This document shows positions 1 to 64,000 of a stretch of DNA of 64,000 nt, piece after piece. Origin of the DNA: Pontibacter cellulosilyticus (GTDB lineage: Bacteria; Bacteroidota; Bacteroidia; Cytophagales; Hymenobacteraceae). The stretch is taken from contig NZ_JACRVF010000004.1 in the NCBI RefSeq assembly GCF_014306105.1, positions 430,389 through 494,388 on the forward strand. Direction: 5' to 3'. Under the pieces are notes generated by a model that saw only the letters and a list, made by a program, of their open reading frames with translations, made no database searches and had not been told where the DNA came from. Both the position numbers and the translations under genes were made by a program. Each line of letters begins with the position of its first letter. Position 1 is the stretch's first letter.

Positions 1-72
1 GGTGATTTGGAAGAGGAGGAAGAACCTGAAATTACTGACGAAGGCGAAAAGCAGGAGGGGGCGAATATTTAA
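1..72 (+). CDS. C-terminal tail of an acidic protein (partial)
   Basis: The window opens inside a reading frame on the plus strand that ends at TAA 70-72. Only 23 residues are visible, strongly acidic (a Glu/Asp-rich stretch ending ...EGANI). Such tails occur on several Bacteroidota proteins (for example ScpB-like or RNA-binding proteins), but nothing here identifies the family. The frame is open from base 1 with no stop, and no other frame continues it. The product cannot be assigned from this fragment. Confidence 0.5.
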   Translation, partial: GDLEEEEEPEITDEGEKQEGANI

Positions 73-271
73 AGAGTTACGAGTGCTGAGTTCTCAGTCT
101 TGAGTCAAAGAGTAGATTTGGTAGTAAAACTAAGGTCTTACTTTTAGCTGTCCTTGCAGTGTGTTTTCACCGGCAAGTATAATTGATGCAGAATTATAAA
201 TTGGCAGTGGTGGAAAGTCTCCTTCTGAGGGGATAAGGGCTTATGACCAACAGCTGCTACAAATGCAAAAA

Positions 272-301
272 GACAAAGAAGCTATACTTTGCTTCTTTGT
301 C
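272..301 (-). terminator. Intrinsic terminator downstream of ridA
   Basis: Perfect 11-bp stem GACAAAGAAGC (272-282) / GCTTCTTTGTC (291-301) with an 8-base loop. Read on the minus strand it is followed by a T-run (complement of the A-run just before 272), so it fits a terminator for ridA, whose stop is at 332. Confidence 0.6.
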
Positions 302-331
302 CTTCGTCAATAAATCTTCTGCTAAAATAGA

Positions 332-712
332 CTACTTCGTAGCAATACAAGAGATCTCTACGTTTACATCCTTCGGCAAACGGCTAACCTCTACCGTTTC
401 GCGGGCAGGTGGGTTGCTGGTAAAGTAGCTACCGTAAGTCTCGTTAATCTTACCAAAGTTGTTCAGGTCTTTTACAAAAATGGTGCACTTTAAAACGTTG
501 CTAAAATCCATGCCAGCCTCAGAAAGTATAGCCTGCAGGTTCTGCATTACCTTGTGCGTTTCGTTTTCGATGCTGTCGTTTATTAAGTTGCCACTGTCAG
601 CGTCCAAAGCAATTTGGCCGGATACATAAAGTATTCCGTTAGCTAATGTTGCCTGGCTGTAAGGGCCGATAGGGGCCGGAGCTTTGGTAGAGTTGATGAT
701 GGTATGTGCCAT
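332..712 (-). CDS. ridA: RidA family enamine/imine deaminase
   Basis: A 126-residue protein of the YjgF/YER057c/UK114 family, full length for the family. RidA hydrolyses reactive 2-aminoacrylate-type enamines/imines released by PLP enzymes and acts as a cytoplasmic homotrimer. Visible family features are the N-terminal APxPIGPYSQA segment, the central VSGQIALD, and near the C-terminus NPPARETVEV and VNVEISCIA, which carry the conserved active-site Arg and Glu. The start is the ATG at 712. The gene is divergent from the dehydrogenase-like gene at 759 with only 46 bases between starts, and CAAAAGTA at 744-751 reads as TACTTTTG on the minus strand, a possible -7 element. It is monocistronic, ending at the hairpin at 272-301. 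Confidence 0.93.
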   Translation of the reverse strand: MAHTIINSTKAPAPIGPYSQATLANGILYVSGQIALDADSGNLINDSIENETHKVMQNLQAILSEAGMDFSNVLKCTIFVKDLNNFGKINETYGSYFTSNPPARETVEVSRLPKDVNVEISCIATK

Positions 713-758
713 AGTAGAATCTTTTAATTTGTATATTTACCATCAAAAGTACAGAAAT

Positions 759-1439
759 ATGCATATAGTTGTTTTGTCTGGCCCGGAAATGGCCGCCGAG
801 TTCAAACAAAAATTTCCGGAAGGGAGAGAAGGTGTAAGCTACACTTTCCTGCAGTCCCATAGCCTACTAAATCAGCAACTTTCACCTACAGATATAGTAT
901 TTGACTTTCTGTTGCACGAGCAGCCGGAGCGCTTAAGTACGTATGCCCCTCAGCAGGTTGTCTTCTGCAATGCAGTAACAATGCAGCTGGCAGAACTGGT
1001 GCACCAAAGCGAATTAGAGGAGCCGTGTACCTTAATTGGTTTCAATGGATTACCTACACTCTTCAATAGACCTATACTGGAAGTAAGCCTTCTGAACCGA
1101 AAAGATGAAGAGAGTCTGAAAGAAATATGCGAGACTTTGGACACTGAGTACTTATTAGTTGATGATCGTGTTGGTATGGTAACGCCACGCATGATTTGCA
1201 TGATCATTAACGAAGCGTTTTATACTTTGCAGGAGCAAACTGCAAGTGTAGAAGATATCGACCTAGGGATGAAACTCGGTACTAATTATCCGAAGGGACC
1301 GTTTGAGTGGGCGAAGCAGATAGGTATAGAAAATGTATACCAGGTGCTGCAGGCTGTTTACGAAGACACTAAGGAAGAAAGGTATAAGATATGTCCGCTG
1401 CTTAAGACGAAATACCTTAAAGACGAGGCGGTAGTATAA
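759..1439 (+). CDS. 3-hydroxyacyl-CoA dehydrogenase C-terminal-domain protein
   Basis: The frame is open further upstream, but the ATG at 759 is chosen because an earlier start would overlap the divergent ridA start; this gives 226 residues. Residues about 140-226 (VGMVTPRMICMIINEAFYT... LGTNYPKGPFEWAKQIG) match the helical C-terminal domain of 3-hydroxyacyl-CoA dehydrogenases, which binds the acyl-CoA and dimerises. The N-terminal half begins MHIVVLSGPEM and lacks the GxGxxG NAD-binding loop expected for an active enzyme. The protein may therefore be a degenerate or regulatory relative, not a beta-oxidation dehydrogenase. It ends at the shared terminator with glmS. Confidence 0.75.
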   Translation: MHIVVLSGPEMAAEFKQKFPEGREGVSYTFLQSHSLLNQQLSPTDIVFDFLLHEQPERLSTYAPQQVVFCNAVTMQLAELVHQSELEEPCTLIGFNGLPTLFNRPILEVSLLNRKDEESLKEICETLDTEYLLVDDRVGMVTPRMICMIINEAFYTLQEQTASVEDIDLGMKLGTNYPKGPFEWAKQIGIENVYQVLQAVYEDTKEERYKICPLLKTKYLKDEAVV

Positions 1440-1453
1440 GTCTCAGAAATAAA

Positions 1454-1477
1454 AAAGGGAGCCAATTGGCTCCCTTT
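1454..1477. terminator. Bidirectional terminator between convergent genes
   Basis: A perfect 24-base palindrome centred on CCAATTGG, with A-run on the left and T-rich sequence on the right, between the stop at 1439 and the glmS stop at 1496. It can terminate transcription from both sides. Confidence 0.8.
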
Positions 1478-1495
1478 CCTTTTATACTTTGATTG

Positions 1496-3331
1496 TTACT
1501 CAACTGTAACAGACTTCGCCAGGTTACGAGGTTGGTCAACGTTACAGCCGCGCATTACCGCAATATGGTACGATAGCAACTGCAGCGGAATTACAGACAG
1601 AAGCGGCATCAGGTGCTCACTTGTCTCTGGGATTTCAATCACATAATCAGCCATAGAAGGAATGGTTTTATCACCTTCGGTTACGATGGCAATCACTTTA
1701 CCCTTACGCGCTTTTACCTCCTGCACGTTAGATACAATCTTCTCGTATGAGCTGTCCTTCGTGGCAATTACCACCACTGGCATTTGCTCATCGATCAATG
1801 CGATAGGACCGTGCTTCATTTCGGCAGCAGGGTAACCTTCTGCATGGATGTAAGAAATTTCTTTCAGCTTAAGCGCACCTTCTAAGGCAACTGGGAAGTT
1901 ATAACCACGGCCCAGGTACAGGAAGTTAGTTGCATCTTTAAACAATTCAGAAATTTTAACGATCTGGTCGTTAAGTTCCAGTGCCTTCTCAACTTTAGCA
2001 GGAATACTTTCTAGTTCCGCCATCAGTTGGTGCAGCTTGGTTGTTTCTAAAGTGCCGCGCTTGCTGCCCAATATCATAGCAATAAGCGTAAGCACTGTAA
2101 CCTGTGCAGTGAAGGCTTTTGTACTTGCCACGCCAATCTCTGGGCCTGCATGTGTATAAGCGCCAGCGTCTGTAGCACGGGCAATAGAAGAACCTACCAC
2201 ATTACAGATACCAAAGATAGTAGCACCCTTAGACTTCGCCAATTCAATAGCGGCCAACGTATCGGCAGTCTCACCAGATTGCGAAATGGCAATTACAATA
2301 TCTTTTTCTGTGATGATCGGGTTGCGGTAACGGAATTCAGAAGCATATTCTACTTCTACTGGGATGCGTGCCAAATCCTCGATCAGGTATTCAGCTACTA
2401 AGCCGGCATGCCACGATGTACCACACGCTACAATAATGATTCTGTCAGCGTTGGCAAGTTTGTTCTCATACTCACGCACGCCGCTCATCATCAGGTGGCT
2501 GCTTTCTGCCACCAGGCGTCCGCGCATAGAGTCAAGTATAGAGCGTGGCTGCTCGTAAATTTCCTTCAGCATGAAGTGCTCGTAACCACCTTTCTCAATA
2601 GACTCTAGTTCCATCTCTAAGCGGTGTACATAAGGCGTCTGCTTTACGTCCTCCTTCGTTCTGATTTCAAGCTCTCCGTCTTTAATCACTACCAGTTCGT
2701 AATCGTTCACATAGATCACATCGTTAGTGTACTCTATGATCGGAGTAGCATCAGAGGCCAAGAAGTACTCATCTTTACCAACACCTACTACTAATGGGCT
2801 GCCCTTACGCGCCGCGATCAGTTGGTTCTGGTCTTCTTTAGAAAGAACAACTATGGCATAAGCGCCAACCACTTCGTGCATGGCCAGGCGCACAGCCTCT
2901 GGTAAAGTGCAGTTGTTGTTCACTCTGATATCCTCAATAAGGTTAATAAAAACCTCAGAATCAGTATCAGATTTGAAAGTATGGCCTTTTTCCTGTAGCA
3001 GGGTTTTCAGAGCTCCGTAGTTCTCTATGATACCGTTGTGGATGATGGCTATTTTCCCAGAACTTGAGTAGTGTGGGTGCGCGTTCTTATCGTTAGGCTC
3101 TCCGTGCGTGGCCCAACGGGTATGTCCCATACCAATATGGCCATGCGTGTCCTTATCTGCTAAGAACTCTTCTAAGTCTGAAACTTTACCTTTTTTCTTA
3201 TATACATTCAGGCTGCCATTCATAAGGGCAATTCCAGCGCTGTCGTATCCGCGATACTCTAATCTTTTTAAGCCTTTAATTACTATAGGGCAAGCTTCTC
3301 TGTGCCCTACGTATGCTACGATTCCACACAT
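1496..3331 (-). CDS. glmS: Glutamine-fructose-6-phosphate aminotransferase (isomerizing)
   Basis: A 611-residue GlmS, the usual length. It converts fructose-6-phosphate and glutamine to glucosamine-6-phosphate, the first step of UDP-GlcNAc synthesis for peptidoglycan and LPS. Residues 1-220 form the class II glutamine amidotransferase domain, with the catalytic Cys2 directly after the start Met (MCGIVAYVGHR). Two SIS isomerase domains follow (about 290-430 and 460-600), with CGTSWHAG and SQSGETADT visible, and the C-terminus ends NLAKSVTVE as in other GlmS proteins. No glmS ribozyme-like leader is evident in the 73-base gap to DUF4270. An inverted repeat with an embedded TACCTTTG element lies just upstream. 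Confidence 0.98.
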   Translation of the reverse strand: MCGIVAYVGHREACPIVIKGLKRLEYRGYDSAGIALMNGSLNVYKKKGKVSDLEEFLADKDTHGHIGMGHTRWATHGEPNDKNAHPHYSSSGKIAIIHNGIIENYGALKTLLQEKGHTFKSDTDSEVFINLIEDIRVNNNCTLPEAVRLAMHEVVGAYAIVVLSKEDQNQLIAARKGSPLVVGVGKDEYFLASDATPIIEYTNDVIYVNDYELVVIKDGELEIRTKEDVKQTPYVHRLEMELESIEKGGYEHFMLKEIYEQPRSILDSMRGRLVAESSHLMMSGVREYENKLANADRIIIVACGTSWHAGLVAEYLIEDLARIPVEVEYASEFRYRNPIITEKDIVIAISQSGETADTLAAIELAKSKGATIFGICNVVGSSIARATDAGAYTHAGPEIGVASTKAFTAQVTVLTLIAMILGSKRGTLETTKLHQLMAELESIPAKVEKALELNDQIVKISELFKDATNFLYLGRGYNFPVALEGALKLKEISYIHAEGYPAAEMKHGPIALIDEQMPVVVIATKDSSYEKIVSNVQEVKARKGKVIAIVTEGDKTIPSMADYVIEIPETSEHLMPLLSVIPLQLLSYHIAVMRGCNVDQPRNLAKSVTVE

Positions 3332-3355
3332 ACTGTTTTTGTATTTTTAAAATAA

Positions 3356-3382
3356 AATAGGTACCCTGCAAAGGTACCTATT
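3356..3382 (-). promoter_or_regulatory. Inverted repeat with embedded TAnnTTTG upstream of glmS
   Basis: AATAGGTACC (3356-3365) and GGTACCTATT (3373-3382) are perfect inverted arms around CTGCAAA. The minus strand reads TACCTTTG at 3376-3369, a Bacteroidota -7 match, partly inside the hairpin. T-rich sequence follows on the minus strand, so the hairpin could also terminate the upstream DUF4270 transcript. Which role applies cannot be decided from sequence. Confidence 0.5.
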
Positions 3383-3404
3383 AGATTGATATAAAATAAA
3401 CCTT

Positions 3405-4787
3405 CTAGTTCAGTTTTGAATAGTATACAACCAACTGCACTTTGTTGCTCTCAGTGTTGCTGATGATAGCCCGGTATGGCCTTGTCTCTGGCGCAATAGA
3501 GAACACTCCACTTTGAGTAGGAACAACTGTTGCTGATGCCAATAGCAAGCCTGTATTCGGCTTCTTGTCCAGCAGCATTGCCTGGAAGTATGATGTGATA
3601 TTTAGCGTATACCTGTTCTTCTCACTGTCATAAGCAAGTGGTGCTGGGAACGCTGTGCCGTTTATCTGTCCTACTCCGTTTTGCTGCACCGCTATCGGAT
3701 TGCCATTGGCATCTTTCAAAATGCGGTTTGTATTGTTTGTCTGATACAACACCAGTTGTGGCGGAGCTGGCAAGGCCGATGTTGATGATGCCTTCACAGG
3801 GATGATCAACTCAGCACGGTTGATTATGATTGTGCCGGCTGCTTGTTTAAACTGCTGCAAGTATGGCAGGGTAAGTTTTGTAACAAGCTGCGTGTTGTTT
3901 TGAATGTAGCTTTCGTTGCCTGTTTGTTTAGCAGGTATGAAGTTACCTTTTTGAGTTAAGCTAGCTACAGAGGTGCCTGTGCGATTTCCTTCAAAATTAG
4001 TAAAGTAATCTACAGCAGAGCTTTGCGCAAAACGGAAGATATGCTTTTTCTTGTCAGCTCCGTTTTTGTAATGTACTACAATTTTTGAGCTGTCAGCAGC
4101 CAGGTTAAGAGCTAAAATGCTAGATGGATCACCTGCAGGAGCAATAGCCAAACCTTTAAAGAAAGCCTCGAAGTTTGCTTGAGACTTAAGCGGCGCCTGA
4201 CCAGACTGAGCCACAAAATCGTTAATTAAGCTTTGCGGTAGCTTTATCTTTACAAGCCTCTTTGCTGCTGTAGAGTCTACATCAAACTGCTTTTTCTTTT
4301 CGTAAAGCAAGGGAACAAGCGTAGTAGAGGCAAGTGGTGTTGCTTCTTTTGCCAGTGTAGATGTTGTAAAGTATGAAGCTTTTTCTTGGAAGCCCTCCGT
4401 TAAGCGAAATACGTTTATCTTTAGCGGCTCTGTTTTGTTGCCATAGATAAAGCTGTAGTCCAGGGTAAGCACCATAGAGTCTACCTGCGGATTTTCGCCA
4501 AACGTAATGTCGGCACCATTTAAAGCTACTTCTGTATAAGTTGTAGCTTTTAAAGTGCCTAGTACTGGGTCTGCTAATATACCTACTTGTGCAGGTGCTA
4601 CCTTAAACGACAAGATTGAGTCGGGTAAGAGTACCGTGCCTGTGTTTATTGTAATTGTATCTGTAAAATTGGTGCCTATCTGGTTTTCATCCTGCAGGTC
4701 AATGCCAATTTCTGTTGGGTCGTCGCAGGATGCAAGGGTGGCGATAGAAAAGAAGAATAATAGAAATCTCCTAACGGCTAAGTTCAT
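3405..4787 (-). CDS. DUF4270 family lipoprotein
   Basis: A 460-residue protein starting MNLAVRRFLLFFFS with a lipobox (ATLASC, Cys at about 21), so an exported lipoprotein, probably of the outer membrane. The body (DDPTEIGIDLQDENQIGT..., TITINTGTVLLPDSI) is typical of DUF4270, a Bacteroidota family of unknown function. It overlaps the 3' end of the glycogen synthase-like gene by 17 bases (4771-4787), so the two are translationally coupled. The grouping with glmS on one side and panC on the other is, to my knowledge, common in this phylum. No enzymatic motif is visible. Confidence 0.85.
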   Translation of the reverse strand: MNLAVRRFLLFFFSIATLASCDDPTEIGIDLQDENQIGTNFTDTITINTGTVLLPDSILSFKVAPAQVGILADPVLGTLKATTYTEVALNGADITFGENPQVDSMVLTLDYSFIYGNKTEPLKINVFRLTEGFQEKASYFTTSTLAKEATPLASTTLVPLLYEKKKQFDVDSTAAKRLVKIKLPQSLINDFVAQSGQAPLKSQANFEAFFKGLAIAPAGDPSSILALNLAADSSKIVVHYKNGADKKKHIFRFAQSSAVDYFTNFEGNRTGTSVASLTQKGNFIPAKQTGNESYIQNNTQLVTKLTLPYLQQFKQAAGTIIINRAELIIPVKASSTSALPAPPQLVLYQTNNTNRILKDANGNPIAVQQNGVGQINGTAFPAPLAYDSEKNRYTLNITSYFQAMLLDKKPNTGLLLASATVVPTQSGVFSIAPETRPYRAIISNTESNKVQLVVYYSKLN

Positions 4788-5583
4788 TATACAGGGTGTA
4801 GTATGAGTCTAAAAGGGTGTCGTCGGCGCTAACGGTGCTAATGCTTTTTGTCTGCATAAACTCGTTAAACAGTTCGTTGATATTTTCGCTAAAGTTTTCG
4901 TTCGTTTTGATAACAGAGTCAGCGTACTCCATACCAATTTTAATAAAGCTATCCAGATCAGCAGTTTTCAGGTGCTCCAGCATGCTGTCATCGATGTCAA
5001 GCATTTTCACTTTCTCCAGCAAATCCCCGTCAAACTTATGCTTATAGTTGTGGTTGTACACAGTAAACATCGACTTGGCATCCTTAAAGATTGGATCTTT
5101 TTTGTAAGTTGTCTTTAAGTACATCGGTATCAGACCTGTCATCCAATCATTGCAGTGTACAATGTCTGGTGCCCAACCAAGTTTCTTCACTGTTTCCAGC
5201 ACGCCCTTGCAGAAGAAGATCGCACGCTCGTCGTTATCCTGGTGAAACTTGTTGTTCTTGTCAACGAAAACGGATTTTCTGTGGAAATAGTCTTCGTTGT
5301 CAATAAAATATACTTGCAGCTTGGCATTCGGGATAGATGCTACCTTAATAATCAGTGGCTTTTCGTCGTCGCCAACAGCAATATTGATACCTGAAAGGCG
5401 TACCACTTCGTGCAAACGATTTTTACGCTCGTTTATTAGGCCAAAACGCGGAACAAAAATTCGGATCTCCATCCCACGTTCCTGCATACCCTGTGGCAGC
5501 GTCTGCAAAAACTCGGCTACTTTAGTGGTTTGTAAGAAGGGATTGATCTCGGTGGCGGCGTAAAGAATTCGCAATTTGGACAT
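4771..5583 (-). CDS. Glycogen/starch synthase N-terminal domain protein (single domain)
   Basis: A 270-residue protein. It begins MSKLRILYAATEINPF and contains EIRIFVPRFG, KLQVYFIDNEDYF, DIVHCNDWMTGLIPMYLK and FTVYNHNYKHKF, all hallmarks of the N-terminal (GT5) half of GlgA. Full-length glycogen synthases have about 470-490 residues and a second Rossmann domain that binds ADP-glucose; that domain is absent, and the 3' end runs straight into the overlapping DUF4270 gene with no remnant. Family resemblance is therefore strong, but polymerising activity is doubtful. Short forms of this kind recur in Bacteroidota beside DUF4270, which argues against a recent truncation. Confidence 0.85.
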   Translation of the reverse strand: MSKLRILYAATEINPFLQTTKVAEFLQTLPQGMQERGMEIRIFVPRFGLINERKNRLHEVVRLSGINIAVGDDEKPLIIKVASIPNAKLQVYFIDNEDYFHRKSVFVDKNNKFHQDNDERAIFFCKGVLETVKKLGWAPDIVHCNDWMTGLIPMYLKTTYKKDPIFKDAKSMFTVYNHNYKHKFDGDLLEKVKMLDIDDSMLEHLKTADLDSFIKIGMEYADSVIKTNENFSENINELFNEFMQTKSISTVSADDTLLDSYYTLYNELSR

Positions 5584-5625
5584 AATAAAAAGTTAAAAAT
5601 TAATAAGCAACAGTAATGGGACGTG

Positions 5626-5656
5626 CAAAATTAGTATTTTTTATTCTAATTTTCAA
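5626..5656 (-). promoter_or_regulatory. Promoter of the glycogen synthase-like/DUF4270 operon
   Basis: On the minus strand TAATTTTG (5633-5626) matches TAnnTTTG, with TTG (5656-5654) 20 bases upstream as the -33 element. It lies 43 bases before the ATG at 5583. Confidence 0.6.
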
Positions 5657-5673
5657 TTCTATACGTTATAACT

Positions 5674-5681
5674 TACATTTG
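5674..5681 (+). promoter_or_regulatory. panC -7 promoter element
   Basis: TACATTTG matches TAnnTTTG and lies 34 bases before the panC ATG. The -33 region is only TTC/TTT, so this is a partial match. The divergent promoter at 5626-5656 shares the same short intergenic region. Confidence 0.45.
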
Positions 5682-5715
5682 CCGGCCTTAAACAAGACAA
5701 CAAGCATACCAACCA

Positions 5716-6570
5716 ATGGAAGTTATAAAGCAGGTTAGCACCATCCGCGAAAAAATGCAGTCTCTTAGGTGTAGTGGCAAGCGCATAGGCTTTGTACCCA
5801 CCATGGGAGCACTGCACGAAGGGCACCTGCAACTGCTTCGCGCATCTAGCCGTGAAAACGACGTAACGGTGTGCAGTATTTTTGTAAACCCCACCCAGTT
5901 TAATAACCCGGAAGATTATAAACTGTATCCCCGTACCTCAGAGCAGGATATCGCGCTTTTACAATCTGTAAACTGCGACTACCTTTTTTTGCCTGATGCA
6001 CAAGAAGTATACACACAACAGACGCTGCTGCAGTTTAGTTTCGGAGCGCTGGAGGCGGTAATGGAAGGTGAGCACCGGCCGGGGCATTTTAATGGAGTAG
6101 CCACCATTGTAAGTAAACTATTTCATTATATAACACCACACCGCGCATACTTCGGGCAGAAGGATCTGCAGCAGGTAGCTATTGTGCGGCAATTGGTGCA
6201 GGCGCTGAGTTTTGATTTGGAATTGGTATGCTACCCAACAGTGCGGGAAGAGAGTGGCTTGGCCATGTCGTCAAGAAATGAGCGACTGAATCCAGAGCAA
6301 AGAGAAGTTGCTGCCAACCTATACAAAGCACTGCAAATGGCAGCAAGTATGTTGCCGGAAAAACCAATTCAAAGTATAAAACAGGAAGTGGCTGACTACC
6401 TGCAAAGTATAAACCAGATAGAACTGGAATATTTTGAAATCGCCGATCCTGCTACGCTGCAGCCTGTAAAGGATGTAAAGCAGGATCAGGAGATGGCACT
6501 GTGCATTGCGGCACAGGTAGGTCCGGTGCGCCTGATCGACAACATACTGGTGAATCTAAATAAGGAGTAA
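5716..6570 (+). CDS. panC: Pantothenate synthetase (pantoate--beta-alanine ligase)
   Basis: A 284-residue PanC, normal length. It joins pantoate and beta-alanine using ATP to give pantothenate, the precursor of CoA. The ATP-binding PTMGALHEGH motif is at residues 28-37, FVNPTQFNNPEDYKLYPRT follows, and the KMSKS-like MSSRN is visible before the C-terminal domain. panD, which makes the beta-alanine substrate, is 92 bases downstream on the same strand and has its own predicted promoter. coaE, the last enzyme of CoA synthesis, also lies in this window (41240). Confidence 0.97.
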   Translation: MEVIKQVSTIREKMQSLRCSGKRIGFVPTMGALHEGHLQLLRASSRENDVTVCSIFVNPTQFNNPEDYKLYPRTSEQDIALLQSVNCDYLFLPDAQEVYTQQTLLQFSFGALEAVMEGEHRPGHFNGVATIVSKLFHYITPHRAYFGQKDLQQVAIVRQLVQALSFDLELVCYPTVREESGLAMSSRNERLNPEQREVAANLYKALQMAASMLPEKPIQSIKQEVADYLQSINQIELEYFEIADPATLQPVKDVKQDQEMALCIAAQVGPVRLIDNILVNLNKE

Positions 6571-6634
6571 ATTGTTTGGTTAGCGTGCAAGGCATACTGC
6601 TTAGGCTTTGGTAGTTAATCTGCGGGCAATTGCC

Positions 6635-6642
6635 TAACTTTG
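6635..6642 (+). promoter_or_regulatory. panD -7 promoter element
   Basis: TAACTTTG, an exact TAnnTTTG match, 20 bases before the panD ATG in the panC-panD gap. A TTTG at 6607-6610 is a possible but poorly spaced -33 element. It suggests panD can be transcribed independently of panC. Confidence 0.45.
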
Positions 6643-6662
6643 CGGCTTATTACAAGATCACC

Positions 6663-7010
6663 ATGTATATTGAGGTTTTAAAATCGAAAATTCACCGTTG
6701 TAAGGTAACACAGGCCGAGCTGCACTATGTTGGCAGCATTACCATTGATGAGGACCTGATGGATGCCGCCAATGTAGTGGAAAATGAAAAAGTACAGATC
6801 GTTAACATCAACAACGGTGAGCGCTTTGAGACTTATGTAATTAAAGGCGAGCGCGGCACCGGTACTGTTTGTTTAAATGGCCCGGCTGCGCGTAAAGTGC
6901 AAGTAGGAGATATCGTAATTGTAATTTCTTACTGCAGCATTAAGTTTGAAGACGCTAAAAACCACACGCCAACACTTGTATTCCCTGATCAGCACAACCG
7001 CCTGGTGTAA
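6663..7010 (+). CDS. panD: Aspartate 1-decarboxylase
   Basis: A 115-residue PanD from the ATG at 6663; an upstream in-frame start at 6630 would overlap the promoter element and add residues not seen in the family. The enzyme is a pyruvoyl-dependent decarboxylase making beta-alanine. The self-cleavage site Gly24-Ser25 is present (YVGSITID), as are Lys9, Arg54 and Tyr58 in the same numbering as the E. coli enzyme. Self-processing at Ser25 yields the beta chain and the pyruvoyl alpha chain. It follows panC and supplies its substrate. Confidence 0.96.
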
Positions 7011-7019
7011 ATTCCTCGC

Positions 7020-8057
7020 ATGAAAAAGCTGCTCTCATTTCTGAAATACGCACTGCTGCTGGGCGTATCTGCATTTTTGATGTGGTATGCCCTGAAGGAA
7101 CTTGACTTTCAGAAAATGTGGGACGAGCTGAAGAATACCAACTATTCCTGGATTGCTGTGTCGCTGCTGATGGGAGTGGCTGCTTATATAAGCCGTGCTT
7201 ACCGTTGGCAAATGCAGATAAAGCCTACTGGCCATAGTCCGTCGCTGCTGCACACGTATCGCGCCATGATGATTGGTTACCTAGCTAACCTGGTGCTGCC
7301 TAGAATGGGAGAGGTGGTTCGGTGCAGCATACTTAAGCGATCTGATAATGTGCCAGTGAACACAGGCTTCGGAACTGTAATCGCCGAGCGGTTTATAGAC
7401 ATGATCATGCTGTTGCTGGCTGTAGGTATTACCTTTCTGGTAGAGTTTAACCGTATTCGTAATTTCTTCCTGGGGCTGTTCACAGAAAAGTATACCGGCA
7501 TGGAGCAAACTATTAACTCCCTGTATTGGGTGTTTTGGGTGTTGCTGGGTGCTGCCGTGGTTATACTTTTCATTATGCTGCGTTACCTAAATCGTTTGCG
7601 GAAAAACGCATACTTTAAAAAGGCAGTGGGTTTTGTGAAAGGCATGTTGCAGGGAGTATTTAGTATAACCAAACTCGATAAACAAGCTGTTTTCTGGGGC
7701 CATACTGTTTTTGTGTGGCTGATGTATTATGCCATGAGCGTGGTGGTGTTCTTTGCCATGCCAGCCACAAGCGAACTGAGCTGGGGAGCGGGTTTGTCGG
7801 TTTTGGTGATAGGCAGTTTGGGAATGGCGGCGCCGGTGCAGGGCGGGATAGGAGTATATCATTTGCTGGTGCAGGCAACGCTGCTGCTGTATGGAGTGCC
7901 CAAGGAGGCTGGTATGGCCTACGCTTTGCTGGCGCATACTTCCCAGACACTATTGGTCGTTGTAATGGGGGTGCTGAGTTTTATAGCAACTATGCTACAG
8001 CGCACTCAACCGTTGGTAACACAAGAGCAAACATCTGTTCATGAACTCAAGCGATAA
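7020..8057 (+). CDS. YbhN/LPG-synthase-type flippase-like integral membrane protein
   Basis: A 345-residue polytopic membrane protein with about eight hydrophobic segments. It begins MKKLLSFLKYALLLGVSAFLMW and contains YISRAYRWQ, YLANLVLPRMGEVVRC and VLVIGSLGMAAPVQGGIGVYH, characteristic of the UPF0104 family related to the membrane part of lysylphosphatidylglycerol synthase. The soluble aminoacyl-transferase domain of MprF is absent, so a lipid transport or flippase-like role is more likely than lipid lysinylation. It starts 9 bases after panD and overlaps the next gene by 17 bases, indicating one operon. Confidence 0.85.
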   Translation: MKKLLSFLKYALLLGVSAFLMWYALKELDFQKMWDELKNTNYSWIAVSLLMGVAAYISRAYRWQMQIKPTGHSPSLLHTYRAMMIGYLANLVLPRMGEVVRCSILKRSDNVPVNTGFGTVIAERFIDMIMLLLAVGITFLVEFNRIRNFFLGLFTEKYTGMEQTINSLYWVFWVLLGAAVVILFIMLRYLNRLRKNAYFKKAVGFVKGMLQGVFSITKLDKQAVFWGHTVFVWLMYYAMSVVVFFAMPATSELSWGAGLSVLVIGSLGMAAPVQGGIGVYHLLVQATLLLYGVPKEAGMAYALLAHTSQTLLVVVMGVLSFIATMLQRTQPLVTQEQTSVHELKR

Positions 8058-8535
8058 GATTTACACGCTGCCGCAGCTGCAGGAAAAGCTACAAGTATGG
8101 CGCGCACAGGGCCAGAAGATTGTTTTTACAAACGGTTGTTTCGATCTGCTGCACCTGGGCCACGTGGATTACCTGGAAAAAGCACGACAACTTGGCGATA
8201 AGCTGGTGCTTGGTCTTAACACAGATGCGTCAATTAGCCGTATAAAAGGTCCAAGCCGCCCCCTTCAGGACGAAATGTCACGTGCGCGGGTAATGGCATC
8301 TCTTTTGTTTGTAGATGCAGTAGTGCTCTTTGACGATAATACACCGCTGGAGCTGATCAAAGCCGTGCAGCCGGATATACTGGTGAAAGGCGATGATTAT
8401 GCAGTGGAGCAGATCGTGGGGCATGAGGTAGTGATGGCCAAAGGCGGCGAGGTGAAAACAGTACCGCTTGTTAAAGGTTATTCTACTACCAACATCGTAA
8501 AGAAAATAGAGAATCAACTAAACGAAAATAGATAA
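8041..8535 (+). CDS. rfaE2: D-glycero-beta-D-manno-heptose 1-phosphate adenylyltransferase (RfaE2-type)
   Basis: A 164-residue cytidylyltransferase-fold protein. VFTNGCFDLLHLGHVDYLEKA carries the HxGH nucleotide-binding motif, and RPLQDEMSRARVMASL, DDNTPLELI, DILVKGDDY and GYSTTNIVKKI are typical of the C-terminal (adenylyltransferase) domain of bifunctional HldE, here stand-alone. It would transfer AMP to heptose-1-phosphate in LPS inner-core synthesis. Other members of the glycerol-3-phosphate cytidylyltransferase family look similar, but the KGDDY and STTNI motifs favour RfaE2. It overlaps the preceding membrane-protein gene by 17 bases. Confidence 0.9.
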   Translation: MNSSDKIYTLPQLQEKLQVWRAQGQKIVFTNGCFDLLHLGHVDYLEKARQLGDKLVLGLNTDASISRIKGPSRPLQDEMSRARVMASLLFVDAVVLFDDNTPLELIKAVQPDILVKGDDYAVEQIVGHEVVMAKGGEVKTVPLVKGYSTTNIVKKIENQLNENR

Positions 8536-8537
8536 CT

Positions 8538-9212
8538 ATGATCTGGATTATAATGATTGCCATGATGCTTGCAAGTTGGCTTGTAAGCTGGCGATTGAAA
8601 AGCAAGTTTAAAGAATACTCTCAAACACCTCTAAGCTCTGGACTTACAGGCCGTGAGGTGGCAGAAATGATGCTGCGCGACAACGGCATTACTGATGTGA
8701 GAGTAATTTCGGTGGCAGGTCGCTTAACTGACCACTATAACCCAGCTGATAAGACTGTAAACCTGAGCGAGTACGTGTATGAGGCACGAAGTGCAGCGGC
8801 TGCAGCCGTAGCAGCGCACGAGTGTGGGCACGCAGTACAACATGCAAAGGCATACGCATTCCTGAAGTTCCGTTCGGCAATGGTGCCTGCTTTAAGTATA
8901 GCCTCGCGCTACATGCAGTGGATTCTGCTTATTGGTATCTTTATGATACAGTCTACGCCGGTGCCGCTGGCAATTGGTGTAGCCCTGTTTGCCCTGACAA
9001 CTCTCTTTAGTTTTGTAACGCTGCCGGTAGAGTTTGATGCCAGTAAGCGTGCCCTTGCCTGGATTGACCGTCGTGGCATTGTAACAACTCAGGAACATGG
9101 CATGGCAAAAGATGCACTTAAATGGGCAGCCTTAACCTACGTAGTAGCTGCACTGGGTTCTCTGGCCACGCTGCTGTACTATGTTTCTATTTTGATGGGC
9201 CGCCGCGACTAA
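8538..9212 (+). CDS. Membrane-associated neutral zinc metallopeptidase (YugP-like)
   Basis: A 224-residue protein of the YugP family (Zn_peptidase_2). An N-terminal membrane segment (residues 1-18) is followed by a conserved region with HECGH at 94-98, the HExxH zinc-binding and catalytic motif, and by two or three more membrane segments (about 125-165 and 200-220). LPVEFDASKRALAWI is a family signature holding the third zinc ligand region. The substrate is unknown. It starts 3 bases after the rfaE2-type gene and ends that operon. Confidence 0.88.
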   Translation: MIWIIMIAMMLASWLVSWRLKSKFKEYSQTPLSSGLTGREVAEMMLRDNGITDVRVISVAGRLTDHYNPADKTVNLSEYVYEARSAAAAAVAAHECGHAVQHAKAYAFLKFRSAMVPALSIASRYMQWILLIGIFMIQSTPVPLAIGVALFALTTLFSFVTLPVEFDASKRALAWIDRRGIVTTQEHGMAKDALKWAALTYVVAALGSLATLLYYVSILMGRRD

Positions 9213-9242
9213 GGTGTTCAACAGAAACGACATATAAGTATA

Positions 9243-9274
9243 AACGCCGCTTGCACATAGTTGTAGGCGGCGTT
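9243..9274 (+). terminator. Hairpin downstream of the metallopeptidase gene
   Basis: AACGCCGC (9243-9250) and GCGGCGTT (9267-9274) form an 8-bp GC-rich stem with a 16-base loop, followed by CATTGTTTTTAG. It is a plausible intrinsic terminator, though the T-run begins five bases after the stem. Confidence 0.5.
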
Positions 9275-9361
9275 CATTGTTTTTAGTCGCTTTTTCTAAA
9301 GCAAGAGTGTCTAAACACAGATAATTTATTCGGCTAACCTAACATTTATTAGGCTTACTGG

Positions 9362-9393
9362 TTGATTTAATTGCACTGTATTTCATAGTTTTG
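9362..9393 (+). promoter_or_regulatory. Promoter of the acyl-CoA dehydrogenase gene
   Basis: TAGTTTTG (9386-9393) matches TAnnTTTG, with TTG (9362-9364) 21 bases upstream. The element is 47 bases before the ATG at 9441. Confidence 0.6.
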
Positions 9394-9440
9394 TACACTT
9401 ATAATTTATTGTTTCAACAGAATCGTTTATATACACAAGT

Positions 9441-10580
9441 ATGAATTTCCAATTAACAGAAGAGCATCTGGCAGTACAGGCTGCTGCACGCGAATTTGCA
9501 CAGACAGAATTGTTGCCAGGCGTTATTGAGCGCGATGAGCACCAGAAATTCCCTGCCGAGCAAATCAAGAAAATGGGTGAGCTTGGCTTTATGGGCATGA
9601 TGGTGGACCCGAAGTATAATGGAGGTGGCATGGACACAATTTCCTATGTGCTGGCCATGGAAGAAATCTCTAAGGTAGATGCTTCAGCTTCTGTAGTAAT
9701 GTCTGTTAACAACTCACTTGTTTGCTGGGGTATCGAGAAGTATGGCTCTGAAGAGCAAAAGCAAAAGTATCTAACCAAACTTGCTACAGGCGAGATCATT
9801 GGTGCGTTCTGCTTGTCTGAGCCAGAGGCTGGTTCCGACGCTACTTCACAGCGCACTACTGCCGAGGACAAAGGTGACTACTACCTACTTAACGGCACGA
9901 AAAACTGGATTACGAACGGCAGTACTGCATCTGTATACATTGTAATAGCACAGACAGACGTAGCCAAAGGCCACCGCGGTATCAACGCCCTTATTGTTGA
10001 GCGTGGTATGGAAGGTTTCGAGATCGGTCCTAAAGAAAATAAATTGGGCATCCGTGGCTCTGATACACACTCTCTGATGTTTACTGACGTTAAGGTTCCG
10101 AAAGAGAACCGTATCGGCGAGGATGGTTTCGGCTTTAAGTTCGCGATGTCTACGCTGGCAGGTGGCCGTATCGGTATCGCTTCGCAGGCATTAGGTATTG
10201 CCTCTGGCGCTTACGAGCTGGCAGTAAAATACTCTAAAGAGCGTAAAGCGTTTGGTGTTGAAATTGCGAAGCACCAGGCTATCCAATTTAAGCTGGCAGA
10301 CATGGCTACCAATATAGAGGCAGCACGTTTGCTTTGCCTACAGGCAGCGCACGATAAAGATACGCATTCGGATTATGGCAAGTCAGGTGCTATGGCCAAG
10401 CTTTTTGCATCAAAAGTGGCGATGGAAACAACTGTGGAGGCTGTACAAGTTCACGGCGGTTACGGTTTCGTGAAAGAGTACCATGTGGAGCGTTTAATGC
10501 GCGATGCAAAAATTACACAAATTTACGAAGGTACTTCTGAGATACAGAAAATAGTAATTTCAAGAGAATTGCTCAAGTAA
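9441..10580 (+). CDS. Acyl-CoA dehydrogenase
   Basis: A 379-residue flavoenzyme of the short/medium-chain acyl-CoA dehydrogenase type, catalysing FAD-dependent alpha,beta-desaturation of acyl-CoA in beta-oxidation. The family signatures AFCLSEPEAGSD (flavin contact) and QVHGGYGFVKEYHVERLMRDAKITQIYEGTSE (split here only by position, C-terminal domain) are present, and Glu363 in IYEGTSE is the expected catalytic base. Codon choice is biased toward fast codons, suggesting high expression. It is monocistronic with its own promoter. Butyryl-CoA or branched-chain substrates cannot be told apart from the sequence. Confidence 0.95.
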   Translation: MNFQLTEEHLAVQAAAREFAQTELLPGVIERDEHQKFPAEQIKKMGELGFMGMMVDPKYNGGGMDTISYVLAMEEISKVDASASVVMSVNNSLVCWGIEKYGSEEQKQKYLTKLATGEIIGAFCLSEPEAGSDATSQRTTAEDKGDYYLLNGTKNWITNGSTASVYIVIAQTDVAKGHRGINALIVERGMEGFEIGPKENKLGIRGSDTHSLMFTDVKVPKENRIGEDGFGFKFAMSTLAGGRIGIASQALGIASGAYELAVKYSKERKAFGVEIAKHQAIQFKLADMATNIEAARLLCLQAAHDKDTHSDYGKSGAMAKLFASKVAMETTVEAVQVHGGYGFVKEYHVERLMRDAKITQIYEGTSEIQKIVISRELLK

Positions 10581-10740
10581 ATTTAGGGTTAAAACATTGT
10601 CTCCATGCTGTTTAGGCTAAGAATAGCATTTCTTGAATTAAAATTTATTTTTTAAAAATATTTTGAATTTTATAAAGATTAATCTTAGCTTTAAGCCAAA
10701 TTTAAAGGGTTTATAGTATAAAAGTTAGTTGGTAACACAC

Positions 10741-11667
10741 ATGGAAGATTACAATAAGATTATTGAATCGCTTGGGGTGCGGTTCATTAAGGCAAAAAAT
10801 CTGGTGTTGCAGCAGCCATTTACGGTTCGCAACGCCTACGATGTAGGCAATAACTTGATCCTGCTTCATAAAGGTAGCATCTTCTTTGGGGACGAAGAGC
10901 AAATGGTTGAAGAGGGAGAGTTACTGTTTATACCTGGTGGCCGTAGCACGAAAGTAACCTACGGACCTGCCGGAGAAGGAAAGACAATCTCTAACGATGA
11001 CCTGATCACGAATAAAGAGAAGTTCTTCAAAAACAACAACGATCTTGACTTGATCGGTGATGCTGAGGAGAGCCACAGCTTTGTAAGCTTCGAGGCAAAA
11101 GTATTTGACTCGGTTAACTTCTTTGCTTCGCTTGATTTGCCGGCCTTCCTTATCTCTAACAACAACAAGCTAGCCAACCTGGTTATCAAAGTTGTAGAAG
11201 AGAGCATGCAGGAGTTGCCAGGTAAAGAGCGTCTGATCAATATCTATACAGAGAACATTGTTGTAGAGATCGTGCGCCACATCCTGCGCAACAGAATGTT
11301 TGTGGAGCAGTTGGCTACGAACAGCACTTACTTCAAAGACCCTCGCCTTATCGACCTGTTCAACTACATTAAGGAGAACTTAGGTGGCGACCTGTCTAAC
11401 AAAGTGCTTTCTAACGTGGCAAACGTTTCGGAGGATTACGTAGGTCAGTACTTCAAAATGCTGACGGGCATCAACCCGCAAGATTACATCGAGTACCAGC
11501 GTATGGAGCGTGCTGTGTTCCTGCTTAGAACCACTAAGAAGAGCATTCGTGAGATCGGTAAAGAAGTTGGTTATAAAGATACCGCTTACTTCTGCCGTCG
11601 CTTTAAAATGATGTTTGGTATACCTGCCGGTAAAATGCGTCGTCGCGAATCAGCGATGAACATCTAA
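10741..11667 (+). CDS. AraC family transcriptional regulator
   Basis: A 308-residue regulator from the ATG at 10741; a TTG at 10729 is in frame but less likely. The N-terminal part (residues 1-100: ILLHKGSIFFGDEEQMVEEGELLFIPGG) looks like a cupin-type sensing domain, and the C-terminal 100 residues carry two helix-turn-helix motifs (KVLSNVANVSEDYVGQYFKM; KSIREIGKEVGYKDTAYFCR) followed by FKMMFGIPAGKMRRR, the AraC/XylS DNA-binding domain. Strong codon bias suggests abundant expression for a regulator. It is convergent with the GGGP synthase gene: the coding ends overlap by 18 bases. The effector is unknown. Confidence 0.88.
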   Translation: MEDYNKIIESLGVRFIKAKNLVLQQPFTVRNAYDVGNNLILLHKGSIFFGDEEQMVEEGELLFIPGGRSTKVTYGPAGEGKTISNDDLITNKEKFFKNNNDLDLIGDAEESHSFVSFEAKVFDSVNFFASLDLPAFLISNNNKLANLVIKVVEESMQELPGKERLINIYTENIVVEIVRHILRNRMFVEQLATNSTYFKDPRLIDLFNYIKENLGGDLSNKVLSNVANVSEDYVGQYFKMLTGINPQDYIEYQRMERAVFLLRTTKKSIREIGKEVGYKDTAYFCRRFKMMFGIPAGKMRRRESAMNI

Positions 11668-12411
11668 GGCAACGTTATACGAAGCGATAAGATTAGAAAC
11701 CTCGGCCAAAAAGCCGGGGTTTTTTTCTATGTGGTTGCCTACCACAATTACATCTGCTCCGGCGTCTAAGGCTGTTTTTGCTTTATGGGTTGTATTAATG
11801 CCGCCGCCAACTATTACCGGCACATCAACTGCCTCACGAACGGCGGCAATCATCTCTGCGGTTATTGGTTCTTTAGCTCCGCTGCCGCCATCCAGGTAAA
11901 TGTACTGTAGGCCCAGTAGTTCGCCGGCCATAGCGGTGCAGGCAGCAATAGCAGGTTTGTCGTAAGGCAAAGGAGTAGTGCCACTCATGTAAGAGGCTGT
12001 GGTCTGGCGGCCAGAATCTACAAGTATATAACCGGTTGGGTAAATCTCCAGTTGGCTGGCCTTAAGTATAGGCGCAGAAATAACATGATGCCCGATTAAG
12101 AACTCCGGGTTGCGCCCAGATATAAGTGACAGCAGCAAAATACCATCGGCTTGGGCATCAATGTGCAGGCTGCTGCTCGGGAAAAGTATAACCGGGATAT
12201 TGCTGTGCTCCTTAATGAGTTTGATTATCTCGGCTTGGTTTTGAGACGTGATCAGGCTACCTCCAACAAAGAAGAAGTCAACTTGATGTGATGCGCTTAG
12301 CGAAAGTAGTTGCAGGCAGGATGCCTCGTTGAGGTTGTCCGGGTCTAACAGAACAGCAAAGTGCTTCCTGCCTGGTATATGTTTTTGTAAGCGAAGGTTC
12401 TTAAATGGCAT
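11650..12411 (-). CDS. Geranylgeranylglyceryl/heptaprenylglyceryl phosphate synthase (PcrB-like)
   Basis: A 253-residue TIM-barrel prenyltransferase. HFAVLLDPDNLN near the N-terminus, DFFFVGGSLIT, GYILVDSGRQT, YIYLDGGSGA and VPVIVGGGINTTHKA give the (beta/alpha)8 phosphate-binding pattern of group II GGGP synthases, which link a polyprenyl diphosphate to sn-glycerol-1-phosphate; such enzymes occur in many Bacteroidota. The ATG at 12411 is chosen over an in-frame TTG at 12426. It overlaps the upstream gene by 11 bases, so it is co-transcribed with the two small membrane-protein genes. Its last codons contain the terminator of the convergent AraC gene. Confidence 0.92.
   Translation of the reverse strand: MPFKNLRLQKHIPGRKHFAVLLDPDNLNEASCLQLLSLSASHQVDFFFVGGSLITSQNQAEIIKLIKEHSNIPVILFPSSSLHIDAQADGILLLSLISGRNPEFLIGHHVISAPILKASQLEIYPTGYILVDSGRQTTASYMSGTTPLPYDKPAIAACTAMAGELLGLQYIYLDGGSGAKEPITAEMIAAVREAVDVPVIVGGGINTTHKAKTALDAGADVIVVGNHIEKNPGFLAEVSNLIASYNVALDVHR
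11700..11726 (+). terminator. Terminator of the AraC-family gene, inside the GGGP synthase reading frame
   Basis: CCTCGGC (11700 on) pairs with GCCGGGG after a short A-loop and is followed by seven Ts on the plus strand. It lies 33 bases after the AraC-gene stop and entirely within the 3' coding end of the opposite-strand gene. Confidence 0.75.
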
Positions 12412-12973
12412 CCTCTTTCGGAACAATAATCTCAGTTGTCTCTACTACAGTAACCTCTTCTACAGGGGCTGCTGCAATATCGTTATTTTCAGAGATACTA
12501 TTCAGATGATCGCTTACCTTTTTCGATATATACATGAGCAGTAAGGCTGCTGCCTGCGACGAAATTACCTTCGCCACATTTGAATCTAGTACACCTTTCG
12601 AGCTTTTCTTGGACTTCTTTGGTTTCTCTCCAGTGTCAGCCATAGATCTAGCGTTAAAGCCGTAGCCTCCTGCCTGTTCTACTGTAGCAGACTCTTGTTC
12701 AGGCATAACCGGAATGCCTGCCGAATCATAGGCCCTGGTCTGCTTTACTTTTTTGTCCTTTTTAGCTTTTTTTTTACCGCTGCCGCTTATCATACGCTTT
12801 AGCAGGTAACCGGCTAGTATAACGCCTCCTGCCATGGCAACTTTTTTGCCTATTTCCTGCCCTTGGGTTTTAATGCTATCTACATCACCCATTAAGGCAT
12901 TTTTATACTCTTCTTTTTGCCGTTCTAAAAAGTCACGTTCATTATCAAACAGCGGGTTCGATAGTTCGCTCAT
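12401..12973 (-). CDS. Hypothetical protein with basic linker and C-terminal hydrophobic segment
   Basis: A 190-residue protein of no family I recognise. It has a charged N-terminus (NERDFLERQKEEYKNAL), a short hydrophobic stretch at about 47-60 (AMAGGVILAGYLLKRM), a Lys-rich tract (GKKKAKKDKKVKQ), a polar linker and a second weak hydrophobic segment (SSQAAALLLMYISKKVSD, about 140-155). It overlaps the downstream gene by 11 bases and the upstream holin-family gene by ATGA. The two hydrophobic segments and the neighbour suggest a membrane-associated partner of the holin-like protein; this is inference. Confidence 0.75.
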   Translation of the reverse strand: MSELSNPLFDNERDFLERQKEEYKNALMGDVDSIKTQGQEIGKKVAMAGGVILAGYLLKRMISGSGKKKAKKDKKVKQTRAYDSAGIPVMPEQESATVEQAGGYGFNARSMADTGEKPKKSKKSSKGVLDSNVAKVISSQAAALLLMYISKKVSDHLNSISENNDIAAAPVEEVTVVETTEIIVPKEDAI

Positions 12974-13350
12974 ATGCTTTTCTCTCTTTTATCAGATTTA
13001 TAGATCGTATTGTTTAAAGATTTGTCGGCCATCTCCTGGAACATCTTCTTGTCCAGTCCCACGATCAACACCACGAGTAAAATAATGTAAATAAGCGCTA
13101 CTATGCCAAAGCCCCAGAAGGTACTGTCGAGCAGGTGGTTGAGCAGCAGACCTAAGAAAATGCTCACAAATATAACGCACATCAGAGCCGCAAATCCAAG
13201 CAAAACAGCATGTATCGTATTTACTAGTGCAGCTTTTAGTTTTTCTTGAATTTCTAATCGTATGATATCTATACGGGTGTCAATATAACCCATTAGGTTC
13301 TCGATTAGATTAGTGCTTTTTTCGCGTGTGCCGTTATCAGGAATTTCCAT
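12970..13350 (-). CDS. Phage holin family / YqjE-like small membrane protein
   Basis: A 126-residue protein with an amphipathic N-terminus (LIENLMGYIDTRIDIIRLEIQEK), two membrane segments (about 47-72 and 78-98) and a short charged tail. The arrangement matches the putative holin superfamily III / YqjE family found in many non-phage chromosomes. No prophage genes are nearby, so a lysis function is unlikely. First gene of a three-gene minus-strand operon ending in the GGGP synthase; it overlaps the next gene by four bases. Confidence 0.7.
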   Translation of the reverse strand: MEIPDNGTREKSTNLIENLMGYIDTRIDIIRLEIQEKLKAALVNTIHAVLLGFAALMCVIFVSIFLGLLLNHLLDSTFWGFGIVALIYIILLVVLIVGLDKKMFQEMADKSLNNTIYKSDKREKSI

Positions 13351-13507
13351 AGTTTATAAGTACTTGTTTTGTTGCTGATACTGTATACGTGGGTAGGTGT
13401 AAAAATTTACGCCAAGTATAACCGATTAAAAGTGTAGTACGGAATTTGATGTATATTGTCGGTTTTTAGTTAAATTTAACGTTAATCTTTTTAAAGATTC
13501 TGCCTGT

Positions 13508-14623
13508 TTGAACCGTAACTACTATAGCGTTTTAGGCATAAGCCATACGGCCACCACGCAAGAGGTAAAGGCTGCTTACAAGCGTCTTGCTATCAAGTAC
13601 CATCCTGATAAAAATCAGGGTAATGTACTAGCAGAGGAGATGTTCAAACAAATCAACGCAGCTTATCAAACTCTCTCAAACCCAAATAAAAGAGCCCGAT
13701 ACGACCTGCGCCTGCAGTACCAGCGTGAACGCCAGCGCGTGCTGCGCCAGCAGCAGGCATACCAGGTAGACCCGCGTTACTACCAAACCCGCCAGCCTGC
13801 TGGAGTCTCAGAACGTTACTACCGGCCTATCAGGCGCGAAACATATAAGTTCTCCCGTAAAGACTGGTATATCACTATTGCTTTTGTGGCAGGGCTGCTA
13901 ACGTTTAGCCTGCTGCTAAAGGTCGTAATGGATTACGTTACCGGAGAAGACAAGTATAAAACAGCTTTAACTTACATAGCAGACGGTAAGTATAGCAGCG
14001 CGCATAGGCTGCTTTCTGATGCCATACATTTTATGCCCGAGAATGCTGATGCGTATGAGGCTAGGGCGATGATAGAGTTGGATGTTTATGAAAACTACCC
14101 GGCAGCATTGGATGACCTGAACAAAGCGCTTAAGCTACGCGAGAGCCCATCGGCACAAGTATACTTTATGCGAGGGCGCAGCTATCAGCAGTTGGAGCAG
14201 TACCAGCAGGCAGAAAAGGATCTTACGCGGGCACTGGAGTTAAACAGTAATTTCTGGAGTGCTTACATGGCAAGAGGGGAGGTTCGCTTGTTTTTCTTAG
14301 GGAAGTATGAGGATGCTATTTCTGATTTAACAGTCTTCCTAAAAAACAGCAGGATTGGCAGCGAAAAATGGGTGTCTGCACTTACCTATAGGGGCTTTGC
14401 TTATTCTAGGTTAAAAGATTTTTATGCAGCGGAGCAGGATTACCGTATGGCCTCTGAAATAGACAAGCAAAATGGCAGGGCTTTATACTTGCTGGGCCGT
14501 AACGAAGTTGAACAACAGAAATCAGACTCGGCGTGCGCGCACTTTTACCAGGCTTATCAATTGGGCTACTCTGCGGCATTGTTCGAAATGCGTATGAATT
14601 GCCAGGAAATGCTTCCGCAGTAA
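13508..14623 (+). CDS. J-domain protein with TPR repeats
   Basis: A 371-residue membrane protein. Residues 1-65 form a DnaJ domain (YYSVLGIS..., HPD in [10 protein letters not shown]), then an Arg/Gln/Tyr-rich linker, one membrane segment (about 118-140, [20 protein letters not shown]) and a C-terminal TPR array (about 150-365). It should recruit DnaK to the membrane, with the TPR part binding clients. The only sensible start is TTG at 13508; there is no in-frame ATG before the J domain. An in-frame ATG is found only well inside. Monocistronic. Confidence 0.85.
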
Positions 14624-14690
14624 ACTTGTGGTGCACTTAGTTGTTAAATACTAAGTATAGTTTGCCGTAGAGCACTGGCCTAAAAACAAA

Positions 14691-14718
14691 AAACCCTTGC
14701 CGTTTCTGACAAGGGTTT
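14691..14718 (-). terminator. Terminator of tRNA-Phe
   Basis: AAACCCTTG (14691-14699) and CAAGGGTTT (14710-14718) form a 9-bp stem with a 10-base loop. On the minus strand it is followed by TTTGTTTTT. It lies 3 bases beyond the tRNA 3' end. Confidence 0.8.
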
Positions 14719-14721
14719 AGC

Positions 14722-14797
14722 TGGTGGTGATGATTGGAATCGAACCAACGACACAAGGATTTTCAGTCCTTTGCTCTACCAACTGAGCTACATCACC
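14722..14797 (-). tRNA. tRNA-Phe (GAA)
   Basis: The minus strand folds as a complete cloverleaf: acceptor GGTGATG / CATCACC, D-arm AGCTCAGTTGGTAGAGC, anticodon stem AGGAC/ATCCT with GAA in the loop, and T-arm with GGTTCGATTCC. The discriminator is A and the terminal CCA is encoded. Confidence 0.97.
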
Positions 14798-14962
14798 AGC
14801 TTTTTTGTTGCCCTTTCGTTTAAGGGTATGCAAAAGTAGTAACTAACTTTTAAGTAGCAAACTTTCTTGGGAAAAATATTTTAAAATGTTGCGCTAGCGT
14901 ACGTTTTACCCATTATTCTGCTATCTTTATCTACAAATTAGTATGTATAACGAATAATTGCT

Positions 14963-16339
14963 GTGATAATAGGAATCGAAAACATTATCTTCTTGATTGT
15001 GGCTGCCCTGGGTATAGGGTTGTTTGTGTGGCAGATCCGCAAAATCCGCAAAAATGTGCTCATGGGCCGCGATATGGAAATAGCGGGCAATCCTTCTGAG
15101 CGAATAAATAAAACATTACTGGTGGCTTTCGGTCAGCAGAAAATGTTTAAGCGCATGCTGCCGGCTGTGCTGCACCTGTTTGTTTATGTCGGCTTCTTAG
15201 TAATTAACATAGAAGTGCTGGAGATTCTGATTGATGGCGTATTTGGCACACACCGCATCCTTGGCTTTGCAGGTATTCTTTACAGCGGTCTAATGTTTAT
15301 CAACGAGATATTGGCTGCTCTGGTAATTGTTGCCTGTATCATGTTTTTGTGGAGACGAAACGTGACAAAAGTACCGCGCTTGGCAGCCGGCGTAGAAATG
15401 CGCGCTTGGCCAAAGCTTGATGCAAACATCATCCTGATCACAGAGATTGTGCTGATGTTTGCGCTTTTTGCCTTTAATATCTCTGATCTTAAACTGGCCC
15501 AGTTAAGAGGCGTTGAAATTGCTGGTGCCTATCCTGTAAGCTCTCTGTTTGTAAACATACTAGGCAGCGACCCGGATAACTTATATGTGATTGGCAGAGT
15601 AGGCTGGTGGTTTCATATTATAGGTATACTTGCATTCATGAATTACCTGCCAAGTTCTAAGCACTTCCATATTATTATGGCCTTCCCGAACGTGTACTAC
15701 TCTAAGCTGTTGCCAAAGGGTAAATTTACAACCAACCCGGCTATTACGCATGAGATCAAAGCTATGCTGGACCCAAGCTATCAGCCGCCTGCCCCTGAGG
15801 TAGACGCTGAGGGTAACCCGGTAATGCAGCGCTTCGGTGCTAAGGATGTGGAAGACCTGACGTGGAAGCAGTTGATGGACTCCTATACTTGTACCGAGTG
15901 CGGACGCTGTACTTCTGTCTGCCCGGCCAATATTACAGGCAAGCTGCTTTCGCCGCGTAAGATCGTGATGGATACCCGCGACAGAATGGAGGAGAAAGGG
16001 GAGAGCCCTGCCATCTTTAGGCCAAACCACTACAAAGAAATGGGTGTGGAGCGTGTCGAGACAACGGAAGAGAAAACGCTGCTTCGCGGTTACATTACTC
16101 CGGAAGAGTTGTGGGCCTGTACTTCTTGCAATGCCTGCGTAGAGTCTTGCCCTGTAAACATAGACCAGCTTTCTACTATTATGGACCTGCGCCGCTACCT
16201 GGTGCTGGAGGAGTCTGCTGCGCCGGCTTCGCTTAACGCTATGTTCACTAACATTGAGAACAACGGTGCTCCTTGGGCCTTCTCGCCTTCAGATCGCTTT
16301 AACTGGGCCGAGGACCTATATGTACCTAGCAAGAATTAA
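14963..16339 (+). CDS. Membrane-anchored (Fe-S)-binding oxidoreductase (HdrC/GlpC-like)
   Basis: A 458-residue protein starting at GTG 14963; a TAA lies just upstream in frame and the next ATG would remove the first membrane segment. About five membrane helices in residues 1-260 are followed by a cytoplasmic part with two 4Fe-4S clusters: CTECGRCTSVCP and, further on, CTSCNACVESCP. The membrane anchor with ferredoxin domain and the downstream CCG-domain protein resemble heterodisulfide-reductase-like electron transfer pairs. The electron donor and acceptor are unknown; quinone interaction is an inference. Confidence 0.85.
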   Translation: MIIGIENIIFLIVAALGIGLFVWQIRKIRKNVLMGRDMEIAGNPSERINKTLLVAFGQQKMFKRMLPAVLHLFVYVGFLVINIEVLEILIDGVFGTHRILGFAGILYSGLMFINEILAALVIVACIMFLWRRNVTKVPRLAAGVEMRAWPKLDANIILITEIVLMFALFAFNISDLKLAQLRGVEIAGAYPVSSLFVNILGSDPDNLYVIGRVGWWFHIIGILAFMNYLPSSKHFHIIMAFPNVYYSKLLPKGKFTTNPAITHEIKAMLDPSYQPPAPEVDAEGNPVMQRFGAKDVEDLTWKQLMDSYTCTECGRCTSVCPANITGKLLSPRKIVMDTRDRMEEKGESPAIFRPNHYKEMGVERVETTEEKTLLRGYITPEELWACTSCNACVESCPVNIDQLSTIMDLRRYLVLEESAAPASLNAMFTNIENNGAPWAFSPSDRFNWAEDLYVPSKN

Positions 16340-16429
16340 ATTGTTGATTGCGAATAGTTAATTGCTTTATAGTTGAGTGTTGTTTGAAAGAGTTGTGGAT
16401 AACACAATAATCAATCAACAATCAACAAT
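16340..16429. repeat. About 90 bp intergenic inverted-repeat element, copy 1
   Basis: Begins ATTGTTGATTG (16340-16350) and ends with CAATCAACAAT (16412-16422) plus a further overlapping copy of the same unit. It shares the left end pattern ATTGTTGATTGC, 5 bases, GTTAATTGCT with the element at 17261-17349. It fills the gap between the two Fe-S protein genes. Confidence 0.65.
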
Positions 16430-16442
16430 CCTATAAAATCAG

Positions 16443-17261
16443 ATGGAAGAGAATAAAAGATTAGTGAAAGTGCCAACGATGGCAGAGATGGCAGCCAATG
16501 GCGAAGAACCGGAAGTGCTGTTTTGGGTTGGCTGTGCCGGTGCTTTTGATGACCGCTATAAAAGAGTTACCCGTGCCTTTGTGCAGATACTGGAGCACGT
16601 GGGCATAAAGTATGCCGTATTGGGTACTGAAGAAAGCTGTACCGGCGATCCGGCCAAGCGTGCCGGTAACGAGTTCCTGTTCCAGATGCAGGCGCTTACA
16701 AACATTGAGGTGCTGAATGCTTACAATGTAAAAAAGATCGTTACGGCTTGTCCGCACTGCTTTAACACTATCAAGAACGAGTACCCTGATTTGGGAGGTA
16801 ACTACGAAGTAATCCACCACTCCACGTTTCTGCAGCAGCTGATAAACGAGGGTAGAGTAAAAATACAGGGAGGAGGCGAGTTTAAAGGTAAGCGCATCAC
16901 TTTCCACGACTCCTGCTACCTAGGCCGTGCCAACGATATTTACGAGGCGCCGCGCGATGTGCTGGCTGCCCTGGATGCCGACCTGGTAGAGATGAAGCGT
17001 AGCCGCGCCAATGGCCTTTGCTGTGGTGCCGGTGGTGCGCAAATGTTTAAAGAGCCTGAGCCAGGCAAGAAAGACGTTAACATCGAAAGAACAGAGGAAG
17101 CCTTAGCTACTTTGGGAGCTGGCAACGGAGTAATTGCTACTGCTTGTCCTTTCTGTATGGTAATGATGAACGACGGTGTGAAGAACAAGGAGCAGGAAGA
17201 AAACGTACAGGTTTTTGATATTGCTGAATTAATAGCACAGGCCGAAGGACTAAGTAGATAA
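16443..17261 (+). CDS. (Fe-S)-binding protein with two cysteine-rich CCG domains (HdrB-like)
   Basis: A 272-residue soluble protein with two CCG-type cysteine-rich modules. The first spans VGCAGAFD, EESCTGDPAKRAGN and TACPHCFNTIKNEY; the second spans HDSCYLGR, RANGLCCGAGGAQMF and TACPFCMVMM. In heterodisulfide reductase HdrB and in GlpC/LutA-type proteins these cysteines bind a catalytic or electron-transferring cluster. It is the natural partner of the membrane-anchored 4Fe-4S protein just upstream. The stop codon overlaps the first base of the second intergenic repeat. Confidence 0.88.
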   Translation: MEENKRLVKVPTMAEMAANGEEPEVLFWVGCAGAFDDRYKRVTRAFVQILEHVGIKYAVLGTEESCTGDPAKRAGNEFLFQMQALTNIEVLNAYNVKKIVTACPHCFNTIKNEYPDLGGNYEVIHHSTFLQQLINEGRVKIQGGGEFKGKRITFHDSCYLGRANDIYEAPRDVLAALDADLVEMKRSRANGLCCGAGGAQMFKEPEPGKKDVNIERTEEALATLGAGNGVIATACPFCMVMMNDGVKNKEQEENVQVFDIAELIAQAEGLSR

Positions 17262-17349
17262 TTGTTGATTGCTACCTGTTAATTGCTGCTAAGTTTATAC
17301 TTAGACAGACAGTTCAGAAACAACAATCAACAACCAATAATCAACAATT
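17261..17349. repeat. About 90 bp intergenic inverted-repeat element, copy 2
   Basis: Starts ATTGTTGATTGC at 17261 and ends in CAACAATCAACAA and ATCAACAATT (to 17349). It has the same left end as the element at 16340, a diverged middle and similar terminal repeats. It reaches to 4 bases before the next start codon. Confidence 0.65.
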
Positions 17350-17353
17350 AAGT

Positions 17354-17836
17354 ATGTATATTCCGTTTGACGAATTGCCGCCGCATGCGCGCCTGTGGAT
17401 TTACCAGGCTAACAGGCCATTTACAGAGGCAGAGCAAACTGAAATAAAACCGCTTTTGCAACGTTTTGCTACTGAGTGGAGTAGCCACGGAAAAGGGCTG
17501 CAGGCATCTGCTAATTTGCTAAACGGTCGTTTCCTGGTTTTGGCCAACAATGAGACGGCCACGGCGGCAAGCGGTTGCTCCATCGATGCCTCCACGCGGT
17601 TTGTGCGGGAGCTGGAGGAGCGTTTTGGTGTTTCATTCTTCGATCGCTCTCAGCTTGCCTTTTTAAACAACGGTGAAGTGGAGACAATTGCCATGAGCGA
17701 CCTGAAGAGCAGAGTGGCGGCAGGCGATGTAAATAAAGACACGTTATACTTTGATACGTTAGTAAACAATTACGGAGACTTGCAGCAGGCATGGCCAAAA
17801 CCGGCCGGCTCCAGCTGGCTCTCCAGGTATTTCTGA
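17354..17836 (+). CDS. Conserved Bacteroidota protein of unknown function
   Basis: A 160-residue soluble protein (MYIPFDELPPHARLWIYQANR...). A related Bacteroidota family is often labelled ABC transporter ATPase in databases, but no Walker A, Walker B or signature motif is present, so I do not accept that name. Visible conserved-looking blocks are RLWIYQANRPFT, LLNGRFLVLANNE and SGCSIDASTRFVRELE. It follows the Fe-S pair through the second intergenic repeat and precedes the PorE-like lipoprotein by 28 bases, so it may be co-transcribed with either. Confidence 0.8.
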   Translation: MYIPFDELPPHARLWIYQANRPFTEAEQTEIKPLLQRFATEWSSHGKGLQASANLLNGRFLVLANNETATAASGCSIDASTRFVRELEERFGVSFFDRSQLAFLNNGEVETIAMSDLKSRVAAGDVNKDTLYFDTLVNNYGDLQQAWPKPAGSSWLSRYF

Positions 17837-17864
17837 TTAGGGAAACTCTAACCTATACTTGTTC

Positions 17865-19814
17865 ATGCATCAAACACTACAGATTAAGCCATTGGCACAT
17901 CAACTAAAACTGATTAGTTTATTTCTGGTGCTGGCGCTGCTGCTCGGCTCTTGTGGGGCAAGCAGGTATATAAGCAGGGGCGATAAAAAGTTTGGGGAAG
18001 AGGAGTATGAGCGTGCCATCGAATTTTACAAACAGGGTCTAGGCAATGCCAATAACCCGGGAGAGGTAAACTTTAAAATAGCGGAAGCTTATCGCTTGTC
18101 TAACCGACTGGCACAGGCTGAGCCGTTTTACAAAGCTGCCCTGGATAATAACTACAAAAAAGAAGATGCCTTCTTCTACTACGGCATAGCGCTAAAAGCC
18201 AACGGCAAGTATGAAGAGGCACTTAATCAATTTGAGGACTACCTGAGATTAGGCGCAAACCCGCAGCTTAAAGCAAAGGCGGCCCGCGAGGTAGAGAACT
18301 TCAGTACCCTTAGCGATATTCTGCGCAAAGCTCCGCGTTACGAAATCCAAAACCTGGAAGCACTAAACACAGAAGCTTCAGAATTTGGCCCATATGTGTT
18401 GAACAACGAACTGGTATTCTCTTCTACGCGTGGCCCGGGTAAAACATACTTAGGTAACGGCGAAGGCTTTATAGATATATTTGCCACTACCCTTACTGAT
18501 TCTGCCGCTGCGCTTGGCGGTGCCGTGCGCAAGTATGAAAGTATAAACATGGAGGGTATACATGATGCCTTAACCACTTTTACCAACGAAGGCCGCACCA
18601 TGGTGTTTGCGCGAGGCAACGAGGGTAGTAAAAAAGGGCGTCAGAACGTAGACCTGTTCATCACGCATTTCCGCTCCGGAGCCTGGAGCGAGCCAGAGCT
18701 GCTTAAGATCAACGATCCGCGTGCCTGGGATTCATCACCAGCCTTTACGCCAGATGGCAGAACATTATACTTCTCATCAGACAGAAGAGGAGGCTTAGGC
18801 GGCAACGATATTTATAAATCAACTTTGGATGGCAGCGGACGCTTCTCCACACCTGAAAATCTTGGCCCAGGTATAAACACGCCAGGTAACGAAAGCTTTG
18901 TTTCTGTTGGTCCAGATGGTACGCTCTACATCGCTTCAGATGGTTTGCCAGGTTTAGGCAACCTGGACCTGTTCCGCGTGGAAAATGGTGTGCCTGTGAA
19001 TATGGGGCAGCCGATAAACTCTCCAGGCGATGATTTTGGTATCTTTTTACAAAACGAGACCACAGGTTACTTTGCATCTAACCGCGACGGTGGCAAAGGC
19101 GGCGACGACTTGTATTCCCTTTCCAGAACAAAACGTAAAGTTGTTAATTTCTTTGTGGATGGTACGCTGTATCAGTTGCGTGAAGGCGCCCGCCAGCGCA
19201 CGGCAGTTGCCAACCATCCGGTGGTTTTGCAAGATGAACAAGGAAACAAATTGCGTACTGCAACCACAGACGAAAACGGACAGTTTGACTTTGCCCTGGA
19301 TACAGCCTCTACTTATTTTTTAGTATCGGAAAAGCCGGGTTTCTTTACGGCGCGTCAGAGTATTACAACGGTAGGCAAAATGCCAACGCAGGACCAGCTA
19401 ACGGAGGAGGAAAACGAGGTGCGCCTAACGGCTACACTGGTGCTGAATGAGATTGTGAAAGAGAAGGCAATTGTACTTGAGAACATCTTCTACGACTTCG
19501 ACAAAGCTAACATTAGACCAGACGCAGCCATAGAGCTTGATAAACTAGTGCAGGTGCTGAACGATAACCCAAGCATCTCCATTGAGCTTAGCTCTCACAC
19601 TGATGCCCGTGGCAGTGACGTTTATAACCAGGACCTGTCGCAACGCCGTGCAGAGTCAGCCGTGGAGTATATTATCTCGAAAGGCATAGACCGCTCACGC
19701 ATCACAGCAAAAGGCTATGGCGAGAGCAGACCAGTAGTTAAAAATGCCACTACTGAAGAAGAACATCAGCGAAACCGACGTACAGAATTTAAAGTGGTGC
19801 GTATACAAGAATAA
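17865..19814 (+). CDS. OmpA-family lipoprotein with TPR and PD40 domains (PorE-like architecture)
   Basis: A 649-residue lipoprotein from the ATG at 17865 (a TTG six bases earlier is in frame). A signal peptide ends in LLLGSC with Cys30. Then come TPR-like repeats (about 40-145), a PD40/beta-propeller region with SSPAFTPDGRTLYFSSDRRGGLGGNDIY-type blades (about 165-420), a carboxypeptidase-regulatory-like module (about 445-500) and a C-terminal OmpA domain (about 535-645) with SSHTDARGSDVYNQDLSQRRAE, which binds peptidoglycan. This order matches PorE of Porphyromonas gingivalis, which links the T9SS to peptidoglycan. A T9SS cargo gene lies at 54917. Confidence 0.85.
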   Translation: MHQTLQIKPLAHQLKLISLFLVLALLLGSCGASRYISRGDKKFGEEEYERAIEFYKQGLGNANNPGEVNFKIAEAYRLSNRLAQAEPFYKAALDNNYKKEDAFFYYGIALKANGKYEEALNQFEDYLRLGANPQLKAKAAREVENFSTLSDILRKAPRYEIQNLEALNTEASEFGPYVLNNELVFSSTRGPGKTYLGNGEGFIDIFATTLTDSAAALGGAVRKYESINMEGIHDALTTFTNEGRTMVFARGNEGSKKGRQNVDLFITHFRSGAWSEPELLKINDPRAWDSSPAFTPDGRTLYFSSDRRGGLGGNDIYKSTLDGSGRFSTPENLGPGINTPGNESFVSVGPDGTLYIASDGLPGLGNLDLFRVENGVPVNMGQPINSPGDDFGIFLQNETTGYFASNRDGGKGGDDLYSLSRTKRKVVNFFVDGTLYQLREGARQRTAVANHPVVLQDEQGNKLRTATTDENGQFDFALDTASTYFLVSEKPGFFTARQSITTVGKMPTQDQLTEEENEVRLTATLVLNEIVKEKAIVLENIFYDFDKANIRPDAAIELDKLVQVLNDNPSISIELSSHTDARGSDVYNQDLSQRRAESAVEYIISKGIDRSRITAKGYGESRPVVKNATTEEEHQRNRRTEFKVVRIQE

Positions 19815-19832
19815 TCAGTGTAGCGCTACAAA

Positions 19833-19870
19833 CAAAAGAGGCAGCATGTTTAACCGTGCTGCCTCTTTTG
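19833..19870. terminator. Bidirectional terminator
   Basis: CAAAAGAGGCAGCA (19833-19846) and TGCTGCCTCTTTTG (19857-19870) form a perfect 14-bp stem with a 10-base loop between convergent stops at 19814 and 19888. Confidence 0.85.
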
Positions 19871-19887
19871 TTTAAAAGGTAATTCTA

Positions 19888-20439
19888 TTATCTGAAGTTA
19901 TACTTCAAGCCAACGGCAACATTATTTATCCTGTTTATTGGCATGTCTTTAAAGCTATCGGTCTTATAGCCAAAAAGTGCATGGCGATAGTCTACAGATA
20001 AAGAGATAGGCACTTTAGCAAATGAGTACTCCAGACCAATGCTGCCAATGCCGATAAGGTTTGTTGATAGTGGCTGTTCTTCTCTGTACCTACTCACCTC
20101 AGTACCTGTTACGCCAAGGCCTATGCCTGCGTAAGGCCTTAACCGTTGCGATGTTAACAATTGGGGCTGCCACACATATTGTAAAGACGCATGATAACCT
20201 TTGTCGTAGTCTGCAGTTCCTGCCTGCGCCTCTACTGCAAACTCCGGGCTGATAAAATGCTTTGCCGTAACAGTAACGTCAGGCCTGAATCTGTAAGAAG
20301 GAGAGAAGCGTAAGCCAATGGCAGTTTTGTAGCTGGAAATCGCATTTGGTTTAGAAGTGGGAGCATCATCTTGTGCTAGTGCAGGAAGTGCAAACAGACA
20401 CAGAGCACCCGAAAGGGATAAGAGGAGTTTTCTTTTCAT
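19888..20439 (-). CDS. Small outer-membrane beta-barrel protein
   Basis: A 183-residue protein from the ATG at 20439 (MKRKLLLSLSGALCLFALPALAQ), chosen because the signal peptide begins there. After cleavage the chain alternates polar and hydrophobic residues in strand-length runs and ends NNVAVGLKYNFR, a C-terminal aromatic typical of barrels. It resembles the protein at 23025 (TAIGLRFSPSYRF versus FALGLKYSFTNQY, VTAKHFISPEFAVEAQAG versus ITAKYFVFPKGALEAGYSG, and the ending GLKYNFR versus GLKYKFN), so the two are paralogues. Function unknown. Confidence 0.82.
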   Translation of the reverse strand: MKRKLLLSLSGALCLFALPALAQDDAPTSKPNAISSYKTAIGLRFSPSYRFRPDVTVTAKHFISPEFAVEAQAGTADYDKGYHASLQYVWQPQLLTSQRLRPYAGIGLGVTGTEVSRYREEQPLSTNLIGIGSIGLEYSFAKVPISLSVDYRHALFGYKTDSFKDMPINRINNVAVGLKYNFR

Positions 20440-20586
20440 AGTTTTAGTAGTGCTTAATTTTCGAATATTAGCATAACAGCATATATCCATGTTTATTATA
20501 CAGCCACATAGATAAATTTTCCTGGCCATTGGTTGCCTGAAATCTGAATATGTACAATTAAGATTCGCTTATCCCCGTTGCTTTGT

Positions 20587-20594
20587 TAAATTTG
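20587..20594 (+). promoter_or_regulatory. purM -7 promoter element
   Basis: TAAATTTG, an exact TAnnTTTG match, 20 bases before the purM ATG. The -33 position carries TTC, not TTG. Confidence 0.4.
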
Positions 20595-20614
20595 TAAGCA
20601 AATCATCCACAACT

Positions 20615-21787
20615 ATGGAAGACAATAGATATTTGCGCCGCGGCGTTTCTGCCTCCAAGGAAGACGTGCACAACGCCATCAAGAACATCGACAAAGGACT
20701 TTTCCCGAAAGCATTCTGCAAGATCATCCCTGATATACTTACCGGCGACCCCGAATACTGTGCCTTAATGCACGCCGACGGAGCCGGCACTAAATCATCG
20801 CTGGCTTACATGTACTGGAAAGAAACCGGCGACATGAGCGTGTGGAAAGGCATTGCCCAGGATGCTGTAGTGATGAATACTGATGATCTGCTGTGTGTGG
20901 GAGCTACTGATAATATCCTGCTTTCGTCAACCATTGGCCGTAATAAGAATCTGATACCGGGTGAGGTAATAGCTGCCATCATAAACGGCACCGAAGAGGT
21001 GCTGCAGATGCTGCGCGATAATGGTGTAGGCATTTACAGCACAGGCGGCGAGACTGCTGACGTTGGCGATTTAGTACGCACCATCATTGTGGACAGCACC
21101 GTAACCGCACGTATGCGCCGCGATGAGGTAATCTCGAACCATACCATACAACCCGGAGATGTGATTGTGGGCTTCTCCTCTTCGGGACAGGCTAAGTATG
21201 AGACAGAGTATAACGGCGGTATGGGCAGCAACGGCCTAACCTCGGCACGCCACGATGTGTTCCATAAATACCTGGCAGCCTCTTACCCCGAAAGCTACGA
21301 CCCAGAATTACCCGCAGATCTGGTATACTCCGGCAATTACCGCCTGACCGACATTGACAAGGAAACCGATATGGAAATGGGCAAGCTGGTGCTTTCGCCA
21401 ACCCGTACCTATGCCCCAATTGTGATAGAGATACTAAAGCAGCACCGCCAGCACATACACGGTATGGTGCATTGCAGCGGAGGCGCACAAACCAAAGTGC
21501 TTCACTTTACCGAGAAGGTACACATCATTAAAGATAACCTGTTCCCGGTGCCGCCGCTGTTCCGCATAATACAAGAGCAGAGCCGCACCGACTGGAAAGA
21601 GATGTACAAGGTGTTTAACATGGGCCACCGCCTGGAAATTTACCTGCCGCAGCAATACGCCCAGAGCCTAATCGAAATCTCTAAATCGTTTGGTGTGGAG
21701 GCGCAGATTATTGGCCGCGTAGAGGCAAGCGAACACAACGAGCTTACCATTAAAAGCGACAAAGGCGAGTTTTACTACGAAGGATAA
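20615..21787 (+). CDS. purM: Phosphoribosylformylglycinamidine cyclo-ligase (AIR synthetase), long Bacteroidota form
   Basis: A 390-residue PurM-fold protein. It closes formylglycinamidine ribotide to aminoimidazole ribotide with ATP in purine synthesis. Family signatures include MHADGAGTKSSLAY (ATP/phosphate binding), AQDAVVMNTDDLLCVGA, YSTGGETADVGD, VIVGFSSSGQAKYE and NGLTSARHDVF. It is about 40 residues longer than the E. coli enzyme, with YNGGMGSNGLTS and a later insert, as in other Bacteroidota. It has its own promoter and a strong terminator. Confidence 0.9.
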   Translation: MEDNRYLRRGVSASKEDVHNAIKNIDKGLFPKAFCKIIPDILTGDPEYCALMHADGAGTKSSLAYMYWKETGDMSVWKGIAQDAVVMNTDDLLCVGATDNILLSSTIGRNKNLIPGEVIAAIINGTEEVLQMLRDNGVGIYSTGGETADVGDLVRTIIVDSTVTARMRRDEVISNHTIQPGDVIVGFSSSGQAKYETEYNGGMGSNGLTSARHDVFHKYLAASYPESYDPELPADLVYSGNYRLTDIDKETDMEMGKLVLSPTRTYAPIVIEILKQHRQHIHGMVHCSGGAQTKVLHFTEKVHIIKDNLFPVPPLFRIIQEQSRTDWKEMYKVFNMGHRLEIYLPQQYAQSLIEISKSFGVEAQIIGRVEASEHNELTIKSDKGEFYYEG

Positions 21788-21812
21788 TAAAGTATAAACC
21801 TATACTTCTGAG

Positions 21813-21845
21813 TAGCCACAGGTGCATAGCCTGTGGCTATTTTTT
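21813..21845 (+). terminator. purM terminator
   Basis: TAGCCACAGG (21813-21822) and CCTGTGGCTA (21830-21839) form a 10-bp stem with a 7-base loop, followed by TTTTTT. Confidence 0.85.
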
Positions 21846-22036
21846 GTGGGTGATGTTATAAGTGAAGCTGGAACTACAGGCCTAAAAGTGGCTATACTTT
21901 CAGAGAATAGCTGTTTATGCTTAAAGAGAAATGTTAGCTAGCTTGCATCTGATGTTACAAAAGGGGCTGAAAAAGCTTTTTATATATAGTTTTTTCTATC
22001 AATCTTGTGCTATGTAAAACTCAAAACCACACACGC

Positions 22037-22476
22037 ATGAAAAAAACAAACTTTTACCCCCCCCCAGTTTTAGATCCACTTGGCTAAGGCTGCTCCTTGT
22101 CTTCTTTCTATCCTCCAGCATGGCCATCTGGGGCTGCGACAAAGCCGAGGATGCTGTTGACTCTGTAGCCCAGACGCTAAAGACGGCACAAACACAGCAG
22201 GCAAAGAAAGGCGGTGATGCTGACGACAAGTATAAAACCGACAAGACCGGCCAGTATGTGAGCAAAGACGTGCAGGTAACAGGTTATGAAGATGGCAGCG
22301 AACGCCCAACCCGCCCCAAGTATGACATCCGGGACTACTCTGCAGAACAGATGGCAATGTTATCCACAGAGTGCGTTAACTGTGAATTGATGCCGGAGCC
22401 AGATGAACCATGTGATGGTTGTGGCGGTGGAGGAGGCAGTGGAACGACCATAGTTTCAGATTTTGTCAGTTCATAA
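22037..22476 (+). pseudogene. Lipoprotein gene out of frame at a C9 tract (phase-off or broken)
   Basis: ATG 22037 opens MKKTNFYPPP and, as written, hits a stop 16 codons later. Reading past the C9 tract (22057-22065) with one extra C gives a proper signal peptide (WLRLLLVFFLSSSMAIWGC, lipobox Cys) and a continuous frame to TAA 22474-22476: about 120 mature residues, Lys/Asp/Thr-rich, ending in a Cys- and Gly-rich tail (CDGCGGGGGSG). Without that frame change the longest start would be ATG 22120, which sits inside the signal peptide and cannot export the protein. Either the tract is a slippage switch in the off state, or the gene is decayed, or the tract length is a sequencing error. No known family recognised. 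Confidence 0.65.
22057..22065 (+). repeat. C9 homopolymer in a lipoprotein start region
   Basis: Nine consecutive Cs, between AACTTTTA and AGTTTTAG, 20 bases after the ATG at 22037. Ten (or seven) Cs would restore the reading frame of the downstream signal peptide. Confidence 0.85.
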
Positions 22477-22485
22477 GATAAGGGT

Positions 22486-23013
22486 TTGGTTAATGGCAGT
22501 ATCTATATACATAATCTTCTGTTTGTAAAAGATAGTAATCCTTTACCCTCACCAGAGTCTGGATATACAAGACTTGATGTCGATTTAAATAAAGGTGCTG
22601 GAGGAAAATATATTTATCTAGAATTTACTCGAGATCCAAATAGTGTTAAGCAGGAGCATCCTGACTATAATCTCCGAAATGAGCCTATTACAGATTTTAA
22701 GGCCATAGCTTATAATACAGGATTGAGCGAATGGACAGCACCGCCTAAAAACTATTCTTATATCTATGAACACACTCCATATTGGGCGTTAACGAGCTAT
22801 AAAATTATTGATTTGAATGATGGCGCGGGTGGAAAGTATATTTATGGCTATCAATCTAGGAATTTCGTTGTCTATGGTAACTCAATCAAAGAAGTAGGGA
22901 TTTTGTATGGTAATAGTAGTTCTATTCAGCCACCATCAGGATGGATCAAACAACCCCAAGATTTAAATGAAGGAGCGGGCGGTGATTATATCTATTTTTG
23001 CTATAAGAAATAA
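22486..23013 (+). CDS. Triple GAGG-repeat protein resembling MABP/VPS62 beta-prism domains
   Basis: A 175-residue frame beginning at TTG 22486, in the same phase as the preceding lipoprotein frame and separated from it only by TAA 22474 and three codons. Three copies of DLN(K/D/E)GAGG(K/D)YIY occur at residues about 33-45, 109-120 and 159-170. That three-fold pattern resembles the MABP/VPS62-type beta-prism fold known from membrane-associating proteins; this is motif recognition from memory. It has no signal peptide of its own, so it was probably the exported domain of the lipoprotein upstream. The DNA is clearly AT-richer than purM or DUF4476 nearby, suggesting transfer. It may be untranslated now. 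Confidence 0.6.
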   Translation: MVNGSIYIHNLLFVKDSNPLPSPESGYTRLDVDLNKGAGGKYIYLEFTRDPNSVKQEHPDYNLRNEPITDFKAIAYNTGLSEWTAPPKNYSYIYEHTPYWALTSYKIIDLNDGAGGKYIYGYQSRNFVVYGNSIKEVGILYGNSSSIQPPSGWIKQPQDLNEGAGGDYIYFCYKK

Positions 23014-23024
23014 GAAGGGCTAAT

Positions 23025-23582
23025 ATGAAGTTAATAAGCATAATATTAAAGATGATTCTGTGCTTCTGTTTTTATTATCAGGCTGCAGCCCAGCAGCCTG
23101 ATAATAAAAGTATAGATTCCTTAAATACCCCTCCTGCCTATAAATTTGCCCTAGGCTTAAAGTATAGCTTTACTAACCAGTACGAATTTGGTATAACTGC
23201 AAAATATTTTGTCTTCCCAAAGGGCGCTTTGGAGGCAGGGTATTCGGGTGCGGTATATCGTGGTGCTCGGCTTTTATCTGTAATGTATGAGCGTCATGCA
23301 AATTTATATGCCAAAAGACAGCTTTTAGTATACTATGGGGGAGGAGCGGCAGCTCTGATTATTCCTAAAGAAACATATAGAAATCTACTTGGCCGTGATT
23401 ATAACACAAGCGCTCAATTAGGAATAGGTATTACTGTTGGTGTTGAGAAAAGCTTAGGGCGATTACCATTAGCAATTTCATTGGATACCAAGAGCATATA
23501 CTTCCGAAACGATGAAAGCACAACTGTTGGTAAAACTAGTCTGACAAATGCCACACTTGGGTTGAAGTATAAATTTAATTAA
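23025..23582 (+). CDS. Small outer-membrane beta-barrel protein (paralogue)
   Basis: A 185-residue protein with a signal peptide (MKLISIILKMILCFCFYYQAAAQ) and strand-like alternation through to a GLKYKFN end. It resembles the barrel protein at 19888 in its first strands and C-terminus. It starts 11 bases after the GAGG-repeat frame, has the same low GC content, and probably belongs to the same transcript. Function unknown; possibly an accessory outer-membrane partner of the lipoprotein. Confidence 0.8.
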   Translation: MKLISIILKMILCFCFYYQAAAQQPDNKSIDSLNTPPAYKFALGLKYSFTNQYEFGITAKYFVFPKGALEAGYSGAVYRGARLLSVMYERHANLYAKRQLLVYYGGGAAALIIPKETYRNLLGRDYNTSAQLGIGITVGVEKSLGRLPLAISLDTKSIYFRNDESTTVGKTSLTNATLGLKYKFN

Positions 23583-23713
23583 ACAGATAGCTCTGTAGCT
23601 AAGTATAGGTTTAGGGATCATCTATAAGCTATAAAACTTTCTGCAGAAGTATCCATTCTAAACTTGGCACAATAATTGGCTTGGTGGAAGTATAAGGAAA
23701 AACCTATACTACC

Positions 23714-24445
23714 ATGAAAAAGCTTCTGCTTCCGTTCTTGTTTGTGCTGCTGGCCTTGCCGGTGTTTGCGCAAACCGCTGTGCTTACCTTTACCGCCGAG
23801 CGTGGCGAGGTGTTCCACATCCAGCTTGATGATAGAACCGTTAACCACACCGCTTCTAATTTTGTGCGTATCGCGCCGCTAAGGCCGGGCAGACATTATG
23901 TGGAGGTGAAGATCAGAACACGCCAGGGAGTATACCAGATGGGACAACGCATTGTAGTGCCAGCTGGTGTAGAAGCTAATTATGGCGTGCGCACAGTAGG
24001 CAGAAGCGGAAAAGCATACCTGCGCCTGATCAGCGAAGTGCCTCTGGCGCCTCCTATAGTAAGGCCGCTGCCTCGCTACCCAGATCGCTACGATGACTAC
24101 GACCGTTATGATCCAGTTCCTCCAAGTTACGATGATCGCTACAGAGGCGACTGCCGCAACCTGATGACAGGCCACGAAGTAGACCGCTTGATACAGACCA
24201 TGCGCAGCCGCGACTTCGAAAGCACTAAACTAAGTATAGCCCGCGATGCGGTGCGCAGCGGAAGTATACTTGCCGAAGACCTGAAGCGCGTACTACAGCA
24301 GTTCGACTATGAAACCACGAGGGTAGAATTTGCCAAGTATGCCTACGACTACCTCTGCGATAAAGAACACTTCTACTACATCTACGACTTGTTCAGGTTC
24401 GACAGTAGCGTGCAAGAGTTGGAGCAGTATACAGGCAGGAGGTAA
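23714..24445 (+). CDS. DUF4476 domain secreted protein
   Basis: A 243-residue protein with a signal peptide (MKKLLLPFLFVLLALPVFAQ). The N-terminal half (TAERGEVFHIQLDDRTVNH, RPGRHYVEVKI) looks like a beta-sandwich. A Tyr/Asp/Pro-rich linker follows (about 118-145), and the C-terminal 95 residues (CRNLMTGHEVDRLIQTMRSRDFESTKLSIA ... in two lines of helices, FDYETTRVEFAKYAYDYLCDK) match DUF4476, a helical domain of unknown function common in this phylum. GC-rich codons differ sharply from the AT-rich frames just upstream. Its stop is 27 bases before the first REP-like inverted repeat. Confidence 0.85.
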   Translation: MKKLLLPFLFVLLALPVFAQTAVLTFTAERGEVFHIQLDDRTVNHTASNFVRIAPLRPGRHYVEVKIRTRQGVYQMGQRIVVPAGVEANYGVRTVGRSGKAYLRLISEVPLAPPIVRPLPRYPDRYDDYDRYDPVPPSYDDRYRGDCRNLMTGHEVDRLIQTMRSRDFESTKLSIARDAVRSGSILAEDLKRVLQQFDYETTRVEFAKYAYDYLCDKEHFYYIYDLFRFDSSVQELEQYTGRR

Positions 24446-24472
24446 ACGCTGAATGAGTGTTTGAATACGATT

Positions 24473-24551
24473 AACCCACCCCTAACCCCTCCGAGGAGGG
24501 GAACTTTCACATGCACGATATTCCCCTCCTCGGAGGGGCTAGGGGTGGGTT
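24473..24551. repeat. REP-like inverted repeat pair A/A' (left of DUF559 gene)
   Basis: Two 31-base arms, 24473-24503 and 24521-24551, are inverted copies with one mismatch (C at 24539) and a 17-base spacer. Each arm contains its own small hairpin core CCCCTCCGAGGAGGGG preceded by CCCACCCCTA. The right arm ends 10 bases before the DUF559 stop codon. The same arm sequence recurs at 24938 and 25061. Confidence 0.95.
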
Positions 24552-24561
24552 CTTACACCTG

Positions 24562-24924
24562 CTAATGCTTCATAACCCAAGCTTCTATTTCCCGAAGTAC
24601 GTTAGGCATATCCTGCTTCACCGCAGCATCCTCAAACCGCAGGAACTTAACTCCAAGATTTTCCAGCTCGCTTTGTCTAGCAACATCTTCTTCATACTTG
24701 TAATCGTGGCTGTCGCCGTCCACTTCTATAGCCAACATTAGCTCCTTACAGTAGAAGTCTACAATAAAATTGCCTAGCGGTTTCTGCCTATCAAAATCTA
24801 AACCGAGCAGTTTTTTGTTCTTAAGTTCATTCCAAAGCAGAGTTTCAGCAAGGGTGCTGTTCTGGCGGAGCTGTTTGGCTAGCTCTTTTAAGTATGGTTT
24901 ATACGGGATTATCCGGCGTTTCAT
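24562..24924 (-). CDS. DUF559 domain endonuclease-like protein (Vsr/PD-(D/E)xK-type)
   Basis: A 120-residue protein. The sequence LAETLLWNELKNKKL, FDRQKPLGNFIVDFYC and MLAIEVDGDSHDY is characteristic of DUF559, a small family related to very-short-patch-repair and other PD-(D/E)xK nucleases. Asp56 and Glu67 (with Asp69 and His73 nearby) are the likely metal-binding residues. Length is normal and no motif is missing. The gene is enclosed very tightly: the stop is 10 bases from repeat arm A' and the ATG is 13 bases from repeat arm B. No methylase, recombinase or transposase gene is adjacent. The nesting suggests that the gene and repeats belong together, possibly as a mobile or repeat-processing unit. 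Confidence 0.88.
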   Translation of the reverse strand: MKRRIIPYKPYLKELAKQLRQNSTLAETLLWNELKNKKLLGLDFDRQKPLGNFIVDFYCKELMLAIEVDGDSHDYKYEEDVARQSELENLGVKFLRFEDAAVKQDMPNVLREIEAWVMKH

Positions 24925-24937
24925 CTGCAGGTGATTG

Positions 24938-25092
24938 ACCCACCCCTAACCCCTCCGAGGAGGGGAATTGTTCCCTTACCAGTAGCCTATACCATTGATT
25001 TATAGGTCCGGTTAAATTGCTAACTATAAATGGATAAGTAGGAGTAAAGGCAAAAACTAAAATTCCCCTCCTCGGAGGGGTTAGGGGTGGGT
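24938..25092. repeat. REP-like inverted repeat pair B/B' (right of DUF559 gene)
   Basis: Arms 24938-24969 and 25061-25092 are perfect 32-base inverted copies separated by 91 bases. They have the same sequence and orientation as arms A/A' on the other side of the DUF559 gene. Similarity extends outward in three of four copies as CAGRTG, 4-5 bases, ACCCACC (seen beside A', B and B'). Confidence 0.95.
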
Positions 25093-25119
25093 TCTTGCAT
25101 CTGTGGAGCTATGAAAAAA

Positions 25120-25157
25120 AGAAGCCGCTTAAGGATTAACTCCCCAAAGCGGCTTCT
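25120..25157 (-). terminator. Terminator of the DUF4293 gene
   Basis: AGAAGCCGCTT (25120-25130) and AAGCGGCTTCT (25147-25157) form an 11-bp stem. On the minus strand it is followed by seven Ts. Confidence 0.85.
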
Positions 25158-25211
25158 CTATTTCAGGAGCACTAAGTTGATTCACTCAATCACTCATCCA
25201 CTCATTCAAAA

Positions 25212-25697
25212 TTATCTCAGCCTGTCCACAGACCTTACCAAGTCCTCGTCGCGTTTGATAAAGCGGTTAGCCAGGGCGTTAAGCAGCAAACCCAGCATAG
25301 GCAGATAAAAGCCAGCCTCGTAGGCACCGTTATGATCAGCCTCTACCAGCTCTGCACCTACATAAGCCGCATAGTAAAATGAGGTACCTAGCAAAGCAGC
25401 TAATACCAGCGTGTTCAGCAGGCCCAGTTTCATTTGGTTCAGGCGATTTCTGAACTGGAAGATCTCATATAGTGCAATTGCAGCAGCGGCAATTGCCAGC
25501 ATTCCTATTGCAATGGCGTTCTTCACAGGAGTACCCTCAGCAGCGTCGGCAGGCATGTAAGACTTAATATTCCAGGCAGTGAGCACAACTTCTTCACCGG
25601 TTGTGGCGTCAGTTTTAGACCAAAGAGGTAAAAACAGCATGGCAACCATCGATAGCACCAGCAGTAACAGAAATACGGATTGAATTCTTTGTATCAT
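25212..25697 (-). CDS. DUF4293 family membrane protein
   Basis: A 161-residue protein with four membrane segments (about 8-27, 60-80, 95-115, 130-148) starting MIQRIQSVFLLL, which is the signature start of DUF4293, a Bacteroidota family of unknown function. The loop between the first and second segments (LWSKTDATTGEEVVLTAWNI) is predicted to be external. It is divergent from the thiolase gene and ends in a strong terminator. Confidence 0.85.
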   Translation of the reverse strand: MIQRIQSVFLLLLVLSMVAMLFLPLWSKTDATTGEEVVLTAWNIKSYMPADAAEGTPVKNAIAIGMLAIAAAAIALYEIFQFRNRLNQMKLGLLNTLVLAALLGTSFYYAAYVGAELVEADHNGAYEAGFYLPMLGLLLNALANRFIKRDEDLVRSVDRLR

Positions 25698-25727
25698 AAA
25701 GGGGTTAATTTAACTTGCAATGAGATA

Positions 25728-25756
25728 CAAAATTAGACAAAGACCGGTAAAACCAA
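25728..25756 (-). promoter_or_regulatory. Promoter of the DUF4293 gene
   Basis: The minus strand reads TAATTTTG (25735-25728), with TTG (25756-25754) 18 bases upstream. It is 30 bases before the ATG at 25697. Confidence 0.55.
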
Positions 25757-25763
25757 AACATAG

Positions 25764-26963
25764 ATGAACACAGCATACATAGTTGATATACTTCGCACGC
25801 CAGTCGGCAAGTTTGGAGGCACGTTAAGTTCTGTAAGGCCAGACGATATGGCGGCGCTTGTAATGAAAGAAATTGTTGCCCGCAACCCGAATTTAGATCC
25901 TGCCCTGATTGAGGATGTGGTGATGGGGGCAGCCAACCAGGCTGGCGAAGACAACCGCAACGTAGCACGCATGGCCTTGCTGCTGGCAGGTTTGCCAATG
26001 GAGATTGGCGGCGTTACCGTAAACAGGCTTTGTGCTTCAGGTTTGCAGGCTATAATCGATGCCAGCCGTGGCATTACCTGCGGCGATGGCGAAGTATACC
26101 TGGCAGGTGGCGTGGAAAGTATGACGCGTGCTCCTTTTGTAATGGCCAAAGCCGAAACCGCCTTTTCGCGTACTCCGGAGATTTATGACACTACCATTGG
26201 CTGGCGCTTTACAAATCCTGCCTTATCCCAGCTACATTACCCGTTTGCAATGGGCGAGACTGCCGAGAACGTAGCAGAGCGATATGGCATTTCACGTGAA
26301 ACCCAGGATGAGTTTGCCCACCAGTCGCAGTTAAAGTATAAAGCAGCTGCCGAAGCAGGTAAGTTTAAAGATGAAATTGTGCCGGTGCGTATTCCGCAGC
26401 GCAAAGGCGACGATATTATTTTTGATACAGACGAGCATCCGCGCTTATCATCATTAGAGAAACTGGCAGAGCTAAAACCGGCCTTTAAAAAAGGAGGTTC
26501 TGTAACGGCGGGTAACTCGTCAGGTATAAACGACGGCGCTGCGGTTTCAATTATTGTTAGCGAAGATATCCTGAAGCGCTATAACCTGACGCCAATGGCA
26601 CGTGTGGTATCAGCTGCTGTAGCAGGCGTAGACCCGGCGCACATGGGCATGGGCCCTGTTCCGGCAACGCAAAAGGCACTGAAGCGTGCAGGCTTAAGTA
26701 TAAACAACATCAGCCTTGCTGAAATTAATGAAGCTTTTGCCTCCCAAGCCGTGCCATGTGTGCAGCAGCTGGGCATCAACCCGGACATCGTGAACGTAAA
26801 TGGAGGTTCTATTGCCATTGGCCACCCGCTAGGGGCAAGCGGCACGCGCATCTCTGCTACCTTGCTTCACGAAATGAAGCGCCGCAACGATGTAAAGTAT
26901 GGCTTGGCTACCATGTGTGTGGGAGTAGGCCAGGGTGCAGCCATCATATACGAGAAAGTATAA
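25764..26963 (+). CDS. Acetyl-CoA C-acyltransferase (thiolase)
   Basis: A 399-residue thiolase I-type enzyme, performing CoA-dependent cleavage of 3-oxoacyl-CoA. The nucleophile Cys90 is in VNRLCASGLQAI, the second signature is NVNGGSIAIGHPLGASG with the active-site His, and the third is ATMCVGVGQGAA with the second Cys. Wording such as NQAGEDNRNVARMALLLAGLP is shared with 3-oxoadipyl-CoA thiolases (PcaF/PaaJ) as well as FadA-like enzymes; no aromatic-degradation genes are nearby, so the broad name is used. The gene ends before a strong terminator. Confidence 0.95.
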   Translation: MNTAYIVDILRTPVGKFGGTLSSVRPDDMAALVMKEIVARNPNLDPALIEDVVMGAANQAGEDNRNVARMALLLAGLPMEIGGVTVNRLCASGLQAIIDASRGITCGDGEVYLAGGVESMTRAPFVMAKAETAFSRTPEIYDTTIGWRFTNPALSQLHYPFAMGETAENVAERYGISRETQDEFAHQSQLKYKAAAEAGKFKDEIVPVRIPQRKGDDIIFDTDEHPRLSSLEKLAELKPAFKKGGSVTAGNSSGINDGAAVSIIVSEDILKRYNLTPMARVVSAAVAGVDPAHMGMGPVPATQKALKRAGLSINNISLAEINEAFASQAVPCVQQLGINPDIVNVNGGSIAIGHPLGASGTRISATLLHEMKRRNDVKYGLATMCVGVGQGAAIIYEKV

Positions 26964-27010
26964 ACCTACAGACCTCGCAGTGTGCAAAGCTACTGCGAAT
27001 GTATGGATGC

Positions 27011-27044
27011 AAAAAGCCCGTTCTGTTGCCAGAGCGGGCTTTTT
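27011..27044 (+). terminator. Thiolase terminator
   Basis: AAAAAGCCCG (27011-27020) and CGGGCTTTTT (27035-27044) pair; the interior TCTG/CAGA extends the stem. T-run on the plus strand, A-run on the left. Confidence 0.85.
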
Positions 27045-27142
27045 GCCTTATAGGCACAAATCTGAAAAAAGATATTTGCCACTGTAAAAGAGCTTTTGGC
27101 ACAGGCTTTGCCTATGTGTAATCAAATCAAAACCCAAAGCTT

Positions 27143-27541
27143 ATGAAAAAGTTACTGACGATTACACTGATAGCCATTATGACTTTAGGTAGCCAGCTTG
27201 CAATGGCTGACGGACCGGGTAACGGCAAAGGGAAGCATAAAGGCAAAGCCAAAGGCAAGCCATCTTTTGTAGAAGAGAAACACCGCGCCCATGCCGAATG
27301 GAAGCGTGAGAAAGAATACGAGAAAGCTTATAAGAAGGAGAACAAGCGTTACGAGGATGATCGTGACGATGATGATACTTGGGAAAGACGCCGTGATGAG
27401 CAGAGAAGAAGCGAAGACCGCAGAAGAAATGACGAACGTTGGGAGAGAAACCGCCGAGACGAGAGTCGCCGAAACAATGATCGCTCCCTTGGTCAGGTAA
27501 TCCTGGATGGCGTTCGTAACGGACAGACGCAAAACAACTAA
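27143..27541 (+). CDS. Secreted, highly charged low-complexity protein
   Basis: A 132-residue protein with a signal peptide (MKKLLTITLIAIMTLGSQLAMA). The mature part is a Gly/Lys stretch (GNGKGKHKGKAKGK) followed by a long run of alternating Arg/Lys and Glu/Asp (EWKREKEYEKAYKKENKRYEDD..., RRNDERWERNRRDE), likely a single extended charged helix, and a short tail LGQVILDGVRNG. No family recognised. It is a stand-alone gene between two terminators. A periplasmic stress or chaperone-like role is conceivable but unsupported. Confidence 0.7.
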   Translation: MKKLLTITLIAIMTLGSQLAMADGPGNGKGKHKGKAKGKPSFVEEKHRAHAEWKREKEYEKAYKKENKRYEDDRDDDDTWERRRDEQRRSEDRRRNDERWERNRRDESRRNNDRSLGQVILDGVRNGQTQNN

Positions 27542-27567
27542 TACTTTTCCTTTCTACATATATTCGT

Positions 27568-27604
27568 AAACCCGCACATGCCTCAGGCGTGTGCGGGTTT
27601 TATT
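27568..27604 (+). terminator. Terminator of the charged secreted protein gene
   Basis: AAACCCGCACA (27568-27578) and TGTGCGGGTTT (27590-27600) form an 11-bp stem, followed by TATTTTA. It is only 19 bases before the truA ATG. Confidence 0.8.
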
Positions 27605-27607
27605 TTA

Positions 27608-27615
27608 TACCTTTG
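27608..27615 (+). promoter_or_regulatory. truA -7 promoter element close to the start codon
   Basis: TACCTTTG matches TAnnTTTG and ends only 4 bases before the ATG at 27620. Transcription from it would start at or near the ATG, giving a leaderless or nearly leaderless mRNA. No TTG is found at the -33 spacing. Confidence 0.4.
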
Positions 27616-27619
27616 CCAT

Positions 27620-28366
27620 ATGCGTTATTTTTTAGAAATAGCTTACGACGGAGGGCGATTTCATGGATGGCAGGTGCAGCCTAATGCACTATCGGTGCAG
27701 GAAGTTTTAGAAGATTGCCTGACCAAGATCCTGCGCGAACAGATAAGCACCACCGGCAGCGGCCGCACCGACACCGGTGTACACGCCAGTCAGCAATTTG
27801 TGCATTTCGACACAGGACAACAGCTAGACCCGCAACACGTTGTTTACCGGCTTAACCGCCTCCTTCCGGATGATATTGCCGCCATTAATTTATACCTAGT
27901 AACTGACGAGGCGCATGCCCGCTACGATGCCTTTGCCCGCACGTACCATTACCACATCACCCTCACCAGAAATCCCTTTAAACGTTACTACGCCTGGCAC
28001 AACAGCCAACTGCTGGATGTGGAGAAGATGAACGAGGCTGCAGCCATACTTCTGAAGTATGAGGATTTTACGACTTTTAGTAAAGTAAAAGGCGACACAA
28101 AGCACTACCGCTGCAATATGTATGAGGCCCTATGGCAACAGGAGGAAGAGGAGCTGGTGTTTACGATCAGAGCTAACAGGTTTTTGCGTGGCATGGTGCG
28201 CCTGGTGGTAGGGGCTTTGGTTGATGTGGGGCGTGGCAAATTAACTGTGCAGGCATTTGAGCAGATCATCGCCAGCCAGGACCGCAGCAAAGCCAGCGGA
28301 GCCGCTCCGGCAGAAGGTTTATACTTAGCCAAAGTGGAGTACCCGGAGCATATTTTTAAAGTTTAA
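27620..28366 (+). CDS. truA: tRNA pseudouridine(38-40) synthase
   Basis: A 248-residue TruA from the ATG at 27620; an upstream in-frame start at 27578 lies inside the terminator of the previous gene and is rejected. It isomerises uridines 38-40 in tRNA anticodon stem-loops. RYFLEIAYDGGRFHGWQVQP opens the protein, the catalytic Asp51 is in TGSGRTDTGVHA, and NRFLRGMVRLVVGALVDVGRG near residue 190 is a family block. Confidence 0.95.
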   Translation: MRYFLEIAYDGGRFHGWQVQPNALSVQEVLEDCLTKILREQISTTGSGRTDTGVHASQQFVHFDTGQQLDPQHVVYRLNRLLPDDIAAINLYLVTDEAHARYDAFARTYHYHITLTRNPFKRYYAWHNSQLLDVEKMNEAAAILLKYEDFTTFSKVKGDTKHYRCNMYEALWQQEEEELVFTIRANRFLRGMVRLVVGALVDVGRGKLTVQAFEQIIASQDRSKASGAAPAEGLYLAKVEYPEHIFKV

Positions 28367-28588
28367 TCTGAGGGTACAACCCTAATTTTAAGCAGGAGTA
28401 GTTAGATACGAGACTGCCAGTAATCCTGCAAATCAATTTAAATTTTCCTTCAACCTACCCATCCATAAATCCTGAAAATCCTGATTCAAAACCATTAACT
28501 TTGCAGCCGGTTAAAAGCTAAGGCACGTACAGAAGAAATTACACAGATTGTGCGTTTACAGATTAACCTTAAAAGCTGAATATCCATT

Positions 28589-30358
28589 TTGGAAGACAAA
28601 CCCAAAAATACCGGTAAAGTATTCGACTCAGACGTGCTGAAGCGGCTGTTCACGTTCGTGAAGCCCTACATCGGCATCTTCTACTTTATCGTTTTCCTGA
28701 CTTTTGCCTCGGCTATACTTGCTGCGGTGCGCCCTTTCCTGATACAGTACACTGTAGACAATGAAATTCTGCAGAACGATTGGGAAGGCCTGAACAAGAT
28801 GTTCGTGATACTGGGCGTGCTGCTGGTAGTGCATGCTATTGTACAGTACCTGCATACCTATTTTGCCGGCTGGCTAGGGCAGCACGTGGTGCGCGATATC
28901 CGCATCAAACTCTACCGGCATATCCTGGAGCTGCGCCTCAAGTTTTTCGACAGAACCCCGATAGGTACCTTAGTTACCCGAAATGTATCGGATGTAGAAA
29001 CGCTGTCGGATGTGTTTAGTGAGGGTTTAGCGGCTATGATCGGCGATATTCTGCAACTGGTATTTATTGTAGGCTTCATGTTCTACATCGATTGGGAGTT
29101 AACGCTGGTAAGCCTTTCCACATTCCCACTCATGCTCATCAGTACCTACATCTTCAAAGAAAAGATAAAAGATACGTTCCAGGAAGTACGCACGGCTGTA
29201 GCCAGGTTAAACTCGTTTGTGCAGGAACATATTACAGGTATGAGCATCGTGCAGATCTTCAACAACGAAGAGCGCGAGATGGATAAGTTCAAAGAGATCA
29301 ACAAAGAGCATACCCGCGCCAACATCCGCTCCGTTTTATATTATTCGGTATACTTTCCGGTAGCAGAGATAATTGGTGCGGCAGGTCTGGGCCTTTTGGT
29401 GTGGTATGGTGCGCATGGTGTGATCGAGGATGAGACTTCGCTGGGTACACTGATGGCCTTTATACTTTACATTCAGATGTTCTTCCGACCGATACGCATG
29501 ATCGCGGACCGCTTTAATACACTGCAACTAGGAGTAGTAAGTACAGAGCGTTTGATGAAGCTGCTGGACAGCAAAGAAATGATCGCCGACAATGGTAGCT
29601 ATGCTCCGGAGAAGATAAAAGGCAATGTAAAGTTCGAAAACGTGTGGTTTGCCTACAACGAAGAGGAGTGGGTGCTGCGCGATATATCGTTTGATGTAAA
29701 AGCGGGAGAAACTGTAGCCTTTGTAGGAGCGACAGGTGCCGGTAAGACATCCGTTATCAACCTGCTCAACCGCTTTTATGAGATAAACAAAGGACATATT
29801 ATCATCGATGGGCACGACCTGCAGGAGTATGACCTGAGCGTGCTGCGCCACCACATCGGGGTAGTTTTGCAAGATGTGTTTTTGTTCTCGGGTACCATTG
29901 CCGACAATATTAGCCTGGGCAACAAAGCTATTACAGAAGAGCAGATGTGGCATGCTGCTGACCTGGTGGGAGCACGTAAATTTATTGAGCGTTTGCCGGG
30001 AGGACTGCACTATAAAGTGATGGAACGAGGTGCCACGTTATCGGTGGGGCAACGACAGCTTATTTCCTTTGTGCGTGCCATGGTATACAACCCGGAGATC
30101 ATCATTCTGGATGAAGCCACCTCTAGCGTAGACTCCGAAACTGAAGAACTGATACAGTACGCGATAGACCAGTTGATGCAGGGCCGTACTTCTATTGTAA
30201 TTGCGCATCGCTTATCAACCATTCAAAAAGCTGATAAGATTATTGTGCTGGACAGGGGAGAACTGAAGGAGATGGGCAACCATGAAGAGCTGTTGAAGCA
30301 TAACGGATACTATGCACAGCTTCACCAAATGCAGTACAAGAACATGATCGATTTATGA
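28589..30358 (+). CDS. ABC exporter half-transporter (canonical Walker B Glu, variant LSVGQ signature)
   Basis: A 589-residue type IV ABC exporter: six membrane helices (about 25-320) then a nucleotide-binding domain with Walker A GATGAGKTS (about 380), signature LSVGQ (about 484, instead of LSGGQ), Walker B IIILDEATSS with the catalytic Glu, and H-loop IAHRLST. The start is TTG 28589; TGA precedes it in frame and no ATG is near. A TAACTTTG element at 28496-28503 may be its promoter. The half-transporter at 33529 has the complementary variation, suggesting a heterodimer. Substrate unknown; lipid or drug export is typical. It overlaps the next gene by ATGA. Confidence 0.92.
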   Translation: MEDKPKNTGKVFDSDVLKRLFTFVKPYIGIFYFIVFLTFASAILAAVRPFLIQYTVDNEILQNDWEGLNKMFVILGVLLVVHAIVQYLHTYFAGWLGQHVVRDIRIKLYRHILELRLKFFDRTPIGTLVTRNVSDVETLSDVFSEGLAAMIGDILQLVFIVGFMFYIDWELTLVSLSTFPLMLISTYIFKEKIKDTFQEVRTAVARLNSFVQEHITGMSIVQIFNNEEREMDKFKEINKEHTRANIRSVLYYSVYFPVAEIIGAAGLGLLVWYGAHGVIEDETSLGTLMAFILYIQMFFRPIRMIADRFNTLQLGVVSTERLMKLLDSKEMIADNGSYAPEKIKGNVKFENVWFAYNEEEWVLRDISFDVKAGETVAFVGATGAGKTSVINLLNRFYEINKGHIIIDGHDLQEYDLSVLRHHIGVVLQDVFLFSGTIADNISLGNKAITEEQMWHAADLVGARKFIERLPGGLHYKVMERGATLSVGQRQLISFVRAMVYNPEIIILDEATSSVDSETEELIQYAIDQLMQGRTSIVIAHRLSTIQKADKIIVLDRGELKEMGNHEELLKHNGYYAQLHQMQYKNMIDL

Positions 30359-30873
30359 AAAAACTCTTCTACATTTTAGCAGCCTTCGGCGTTGTGCTGC
30401 TGGTACTTTATACTTTCTTAGGCGGTTTTACAGCACCGGAGGTAAAGATGGCTACCTCTGAAACGATGTACGTGGCAGGCCAGGCCTATACGGGTTCAGT
30501 AGAAGATGAGCAAATGAGCAAGCTGTTTATGCGGGCAGCGGAGGTAGTTGATAAAAAGGAATTGGAAGGAACATTGGGCAATATCTACTACAACGACCCA
30601 GACAAAAGCGGCGACAGCATCAGGGCATTTATTGGTGTGATTGTTCCGAATGCTGATGTTAAACTGCCGGAAGGTTATGAACTGCGCACGGTGGCAGGGG
30701 GCAAAAAAGTGGTGCGTGCCGAAGCAGAGGGCAATATGGCGCTGCTACCAAGAAAGCTATATAAAGCTATTTATGATTACGCCGAAGAAGAGAACTTGAA
30801 ACTGGAGGATTTCTATGTAGAGTGGTTTCCGGCGCAGGACAGAGGCGTAGTAGAGGTGCCGGTAAAGCAGTAG
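30355..30873 (+). CDS. Membrane-anchored GyrI-like small-molecule-binding protein (tentative)
   Basis: A 172-residue protein with an N-terminal signal anchor (MKKLFYILAAFGVVLLVLYTFL) and a soluble domain with GNIYYNDPDKSGDSIRAFIGVIV, KLPEGYELRTV and FYVEWFPAQD. The pattern suggests a GyrI/AraC effector-binding-like fold (SHS2-type), but I cannot confirm this. The four-base overlap with the ABC exporter gene indicates translational coupling, so it could be a periplasmic or membrane accessory of that exporter. Confidence 0.6.
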   Translation: MKKLFYILAAFGVVLLVLYTFLGGFTAPEVKMATSETMYVAGQAYTGSVEDEQMSKLFMRAAEVVDKKELEGTLGNIYYNDPDKSGDSIRAFIGVIVPNADVKLPEGYELRTVAGGKKVVRAEAEGNMALLPRKLYKAIYDYAEEENLKLEDFYVEWFPAQDRGVVEVPVKQ

Positions 30874-30878
30874 CCTCT

Positions 30879-30915
30879 TTTATACTTGCAAGTATAAATT
30901 TATGCTTTAACTTTG
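30879..30915 (+). promoter_or_regulatory. Promoter of the TetR gene with 20-bp palindrome
   Basis: TTG (30886-30888), 19 bases, TAACTTTG (30908-30915): a full match to the Bacteroidota promoter. The -33 element sits inside the perfect palindrome TTTATACTTGCAAGTATAAA (30879-30898), a plausible operator for the TetR product or a terminator of the preceding gene. Confidence 0.6.
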
Positions 30916-30967
30916 GTTGCGGGGCAATCATCTACCTAACCAGCTCCCGATACTTTAGCAAACAACT

Positions 30968-31579
30968 TTGGGCAAGAAAGCAGAGGCGAAAAAAGAACTG
31001 ATTCTGGACGCGGCAAAATCAGTGTTTGGCAGGCTGGGCTATAGCAAAGCCACACTTGATGATATCGCGCATGCCATTGGCCTAAAGAAGCCCACACTAT
31101 ACTATTACTACAAAAGCAAAGAAGTACTGTTTATAGAGGCCTTCTCGCAGGAGTGGAAAGAAAGCCTGTCTAACCTGAAGCGCATTGCAGAGGAAGAGCG
31201 AAACCCTCATGAGCGACTGTTGCTATACATCAGATCCTCGCTGCGGTACTACCAGAAAATCGTAACACAGCATACCATATCCATTAAAGTACTGATAGAG
31301 ACGCGCATGCTATTCCAGGAGCTCTTCCGGGAGTCGCGGGCAAAGGAGGCAAATTACTATGCTACGGTAGTGAAGGAAGGTGTTGCCAATGATACCTTTA
31401 TACCTTGCGAGGCCGAGCGCGTGGGCTACTCTATTATGGTAGTAAAAGACCTGATCCAGTTCGAGGAGTTTCAGCGTGCAGAGTTCCACCAGCAGGACTA
31501 CATCGATTTTGAGAAGATAGAGCGCGATGTGCTGTTTACAGTAAATCTTATACTTAACGGTATTGCCATTAAAGCTTAA
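30968..31579 (+). CDS. TetR/AcrR family transcriptional regulator
   Basis: A 203-residue regulator starting at TTG 30968 (MGKKAEAKKELILDAAKSVF...). The N-terminal helix-turn-helix is clear: ATLDDIAHAIGLKKPTLYYYYKSKEVLF (about residues 28-55, split here only for description). The C-terminal ligand-binding part is helical and unrecognised. It follows the ABC exporter and its accessory gene and precedes a lipoprotein gene by 19 bases, so it may control export or envelope genes. The palindrome in its promoter fits autoregulation. Confidence 0.9.
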   Translation: MGKKAEAKKELILDAAKSVFGRLGYSKATLDDIAHAIGLKKPTLYYYYKSKEVLFIEAFSQEWKESLSNLKRIAEEERNPHERLLLYIRSSLRYYQKIVTQHTISIKVLIETRMLFQELFRESRAKEANYYATVVKEGVANDTFIPCEAERVGYSIMVVKDLIQFEEFQRAEFHQQDYIDFEKIERDVLFTVNLILNGIAIKA

Positions 31580-31598
31580 GCAAAGTTCATTAATTCAC

Positions 31599-32732
31599 AT
31601 GAAATCACTTTTACACCTAACGGGGCTGCTGTTCAGTCTCTTAATTATGTCTGGCTGTGGGGCAAGCTATCCATCTTCTGTCGCGCCAGGCATTTACAGC
31701 ACAACTACTGGTCTTGGTTTTAGCCAGGAGAGATTTTATCCGGAGATAAACAGCAATAGCTTTCCGGAAGACCAGATTATAAACAAGAAAAGTGTAAAGG
31801 TTGTTGAGGCGCAACAACTTACGAAAGAGAAAAAGGAGGAGTTGAGGACAGCGCAAGCAGCTGCTATGCAACAAATACTGGTTGATACTGCAGATTTGGT
31901 ATCGGTAAACTATGCACCAGGAGGAGTTTATATACACCCGCTGCAACTGTACGCAGACGAAACCGAAGTGGCAAATATACATTGGCAGGAGTACCTGACC
32001 TACCTTAATCAGGATTCTACGGTGGCGTTTTATCAAAGCCAGCAGCCAGATACTACAGTGATACAGCTAAACAAAACAGATTACTACAGAACTGCAGCAG
32101 GTCAAGTAGTCTCAGCTTATCAGTACCATCCGGAGTACCAGTTTTACCCTGTTGTAGGTATAAGCTATGAGCAGGCGGCTGATTACTGCAAGTGGCGCTC
32201 TAATGTAGTAACAGAATTGGTTAAAAGCGATCCAAATAATAAAGAGAAAGTGCAGGTGATATACAGGCTGCCAACTGAAAAGGAGTGGGAGATAATTGCT
32301 GCCGCAGGCTATGATAAAAACACCTATCCGTACAGCTCTGCCACAGGCGCAATCAGAAAGTATAAACTAAATCCGGTGGCAGCAGATTTTCTGTCTCGAA
32401 AAATAACTGCGCAGGTTCCTGCAGAGCAAGTAAAAAAGGACATTGTAAAAGAGGAGGTGCAGGATAACATGTTTAATGTTAGAAGAACCCTGCCATACTT
32501 CCTGCAGGTAAATACTCCGGATTATATCTATAGTGGCACTCCAAATGACTATGGCCTGCTGCATGTGCAAGGTAATGTGGCGGAGATGGTGGCCGAGAAA
32601 GGTATAGCCAAAGGAGGAAGCTGGAAAGATAAACTGGAAGACAGCAAAATCACAGACAGACAACTTTATTCTTCGCCGTCAGACAAGGTGGGGTTCAGGT
32701 GTGTTTGTGAAATAAAGCCGATGGAGAAATAA
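31599..32732 (+). CDS. Formylglycine-generating-enzyme (SUMF1)-family lipoprotein
   Basis: A 377-residue lipoprotein from the ATG at 31599 (signal peptide ending LLIMSGC). The body carries SUMF1/FGE features: QLYADETEVANIHWQEYL, GISYEQAADYCKWRS, YRLPTEKEWEIIAAAGYD, and, near the end, HVQGNVAEMV, IAKGGSWKD and VGFRCV. In this phylum the T9SS/gliding lipoproteins GldK/PorK and GldJ belong to the same fold family; this protein is shorter and lacks their other parts, so an exact match is not claimed. It probably shares the TetR transcript. Confidence 0.8.
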   Translation: MKSLLHLTGLLFSLLIMSGCGASYPSSVAPGIYSTTTGLGFSQERFYPEINSNSFPEDQIINKKSVKVVEAQQLTKEKKEELRTAQAAAMQQILVDTADLVSVNYAPGGVYIHPLQLYADETEVANIHWQEYLTYLNQDSTVAFYQSQQPDTTVIQLNKTDYYRTAAGQVVSAYQYHPEYQFYPVVGISYEQAADYCKWRSNVVTELVKSDPNNKEKVQVIYRLPTEKEWEIIAAAGYDKNTYPYSSATGAIRKYKLNPVAADFLSRKITAQVPAEQVKKDIVKEEVQDNMFNVRRTLPYFLQVNTPDYIYSGTPNDYGLLHVQGNVAEMVAEKGIAKGGSWKDKLEDSKITDRQLYSSPSDKVGFRCVCEIKPMEK

Positions 32733-32894
32733 AAAATGACTTCTTTGTGTATGGCTCTAGTTGATCTCTATCTGGCACAAGTTTTAAGCGCAACGCGACT
32801 TGTGACTCAAAATGAAGGGAGGTCTCCAGGCTTTCATGAGCTATACTTCGTAATTCGCTAAAGTCAATGCTTCTTTCACTGCTTATACTCATAA

Positions 32895-32940
32895 ATCAAA
32901 GAGCCCCGGCTATACTTGTGTATGGTCGGGGCTCTTTGAT
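32895..32940. terminator. Bidirectional terminator
   Basis: Perfect 14-bp stem: ATCAAAGAGCCCCG (32895-32908) and CGGGGCTCTTTGAT (32927-32940). It lies between convergent genes ending at 32732 and 32981. The 160 bases before it hold no gene I can support. Confidence 0.8.
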
Positions 32941-32980
32941 ATCAGTAGCTGTGCTGCTTTGATATTATGTAAAACAACAA

Positions 32981-33391
32981 TTAATGTGTTGCTCTGTATT
33001 GATCCAGTTTGGCCTTTAATGCCTCCACATCTGGATGGTGGCCTTTGGCAACTTCAGCGGCGTCTAGCTCAATTAGCATATTCTGCATTTGCTTTAAATA
33101 AGCAGCCTTATCTTTTTTTAAACAGCCTTTCTGATGGTCGTGGCATGTCCCGTCGGCGTTCATCGGCTTAAACATACTGCCTTCGCCATATATCAGCCAC
33201 TGTGGATTCAGGTCTTTAAAGTTCTTCACGATTGCCACCAAGTCATCCAGCAGATAGTTTTGGCCGGAAATAATATTGGCAAGAGTGGTTTCGTCACTAC
33301 CGGTCATGGCTTTAAGTTGTTCCATTTCCAGCTCTTTAAGGTTTGTGTAGAACCTGAATCTTTTACCGATTTGTTGTAAGTCGATGGCCAT
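32981..33391 (-). CDS. XRE/CI-type helix-turn-helix protein
   Basis: A 136-residue protein from the ATG at 33391 (GTG at 33397 also in frame). Residues 1-66 look like a divergent XRE domain: QLKAMTGSDETTLANIISGQNY, and LNPQWLIYGEGSMF is the familiar ending seen in CI-like repressors. The C-terminal part is helical and Lys-rich, with DGTCHDHQKGCLKK containing two Cys and His residues, perhaps metal-binding. Single gene; target unknown. Confidence 0.75.
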   Translation of the reverse strand: MAIDLQQIGKRFRFYTNLKELEMEQLKAMTGSDETTLANIISGQNYLLDDLVAIVKNFKDLNPQWLIYGEGSMFKPMNADGTCHDHQKGCLKKDKAAYLKQMQNMLIELDAAEVAKGHHPDVEALKAKLDQYRATH

Positions 33392-33528
33392 AAGCACAGA
33401 TTTTTAGGTGAATGTAGACTAGCTATACGTTGATATAACAGAATCTATACAAAAAAAATCCCGCAAACTTTAAATGGCTGTAAATGCGACCTCTGTAATG
33501 GTGAACAATACCCCGCAAAAAGTCAAAC

Positions 33529-35313
33529 TTACTCCTGCTCTTCTGACTGCAGTTGGCGTTCGTACAGCACTTTATATAGTCCGTCCTGGTTAATCAACTC
33601 TTCGTGCGTACCATGTTGTATAATCTCTCCATCCTCCAGCACTAGAATCCTGTCTGCCAGCTTAACCGATGATACCCTGTGTGAGATGATAATAGAGGTA
33701 CGGTTGGCCATAATGCGGCGCAGGCTATTAAGTATGGCATTCTCTGTTTTGGTATCTACCGCCGAAAGCGAATCATCGAGTATAAGTATACTTGGCTCAC
33801 GCACCAGCGCACGGGCAATAGATACACGCTGCTTTTGCCCACCCGATAAGGTAATGCCTCGTTCGCCTAGTTTGGTCTCAAACTTCTCCGGAAAGCGCAT
33901 AATGTTCTCAAATACATCCGCATCTTTTGTAGACTGCACCATTTGCTCCTCGGTTATACTTGGCAGACCAAACCCGATGTTGTTGCTGATGGTATCGGAG
34001 AAAAGGAACACATCCTGCGGCACATAACCAATCTGGCTGCGAAGGCTTTTCAGGTTATAGTCACGCACATCAACTCCGTCAATTAAAATACGGCCATCTG
34101 TTACATCGTACATGCGTGGCAATAGGTTGGCAATCGTACTTTTGCCTGAGCCTGTATTGCCAATAATTGCCAGCGTTTCACCGTGCTTAATATCGAAGGA
34201 GACATTTTTCAGCGCTTGTATGTTCGTGTCAGGATAAACTAAGTTTACGTTCTCGAAGCGGATATCACCCATGATTTCTTTGCTCACGTTTTCACGGGAA
34301 ACAATATCGTTTTTGGTGTGCAGGAACTCGTTGATGCGTGCCTGCGAGGCAGCAGCGCGTTGCACCAGGCTGGCCGTCCAACCCAGCGAGGTAACCGGCC
34401 AGGTAAGCATATTCACATAAATAATAAACTCAGCAATATTACCAGTAGTTATACTTCCGTTGATCACCTCCTGTCCGCCAATGTAAACCGTAATGATCGT
34501 ACTCAGACCAACCAGGAACAATACCAACGGAAAGAACAGCGAGTTCACGAAGTTCAGCTCCAGCGATTTGTCTTTGTAGGTGTTACTGGAGGTAGTAAAG
34601 TTGTTGTGGGAATCATCCTCCCGCACAAAAGACTTAAGTACCCTGATTCCTGAAAACGCCTCCTGCACAAATGTATTTATACCCGAAAGGCTCTTTTGTA
34701 TCTCGTCAGACTTACGCTCTATGATGTTGTTTACATAGTAAATGCTGATGGCAAGTATAGGCAGCGGAATCAACGTATACATCGTCAGTTTCACGTTTAC
34801 CGAAAGCATGTATGGGATCACCATCAGGAAAAGTATAATCAGGTTAATGCCATACATTATGGCAGGGCCAATGTACATGCGCACACGGCTCACATCCTCG
34901 GAGATGCGCGCCATCAGATCGCCGGTGTTGTTGCGGCGGTAAAAGCTAAGCGGCAGGCTTTGGTAGTGCTCGTAGATCTCGTTCTTCAGGTCGTTCTCGA
35001 TCAGGCGGCTCATTACGATAATGGTCTGGCGCACAAAAAACAGGAAAACGCCCCGCAGCAGTGCCATCAAAAGTATAACTACACCATACACCAGAATGCT
35101 GCTGGCAAAAACATCATACACGTTTTCCTGCTGTGCAAAGCCCTCGTAGAGGCCGTGCAGGTTAATGCCTTCCTTTATCAGGTTAAAGGCATGGCGCACC
35201 ACCTGTGCCGGCAGAATCTGGAAAAAGTTAGAGATGATCGTAAACACAATGCCCCACAAGAGCCTGTATTTATACTTAAGAAGGTATTTATTTAGATAAC
35301 GTAATGATTTCAC
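33529..35313 (-). CDS. ABC exporter half-transporter (canonical LSGGQ, Walker B Asp)
   Basis: A 594-residue type IV ABC exporter: six membrane helices (about 15-320), Walker A GNTGSGKST (about 387), signature LSGGQKQRVSIARAL (about 488), Walker B ILILDDSLSAVD (about 513) in which Asp replaces the catalytic Glu, and H-loop ISHRVSS. That substitution marks one degenerate ATP site in heterodimeric exporters such as TM287/288 or BmrCD. The half-transporter at 28589 has an intact Glu but a variant LSVGQ, so the two complement each other, although they are 3 kb apart and on opposite strands. Confidence 0.92.
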   Translation of the reverse strand: MKSLRYLNKYLLKYKYRLLWGIVFTIISNFFQILPAQVVRHAFNLIKEGINLHGLYEGFAQQENVYDVFASSILVYGVVILLMALLRGVFLFFVRQTIIVMSRLIENDLKNEIYEHYQSLPLSFYRRNNTGDLMARISEDVSRVRMYIGPAIMYGINLIILFLMVIPYMLSVNVKLTMYTLIPLPILAISIYYVNNIIERKSDEIQKSLSGINTFVQEAFSGIRVLKSFVREDDSHNNFTTSSNTYKDKSLELNFVNSLFFPLVLFLVGLSTIITVYIGGQEVINGSITTGNIAEFIIYVNMLTWPVTSLGWTASLVQRAAASQARINEFLHTKNDIVSRENVSKEIMGDIRFENVNLVYPDTNIQALKNVSFDIKHGETLAIIGNTGSGKSTIANLLPRMYDVTDGRILIDGVDVRDYNLKSLRSQIGYVPQDVFLFSDTISNNIGFGLPSITEEQMVQSTKDADVFENIMRFPEKFETKLGERGITLSGGQKQRVSIARALVREPSILILDDSLSAVDTKTENAILNSLRRIMANRTSIIISHRVSSVKLADRILVLEDGEIIQHGTHEELINQDGLYKVLYERQLQSEEQE

Positions 35314-35362
35314 AGTTAATTAGTAAGCTCAAGGGCTTTTACGTAGACTTACAAAGTACAAA

Positions 35363-35392
35363 TTGAAATAATCAAAAAAAGAATTAATTTTG
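35363..35392 (+). promoter_or_regulatory. Promoter of the leucine dehydrogenase gene
   Basis: TTG (35363-35365), 19 bases, TAATTTTG (35385-35392): full Bacteroidota promoter match, with a leader of about 65 bases before the ATG at 35464. Confidence 0.7.
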
Positions 35393-35463
35393 CAGCGCGA
35401 AACGGGAAAGGGTAACCTGCCTCATTCACACAAAGATAGAATAACCCTTAATCAATTACATAA

Positions 35464-36561
35464 ATGGTCGAATTAAAAGAAGTAGAACTGAAAGACAAGT
35501 CAGTCTTCGGTCAGATTTCAGAATACAATCATGAGAAAGTTGTTTTCTGCCATGACCAGGAAACAGGCTTGAAAGCTATCATCGGTATCCACAACACGGT
35601 ACTTGGCCCAGCTTTGGGTGGTACGCGTATGTGGTCTTATGCTTCAGAGGCAGAGGCTTTAGACGATGTGTTGCGTCTTTCTAGAGGTATGACCTACAAG
35701 GCTGCAATCTCTGGTCTTAACTTAGGTGGCGGTAAAGCTGTAATCATTGGCGATGCCAAAAAAGATAAATCAGAGGCGCTGCTTCGCAGATTCGGCCGTT
35801 TTGTAAAGAACCTGAACGGTGCTTACATCACTGCTGAGGACGTGGGCATGACTACAAAAGACATGGAGTATATCCGTATGGAAACGGAGCACGTGTCTGG
35901 TTTGCCTGAGTCTATGGGTGGTAGCGGAGATCCTTCTCCTGTAACTGCTTACGGTACTTATATGGGTATGAAGGCTGCTGCTAAAAAAGCTTTCGGTTCT
36001 GACTCTTTAGAAGGTAAGAAGATCTCTGTACAGGGTGTTGGCCACGTAGGTGGTTACCTGGTAGAGCTTTTAGCAAAAGAAAACGCGCAGATCTTTATCA
36101 CAGACATCTACGAAGACCGTCTGCAGGAAGTATCTAGCAAGTATGGCGCTAAAGTGGTAAGCATGGACGAGATATATGATCTTGACGTGGATATCTACTC
36201 TCCGTGTGCGCTTGGCGGTACGATCAACGACAATACATTAGACAGACTGAAGTGCCAGGTAATCGCAGGCTGCGCTAACAACCAGCTGCGCGACGAGAAA
36301 ATACATGGCCCAGCTCTTGTTGAGAGAGGCATCGTTTACGCTCCTGACTTCCTGATCAACGCTGGTGGTTTGATCAACGTTTACTCTGAGCTGATCGGGT
36401 ACAACCGTGAGAGCGCTTATGCACAAACTGAGCGTATTTATGGTTATACGTTGGATATCTTTGATCTTGCAGAAAGAGAAGGCATCCACAACCAGGCTGC
36501 TGCTATGAAGATGGCTGAGAAGCGCATCCAGAGCATCGGTAAAATCCGCTCTACTTACTAA
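35464..36561 (+). CDS. Leucine (Glu/Leu/Phe/Val-type) dehydrogenase
   Basis: A 365-residue NAD-dependent amino acid dehydrogenase, normal for leucine dehydrogenases. It deaminates branched-chain amino acids to 2-oxo acids. GPALGGTRMW near residue 49 and GLNLGGGKAVI with Lys91 (Lys79 nearby) form the catalytic pocket; VQGVGHVGGYLVELL is the NAD-binding glycine motif; CALGGTINDNTL and FLINAGGLINV are typical of the leucine/phenylalanine branch. Codon use is strongly biased, implying high expression. Own promoter and terminator. A separate glutamate dehydrogenase lies at 46349. Confidence 0.93.
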   Translation: MVELKEVELKDKSVFGQISEYNHEKVVFCHDQETGLKAIIGIHNTVLGPALGGTRMWSYASEAEALDDVLRLSRGMTYKAAISGLNLGGGKAVIIGDAKKDKSEALLRRFGRFVKNLNGAYITAEDVGMTTKDMEYIRMETEHVSGLPESMGGSGDPSPVTAYGTYMGMKAAAKKAFGSDSLEGKKISVQGVGHVGGYLVELLAKENAQIFITDIYEDRLQEVSSKYGAKVVSMDEIYDLDVDIYSPCALGGTINDNTLDRLKCQVIAGCANNQLRDEKIHGPALVERGIVYAPDFLINAGGLINVYSELIGYNRESAYAQTERIYGYTLDIFDLAEREGIHNQAAAMKMAEKRIQSIGKIRSTY

Positions 36562-36590
36562 GTATAAATACACGAAGAATACTGTTAAAA

Positions 36591-36622
36591 CAAAAGTGCT
36601 GCATTAACCTGTGGCACTTTTG
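36591..36622 (+). terminator. Leucine dehydrogenase terminator
   Basis: CAAAAGTGC (36591-36599) and GCACTTTTG (36614-36622) form a 9-bp stem with a 14-base loop, followed by CTTTACAC. Confidence 0.65.
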
Positions 36623-36781
36623 CTTTACACAGCTACAGATTAAAAGGAACTATAAGCAGATGGCTTTGCATTTAAGCTTATAGTATAAAGTAAAGCTTTG
36701 CTGCATTGCAAAGTATAAGGCGCCAGCTGGTGCCGATCAAGTAAAACAACAACAACCAAATACGCTCTTTAAAATAAGAAT

Positions 36782-37954
36782 ATGCTCAACCGCAGAACAC
36801 TACGAATCAAGGCGATGCAAGCCATTTATGCCTATCAGCAGGCCGAAGGTTCAGATTATCTGCTGGCGCTGGACCAGATAAGCGAGGAGTTTGCTCCGGA
36901 CCTGAACTCGATGGAGGTACAGGACAAGAAGTTACTGGAAGGCAAAAAGCAGATCGCGCAGCTCCTGTTCAAGGAGTGGTACGAGACGCGCCAGTTCGAG
37001 ACCGAGGAATCAGACAGAGAGATAACAGACGCGGTAAACAGAGCCATTGCTTACTACAACAACCTCACAAAGAAAGACTACAAGTACTACGGCAACCAAA
37101 TGCTAAGTGCAGTAGAGCGTATTTACGACCATTACATTGGCACACTCCAAATACTGGAAATCATCAACAGCCTGATTGAGGAAGAAGAGGAGAAGAAGGC
37201 CAACCGTTTTACAGCTGCCACTGGCCCGGATACAAAACGCTTCCTGAACAACCGCGTGGTACAGCGTCTGCTACAGAACGAGTCATACAGGCAAGCCATC
37301 ATCCGCCGAAACATTAGCTGGGGCTCCGATATAAGCGAGATACGTGCTGTTTACAAGAATGTGCTAAAGCAGGATGAAGCCTTTTTAGCATACCTGGCAT
37401 TGCCTGCTCCAACCCTGGAAGAGGACTCAGAGATAGTGAAACATATTTTCAAAAACATTATCTTTAAAGAAAAAAACTTACAATCTTTGTTTGAAGAGCA
37501 GGATCTGAACTGGGTAGAAAATAAAGCCATTGTAAAGAGCCTGGTAAACAAAACCGTTAAGATTTTTAGCGAAGAGTCTGAAGAAGGTTTCGGCCTTTTA
37601 GATCTGTCTGCCAACTGGGAAGACGATAGAGCGTTTTTCGAGGAGCTATACTTCCAAACCATTCAGGACGATGAGAAGTATGAGGCGATGATAGCGGCAA
37701 GCGTTAAAAACTGGGACGTAGAGCGTGTGGCCCTGCTCGATAAGATCATACTTAAGATGGCACTCTGCGAAATGCACATCTTCCGAAGCATTCCGGTTAA
37801 AGTTACCATCAACGAGTACATCGAAATCTCTAAGCTCTACAGTACGCCAAAAAGCAAGCAGTTTGTTAACGGGGTGCTGGATAAGATGGCGCAGGAGCTT
37901 GCCACAAAAGGCGAAATCCGCAAGTCGGGTCGCGGCTTAATAGATAACAAGTAA
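36782..37954 (+). CDS. nusB: Transcription antitermination factor NusB (long form)
   Basis: A 390-residue protein, whereas E. coli NusB has about 140. The start MLNRRTLRIKAMQAIYAYQQAEG and the C-terminal block (WDVERVALLDKIILKMALCEM, PVKVTINEYIEISKLYSTPKSKQFVNGVLDKMA) are NusB; the 230 residues between are extra helical sequence. This long form is usual in Bacteroidota. NusB acts with NusE in rRNA antitermination. It heads a gene cluster with ytxH, isocitrate dehydrogenase, DUF1573, yajC, ybbR and coaE on the same strand. Confidence 0.92.
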   Translation: MLNRRTLRIKAMQAIYAYQQAEGSDYLLALDQISEEFAPDLNSMEVQDKKLLEGKKQIAQLLFKEWYETRQFETEESDREITDAVNRAIAYYNNLTKKDYKYYGNQMLSAVERIYDHYIGTLQILEIINSLIEEEEEKKANRFTAATGPDTKRFLNNRVVQRLLQNESYRQAIIRRNISWGSDISEIRAVYKNVLKQDEAFLAYLALPAPTLEEDSEIVKHIFKNIIFKEKNLQSLFEEQDLNWVENKAIVKSLVNKTVKIFSEESEEGFGLLDLSANWEDDRAFFEELYFQTIQDDEKYEAMIAASVKNWDVERVALLDKIILKMALCEMHIFRSIPVKVTINEYIEISKLYSTPKSKQFVNGVLDKMAQELATKGEIRKSGRGLIDNK

Positions 37955-38038
37955 GCAGCAGCATTTGAGTTAGCTGGCAAACAGGAATCGCCGTAAAAGG
38001 AAAAAATTTGTACTCGTTTATATAAGAACATAAAAACT

Positions 38039-38344
38039 ATGGGTAAGAAAACAAGCAACTTACTAGTCTTTGTGTCTGGCGCTGCTGTTGGTGCTGCCGC
38101 CGGCATTTTATTTGCACCCGAAAAAGGTAGAGAAACGCGTAGCTGGCTAAGCTACCGCCTGGAAAGATACCGCGACACATTATCTGATTTGCTGGAGCAG
38201 CTGATGGCGAAAGAAGACAACCTGCCAACTACTGCAAAGTCTGAGGGGCAGCGCGTGATACAAGATGCCAAGAACAAAGCCGAGAAACTACTGGGCGATG
38301 TAGACTCATTAATAAACGAAATCAATAGCCGGAAAGAAATATAA
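38039..38344 (+). CDS. YtxH domain protein
   Basis: A 101-residue protein. The N-terminal KKTSNLLVFVSGAAVGAAAGILFAPEKGRETR is the YtxH signature: a Gly/Ala-rich membrane segment followed by FAPxxGxxxR. The remainder is an amphipathic helix. Members are general-stress membrane proteins of unclear function. It ends 2 bases before the isocitrate dehydrogenase start, so the two are co-transcribed. Confidence 0.85.
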   Translation: MGKKTSNLLVFVSGAAVGAAAGILFAPEKGRETRSWLSYRLERYRDTLSDLLEQLMAKEDNLPTTAKSEGQRVIQDAKNKAEKLLGDVDSLINEINSRKEI

Positions 38345-38346
38345 GC

Positions 38347-39345
38347 ATGAGACAAGTAACCCTTATTCCTGGAGACGGGATAGGACCTGAGATCACAGAA
38401 GCTGTAAAAGCTATTTTTAAAGCTGCCAACGTGCCTGTACAGTGGGAAGAGGAAAACGCAGGGCAGACAACTTTTGATTCTATGGGTGAGCTGATACCAG
38501 CTACACTGATAAACTCTCTTAACAAGAACTGCGTTGCTTTAAAAGGCCCGATCACTACACCAGTAGGCAAAGGCTTTAAAAGTATAAATGTGCAGCTGCG
38601 CCAGATGTTTGACTTATACTCAAACGTGAGACCGGCTAAAACTACAAAAGGAATTAAAACCCGCTTCGAGAATGTTAACTCTGTGCTGTTCCGCGAGAAC
38701 ACCGAAGGGTTATACTCTGGGCTGGAAATGTTTGATGAGCGCCTGCAGATCTCTGATTCTGTGGCCCGCTTAACACGCGTTGGCTGCCGTAAAATTATAC
38801 GTGCCGCTTTCGAGTACGCCAACAAACACCAGTGCAAAAAGGTAACAGCCGTGCACAAGGCAAACATCCTGAAGAGTGCAGGCGCTTTGTTTTTAGATGA
38901 GTTTACAACCATCGCAAAAGACTATCCGCACATTCAGGCTGATGACAAGATCATTGACAACATGTGCATGCAGCTGGTGGCCAAGCCAGAGCAGTTTGAT
39001 GTGATTGTTACTACAAACCTGTTCGGTGATATCCTGTCTGACCTTTGCGCTGGCCTGGTAGGTGGCCTGGGTGTAGTGGCAGGTGCCAACATTGGCGATG
39101 AAATGGCAATTTTTGAGGCCGTTCATGGTTCTGCTCCGGATATCGCTGGCAAAGGTATAGCTAACCCTACAGCCTTGCTTCGTTCTGCAATCATGATGCT
39201 GCACCACCTCGATTTAAAGGATGAGGGTAATCGCATTGAGGCAGCACTGGAGGCCACGCTTGCAAATCCGCAGGAGTGCACAGGCGACCTTGGCGGTAGT
39301 GCCAGCACCATGCAATTTGCGCAAAACATCATTTCAAAATTATAA
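38347..39345 (+). CDS. Isocitrate/isopropylmalate family dehydrogenase (NAD-isocitrate dehydrogenase type)
   Basis: A 332-residue protein starting [16 protein letters not shown], the short NAD-dependent isocitrate dehydrogenase form. Substrate and metal signatures include [38 protein letters not shown] and [22 protein letters not shown] with the metal-binding Asp residues, and [19 protein letters not shown]. The serine-containing SINVQLR-type loop and the absence of leu genes favour isocitrate over isopropylmalate. It would feed the TCA cycle. Confidence 0.9.
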
Positions 39346-39364
39346 ACCCAAACCCATTTTTGAT

Positions 39365-39910
39365 ATGAAAAAGAATCTGATTTTAGCAGCTAGCTTCGCT
39401 GTGGCTATCTTCGCCACCAGCTGCGACAATAACGCCGGAAGCGACAACGTAACTGAAACTGAAGCTACAGCTACAGAAGCAACTGCAACTGAACCAGTTG
39501 TAGAAAACCCAAATGTGGCAGGAGCTGAGGAAGCGGTAGCGCCAGAAAACGCACCGGTTATCTCTTTCGCCGAGACTTCTTACGATTTCGGTACTGTAAA
39601 GCAGGGCGAAGTAGTAGAGCATACTTTCAAGTTCACAAACACAGGTAAGTCTCCGCTTATCATCGAGAGTGCAACAGCAACGTGTGGCTGTACTGTGCCA
39701 GAGTCACCGAAAGAGCCAATTGCTCCAGGCGAGACCGGCGAAATCAAAGTTAACTTTAACAGTACTGGCAAAGCAGGTCAGCAGTCACCGGTGGTAACTG
39801 TTCGTGCCAACACAGTGCCTAACATCACACAGGTAACACTAAAAGGCACTGTGGAGCCTGCTAGTACTATACCAACTGCAGGTGCCGATGGACCTGTAAA
39901 GAGAAACTAA
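39365..39910 (+). CDS. DUF1573 lipoprotein
   Basis: A 181-residue protein from the ATG at 39365 (MKKNLILAASFAVAIFATSC, lipobox). A long Glu/Thr/Ala-rich low-complexity linker (about 25-70) leads to a DUF1573 domain: ISFAETSYDFGTVKQGEVVEHTFKF, followed by ATCGCTVPESPKEPIAPGETGEI. It is an Ig-like envelope domain widespread in this phylum; function unknown. The nusB-DUF1573-yajC-ybbR-coaE order is typical. An earlier in-frame start at 39221 overlaps the preceding gene and is rejected. Confidence 0.9.
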   Translation: MKKNLILAASFAVAIFATSCDNNAGSDNVTETEATATEATATEPVVENPNVAGAEEAVAPENAPVISFAETSYDFGTVKQGEVVEHTFKFTNTGKSPLIIESATATCGCTVPESPKEPIAPGETGEIKVNFNSTGKAGQQSPVVTVRANTVPNITQVTLKGTVEPASTIPTAGADGPVKRN

Positions 39911-39941
39911 GCTTTAAGAGCTGATAAGAGAATACACAAAC

Positions 39942-40250
39942 ATGCAAACCATCTTACTACAAGCCGCACCAGACGGAGGCATGCTGCCTCAATTACTGAT
40001 GTTCGGCGCCATTATACTTGTTTTCTATTTCTTCATGATCAGGCCACAGCAGAAAAAAATGCGTGACCAGAAGAAATTCCGTGAAGAGCTAACCAAAGGC
40101 ATGAACGTCATCACCATTGGTGGCATGCATGGAAGGTTAGTTGGAATAGAAGATGATATTGTTGTGATTGAAGTTGATAAAGGTATCAGACTAACGTTTG
40201 ACAAAACATCAATTTCGATGGAGGCAACTGCCCGAGCTCAAAAAGTTTAG
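39942..40250 (+). CDS. yajC: Preprotein translocase subunit YajC
   Basis: A 102-residue protein with one membrane helix (about 14-34, LLMFGAIILVFYFFMIRPQQKKMRD) and a cytoplasmic domain with GMNVITIGGMHGRLVGIEDDIVVIEV. This is the canonical YajC pattern, an accessory of SecDF-YajC. It is 31 bases after the DUF1573 gene and 5 bases before the YbbR-like gene. Confidence 0.95.
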   Translation: MQTILLQAAPDGGMLPQLLMFGAIILVFYFFMIRPQQKKMRDQKKFREELTKGMNVITIGGMHGRLVGIEDDIVVIEVDKGIRLTFDKTSISMEATARAQKV

Positions 40251-40255
40251 AAGCA

Positions 40256-41233
40256 TTGCCATTTGGGACAATAAAAAATATAGTTAACTGGTTTGCGAAG
40301 CCATTCAGGCCACAAACAAAGCAATACTGGAGAGTAGTATTGCTTTGCTTTGTGGCGGCTTCTACCTTTTGGCTACTTAATGCCTTAAACAAAAGCTACT
40401 CTACCCAAACCACTTATCCTGTTAAGTTTGTTTACGACGAGAATGAACTCGTGCCGGTAAAGCCCTTGCCAGAGGAGGTTACCATAAACGTTACCGGGAA
40501 AGGCTGGAAATTGCTACGCAAATCGCTGCGCGTGGAGGTACAACCAGCTGAAATATTTATCCGCAACCTGCCCCGAAACAATTACCTGCTCGGGCCGGCA
40601 TTGCGCCCTGCTTTAGTAAATGCGCTGGATGGCATGGAACTTAACTTTGTAGTGACGGATACGCTATACTTTAACTTTAATCAGAAAGTATCACGTACTG
40701 TTGCGGTTAAGTTAGACCCATCTCAGAAAGTAACCGGAGATCGCTTCGCAGTGGTTGGACCTGTTATCATGCAACCTGACTCAGTTACCTTTACAGGGCC
40801 ATCTTCTATGGTAGAAAGCCTGCCAAACCCCTTATTGGTACGTCTGCCAGAAGGCCAGCAGCTAACAGAGGCTACCAAGCTTAAGGTGCCAATCAACTAC
40901 GACAACAAAGCGCTGGTAAAGGCAGATGCAAGCTCTGCGGAAGTGACACTGAATGTAAGAGGACTGGTACAGGAGGAGCGTCAGATTGTTCCGGAGATTG
41001 TAAATGCACCGGCAGGCAAAGAGATTACTCTACGGCCACCTTATGTGCTGGTACGCTACCAACTGCTCGAAGACTCTGCTGTTTACATCAACCGTGATAA
41101 TTTTAAGGCTATACTTAACTACAAGCGCTACTCCCGCCGCGACTCAACGCTTATTCCTGAACTTGTGCAGAAGCCAACTGGTGTGCGTAATGTAACGCTG
41201 TGGCCGGAGCGCGTTAAAGCTGTTGTCGAATAA
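40256..41233 (+). CDS. YbbR/CdaR-like domain protein
   Basis: A 325-residue protein with one N-terminal membrane anchor (about 25-45) and repeated YbbR domains outside: TYPVKFVYDENELVPVKPLPEEVTINVTGKG (split in two halves by a GW pair) and VVGPVIMQPDSVTFTGPSSMVESL. YbbR/CdaR proteins regulate the diadenylate cyclase CdaA in Firmicutes; no cdaA is next to it here. Start is TTG 40256, five bases after the yajC stop; no ATG is available before the membrane segment. Confidence 0.82.
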   Translation: MPFGTIKNIVNWFAKPFRPQTKQYWRVVLLCFVAASTFWLLNALNKSYSTQTTYPVKFVYDENELVPVKPLPEEVTINVTGKGWKLLRKSLRVEVQPAEIFIRNLPRNNYLLGPALRPALVNALDGMELNFVVTDTLYFNFNQKVSRTVAVKLDPSQKVTGDRFAVVGPVIMQPDSVTFTGPSSMVESLPNPLLVRLPEGQQLTEATKLKVPINYDNKALVKADASSAEVTLNVRGLVQEERQIVPEIVNAPAGKEITLRPPYVLVRYQLLEDSAVYINRDNFKAILNYKRYSRRDSTLIPELVQKPTGVRNVTLWPERVKAVVE

Positions 41234-41239
41234 CCTCCA

Positions 41240-41842
41240 ATGTTAAAAGTAGGCATTACCGGTGGCATAGGCGTGGGCAAAACGGTTGTAGCGCGCATGT
41301 TCAGTCTGCTGGGGATACCAGTTTACGACTCTGATGGGCGGGCAAAGTGGGTAATGCAGCACGACCAGGCGCTTAAGTCTGAACTGACGGGTGCTTTCGG
41401 GCCCAAAGCCTTCACAGAAAAAGGAGATCTTGACCGCGCATACATCGCCTCAATTGTTTTTAATAACCCGGAGCGCCTGCAGCAATTAAACAGCCTGGTG
41501 CACCCGCACGTGCGCAACGACTTTGCCGCCTGGGTTGCCCAGCACACAGACAAGCCCTACATTATAAAAGAAGCTGCCCTGATGTACGAGTCGGAAGCCT
41601 GGAAGCAGATCGATAAGATGATTACGGTGTACGCGCCCACCGATGTTCGGATAAAGCGCCTGCTGCTGCGGGATACACACCGTACAGAAGCCGACATAAA
41701 AGCCATCATAGGCAAACAGCTCAGCGAAGAGGAGAAAATGGCCCGTGCTGATTACGTTATTACCAACAATGATCAGGAGATGATCATACCCCAGGTGCTT
41801 GCGCTGCATGAGCAGCTTCTTAAACTAGCCCCGGCTTACTAA
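41240..41842 (+). CDS. coaE: Dephospho-CoA kinase
   Basis: A 200-residue P-loop kinase performing the last step of CoA synthesis. GGIGVGKT at residues 8-15 is the Walker A motif, IPVYDSDGRAKWVMQ carries the substrate-binding Asp, NSLVHPHV and KEAALMYESEAW are conserved, and the ADYVITNNDQ end is typical. It is the last gene of the nusB cluster. The window also carries panC and panD of the same pathway. Confidence 0.96.
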   Translation: MLKVGITGGIGVGKTVVARMFSLLGIPVYDSDGRAKWVMQHDQALKSELTGAFGPKAFTEKGDLDRAYIASIVFNNPERLQQLNSLVHPHVRNDFAAWVAQHTDKPYIIKEAALMYESEAWKQIDKMITVYAPTDVRIKRLLLRDTHRTEADIKAIIGKQLSEEEKMARADYVITNNDQEMIIPQVLALHEQLLKLAPAY

Positions 41843-41993
41843 ATCCAATAAATTTACAGGAGTGCTTGTGTTGCAGCCAAAGTGGTGGCAGGCTATACTT
41901 TTGCCCTTATGCAGGCGTTTGTAAAGTATAGGCTGGCGAAGTATAAAACTTTTGGCAGTTGGAAAGAAGCAGACAGAAAAGTATAGACATAAA

Positions 41994-42021
41994 AAAAGGA
42001 CAACTTTTAAGTTGTCCTTTT
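41994..42021 (-). terminator. tRNA-Val terminator
   Basis: A 28-base perfect inverted repeat (AAAAGGACAACTT, TT, AAGTTGTCCTTTT) directly after the tRNA 3' end. On the minus strand it is followed by more Ts. Confidence 0.85.
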
Positions 42022-42022
42022 G

Positions 42023-42097
42023 TGGGGCGTACTGGATTCGAACCAGTGACCCCCTGCTTGTAAGGCAGGTGCTCTGAACCAGCTGAGCTAACACCCC
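42023..42097 (-). tRNA. tRNA-Val (TAC)
   Basis: The minus strand folds with acceptor GGGGTGT / ACGCCCC, D-arm TAGCTCAGCTGGTTCAGAGC, anticodon stem CCTGC/GCAGG with TAC in the loop CTTACAA, and T-arm CTGGTTCGAATCCAG. The discriminator is A and CCA is not encoded (ACA follows), unlike the tRNA-Phe at 14722. Confidence 0.96.
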
Positions 42098-42285
42098 AAT
42101 TTTTTCTTTTCGAGACCTATTGTCGTCGTTTGATGATGCAAATATGGGGGTTATTTTTGATACTGCAAAACATTTGAAAAAAAATTGTCAAAAATTTTTT
42201 TCAGGCCCCAGCCTCTATTGTACGCGTGTTATTAGTAGCGTACCTTTAAGTTTTGTAAGGTGCTATAAATCTGAGCTTTTACCTG

Positions 42286-44802
42286 GTGAAGAAACGAGTT
42301 GTTAAAAAAATGCTATTTTACACTATTGCTGCTTTTGTGGCGGTGGCAAGTATAGCGTTTGGGTTAGTGTATGCTTACCAGGATAAAATTATCGGGTTGT
42401 TCGTAGCCGAGGCTAACAAGCACATCAACACCAAAGTAGAAGTTGCCCAAATTTCACTGTCGCTTTTCGAGAAGTTTCCGCAGGTGGCTGTATCGCTGGA
42501 TAAGGTTAACGTGCACGAAGGCGTGGAAGGCAGTGAAGAATCATTGGCACGGGCAGAGAAACTATACTTTACTTTTAGTATCTGGAATGTGCTGCGCGGG
42601 AAGTATAGCATAGAGCAGCTTTACATGGAGCATGGCGCTATCTATGTAAAGGTGCTGCCGGATGGTAAGGTAAATTACATGGTCATCAAGCAAGACTCCT
42701 CCAGCACCGGAAACGAGGCGTTTGCCTTTAACCTGGAGCAGATAAACCTGAAGGAGGTAAGCCTTAACTATATAGATCAGCAGCTGAAGCAAACCTATGA
42801 GGTTAATGCGCATGAGCTGGTTGCGGCGCTGGGTGTAACAAACGAAAGTATAGCCATAGAGGCAAACGGAAACGCTACGGTTAATACCATTAAAGTAGGC
42901 ACAGGAGAATATTTTAAAGGTAAGAAGATAGATCTGGCCTCAGCCCTTGTGATTGATCGCGTTAACAAGCTTGTACAGCTACAGCCTTCTACAGTTAACA
43001 TCGAAAGCGCGTCTTACGAAGTTGGAGGCACTATCGGCTACGCCGGGCCAACTGTTCTGGATCTTAAGCTGGATGGCAAAAACACAAGCGTGCAGTCGCT
43101 GTTGTCGCTGTTGCCGCAAAGTATAAGCAACGACCTTAACCAATACCGCAGCGAGGGGGAAGTATACTTTAATGGCACTGTTAAGGGCAATGTATCAGCC
43201 AAAGAAAACCCCACCATTGCATTTAACTTCGGAGCCAGGAATGCATCGTTTTATCACCCGGATGTAAAGCAGCGTGTTGATGACATAAACCTGACAGGAA
43301 GCTTTACAAACGGAAGCAAACAGAATGCTGCCACCACGGTGCTGGAGCTAAAGGACTTGTCTGGGGTATTAAACGGACACCGCTTTAACGGCAACTTTAA
43401 GTATAGCAACTTTAACAATCCCAATATTGCTTTTGATATCAAGGGCAAGCTGGATGTAGGGTATGTGTTGGGTTTGGCAAAGCTGGAGCAGGTACAAAGC
43501 GGAAGCGGCCTGGCAGATGTTCGCATTGCTTTCTCAGGTAACCTGAACGAGTTTAAGGCACGGCCCGGCAACAGCACGCTAAATACCTCCGGCGACATAA
43601 CCCTGCATAATGTATCGCTGTCCTTACTAGAGCTGCCGCTGCCATTGCAGAACCTGAATGGCAACTTCATCTTTAAGCGCAACGATGTGGCTGTTTCTGA
43701 TTTTAAAGGCAAGCTCGGCAACTCAGACTTCGTGATCAACGGCATGTTTAAAAATGTAATGGCCTGGCTGTTGCTTGACAGGCAGCGCTTGCTGGTAGAA
43801 GCCGATTTCAACAGCAAATACATCGACTTTAACCAATTGCTGAGTGAGGAACTGAACACACCTCAACAAGCCAGGAAAGGAAGTCGCAGCGACTACAAAT
43901 TTATACTTTCCCCTAACATTGCTTTCGATATCAGTGCTTCTGTAGATAGAGTCAGGTTCCGAAGATTTAGGGCGAAGAACATAAAGGGAGAAGTTACCCT
44001 GCGTAACCAGGTGGTATCTTCGCCGAACATATCCTTTAATGCCATTGGCGGTAATTTTGCTGTGCGCGGCAAACTCGATGCGCGCACCCGGGAGCATATT
44101 AAAGTAAGCACAGCCACAAAACTCAACAACATGAGCGTGGATAGCTTGTTCTTTGTGTTCGAGAATTTCCAGCAAAACTTTATCATGGACCGTCACCTGC
44201 GCGGCCAGCTTACGGCTAATATTGTTTCTGATATTTACTTCGACAGCCAGCTGAATGCCAAGACTGACTTATTGCAGGCCGAAATAGTGGCCACCGTGCG
44301 CAATGGGCAGCTGATTAACTTTGAGCCGATGCAGAAGATGTCTGCGTTCGTAAAACGCTCTGAGCTGGCTAATATGCGTTTTGCCGAACTTCATAACAGT
44401 TTCTGGATTCAGCAACGAACAATTTATATTCCGGAAATGGATATTCGGTCCAATCTGTCTGCAGCCCCTACCGTGTCTATATCTGGGCAGCATACTTTTG
44501 ACCAGCACATGGACTACAAAATAAAGCTGCCCCTATTTAGCAGTCAGCGCCCCGATAAGGATGCTGCCTTTGGTATAGTGGCTTCAGATCCCGGTGCCGG
44601 TAACAGCAGCCTGTTCCTGACGCTAAAGGGCAAAGAGAGTGACTTTAAAATTGCCTATGATGATGACCGTGTGCGACAAAAGATCAAAACAGACCTGAAA
44701 CAGGAGGGCCAGGAGTTAAAAGACCTGCTACGCGGCAAGAAGCCGAAAGATAAAGAGAAGAAAGTAGAGCTGCAGGAAGGAGAGTACTTCGATTTTAACT
44801 AA
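42286..44802 (+). CDS. AsmA family envelope protein
   Basis: An 838-residue protein. A basic N-terminus with one membrane helix (about 10-31) is followed by a long, mostly beta exported region. INTKVEVAQISLSLFEKFPQVAVSLDKVNVHE early on and GQLINFEPMQKMSAFVKRSELANMRFAEL near residue 670-700 are AsmA-family features. AsmA-like proteins are now linked to phospholipid transport between inner and outer membranes. The start is GTG 42286; an ATG eight codons later is possible but would remove the basic residues. The C-terminus is Lys/Glu-rich (LLRGKKPKDKEKKVELQEGEYFDFN). Confidence 0.87.
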   Translation: MKKRVVKKMLFYTIAAFVAVASIAFGLVYAYQDKIIGLFVAEANKHINTKVEVAQISLSLFEKFPQVAVSLDKVNVHEGVEGSEESLARAEKLYFTFSIWNVLRGKYSIEQLYMEHGAIYVKVLPDGKVNYMVIKQDSSSTGNEAFAFNLEQINLKEVSLNYIDQQLKQTYEVNAHELVAALGVTNESIAIEANGNATVNTIKVGTGEYFKGKKIDLASALVIDRVNKLVQLQPSTVNIESASYEVGGTIGYAGPTVLDLKLDGKNTSVQSLLSLLPQSISNDLNQYRSEGEVYFNGTVKGNVSAKENPTIAFNFGARNASFYHPDVKQRVDDINLTGSFTNGSKQNAATTVLELKDLSGVLNGHRFNGNFKYSNFNNPNIAFDIKGKLDVGYVLGLAKLEQVQSGSGLADVRIAFSGNLNEFKARPGNSTLNTSGDITLHNVSLSLLELPLPLQNLNGNFIFKRNDVAVSDFKGKLGNSDFVINGMFKNVMAWLLLDRQRLLVEADFNSKYIDFNQLLSEELNTPQQARKGSRSDYKFILSPNIAFDISASVDRVRFRRFRAKNIKGEVTLRNQVVSSPNISFNAIGGNFAVRGKLDARTREHIKVSTATKLNNMSVDSLFFVFENFQQNFIMDRHLRGQLTANIVSDIYFDSQLNAKTDLLQAEIVATVRNGQLINFEPMQKMSAFVKRSELANMRFAELHNSFWIQQRTIYIPEMDIRSNLSAAPTVSISGQHTFDQHMDYKIKLPLFSSQRPDKDAAFGIVASDPGAGNSSLFLTLKGKESDFKIAYDDDRVRQKIKTDLKQEGQELKDLLRGKKPKDKEKKVELQEGEYFDFN

Positions 44803-45126
44803 AGCTTAATGTAGCTACAGGTTTAATAGTAAAATAGCTTTGTAAATATATACCCGCCTAAGTAATGGCTGTTTCTGCCAATATATGCAAAATCATATTT
44901 TTCATTAACTTGCTTTTATTGTGCGTTCACCAGTAAAAGGTGCTGCTAAAACGGAAAAGTTATAAAAATATGGCAACTATAGCTGTGGTGGCGCGTTAAA
45001 CAAACCAAAACTACAAAAAATTAATAAGTGGTTTTTGGGATTAAAGGTTTACGATAATAAGAAGATTACAATTGAGGCTTTGATGGAAAAGGAAGCACTT
45101 TAATTGTAACAAAAGAAATAAGGGTG
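44803..45126 (+). other. Intergenic region, possible gene remnant
   Basis: AT-rich. A frame with no start codon is open from 44966 to TAA 45101-45103 and would encode 45 residues ending in KITIEALMEKEAL, with protein-like composition; it may be a decayed gene end. Nothing else recognisable. Confidence 0.3.
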
Positions 45127-45157
45127 AAAAAAAAGCAGGAGCTTCTCCTGCTTTTTT
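45127..45157. terminator. Bidirectional terminator
   Basis: GCAGGAG (45135-45141), CTT, CTCCTGC (45145-45151), flanked by eight As and six Ts, just before the stop of the convergent MscS gene. Confidence 0.85.
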
Positions 45158-45165
45158 GTTTATAG

Positions 45166-46338
45166 CTATTTTATGTCTGTGTCGGAGCCAACGTAGGAGT
45201 TTTTGAGCTGAGATGCCGGGGCGTGGCCACCTGCCTGCCGTTGCAAGTATAAAGTTTGCGTTGGGTATGCAAACTCGGCGCCATGCTTCTCCACTATCTC
45301 AATGATCTTGTAAGCCACTTCCTCTTTTATATTCACATACTCCGTCCAGTCCATCGACTCCACAAAATATAACACCAGAATATTTTTAGAGCTATCGGCT
45401 AATGTCTGGAAGCGCACGACGCCATCCTGGTTTGTGTTTGGGTGCTTGTCGATAAATTCCTGCAGGTCTGTGGTAATGGCCCGCAGCTGCTCTGATTTTG
45501 TGTCGTAGGTTAAAGTGATATCAAAATTCACTCTCCTGAAGGTGCGTAGCGTCAGATTGTTCAGTGGCTTATCGATCATGAACTTATTGGGCACTGTCAC
45601 GAATGTCTTGTCTAAAGTGCGAATGCGGGTACTTCGGAAGCCTATCTTCTCTATTGTTCCTGTAATGCCGCCAACTTCAACTAAGTCGCCTACTACAAAC
45701 GGATGGTCCAGGAAGATGGTGAAGGAGGCTAATAGGTTCTCTAGGCTTTCTTTGGCCGCAAATGCTAAGGCCAGACCACCTACACCCAAACCTGCCACCA
45801 AGCCTGCGACGTTTACTTCGAACACAGCCCCAAGCATCACCAAGAAGGCGAAGATCACGATCATTACCTTCGTGAAATCCTTAAAGAACGGCACCAGCTG
45901 GTCGTCTAGCTTAGAAGTGGTTCTCTCGGCCCGGTATCTGAATATGAGACCTATAAAATCCACGAAACGCATAAACACCCACGCAAGCGCCACAATAACA
46001 AACACCTGGTAAGTACGGAACATGAATGTTTTCAGGAACGGGTCGCTTTTGCGCAGCTGGCTAGACTCCAGTGGGTAGTCCAGCACCTGGAAAGCCAGGT
46101 ACAGAAAAACAAGGAACAGGAGCACCTCCAGGGGGTGTAGCAGCAAGCGCCTGAACTCCGGCAGAAAGTCATCCTCTTTCGAGAATCTTTTCACAAAACG
46201 GTACATCAGCCCAGATAGAATCTTGGATAGTACCGTCTTAAAAATAAAGCCAAACAACAGGATACCCAGTGCCAGCAAGTACTCCGACACGGTATTTCCT
46301 AAAAACTCGTAACGTAATATTTCTTTCCAGTCAGTCAT
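45166..46338 (-). CDS. MscS-family mechanosensitive ion channel
   Basis: A 390-residue protein with four to five membrane helices. The pore-lining TM3 segment VAGLVAGLGVGGLALAFAAKESLENLL (about 178-205) and the following FTIFLDHPFVVGDLVEVGGITGTIEKIGFRSTRIRT (split beta domain) are the MscS signature. The C-terminal cytoplasmic cage ends about residue 370. It releases osmolytes under hypoosmotic shock. It starts 10 bases after the glutamate dehydrogenase stop, so the two are probably one transcript. Confidence 0.93.
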   Translation of the reverse strand: MTDWKEILRYEFLGNTVSEYLLALGILLFGFIFKTVLSKILSGLMYRFVKRFSKEDDFLPEFRRLLLHPLEVLLFLVFLYLAFQVLDYPLESSQLRKSDPFLKTFMFRTYQVFVIVALAWVFMRFVDFIGLIFRYRAERTTSKLDDQLVPFFKDFTKVMIVIFAFLVMLGAVFEVNVAGLVAGLGVGGLALAFAAKESLENLLASFTIFLDHPFVVGDLVEVGGITGTIEKIGFRSTRIRTLDKTFVTVPNKFMIDKPLNNLTLRTFRRVNFDITLTYDTKSEQLRAITTDLQEFIDKHPNTNQDGVVRFQTLADSSKNILVLYFVESMDWTEYVNIKEEVAYKIIEIVEKHGAEFAYPTQTLYLQRQAGGHAPASQLKNSYVGSDTDIK

Positions 46339-46348
46339 GGTTTATACT

Positions 46349-47575
46349 TTACAGCAACTGGCTAAGCGCAATCTCAAAGCTCACTTTTGCAATTTCAGTT
46401 TTCTGGCTGTGTTTAGCGTGTGTTTTCTCTAACGCCAGGCGAATGGTATTAGAGATGTCTGTAAAAATAGCCTCATCTGTTATCTCCACTTCACTCTCCA
46501 TGAGGTAAGCAAAAACACGCGCCATACCACAGTTTGCAATAAAGTCCGGGATAACTGATAGGTTGCGATCGGCAAACTCACCTGTAGGCCCGAAGAAAAT
46601 CTCCGGATCCTGGAACGGCACATTGGCACCGCTAGAGATAACCTCCATGCCATTGGCGATCATTTGCTCTACCTGCTCGCGCGATACGAGCCTAGATGCT
46701 GCTGCAGGTATAAATATCTCGGCTGGCACAGACCAGATGCGGCTGTTAACTTCTTCAAAAGGCAGCAGGCTTTCCGGGTTAAGCGCATTGCCCTGGCGGC
46801 TCAGGAACAGGTCTGTAATCTCTTTAAAAGAGAAGCCGTCTTCTTTTATCAGGCCGCCTGCTCTGTCTATGATGCCAACTACACGGGCACCTTTAGAAGC
46901 CAGGTAGTATGCTGCTGCTGCTCCAACGTTTCCCCAACCCTGTATAATGGCGCGCTTGCCTTCAAACTGGCCACCCCAGATGTCGTAATAGTGGCGCACA
47001 GCCTCTGCTACACCAAACCCGGTAATCATGTCGGCAACGGTATACTTGCGTGCCGTAGAAGGCGAGAAATGAGGATCCTCAATTACCTTGATCACGCCTT
47101 GGCGCAGCTGGCCTATCTTATTTATCTTTTGTGGTTCTGTCGCATTAAAGTGGCCATTCACGATGCCCTCCTGTGGGTGCCATAAACCGTAATCCTCTGT
47201 GATGGGAATTACCTCATGTATCTCGTCCACGTTCAGGTCGCCGCCAGTGCCGTAGTAGTTTTTAAGTAGTGGTATAACCGCTTTGTACCAGCGTTCCAGC
47301 ACGCCGCGCTTGCGTGGGTCGGCGGGATCGAAGTTGATGCCTGACTTAGCTCCGCCTATGGTTGGGCCTGATACAGTAAACTTCACCTCCATTGTTTTGG
47401 CAAGTGACTCTACTTCGCGCTTATCCAAGCCTTTGCGCATACGAGTGCCTCCACCTGCAGCTCCGCCTCGCAGTGAGTTTATTACTACCCAGCCTTCTGC
47501 CTCAGTTTCTGCATCTTTCCACTCAAAAACTATTTCGGGTCTTTTATTTTCAAATTTCTCCAGTAGGTCTTTCAT
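46349..47575 (-). CDS. Glutamate dehydrogenase (Glu/Leu/Phe/Val family)
   Basis: A 408-residue protein from the ATG at 47575. An in-frame TTG at 47605 is rejected because it overlaps the -7 element at 47603-47610. GGAAGGGTRMRKGL, the catalytic Lys in TIGGAKSGINFDP, GDLNVDEIHEV and the NAD(P)-binding IIQGWGNVGAAAAYYLA are visible, with C-terminal SSGANVPF and FIANCGM. The family reversibly deaminates glutamate to 2-oxoglutarate. GTGGDLNVDE and length fit the bacterial hexameric glutamate dehydrogenase-like group, but cofactor preference cannot be read. Confidence 0.9.
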   Translation of the reverse strand: MKDLLEKFENKRPEIVFEWKDAETEAEGWVVINSLRGGAAGGGTRMRKGLDKREVESLAKTMEVKFTVSGPTIGGAKSGINFDPADPRKRGVLERWYKAVIPLLKNYYGTGGDLNVDEIHEVIPITEDYGLWHPQEGIVNGHFNATEPQKINKIGQLRQGVIKVIEDPHFSPSTARKYTVADMITGFGVAEAVRHYYDIWGGQFEGKRAIIQGWGNVGAAAAYYLASKGARVVGIIDRAGGLIKEDGFSFKEITDLFLSRQGNALNPESLLPFEEVNSRIWSVPAEIFIPAAASRLVSREQVEQMIANGMEVISSGANVPFQDPEIFFGPTGEFADRNLSVIPDFIANCGMARVFAYLMESEVEITDEAIFTDISNTIRLALEKTHAKHSQKTEIAKVSFEIALSQLL

Positions 47576-47602
47576 GCTATAAGGGATGTCTTTACGGTTG
47601 CG

Positions 47603-47610
47603 CAAAGGTA
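47603..47610 (-). promoter_or_regulatory. Glutamate dehydrogenase -7 promoter element
   Basis: TACCTTTG on the minus strand, an exact TAnnTTTG match, 27 bases before the ATG at 47575. No TTG at the -33 spacing. Confidence 0.45.
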
Positions 47611-48149
47611 CAAAAATACAGGAGAGGATGCACGCCTAGCGTACGCTTCGGAGGTTAAACAACTGCACTGCTACATAAAACAATTGCTTTATTGGTTGTT
47701 ATAGTTATAGGAGCTTAGAAAGTATAATGTGCTCTGGGTTATCCTTTTGCGGTTATTAGGCAGGAGTAGTTGTGGTAACAAAATTAACTTGAATCCGTGT
47801 TGATTAGAAAGTGACTATATTTTATACAATGAGCATGGCGAAGTACAATAAACACTATGTTGAAAGAGTTCTGATATCCCGGAGAGAGCCAACTATAGTA
47901 TAGTAATATGTTAATGTATTAGTATTTAGTATATCATATATCCAATTTTTTATTTTTTACGTAAATCTAAAATATGCAATGTTTGTTGCTTTAGGGATAG
48001 GGCGGCTGCGTTGCAGCACACAAGATAAGTGTACGACAATATTAAATTGCGCTGACACCACTCAGCATAATACTGTAAACACCGTATATATCTTATTGTG
48101 AATAAGATCGATTAAATGTATGTAGAAACTGTTAGGTATAATTTTAATT
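47611..48149. other. AT-rich intergenic region, no gene seen
   Basis: About 540 bases between divergent genes. No convincing reading frame, hairpin or repeat. It should hold the promoter of the ArsR-type gene, but no full TTG-N19-TAnnTTTG match was found. Confidence 0.4.
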
Positions 48150-48458
48150 ATGAAAAGTTTGTTATCAAGAGTTGAATCAAAGAAAATAGATAAGGCAGCT
48201 GCGATGTTGAAGGTGCTGGCACACCCTAAAAGGCTTGCTATAGTCGATTTGTTGGGAAAAGAAGACAAAATGACTGTAACAGAGATATATAAGCATCTTG
48301 ACCTGCCTCAAGCTATCGCTTCTCAGCACCTTATTACGCTAAAGGATAAGGGAGTATTATCCTCGTTTAAAGTGGGTACAAAAATTTATTACTCACTTGC
48401 TATCCCTAAACTAATTGATGTTATAGATTGTCTTGAAGAATGTTGCATAGACATTTAG
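48150..48458 (+). CDS. ArsR-family winged-helix regulator
   Basis: A 102-residue protein. DKAAAMLKVLAHPKRLAIVDLL, MTVTEIYKHLDLPQAIASQHLITLKDKGVL and KVGTKIYYSL are a typical ArsR/SmtB winged helix-turn-helix. The metal-binding ELCVCDL motif of ArsR/CadC sensors is replaced by TEIYKHLDL, so this is not a classical metal sensor; two Cys near the C-terminus (ECCIDI) could be redox- or metal-sensitive. No regulated neighbour is evident. A long hairpin ends the transcript. Confidence 0.85.
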   Translation: MKSLLSRVESKKIDKAAAMLKVLAHPKRLAIVDLLGKEDKMTVTEIYKHLDLPQAIASQHLITLKDKGVLSSFKVGTKIYYSLAIPKLIDVIDCLEECCIDI

Positions 48459-48504
48459 AAGAGGAGCCACCGGGAGTGGCATCCAGCGCAATTTGTAAAA
48501 GTAC

Positions 48505-48564
48505 AAAAGCCTAAGGTCCTCGTAATTCATTTATAAATGAAGCTTACGGGGACCTTAGGCTTTT
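48505..48564. terminator. Long bidirectional hairpin terminator
   Basis: Perfect 15-bp outer arms AAAAGCCTAAGGTCC (48505-48519) and GGACCTTAGGCTTTT (48550-48564), then CGTAA/TTACG, then the inner palindrome TTCATTTATAAATGAA (48526-48541). The stem is nearly continuous for about 28 bp, longer than other terminators here. Confidence 0.75.
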
Positions 48565-48599
48565 ATATTCACTAAGAAAAATATGCTGTTTACTTGATT

Positions 48600-49874
48600 T
48601 TAGTGGCTTACTTCTTCCGACTGCTTTTCAAGGTCAAAAAGATCGTTTAGCAAATCTATAAGTGTCTCGGCCTCGCCTCTTTTACAGGCTGCTTTAAGCT
48701 GTAACACAGGAAGCTTGATGATCTTCTGCATCATAGATTTTGTGATGCTATCAAGGCGCTTCGTTTCTTCAGGTCCCATCTTCTTTAGATAGCGTGCCAT
48801 TTCCTCTTGGCGGATGCTCTCCAGTGCGTTCTTCAGTCGGTTGATGGTAGGCGAAACAATCATCTCTTTAGACCAATCGTTAAACTGCTCTATAGATTCG
48901 GTGATAATCTGCTTAACCTGCGGTACAGAATTAATGCGACGCTGCAGGGCCTCAGAAGCTTTGTTCTGGATAGTGTCGATGTTGTACACAAGTACACCCG
49001 GTATACTTTCCAGGTCAGCTTCTACGCTACGCGGAACGGCAAGGTCTATAAAGAACTTATACGTCAGCACATCCAGGCGCTTAACCATCTCCTTGGTAAA
49101 GAATGGCGTTTCGCGGGCCACAGAGGAGATAATTACATCGGCCTCTTTCATGCCCTGAACGATATCCTCAAAAGGAAGTACCTCCAAGCCGCACTCTTCG
49201 GCAAGCGCCTCGGCTTTAGCCTGAGTACGGTTACTGATTTTTATGTTCTTAAAGCCAGTGTCTTTCAGATTGCGGCAAACATCAGCGCCTATTTCGCCAA
49301 GGCCAACTACAAGTATACTTGGTTCAATGATATCTGCTGTAAGCTCTTCAATCAGTTCGATAGCTGCATAAGAAGTTGATGCGGCACCATCTCGGAAAGA
49401 AGTTTCCTGTACAACGCGCTTGTTGGTAAAGAAAATCGTGTGCATCAGGCGGTGCAAGAACGGGCCAGCCGTATCGTTGTCGGCAGACCACTGGTAAGCC
49501 ACCTTAACCTGGTTAGATATCTGCATATCACCCACTACCTGCGACTCCAGTCCCATCGATACATCAAACAAGTGCTGTACCGCGTCGTTGTGCTCATTTA
49601 GTACGGTGAAGTAATCAAGATACTTGGAAATATTGTCAATGCCTTTAGTGATGCCGAGCAGCTTAACAATTTCTTTGCTGTAATCGGTATCGGCATTGTA
49701 GTAGACTTCGGTGCGGTTGCAGGTAGAAAGTACCAGCACATCAGAAGCCTGAATAAAGCTCTTAAGCGTCTGGAGAAACTGCCTGCAGGAAGTTTCATCT
49801 AAGGCGATCAGTTCCCTGATATCCAGCGGCGCTTTCTTGTACGACAGGCTGATCGCTTTAAAGTTCTGAAGCAT
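48600..49874 (-). CDS. hemA: Glutamyl-tRNA reductase
   Basis: A 424-residue HemA from the ATG at 49874; the TTG at 49901 coincides with the promoter element and is rejected. It reduces glutamyl-tRNA to glutamate-1-semialdehyde, starting heme synthesis by the C5 path. The catalytic Cys52 is in LSTCNRTEVYY, GLESQVVGDMQI and the NADPH-binding VVGLGEIGADVCRNL follow, and a C-terminal dimerisation helix region completes it. Divergent from a histidine kinase gene. Confidence 0.96.
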   Translation of the reverse strand: MLQNFKAISLSYKKAPLDIRELIALDETSCRQFLQTLKSFIQASDVLVLSTCNRTEVYYNADTDYSKEIVKLLGITKGIDNISKYLDYFTVLNEHNDAVQHLFDVSMGLESQVVGDMQISNQVKVAYQWSADNDTAGPFLHRLMHTIFFTNKRVVQETSFRDGAASTSYAAIELIEELTADIIEPSILVVGLGEIGADVCRNLKDTGFKNIKISNRTQAKAEALAEECGLEVLPFEDIVQGMKEADVIISSVARETPFFTKEMVKRLDVLTYKFFIDLAVPRSVEADLESIPGVLVYNIDTIQNKASEALQRRINSVPQVKQIITESIEQFNDWSKEMIVSPTINRLKNALESIRQEEMARYLKKMGPEETKRLDSITKSMMQKIIKLPVLQLKAACKRGEAETLIDLLNDLFDLEKQSEEVSH

Positions 49875-49898
49875 AATAACGTGTGTTCTACTAAAGTG

Positions 49899-49906
49899 CA
49901 AATTTA
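49899..49906 (-). promoter_or_regulatory. hemA -7 promoter element
   Basis: TAAATTTG on the minus strand, an exact TAnnTTTG match 24 bases before the ATG at 49874. No correctly spaced TTG. Confidence 0.45.
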
Positions 49907-49987
49907 CGTCTCAAATTTTTAAAATGAAACTTACTTGCCCTTAATGTTTAATTTATACTAATTTCAAATAAATTACGTGTACACTGC

Positions 49988-51163
49988 ATGATACCCATCT
50001 ACTCTCAGAAGAACAGAATAAAGCTTGTTGTTGTTATCATTGCCCTAATAATAGGTGCTGCTACTATTACGTATACCAACATTTTAGTTAGCAAACTGTC
50101 TGAAAGAGAGCAAGAACTGGTGCAGCTTTACGCTAAAGGGCTTCGCTATATGATCAATGCCCCCAGCGACGACAACATTGTCTTCATCGAAGAAGAGATC
50201 CTGTCAGCCAACACCACTGTACCTGTAATCTTAACAGATGAGTATGAAAATATCCTCGATTCTAAGAACATAGATTTTCCTAAAAACATTTCAGAAGAAA
50301 GGCGCGCTGAGCTATTACAAAAAGAAATAGAGAAAATGAAGGCGCAGCATGCTCCTATTGTGGTGCCATGGGCCGAAGGATCGGAAAATTATGTTTTTTA
50401 TAAAGACTCTGCCTTGCTTTCGCAGCTGCGATACTACCCGTACGTGCAGTTGATCGTAATTGCCTGTTTTGCCTTGATGGCCTACTTCGCCTTTAGCTAC
50501 TCCCGCCGCGCAGAGCAGAATAGAGTATGGGTTGGATTGGCCAAGGAAACTGCGCACCAATTGGGTACGCCGCTTTCGTCGCTGATGGCCTGGTACGAAT
50601 ACATTAAAGCCAGCCCTAAATTTGAGAACGAGCCAATAGTAGAAGAGCTGGGCAAAGATGTCAGGCGACTGGAGATTATCACCGAACGTTTCTCTAATGT
50701 AGGCTCTGTGCCACTGCTCCGCGACGAGAACATATTGCAGGTAACGCAGAACGCTATCAACTACTTGCAGAATCGCATCTCACGCAAAGTAGACATAACA
50801 ATAAACTCCAGCTTTTCTCCTGATATTACTGCCAAGGTAAACATCTCGCTGTTTGACTGGGTAATAGAAAACATCTGCAAAAATGCCGTGGATGCCATGA
50901 ATGGGCGTGGAAGTATAAATATAAACATGAGTTTATTAGGTAAGAGCGCCATTGCCGTGGATATAACAGATACTGGAAAGGGTATTCCAAAAAGTAAGGT
51001 GGCATCTGTTTTCTTGCCTGGCTATACTACTAAAAAGAGAGGCTGGGGATTGGGTTTGGCGCTTGCCAAGCGAATTATCGATAACTACCACAGAGGAAAG
51101 CTTTTTGTGAAATGGTCGGAGGTAGGCAAAGGCACCACTTTCCGAATTGTGCTGAATCGTTGA
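49988..51163 (+). CDS. Membrane sensor histidine kinase
   Basis: A 391-residue kinase. Two membrane helices (about 12-32 and 152-170) bracket a periplasmic sensor part of about 115 residues. The phosphorylatable His190 is in AKETAHQLGTPLSSL, followed by the ATPase domain with N-box NICKNAVDAM, G1 DITDTGKGIP and G2 KRGWGLGLALAKRI. No response regulator gene is adjacent, so it is an orphan kinase here. It is divergent from hemA; a link to heme is not supported by sequence. Confidence 0.93.
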   Translation: MIPIYSQKNRIKLVVVIIALIIGAATITYTNILVSKLSEREQELVQLYAKGLRYMINAPSDDNIVFIEEEILSANTTVPVILTDEYENILDSKNIDFPKNISEERRAELLQKEIEKMKAQHAPIVVPWAEGSENYVFYKDSALLSQLRYYPYVQLIVIACFALMAYFAFSYSRRAEQNRVWVGLAKETAHQLGTPLSSLMAWYEYIKASPKFENEPIVEELGKDVRRLEIITERFSNVGSVPLLRDENILQVTQNAINYLQNRISRKVDITINSSFSPDITAKVNISLFDWVIENICKNAVDAMNGRGSININMSLLGKSAIAVDITDTGKGIPKSKVASVFLPGYTTKKRGWGLGLALAKRIIDNYHRGKLFVKWSEVGKGTTFRIVLNR

Positions 51164-51264
51164 TTTATTGAACTGTCTGCTTCTTAACTTGCTTGCTCAG
51201 TTTTATTAGAGAGCCGCAGTTCTGGAAATCCTGTTAATCATAAAATCTCATTAATCATTGACCT

Positions 51265-52203
51265 GTGTTAGAAGTAGTAAAGTATAGCGAGAAGTATAAG
51301 CCTGAATGGGATGCTTTTGTGGCAGGCTCGAAGAATGCTACTTTCCTATTCTTTCGCGATTATATGGAATATCATGCCCAAAGGTTCACGGATCACTCGC
51401 TGCTTTTCTACCGCAAGGGCAAATTAATAGCGTTGCTGCCTGCTAATGAACAGGAGCGCGAGGTAAGCTCGCATGGAGGATTAACTTATGGCGGTGTAGT
51501 AACGGATACAAGTATGAAAGTGGAGGTGATGCTGCAGGTATTTGAAGCGATGGTTGCATACTACCGGCAGCAGGGCTACACAAGTATAAAGTATAAGACT
51601 ATTCCGCACATCTACCACCAGTCTCCCGCTGAAGAAGACCTGTATGCGCTTTTGAAGTATGGCGCTGTTCTTTACAGGCGCGATGTGCTGTCGGTGATAG
51701 AGCAGGTGAACCCGCTAAAGTATAGCCGCACACGCAGGTGGGAGATCAAGAAAGCTGAAGAATGTGACTGGCAGATTGGCTTGTCCATGGACTTTGAAAG
51801 CTTTATGCAGATGGAGGCACAGCTACTGAAGGAGAAGTATAATGCCAGCCCTGTTCATACTTCTGATGAGATGTCGCAGCTGGCAAGGCAGTTTCCGGAT
51901 AATATAAAGTTATACACAGCAGAAAAAGGTGACGTGTTGGGTGCAGGGGTAATTGTTTATGAAACAGCGACTGTAGCACACTGTCAGTATATTGGCACCT
52001 CAGTGGCTGGCCGGGAGAACAAAGCCCTGGAAGCGATGCTGCACCACCTGCTAACAAGTGTATATGCCGATAAAAAATACTTTGATCTAGGAGCCTCGAT
52101 GGATGCGCAACAGCCGAACGGGTTAAACAGCACTCTCTTAGCCAATAAAGAAAGCTACGGAGCCCGCGCCGTTGTGCACGATTACTACACGATACCATTG
52201 TAA
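51265..52203 (+). CDS. FemAB-like / GNAT acyltransferase
   Basis: A 312-residue protein with start GTG 51265. The N-terminal part (WDAFVAGSKNATFLFFRDYMEYH, HSLLFYRKGKLIALLPAN, EVSSHGGLTYGGVV) and C-terminal part (GDVLGAGVIVYET, AHCQYIGTS, YFDLGASMD) show two GNAT folds as in FemAB-type peptidyl transferases. Such proteins often sit in cell-surface polysaccharide loci, but here the neighbours are a histidine kinase and an antiporter, so the substrate is unknown. Confidence 0.82.
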   Translation: MLEVVKYSEKYKPEWDAFVAGSKNATFLFFRDYMEYHAQRFTDHSLLFYRKGKLIALLPANEQEREVSSHGGLTYGGVVTDTSMKVEVMLQVFEAMVAYYRQQGYTSIKYKTIPHIYHQSPAEEDLYALLKYGAVLYRRDVLSVIEQVNPLKYSRTRRWEIKKAEECDWQIGLSMDFESFMQMEAQLLKEKYNASPVHTSDEMSQLARQFPDNIKLYTAEKGDVLGAGVIVYETATVAHCQYIGTSVAGRENKALEAMLHHLLTSVYADKKYFDLGASMDAQQPNGLNSTLLANKESYGARAVVHDYYTIPL

Positions 52204-52245
52204 AAGCAGAAGGCCCAACTAACACAAGTTGAGCCTTCTGCTTTT
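52202..52245. terminator. Bidirectional terminator
   Basis: AAAAGCAGAAGGC (52202-52214) and GCCTTCTGCTTTT (52233-52245) form a 13-bp stem; inner CAAC/GTTG extends it. It begins in the stop codon of the acyltransferase gene and ends just before the antiporter stop. Confidence 0.85.
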
Positions 52246-52246
52246 A

Positions 52247-54265
52247 TTATACTTCCAGGTTTGCCTGCGCCGCCTGGTGCTGTACCGGCTCTGCTTCTGT
52301 GCCTGTTAAATTCTTCTTTCCTATTAATCGTATCAGTCCCCAAAGTATAGCTGCGCCAATGGCATAAACCAGAAGCCAGTGCACACCCCAACTTGACAGG
52401 TTGGTGCACACAAGATTGGCTACTAACGCCACTGTAATTGCGTAAGGCAGCTGCGTTTTCACGTGATCAATGTGGTTACAGCCAGAGGCAAGGGAGCTAA
52501 GTATGGTGGTGTCGGAAATAGGGGAGCAGTGATCTCCGAACACAGCGCCTGCCAATACTACAGATATTACATTATAAATTATAGGCATTGTCTCCTCTAC
52601 GCTAAGACCCTGTGCCTGGCTTACGTACCAGGCAGCCGGCATCATAAGCGGGTAAAGTATAGCCATGGTGCCCCAGCTAGAGCCAGTAGAGAAAGCAATA
52701 ACAGCTGCCAGAAAGAAAGTTATCTCCGGGAGGAAGTATGGAGAGATATTTCCCGAAAAAAGAGATGTAAGATACTCTGCAGTATAAAGCTCCTGCGTAA
52801 CAGCCGCTAACGACCACGCCAGCACAAGTATAAGTATAGCCGGAAGCATGGTTTTAAAGCCAACCAGCAACGACTCCATTGTTTCGGTAAGGCTCATAAT
52901 GCGCTGGCTAACCGAAAGTATAACAGCAGTTAATACTCCGCCAAGCGATGCCCAGATGAGTGCCCTGTAGGAGTTAGAGTCACCAATGGTGATAGAGAGT
53001 TTTCGCATGAACCCCAGCGTGGTATCGTTCCATACCTCTGCGTTGTAACCCGTGTATAAAAGGCCAGCTATTGTGCCAAAGATCACGACAAGTACAGGAA
53101 GCAGCGCATTAACAGAACGTGAGCGTGACTCATCTATCGGTTCAAATTCACTCATTTCCTGTTGCTGTTTCTCCTGGCCTCTGCGGTCGAGGCTGGCGGC
53201 TGTAACTGCACCGGTTTCACGTGCTCTGGTTTCTGCATGGTGCATAGCGCCATAATCCCGGTTCATTAGGATCAGCATCAGCATAAACACAAGAGTTAGC
53301 ACAGGATAATATGCATATTCCAATGAGTGGAAGAAAAGCGAGTAAGCTCCTTCCTGAATACCAAGCGCTGTGGCGGCATCTTTTATATAACCAAGCTCCG
53401 CGCCGATCCAGGTGGTAACAAAGGCTATAGCTGCCACAGGTGCAGCAGTACTGTCTACCAGGTAGGCAAGCTTCTCGCGCGAAATGCGGTGCTTATCTGT
53501 AACAGGGCGCATAGTATTACCCACAATCAAGGTATTGGCGTAATCGTCAAAGAAAATGGCAATACCCAAGAACCAGGTTACCAGCTGCGAACTCTTCGCC
53601 GACTGGGCATACCTCGACAGCACGTTTACTACGCCTGCCATGCCTCCATTTTTAGAAATAATTGCTACCATGCCACCTATCAACATGGAGAAGATGATAA
53701 CTGAAACATGGTCTCCGTCGGTAAGTGCTTCCATCAGGTAAGTATCGCCAACCGCTAACAAACCTGTAAAAATAGACTTCGCTGATAAACCATACACTAC
53801 AAAACCGCCAATCCAGATGCCGGCAAAGAGGGCTAACAGTACCTCCCTAAAGATAAGTGCCAGCACAATAGCTATTAGTGGAGGAAGTATAGACAGCCAC
53901 ATAGGTATTTCCGTCATACCTTGAGTCGTGTCATCGGCGGGGCGGTAAAGCCGTGCTATCGTACGTGTACCAATATTTGCTGTAACCTGAACCAGTTTCG
54001 CCTCCTCTGCAAGAGAAAAATTGGCCTCTCCCTCTGTAAAGCTTACTTCCTGCAGCTCTCCATTTATTCTTAGTGATAAGGGACCACTGTACTTTACCTG
54101 ATTGCCTACTTCATTTGTTGTGCTGATGGTATAGGCAGTGTCATTTATTGCATGCAGCTTCAGTTCTTCGATAGCGGCTTTGCCATTAGTAGTCACCTGA
54201 GCTTGAATACTTAGGGTGAGCAAAAGTAGAAACGTAAGGGTAAAAAACGATTTAAGGAACTTCAT
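52247..54265 (-). CDS. NhaC-family Na+/H+ antiporter with N-terminal signal peptide and exported domain
   Basis: A 672-residue protein. It begins with a clear signal peptide (MKFLKSFFTLTFLLLLTLSIQAQ) and about 90 residues of beta-rich sequence before the membrane part. The antiporter core (about 120-650, eleven or so helices) has FFDDYANTLIVGN, DSTAAPVAAIAF, STGSSWGTMAILYP and GAVFGDHCSPISDTT, typical of the NhaC/YqkI branch. A hydrophilic Glu/Gln-rich loop lies about 340-375. Most NhaC proteins are about 450-500 residues without the N-terminal addition. Gene is convergent with the acyltransferase gene. Confidence 0.9.
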   Translation of the reverse strand: MKFLKSFFTLTFLLLLTLSIQAQVTTNGKAAIEELKLHAINDTAYTISTTNEVGNQVKYSGPLSLRINGELQEVSFTEGEANFSLAEEAKLVQVTANIGTRTIARLYRPADDTTQGMTEIPMWLSILPPLIAIVLALIFREVLLALFAGIWIGGFVVYGLSAKSIFTGLLAVGDTYLMEALTDGDHVSVIIFSMLIGGMVAIISKNGGMAGVVNVLSRYAQSAKSSQLVTWFLGIAIFFDDYANTLIVGNTMRPVTDKHRISREKLAYLVDSTAAPVAAIAFVTTWIGAELGYIKDAATALGIQEGAYSLFFHSLEYAYYPVLTLVFMLMLILMNRDYGAMHHAETRARETGAVTAASLDRRGQEKQQQEMSEFEPIDESRSRSVNALLPVLVVIFGTIAGLLYTGYNAEVWNDTTLGFMRKLSITIGDSNSYRALIWASLGGVLTAVILSVSQRIMSLTETMESLLVGFKTMLPAILILVLAWSLAAVTQELYTAEYLTSLFSGNISPYFLPEITFFLAAVIAFSTGSSWGTMAILYPLMMPAAWYVSQAQGLSVEETMPIIYNVISVVLAGAVFGDHCSPISDTTILSSLASGCNHIDHVKTQLPYAITVALVANLVCTNLSSWGVHWLLVYAIGAAILWGLIRLIGKKNLTGTEAEPVQHQAAQANLEV

Positions 54266-54916
54266 TTACAGGTGAATTCAAGAGTTATAACCCCTTAAGT
54301 AACTAAATTTTTTTGACTTAGCGAAAAATACAGGCATTGGCAATGTTGTTAGTGCTGCTTAATTAGCATGCTTGTAAATAAATTGCTGATTATTACGCTT
54401 TTAAGAATCGAGATATAAGAAATGTTATATTTTTGGCCTATAACAATGGTTTTTGTTTATTGACAGAGGTGTAATAAAGTACAATTAAAATATAAAATTA
54501 TGAGATGTAAATATATGATTTTGTATATATAAACTAATGTATTTGTGTTTAACCAACTATTAATTTAACCATACAAATAATCTGCAGCTTATGTTATGCT
54601 TGCATAATATAATTTGATCAAGTGTATGTACAAATGTTGTGCTGGAACTTAATAATGCATATCTTCTATTATAATTCAAAAACCGCACTTAATCCTTTTA
54701 AACAAACTTGATACAGAAATAGAAGATATGTAATCCTAAAATCCATATATAATTATTTGTGCTAGAAATTGCACGGGTTTTGTATAGGATACAGGTGGTA
54801 CAGTCAAATATTTCAATTTATTCCGGAAAATTGCATTGGCTGATGCTTCGGAAAAATGCTAAACAGAATTTCTGTAAAAGTTGTCATTATATAGTTAATT
54901 AGTTTATTCAATGCCT
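54266..54916. other. Very AT-rich intergenic region upstream of the giant surface protein
   Basis: About 650 bases with low GC and no reading frame or hairpin I can support. It presumably contains promoters for the divergent antiporter and surface-protein genes; no full promoter match was found. Confidence 0.4.
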
Positions 54917-57900
54917 ATGAGGATTTCTACTCACCTAAAAAAAATCAGTCAATGTATTTTTGGGCTTACGCTTTTATGGCTGGTGCTTGGTAGCACCTAC
55001 GCTCATGCTCAAACTACTAGTTGGAGAGGAACATCCAGCGATGACTGGAACACAGCGGCAAACTGGACAAATGGAGTACCCACTGCCACTTTAGGAGCTG
55101 TAATAGGAGACGTTAACTTTACAGGCACCAACCAACCAACTATTGATGAGACTACTGCACTTGAAATAGCCAGCATTGAATTGCAAGGAACAAACAAGTC
55201 AGTAACGCTTACAATAACTAACGATTTTAATGTGGTCGTAAACGGTGATGTTATCGTAGGTAGTAACACAACACTGCTAAATGTTGGTACAAATGTATTT
55301 CTGAAAGGGAGCTTTACCAACAACGGTGTTTACTCTGAAGATACTTACAGAAGAAACAACGGTGCCAAAGGGCGTTATTTCCCCTCGTTAGAAATGCAAG
55401 GCACCGGTAAAACATTAGGAGGTACAGGTACAACAATTATAAGCCATATACTTATTAGTGGGAGTGTAACGCTGGGAGGTAATGTAGTGATAAAAGCACT
55501 AGTGTTGCCATCCAATGCACACAACCAAGTAAGGAGTACAGCCGATCTTAAAGTAGGTGGTACCCTCAACCCTGCTACCCATTTAGTAACATGGAGTGAA
55601 ACAATTACTAGAGAGGGAGACCCGACCTCTGCTTATACAGGAGATTTTATTGTTGAAGCAGGAGGTACAGCTAAAGTAATGGCAGCAACTTACGCCGGCA
55701 ACTATGGCAGAACCGCTACCTTGTATGCCACAAGCACCATAGACTATGCAGCAGCAACCGGAACACAAACTGTATTGGCAAGAAATTATGGTATACTTAA
55801 GATAAGCGGCGGAGGTATAAAGGAACTGGAGGCAAATACAACAGTATCAGATGTAGCGGCTACCACACAATTGATAGTAGAGGCAGGTACACTGGATTTA
55901 AAAACATTCAGTTTAAACAGAACCGGATCTGCTTCGCCTGTTGTAGGAGGTACATTAACTGTTGCAAATGATGCTTTTCTTAGAATAGGAGGTACAGGTA
56001 CCTTCCCATCAGGATATAGCACTGTTAACTTAGGTCCGACTAGCACGGTAGAATATTACGGTACAAACCAGACTGTAGGCAGGCAAACATACGGTCACCT
56101 ATTGCTTAGCGGGTCTGGCACGAAAAGCATGCCTGTGGATATTTTTACTGTTGCAGGTAATTTTAGCAGTACTGGTACAGTGAACTACGCAGCAGGCAAC
56201 GATTTTACTGTACTCGGAAATGTAAATATAGGTTCGGGTACTACCTTAGGCGGAAGCACCAGAACCATAACAGTAGGTGGCAACTGGACAAATAACGGAG
56301 TGTTTACACCAGGAAGTAGTACTGTAATTATGAATGGTGCAGGTATGCATATAATGCGTGCATCAGGTACAGTACCGTTTCACCACCTTAGCCTTACAAC
56401 AGGACAGATAACCTCAGCAGTTGACGTAGAGGTGTTTGGCAACCTTGCCACCACCGGGAATGGTAAGTTTACAAGTACTGCCAACCTTACTATGTCTGGC
56501 AATAGCATGAGTATCACTGGCGAGAACATCACTCTAAATAATCTGATTGGGAACGGCACCACAACAACCACGGCTATACTGGCTGTAAATGGCAATCTTA
56601 CAGTAATTGCTGGTAAATCGTTTACGGCAACTGCAGGTATCGTAAATATGCAAGGCACAGGTGCTACTATAGCTAACAGCGGTACACTGCAATTGTATAG
56701 CTTGCGCATATTGGGTACAACTGGCACAATGTCTAATTTCTCAGTATCTAATAACTTAAGTGGCATAGGTACTCTAACAGCAACAGCCGGAACTGTAACA
56801 TTTAATGGGGCATCAACATTTGGTGGTACGCACTTGCTGCACAATGTAACTGTGCTAACAGGAAACACGCTAACGCTGAACGCAAGTGCCAATATGGGTA
56901 TATCCAATGATTTGGTTACAGCAGGGGCAACATTAAACGTTACCGCCAATACACCGAACACCATCACCTATAACAAAGTAGGCACTCAGAATGTAATTGG
57001 CAGAGAGTACTTTAACTTGGTAATCAAAAACAGTAATACCAAAACAGCTACAGGTGCTATTACAGTCTGGGGCAATATGACTGTTGAAAATAGCTCTGGT
57101 TTTGCGGCTGGTAGCTATGCACACAGCATTAAGGGTAACTTGATCAATAGTGCTGGTGCTGCCTTTAATGGCGGCACAGGTAAGATTACATTCGACGGTA
57201 CTTCAAACGGTAGTGTTACAGGTATTGGGACGGTTTTCAATGAATTAGAAATTAATAAATCTGTAGCTTCAAGTTACCTGGAGCTTGCCAACGATGTGCA
57301 GACGAAAAACCTGACTGTAACCTCTGGATCATTAAGAACCGGTATATATACTATTACCGTGACCGAGAATCGAAACGGTAACGGGTGGGTGTTTGGTACC
57401 ATAAAAAGGCAACATGCTTTTACGGCAAATGCTCCTTACGCATTTGCCGGTCCCAATAATAACATCACTTTGACATCTACGGCGGATGTTACAGCTATTA
57501 CAGTTACAAATACCTCGGGTGTGGTGAGCAGCTTTGCAAATGGCAGTGCCATAAACCGTAGGTATGATGTAAATATATCAGGAGGAAGCAACTATGCAGG
57601 TACGCTCCAGTTGCAGTATAACGATGCCGAGCTTAATGGTAATAGCGAAGCTACAATGCAGTTATTTTATGCTCCATCTACTACAGGCCCATGGGAGGCA
57701 AAGGGAGCAACAGGTCGAGATGCCTCCCAAAACTGGGTAGTTAGTAATACTCTAACCAATGTAACTGGCAGCTGGACCCTATCTGAGAGTGCAGGTATTT
57801 TACGCTGGGTGGGAACAACCAACACAGATTGGTACACTGCAACTAACTGGCAGCAGGCAAATGGCTCGACTGCAACACAGGCTCCTCAGGCCGGGGATAT

Positions 57901-60900
57901 AGTTGAATTTGGTGGGGTTACAACTGTAGCACACCAACCTACTCTTGCAACAGCAGCTACCGTAAAGGCCATTCAGTTTTTGGATAGCGGTGCTCAAATA
58001 ACCTTAACTTTGAGCGGAGCAACTTCAGCATTAACTGTAAGTGGCAACGTGGTAGCCAGCGGAGCCGGTACCACATCCAGAGTCAGCACAATAACATTGA
58101 CTGATGCGGCTTCAAAATTGAATGTAGGCGGCGCTGTGGTGCTTTCAGGAGGTCTAAATAATAACCTTAACCTTCAGGTTGGTGCAGGTACTGTAACCGT
58201 TGCAGGCGAAATTAACCAAAATAACTCCAGCAGCCTTACAATAGCTGGCGGTACTTTAAAAGTAGGAGGTGACTATAATTACTCAAACGGTAGCTTTGCT
58301 GCCGCCGTTGGTAGTACTGTAAACTATGATGGAGTGGGATCTCAGATAATAGCCCCGGTTAGTTATCATCATCTTACAATAAGTAAGTCTCTCGGTTTAG
58401 CTACCTTAACTGCTCCCGCTGCACTTACTATCAATGGTAACTTGACTATGAGTGCTGCCGAGGTTCTTGTGCTGCGTGCGACTGATCTTACTATCAACGG
58501 CAATGTTACGCAGAGTAGCGGTACTATTGACGCCGGAAACTCAACACTTAAAGTAGCTGGCAACTGGACCAGAACAGCAGGTACGTTTACACCAGCCACC
58601 AGCACTGTGATATTTAATGGAAGCATAGATAGTTTTATAGGAAATCAGGCAGATGCAACAACTACATATACTTTCAACAACCTTTCAGTTTCTAAAACAG
58701 GTACGGCTGTATTTACTGTTAACAGCAACATCAGGATCAATGCTGATCTGGATGTTATAAGCGGTACTGTTAGTCTTGGCTTAAAAACTATTGCCAGAAC
58801 AGCACCAGGTGGCAATTTTAATATGGGCAGCACAGGAGTATTGCTTTTAGAAAATTCAAATTTCCCGGCGAACTTCACTAGTGTATTATTAAATGAAGGT
58901 AGCCATGTTAAATATCAGGGTACTATCAACCAATTAGTTGCAGCTGTAACTTATGGTCACCTGACATTTGATAACAAAAGCACATTAGGCGATGGTACAG
59001 TTACATCTAAAAAGTTACAGGCTGCTACTACTGTTATTGGCAATCTAACTATAACAGATGATGCTATATTAAACGGAGATGCCCAAACTTTGACTCTTAA
59101 AGGTAATTTTAGTCTGGCAACAGGAGGACAATTTATAGCAGGACCTACTTACAATGAAGGTACCCTTGTGCTGGCTCCTGTAACTGTAGAAGTTAAAACA
59201 GCCAAATATCTGATAGGTGCTATCACAGTACATAATATGCTGTTAGAGCCTTACGCCGACTATACCCTTTCTAATGCTGTTAACACGAATAGTCTTACTA
59301 TAAAGGGTGATTTTAATAACCAGGGCAGTATAAATGGAACTACGTTAAGAGCAACTTTTGAAGGCAACTTCATTAATACAGGAGATTTATTAAGTAGTGG
59401 TACGGCAGCTTTTACAGGTAATAGGCAACAAACTATACAGCTGCGTGCTCCTATCACACCGGCTGGTATTAACCCTTTAAACAATAAGCCGGCACCACCT
59501 ACGGTAGAGTTTAATGGTTCTATGCCGCCAGTTCTGAACTCAACAACTGCTCCACAGTTTGGCTCTGTAATCATTAACAATACTGGTGGAGTTACTACAA
59601 GCGTAAATTGGTTAGTAGGAGGTGTATTATATGTTAAACCAAATGCTAAGTTTCACGGTGGAAGCTTTACACACATATTTGCAACAGGTATAGATAATGA
59701 AGGATTAATTACAAGCTCAGGAGTTATGTACCTGAATCCTATCGATCAAGGAATAGTAAGTATTCTTCCGACAAACCCATATTATCCATTTAAATTAGGC
59801 TTGTCGCCTGATGCATTTCAAAGCACCGGTACATTGCGCATAGGTGGTACAGAGATGCTAGCTCTTTTGGGTTTTGTGCCGGGTGTACTTAATAATGTTA
59901 TTGTAGATAATACAAACTCAGTGGGAGTTAATGGCACTTCTATTAGTTCATCGCTGAGTTTACACTCCAACTGGAATATAAAAGGTAATTTAACTGTAGC
60001 ACAGGGTACAGTATTTAATACGGGTACTGCAAGCGAGTACACGTTGGCAACTTCAGCTACAACATCGGTACCAATGTCTTCTGGTTTCTATACTGTAGGT
60101 GGTAACCTTATAAACAACGGTACCATAAATGGAGCAGGTAGCAGCTTTACACTTACTAACACTGTAGGTCTTGCAAAAGAAACTCCTACAGCTGCATCGG
60201 TAAGTGGTACCGGCAGTACTACTATGGGAAGTCTAACCATCGAAACAGGTGCAGGAGTGGCTATTGGTAAAACAGTAGCTATAAACCAAGACTTTACTTA
60301 TAAAGGCGCTGACCTTAATACAACTGGCGGGCTATTAAGGTTTGAGGGTACAGGTAACAGTCTATTAAAAGCACCTGTTAATGGAGTAGTAAGTATAGGA
60401 AATGTTGAGGTTAACAAAGCATCAACTGCTATGCTAACCTTAGAGGCTGGCATAAACGACCTAAATAGGCTAAAAGTCTTAGCTGGCACACTAGATATGG
60501 CTACCTACAATGTGGTTAAACCCGCTTTACTGTTAGCAGGTGAAGATAACCAATCTGAAGTTTTTGTTGCCAACAATGCTGTGCTTAAGATAGGCGGCAA
60601 AGGTACAGTACCTCAACTGCAACTCGATAAATATACGTTTGCTGAAAACAGTACTGTAGAGTATTATGGTGGCAGCGCCCTTGCAGATATTCAGCCTGTG
60701 TTGAGTGTACAGTATGGTAACTTATCGTTTAAAAACACAAGCACTAAAACGTTTGATGCAGGTACGGCCAAGATAGCTGGTAATTTTACAGTTGCTGCCG
60801 GTCCTGCAGTAATTGCTCCGGCTACAATAGAGTATAATGGAACGGCAGCGCAAACAGTAGCCGCTATTAATTACAACAACTTAACACTGAGCACAGGTAG

Positions 60901-62332
60901 TGCGAAGACTTTGGCTACTGGCACAACAGGCATAGCAAATGCCTTTACAAACTCTGGAAGTTCAGCTGTTAATGCAGTTGCTAACAGCACCACCGTAAAC
61001 TACAACGGTACAGCGCAAAATATTCTACCGATAAATTATCACAACCTGGCACTAAGTAACAGCGGAATAAAGACTTTCTCTGGAACAACAGGTGTTGCAG
61101 CAAGCTTTACCACAGCCGGAACAGCAACTGCTGATTTAACCTCTGTTGAGACTACCATTGACTTCAACGGTTCAGGTGCGCAAGCTATTCCTGGGCTAAA
61201 CTACAGCAAAATTCTGGTATCAAACGGAGCTACTAATGCTAAGAGCTTAGTAGGTAATGCTAACGTAGCAAAGGAGCTAAGGCTTTCTAATGGCAGAATT
61301 ACAACAGGTTCAAATAAGTTTATACTTGGCAGTTCAGCCACAATTGTGGAGACGGCTGCAAATTATGTAACGGGTTTGGTAGAAACACAACGCACCATGA
61401 CAACAGCTATGGAAAGCTTTGGTGGGTTAGGAATCAGTATCACACCAGCAGTCTCTCCAGGTACAGTAACTGTGCTTAGAGAAACAGGAAGGGCAGTAAC
61501 TGCCTCGAACGGTAATCAGAGCATTTTGCGAAATTATGCCTTTACGGTACCGGGAACTAACTCGGGATTAAATGCTACAGTAACCTTCAACTATTTTGAG
61601 CACGAGTTAGGGACATACGATGAGAACTCGCTGCTACTTTACCACTCTAAGGACGGAACCAACTGGACACAACATGGCAGTTCTGTGCCGGACCCAACGA
61701 ACAACAGGTTAGGAGCAACTGGTATGCAAGCCCTAACAAGCATGACATTGGGCAGTTCATCAATGCCATTGCCGGTTGAGCTTAAGTATCTGCGCGCAGA
61801 GAAGCAAGGCCAATATGCAGTAATAACTTGGGAAACAGCCAATGAAGAAAATAACAAAGGCTTTGAGGTGGAAGTATCGTTAGATGGTGTGCAGTATAAG
61901 AAATTAGGCTTCGTAAGTAAGGCAACCGCTTCATTAAGGTCTGGAGCCCTATACACTTATACAGATACAGAGAAAGGCAAACTCGGCGTACGTTATTATC
62001 GACTGAAACAAATAGACCATGACGGTGCCTTCAGTTATTATGGCCCACGTGCATTAACGTTTAACAAAGAGGCTTATGTTGCTGCCACAGCGTATCCTAA
62101 CCCATTCCAAGGCAGTTTACAAGTAAACTTTTACTCTGAAAACTCTGGAGTTGGCAAGGGCATCCTTTATACAGCATCGGGCAGAGCAGTTTACGAAGAG
62201 TCTATCGATGTATTAGCAGGAATAAACAACTGTAAAATCAAAAGTAATCTGCAACACCTTAGTTCAGGCTTATACCTGTTTATTATTGAGGTTAACGGTA
62301 AAAAGCAGAGTATAAAAGTGGTAAAGGAATAA
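54917..62332 (+). CDS. Giant T9SS-secreted repeat surface protein
   Basis: 2471 residues from the ATG at 54917, chosen over ATG 54911 because the next gene's product starts MRIFTALKKI in the same way. A signal peptide ends AHAQ. A WRGTSSDDWNTAANWTNG module opens the mature part and recurs near 57814 (GTTNTDWYTATNW). Most of the chain is Gly/Thr/Asn-rich beta repeats, with a Y(Y/D/N)GTxQxVxxxxYxxLxLS motif recurring many times, and nearly tandem units of about 50 residues at about 60770-61230. A PVELKYLRAEKQGQ module and a type A sorting domain with YPNPF (about 62093) and SGLYLFIIEVNGKK end it. Probable adhesin. Confidence 0.88.
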   Translation: MRISTHLKKISQCIFGLTLLWLVLGSTYAHAQTTSWRGTSSDDWNTAANWTNGVPTATLGAVIGDVNFTGTNQPTIDETTALEIASIELQGTNKSVTLTITNDFNVVVNGDVIVGSNTTLLNVGTNVFLKGSFTNNGVYSEDTYRRNNGAKGRYFPSLEMQGTGKTLGGTGTTIISHILISGSVTLGGNVVIKALVLPSNAHNQVRSTADLKVGGTLNPATHLVTWSETITREGDPTSAYTGDFIVEAGGTAKVMAATYAGNYGRTATLYATSTIDYAAATGTQTVLARNYGILKISGGGIKELEANTTVSDVAATTQLIVEAGTLDLKTFSLNRTGSASPVVGGTLTVANDAFLRIGGTGTFPSGYSTVNLGPTSTVEYYGTNQTVGRQTYGHLLLSGSGTKSMPVDIFTVAGNFSSTGTVNYAAGNDFTVLGNVNIGSGTTLGGSTRTITVGGNWTNNGVFTPGSSTVIMNGAGMHIMRASGTVPFHHLSLTTGQITSAVDVEVFGNLATTGNGKFTSTANLTMSGNSMSITGENITLNNLIGNGTTTTTAILAVNGNLTVIAGKSFTATAGIVNMQGTGATIANSGTLQLYSLRILGTTGTMSNFSVSNNLSGIGTLTATAGTVTFNGASTFGGTHLLHNVTVLTGNTLTLNASANMGISNDLVTAGATLNVTANTPNTITYNKVGTQNVIGREYFNLVIKNSNTKTATGAITVWGNMTVENSSGFAAGSYAHSIKGNLINSAGAAFNGGTGKITFDGTSNGSVTGIGTVFNELEINKSVASSYLELANDVQTKNLTVTSGSLRTGIYTITVTENRNGNGWVFGTIKRQHAFTANAPYAFAGPNNNITLTSTADVTAITVTNTSGVVSSFANGSAINRRYDVNISGGSNYAGTLQLQYNDAELNGNSEATMQLFYAPSTTGPWEAKGATGRDASQNWVVSNTLTNVTGSWTLSESAGILRWVGTTNTDWYTATNWQQANGSTATQAPQAGDIVEFGGVTTVAHQPTLATAATVKAIQFLDSGAQITLTLSGATSALTVSGNVVASGAGTTSRVSTITLTDAASKLNVGGAVVLSGGLNNNLNLQVGAGTVTVAGEINQNNSSSLTIAGGTLKVGGDYNYSNGSFAAAVGSTVNYDGVGSQIIAPVSYHHLTISKSLGLATLTAPAALTINGNLTMSAAEVLVLRATDLTINGNVTQSSGTIDAGNSTLKVAGNWTRTAGTFTPATSTVIFNGSIDSFIGNQADATTTYTFNNLSVSKTGTAVFTVNSNIRINADLDVISGTVSLGLKTIARTAPGGNFNMGSTGVLLLENSNFPANFTSVLLNEGSHVKYQGTINQLVAAVTYGHLTFDNKSTLGDGTVTSKKLQAATTVIGNLTITDDAILNGDAQTLTLKGNFSLATGGQFIAGPTYNEGTLVLAPVTVEVKTAKYLIGAITVHNMLLEPYADYTLSNAVNTNSLTIKGDFNNQGSINGTTLRATFEGNFINTGDLLSSGTAAFTGNRQQTIQLRAPITPAGINPLNNKPAPPTVEFNGSMPPVLNSTTAPQFGSVIINNTGGVTTSVNWLVGGVLYVKPNAKFHGGSFTHIFATGIDNEGLITSSGVMYLNPIDQGIVSILPTNPYYPFKLGLSPDAFQSTGTLRIGGTEMLALLGFVPGVLNNVIVDNTNSVGVNGTSISSSLSLHSNWNIKGNLTVAQGTVFNTGTASEYTLATSATTSVPMSSGFYTVGGNLINNGTINGAGSSFTLTNTVGLAKETPTAASVSGTGSTTMGSLTIETGAGVAIGKTVAINQDFTYKGADLNTTGGLLRFEGTGNSLLKAPVNGVVSIGNVEVNKASTAMLTLEAGINDLNRLKVLAGTLDMATYNVVKPALLLAGEDNQSEVFVANNAVLKIGGKGTVPQLQLDKYTFAENSTVEYYGGSALADIQPVLSVQYGNLSFKNTSTKTFDAGTAKIAGNFTVAAGPAVIAPATIEYNGTAAQTVAAINYNNLTLSTGSAKTLATGTTGIANAFTNSGSSAVNAVANSTTVNYNGTAQNILPINYHNLALSNSGIKTFSGTTGVAASFTTAGTATADLTSVETTIDFNGSGAQAIPGLNYSKILVSNGATNAKSLVGNANVAKELRLSNGRITTGSNKFILGSSATIVETAANYVTGLVETQRTMTTAMESFGGLGISITPAVSPGTVTVLRETGRAVTASNGNQSILRNYAFTVPGTNSGLNATVTFNYFEHELGTYDENSLLLYHSKDGTNWTQHGSSVPDPTNNRLGATGMQALTSMTLGSSSMPLPVELKYLRAEKQGQYAVITWETANEENNKGFEVEVSLDGVQYKKLGFVSKATASLRSGALYTYTDTEKGKLGVRYYRLKQIDHDGAFSYYGPRALTFNKEAYVAATAYPNPFQGSLQVNFYSENSGVGKGILYTASGRAVYEESIDVLAGINNCKIKSNLQHLSSGLYLFIIEVNGKKQSIKVVKE

Positions 62333-62349
62333 TCAAATCATACCTTATT

Positions 62350-62383
62350 AAAAGGGCACCTGCTTGCAGGTGCCCTTTTTTTT
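62350..62383 (+). terminator. Terminator of the giant surface protein gene
   Basis: GGGCACCTGC (62354-62363) and GCAGGTGCCC (62366-62375) with flanking As and eight Ts. Very strong intrinsic terminator. Confidence 0.9.
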
Positions 62384-62906
62384 ATGCCTGTCCGCCACAG
62401 CCATAATTACTTATTAAATAACAAGGTAGGAGAGATATAACAACATTTATGCTACTACTCTATTTTTACAAAGGTCAGTAGTTAATTATATGATCAGGGC
62501 TTTTGTGATTGCTTGATACAACGTTCTATAAAAATTCTCAATCTTTTTTTTGGCTTTTACCAAGACTGTATTGCTTCTATATGCTTAGAGGCAATTAGTA
62601 TTTGTATTAGTTATAATAATACATAATTAAGTGCAACTAAAGTGTGCATATAATAGTAAATTTATATATATTAATTGCAAGTTTCAAAAAGGCTTCGCCA
62701 CCAAGCAACAGCATATTAAAATCAGCATTAAATAATCAAGTAAATTATTTGAATATTTAAAACGCAAAAATCAGTGCAATTAGAATGCTTTGTGCACTAC
62801 AATACAGTCCAATAAGAACTCCAGTTAATACACTTTTTCATTACTCACATGGAGAAATGTATGTCGTTTTGCCTAGTAATCAATTTATTAGATAGATGTA
62901 AAGCTT
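62384..62906. other. AT-rich intergenic region between the two giant genes
   Basis: About 520 bases, low GC, no gene or clear hairpin. Only weak similarity to the region before 54917, limited to short AT-rich strings near the start codons. Confidence 0.4.
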
Positions 62907-64000
62907 ATGAGAATTTTTACTGCTCTAAAAAAAATCCGATGTTTTGCATTTTGGCTGCTAATAATGGCAGTGTTACCTGCTTATATAGTGCAAGCTCAAA
63001 CTACCACCAGTTGGATAGGAAGCAATAACAATACAAACTGGAATACATCCACTAACTGGACGAACGGCGTGCCTAGTGCAACAAAGCATGCTATTATAGG
63101 TGATGCAAATTATCCGTCAAACAGCAAACCCCCAGAAATTGATCAAACCTCTTTGGCTGAATGCCTTTCTTTAACAGTAGGGGGTGCGCGCCCAATAAAG
63201 CTTCTAGTATCAACTGACAAGGGGCTTACTGTGCGCGGTGATGTTATTATTCTTTCAAATGGAGAAATAGAAAATGAAGGTTCTGACATAAATGTGGAAG
63301 GAAATTGGACTAATGACAACATCTATCTTGAAACTGTCTATACAAAAGGAAAATCTACGAGAGCCCAGAGTGTTAAGAATCCTACTATAAGCTTTTCTGG
63401 TGCCGGAAAAACTATTGGAGGAACAGCTGTGAATAATTTCAGTAACCTTACTATATCTGGTAATATACAGTTATCCTCAGGAATTAATTTGGTTACACTT
63501 ACGCCATCAAACAATTCTACTGATGTGCTGCCTACACTTACGGTGAGCGGTACTTTAGATCCGGGGGTGCATCTTGTAAATATACCGAATGTTGCGGGTA
63601 CTAAATTCGTGTTTAATGAAGGAGCAACTATATTTATAAAAAGCACATCACTGGTTAGCGGCTCTTCCTATTATGCTAACTTCTCCATCAGGCCGACAAC
63701 TATGTTTACTTCAAGTGTGTTTAATTATGCTGGAGGTAACCAAGTAATTGAAAGCGATATCACTTACGGTATATTACGTGTTAGTGGAAGCGGCACTAAA
63801 ACACTAGATGGAAATACTGTTGTATATGCAGCACAGGGCACACAGCTTGCTATAGACGCAGGCACCCTTGATTTGGAAACTTATACTTTGGATAGAGGAT
63901 CCAGTCCAGGGGGGGTGTTATCTATGGCTTCTGGAACTACTCTGCGTATAGGTGGCATAAACACACTTCCGGCTAACTATGTTACCTACACTCTTGATGC
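62907..64000 (+). CDS. Second giant surface protein, N-terminal part (runs off the window)
   Basis: An open frame from ATG 62907 to the last base, 364 codons without a stop. It starts MRIFTALKKIRCFAFWLL with a signal peptide (ending VQAQ) and a mature start TTTSWIGSNNNTNWNTSTNWTNGVPSAT that mirrors the protein at 54917. Later blocks also align: DVIILSNGEIENEGSDINVEGNWTN, ISFSGAGKTIGG, and RVSGSGTKTLDG. It is therefore a tandem paralogue, likely also a T9SS cargo, though the sorting domain would be beyond the window. Confidence 0.85.
   Translation, partial: MRIFTALKKIRCFAFWLLIMAVLPAYIVQAQTTTSWIGSNNNTNWNTSTNWTNGVPSATKHAIIGDANYPSNSKPPEIDQTSLAECLSLTVGGARPIKLLVSTDKGLTVRGDVIILSNGEIENEGSDINVEGNWTNDNIYLETVYTKGKSTRAQSVKNPTISFSGAGKTIGGTAVNNFSNLTISGNIQLSSGINLVTLTPSNNSTDVLPTLTVSGTLDPGVHLVNIPNVAGTKFVFNEGATIFIKSTSLVSGSSYYANFSIRPTTMFTSSVFNYAGGNQVIESDITYGILRVSGSGTKTLDGNTVVYAAQGTQLAIDAGTLDLETYTLDRGSSPGGVLSMASGTTLRIGGINTLPANYVTYTLD

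Follow-up and report, generated by a model that had tools for sequence, protein, structure and literature searches.

A DUF559 nuclease gene within its own hairpin-repeat family: a candidate REPtron-like unit in Pontibacter

The window analyzed here, a 64,000-nucleotide stretch of the Pontibacter cellulosilyticus genome, contains a gene for a small DUF559 nuclease enclosed by arms of a hairpin repeat. The pairing of DUF559 genes with hairpin repeats is well supported as real and as general in the genus, and it is found in several phyla. Its probable explanation is a REPtron-like unit, in which a single-domain DUF559 nuclease of Vsr/EDxHD fold is combined with its own hairpin-repeat family, the nuclease most likely recognizing the arms and repair copying the units.

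The DUF559 gene and the four arms around it

The gene (positions 24562 to 24924, minus strand) encodes a 120-residue protein assigned by Pfam to DUF559 (PF04480, E = 1.4e-30), the only other match, MTES_1575, lying below its cut-off. No HUH/Y1 transposase domain was found in the protein by Pfam, and the nearest solved folds according to Foldseek are those of Vsr-type nucleases. The AlphaFold2 model (mean pLDDT, 92; 43 aligned sequences) has a predicted Vsr/EDxHD-like fold, for which the Foldseek matches were 3hrl, 3r3p, and 1vsr. The first is a putative endonuclease-like protein and also the sole PDB sequence match of the window protein; 3r3p_A is the homing endonuclease I-Bth0305I (E = 1e-4; TM score by target length, 0.74); and 1vsr was matched with an E value of 0.03 and a probability of 0.98. 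Residues E27, D56, E67, D69, and H73 are invariant in 43 DUF559 sequences and are candidates for the catalytic E, D, H, and D residues of EDxHD homing endonucleases. The closest named relatives of the window protein come from Pontibacter, and it had no match in phage records.

Four arms of one hairpin repeat surround this single gene, as the earlier note had described, and the coordinates, identities, core, and spacing that it gave were all borne out. The inner arms on the 3′ side (24521 to 24551, minus strand) and the 5′ side (24938 to 24969, plus strand) lie 10 and 13 bases from the respective gene ends, and their tails, AGGGGTGGGT, point to the gene, a tail-in arrangement that is the usual one in the window gene's subfamily. 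Each inner arm also makes a tail-out pair with an outer arm, at 24473 to 24503 (plus strand; 17 nt between the arms; 31 nt, 97% identity) and at 25061 to 25092 (minus strand; 91 nt between the arms; 32 nt, 100% identity), respectively. The top four pairs in the inverted-repeat list of the window are combinations of these four arms (31 to 35 nt, 97 to 100%); the next pair has 77% identity over 30 nt, and no remaining pair exceeds 92%, a value reached over 24 nt. The hairpin core CCCCTCCGAGGAGGGG is present in every arm (24486 to 24501, 24523 to 24538, 24950 to 24965, and 25065 to 25080).

The CAGRTG motif reported by the same note as extending outward of three copies does occur outside three of the four arms, as CAGGTG at 24556 to 24561 (minus strand) and 24928 to 24933 (plus strand) and as CAGATG at 25098 to 25103 (minus strand). 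A GTAG tag is absent from the window arms. As single-stranded DNA, the 79-nt pair comprising 24473 to 24503 and 24521 to 24551 folds with −36.9 kcal/mol (z = −12.5). The whole unit sits between two convergent genes. Rfam gave eight matches on 801 bases at the locus, all below gathering scores and mostly to microRNA hairpin families. Terminators were also considered and rejected as a reading of the arms, one terminator-like site being found versus 0.8 in shuffles.

Bracketing of DUF559 genes in Pontibacter and other bacteria

For the genus census, matches of the window protein were collected from 50 Pontibacter genomes, 46 of which had a match, and pieces were merged to give 133 loci; four matches were left out, three of them being short fragments and the fourth lying in a frame of 319 residues. 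A locus was taken as bracketed when its inverted repeat scored at least 15. By this measure 128 of the 133 DUF559 loci were bracketed versus none of 113 neighbor ORFs, a control that needs just 150 bases of flank per side and is thus somewhat less sensitive than the DUF559 test. A second control, in which flanks were combined across loci, was high (156/660 at score 15), which we put down to genomes having repeat families in common.

The absence of such brackets from neighbor ORFs bears on a reading of the arms as transcriptional terminators or insulators that flank a host repair gene, co-inherited with it and involving no mobility. This we regard as highly improbable, also in view of arms that are largely subfamily-specific and dispersed without genes, even though the hairpins are GC rich and lie in a convergent intergenic region, one terminator-like match was obtained, many units occupy the same site across species, and in Caulobacter a role in DNA damage is reported for a DUF559 protein (PMC12907096).

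Within the genus, subfamilies delimited by protein identity have arms that, compared by eye, are largely their own: CCCCTCCTCGGAGGGG-TTAGGGGTGGGT in subfamily A1, CCCCTCTTGAGAGGGG-TTAGGGGTGTGT in A2, GTCCCCTTGAGGGGACTACAGGGGTGT in B, GTCCCCCTTTGAAGGGGGYAGGGGGATGA in C, GGTCCAACCACCCC..CCCCTCCTTGTCTAAGGMGGGG in D1, and CCTCCCCCTGCCCCCTCCTAAAAACAGGAGGGGG in D2. Exceptions include L264, L270, and L272, each with a best bracket typical of a different subfamily. The DUF559 gene is usually alone in its subfamily within a genome (one gene in 77 of 98 genome-by-subfamily cells for the five large subfamilies). Arm similarity between nearest-protein neighbors was 0.872 compared to 0.486 (standard deviation [SD], 0.030) when arms were permuted within genomes, and 0.780 compared to 0.464 (SD, 0.027) when neighbors were restricted to different sites (P = 0.0002 in both tests; 5,000 permutations; n = 128, the five loci below score 15 being excluded). 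The protein row and own cluster of L017 carry no meaning in these tests, its protein being misframed. The statistics show that the unit holds together; recognition of the arms by the nuclease would not follow from them alone, and the co-variation of gene and arms could be explained by plain linkage in a unit that is inherited, or moves, in one piece.

The association also holds when approached from the arms. The sequences AGGGGTGGGT and ACCCACCCCT spaced by 370 to 400 bases occur at seven places in 6 of 390 genomes (reversed control, 0), and a DUF559 gene is enclosed at all seven of these tail-in places, its product being 55 to 100% identical to the window protein. At a spacing of 250 to 280 bases, the same two sequences were found in none of the 390 genomes.

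Bracketing extends beyond the genus. In a mixed set of 113 loci that overlaps the genus census in part, and from which eight were dropped (seven without a clean ORF and one at a contig edge), a score of at least 15 was reached by 58 of 83 DUF559 ORFs shorter than 190 residues, 1 of 22 DUF559 ORFs of at least 190 residues, and 11 of 265 neighbor ORFs, the two top scores among the latter (46 and 29) being in Acinetobacter loci. Among 80 named loci, 13 were dropped and 42 of the 67 tested reached score 15. These included 8/8 in Pontibacter (3 of 11 dropped), 4/5 in Rufibacter and Botryobacter, 19/32 in other Bacteroidota (8 of 40 dropped), 6/11 in the group of Ignavibacteria/Chlorobi and similar bacteria (2 of 13 dropped), 2/2 in Bacillota, 1/1 in Actinomycetota, 1/2 in Patescibacteria, and 1/1 in Troglogloeales; the single cyanobacterial locus (score 14.5) and the four Acinetobacter loci were not bracketed.

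A plasmid collection held 42 records with a DUF559 match, of which 19 were examined with 350-base flanks and no neighbor control; 10 reached score 15 and 9 fell below it. The bracketed loci are those of Azospirillum lipoferum, Pseudanabaena, three Deinococcus plasmids, Sphingomonas, Sphingobium, Novosphingobium, Neisseria gonorrhoeae (score 16), and Sinorhizobium meliloti pSymB (score 104). The hairpin core of the pSymB locus recurs at 26 places in that replicon (reversed control, 0), and the S. meliloti-type pattern was found four times in Azospirillum, once in Sphingomonas, and not at all in five others of seven further plasmid records; dispersal of the repeats outside the genus is thus shown for few records. 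By record annotation, the DUF559 genes of four plasmid loci (L372, L374, L366, and L368) lie between metabolic-cluster genes (paaD-paaZ, sufB-sufC, and hpa), and those of two Synechocystis plasmids (L370 and L371) adjoin genes for DUF1156 and PglX, a BREX-type methyltransferase.

Dispersed copies and orthologous sites

The P. cellulosilyticus genome has four DUF559 matches. Three are stand-alone genes, and each of them is enclosed by a distinct inverted hairpin repeat, the two besides the window gene being L015 (arms of 61 nt, 93%) and L017 (38 nt, 97%). The weak fourth match, L018, had only short or poor pairs, with at best 86% over 14 nt and with at most 73% for the longest. A relaxed pattern of the window arm is matched at 82 places in this genome compared to 4 for the reversed control pattern, so the arms are more numerous than expected by chance. 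With neighbors taken within 700 bases, 64 of the 82 sites form 32 tail-out pairs, three of which are at DUF559 units (two are the window's own and one is at the L015 unit). Gene-less copies in this genome are mostly such tail-out pairs; the window gene has the one tail-in pair among the 82 sites, and besides its own, a single pair is spaced by more than 240 bases, the one holding the L015 gene. The earlier note had asked whether repeat copies cluster near DUF559 genes, and its refuting conditions are only partly answered, most copies lying away from such genes.

L015 is a D-type unit, and its ends are recognizable by eye in six gene-less D-type copies measuring 201 to 229 bases from arm to arm, none of which has an obvious target duplication by eye. 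Adjoining the L015 unit is a gene-less C-type pair, CCCCCTTCAAAGGGGG (L015 positions 1931 to 1964 and 2049 to 2082), so that two repeat families stand abreast.

With this size and their long terminal inverted repeats, such copies resemble ordinary MITEs, and the arms might accordingly mark the ends of elements that an unknown transposase, RAYT-like or other, moves in trans, with DUF559 as a passenger or repair helper. This seems improbable, given that the gene found between tail-in arms at gene-length spacing was DUF559 in all seven places and that all large DUF559 subfamilies have arms, such that a passenger would have been caught repeatedly.

Across the 50 Pontibacter genomes, copies of the A arm (at most one mismatch) number from 0 to 88 and those of the C arm from 0 to 57 (reversed controls, 0). 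In comparisons made with no phylogenetic correction, the median number of A repeats was 8.5 in the 14 genomes with an A1 gene versus 3 in the 36 without (P = 0.010), and that of C repeats was 19.5 in the 18 genomes with a C gene versus 9.5 in the 32 without (P = 0.008); the former C-gene set includes G002, assigned by hand as its C-type gene has no detectable arms. C repeats were commoner with an A1 gene too (P = 0.0097, likewise uncorrected), and A repeats had no association with the C gene (P = 0.64). In the four genomes that lack DUF559, the numbers of A/C repeats are 0/0, 0/0, 3/0, and 1/9, and one genome (G023) has 33 A repeats yet no A-type gene among its two DUF559 loci. Dispersed copy number therefore tracks the cognate gene only modestly, and the link is not fully specific.

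The whole window unit is absent from the orthologous intergenic region of G077 and G091, the two relatives with the greatest similarity here. The empty orthologous site that the earlier note suggested looking for is borne out in part: the unit is absent, but the sites without it are not base-exact, other repeats or diverged sequence standing there. At the same site, G002 has a decayed DUF559 unit in the opposite orientation, and some other relatives have gene-less pairs. In G077, the region orthologous to 24446 to 25111 (L160) holds another inverted pair, of CATTTCGAACGCAGTGAGAAATCT type, in the place of the window unit; we take this pair to resemble the REP type called CGTC-tagged.

One orthologous site is gene-bearing in one genome and gene-less in another. 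The gene-bearing L305 (G077) corresponds to the gene-less L043 (G000), their flanks being 85% and 76% identical and their ends similar in the alignment; in G091, the right flank of this site is unalignable in the stretch compared, and a decayed DUF559 relic is present. Terminal inverted repeats are thus common to gene-bearing and gene-less copies, as aligned for L305/L043 and as seen by eye for L015. A further absence concerns the D-type unit L326 of G119, which is lacking from the orthologous site of the P. cellulosilyticus genome, where a C-type arm stands. L326 and L333 have similar terminator-like hairpins, inverted, on both sides beyond the arms (e.g., GGAGAAGCTGTAATGGTTTCTCC), and a single hairpin is found at this site in the P. 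cellulosilyticus genome, without the unit.

Gene and gene-less interiors alternating between similar ends at one site would also suit a homing-like selfish gene, where DUF559 cuts hairpin repeats spread by another enzyme and repair of the cut repeat inserts a copy of the gene, the repeats being target and not product. The match of the predicted model to I-Bth0305I and the assignment of one DUF559 gene to the EDxHD homing endonucleases (PMC9403480) point the same way. We nevertheless consider such homing unlikely: each main DUF559 subfamily goes with its own repeat family, and three of the four DUF559-less genomes have almost no A or C repeats.

The 133 loci form 43 site groups if a shared flank on either side suffices for merging and 70 if both flanks must match. 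Many units are orthologous across species, hence movement looks rare, and we infer that the units move, though not often.

A REPtron-like model among known systems

In the REPtron-like model that we favor, we infer that DUF559 is an active nuclease, that it recognizes the arms, and that units are copied. The nuclease would most likely recognize the hairpin-plus-tail arm, perhaps in the extruded form of a single-stranded hairpin or cruciform, and would nick or break the DNA at the arm or beside it. Repair off another copy could then place a duplicate of the arm pair, or of the complete unit with its gene, in a new or existing site, and the gene-less tail-out pairs would be non-autonomous copies, like REPINs or MITEs. 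The earlier note's comparison with REP/RAYT logic, with a PD-(D/E)xK-type protein as the enzyme, agrees with the anatomy, i.e., with the 128 of 133 loci bracketed, the co-variation of subfamily and repeat, the dispersed gene-less copies, and the absence of the unit from two relatives; the note's interpretation is partly supported, with mobilization, spread, or maintenance of the repeats by the nuclease as a hypothesis.

To our knowledge, RAYT-type HUH enzymes are the only ones to which the spread of REP palindromes has been linked to date. RAYTs are single-copy entities, and gene-less REP copies are inverted doublets (PMC3116915, in its available part). The likeness to the units described here lies in a gene flanked by inverted repeats, in repeats dispersed as doublets (the 32 tail-out pairs among 82 sites), and in most copies being away from the gene, as REPs are from RAYTs. 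In contrast to RAYTs, however, the enzyme belongs to DUF559 and is predicted to have a Vsr-like fold, not being an HUH/Y1 transposase, the arms have no GTAG tag, and the units occur in Bacteroidota and several other phyla. TIRYTs likewise carry their enzyme gene between inverted repeats, and some of these repeats also make up a repeat family, but TIRYTs are HUH tyrosine transposases (PMC3733652). PMC3733652 also reports at least one large REP class without any transposase partner and describes CGTC-tagged REPs as dispersed palindromes without transposase-gene association in Bacteroidetes, among other phyla. The latter, which have no known enzyme, resemble the present repeats in being dispersed palindromes of Bacteroidetes, although the window arms are of another sequence type.

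As to nucleases, the EDxHD homing endonuclease I-Bth0305I shares the catalytic-domain fold (3r3p, from the predicted model), whereas the DUF559 gene is placed amid hairpin repeats in the interval between two convergent genes, with no intron or intein recognized by Rfam on 801 bases. The predicted fold is also similar to that of Vsr (1vsr). Caulobacter VsrA carries DUF559 as well, but the terms "inverted repeat" and "palindrom" occur 0 times in PMC12907096, and the portions of it that were consulted give no repeat association. In Legionella, repeated segments with a transposase and DUF559 are recombination hotspots (PMC12308824, in part). The available portions of PMC12907096, PMC9403480, PMC12308824, and PMC9845703 contain no link between DUF559 and flanking hairpin repeats, and no report of such an association was found in the open-access literature searched, including by a search for DUF559 with "inverted repeat".

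The chances seem to us evenly balanced that DUF559/EDxHD nucleases are a second class of REP-spreading enzymes, nonhomologous to RAYTs and present in several phyla, with a minimal unit of a 120-residue nuclease and hairpin ends that would move by cut and repair rather than by a Y1 or DDE transposase, and which may explain many of the GC-rich dispersed hairpin repeats that have no known enzyme. If this is true, such a pairing of enzyme and repeat, specific, testable, and present in several phyla, would assign a role to a common "domain of unknown function" and account for a large group of dispersed repeats, and it would perhaps also add a mobile-element mechanism based on a Vsr-like nuclease.
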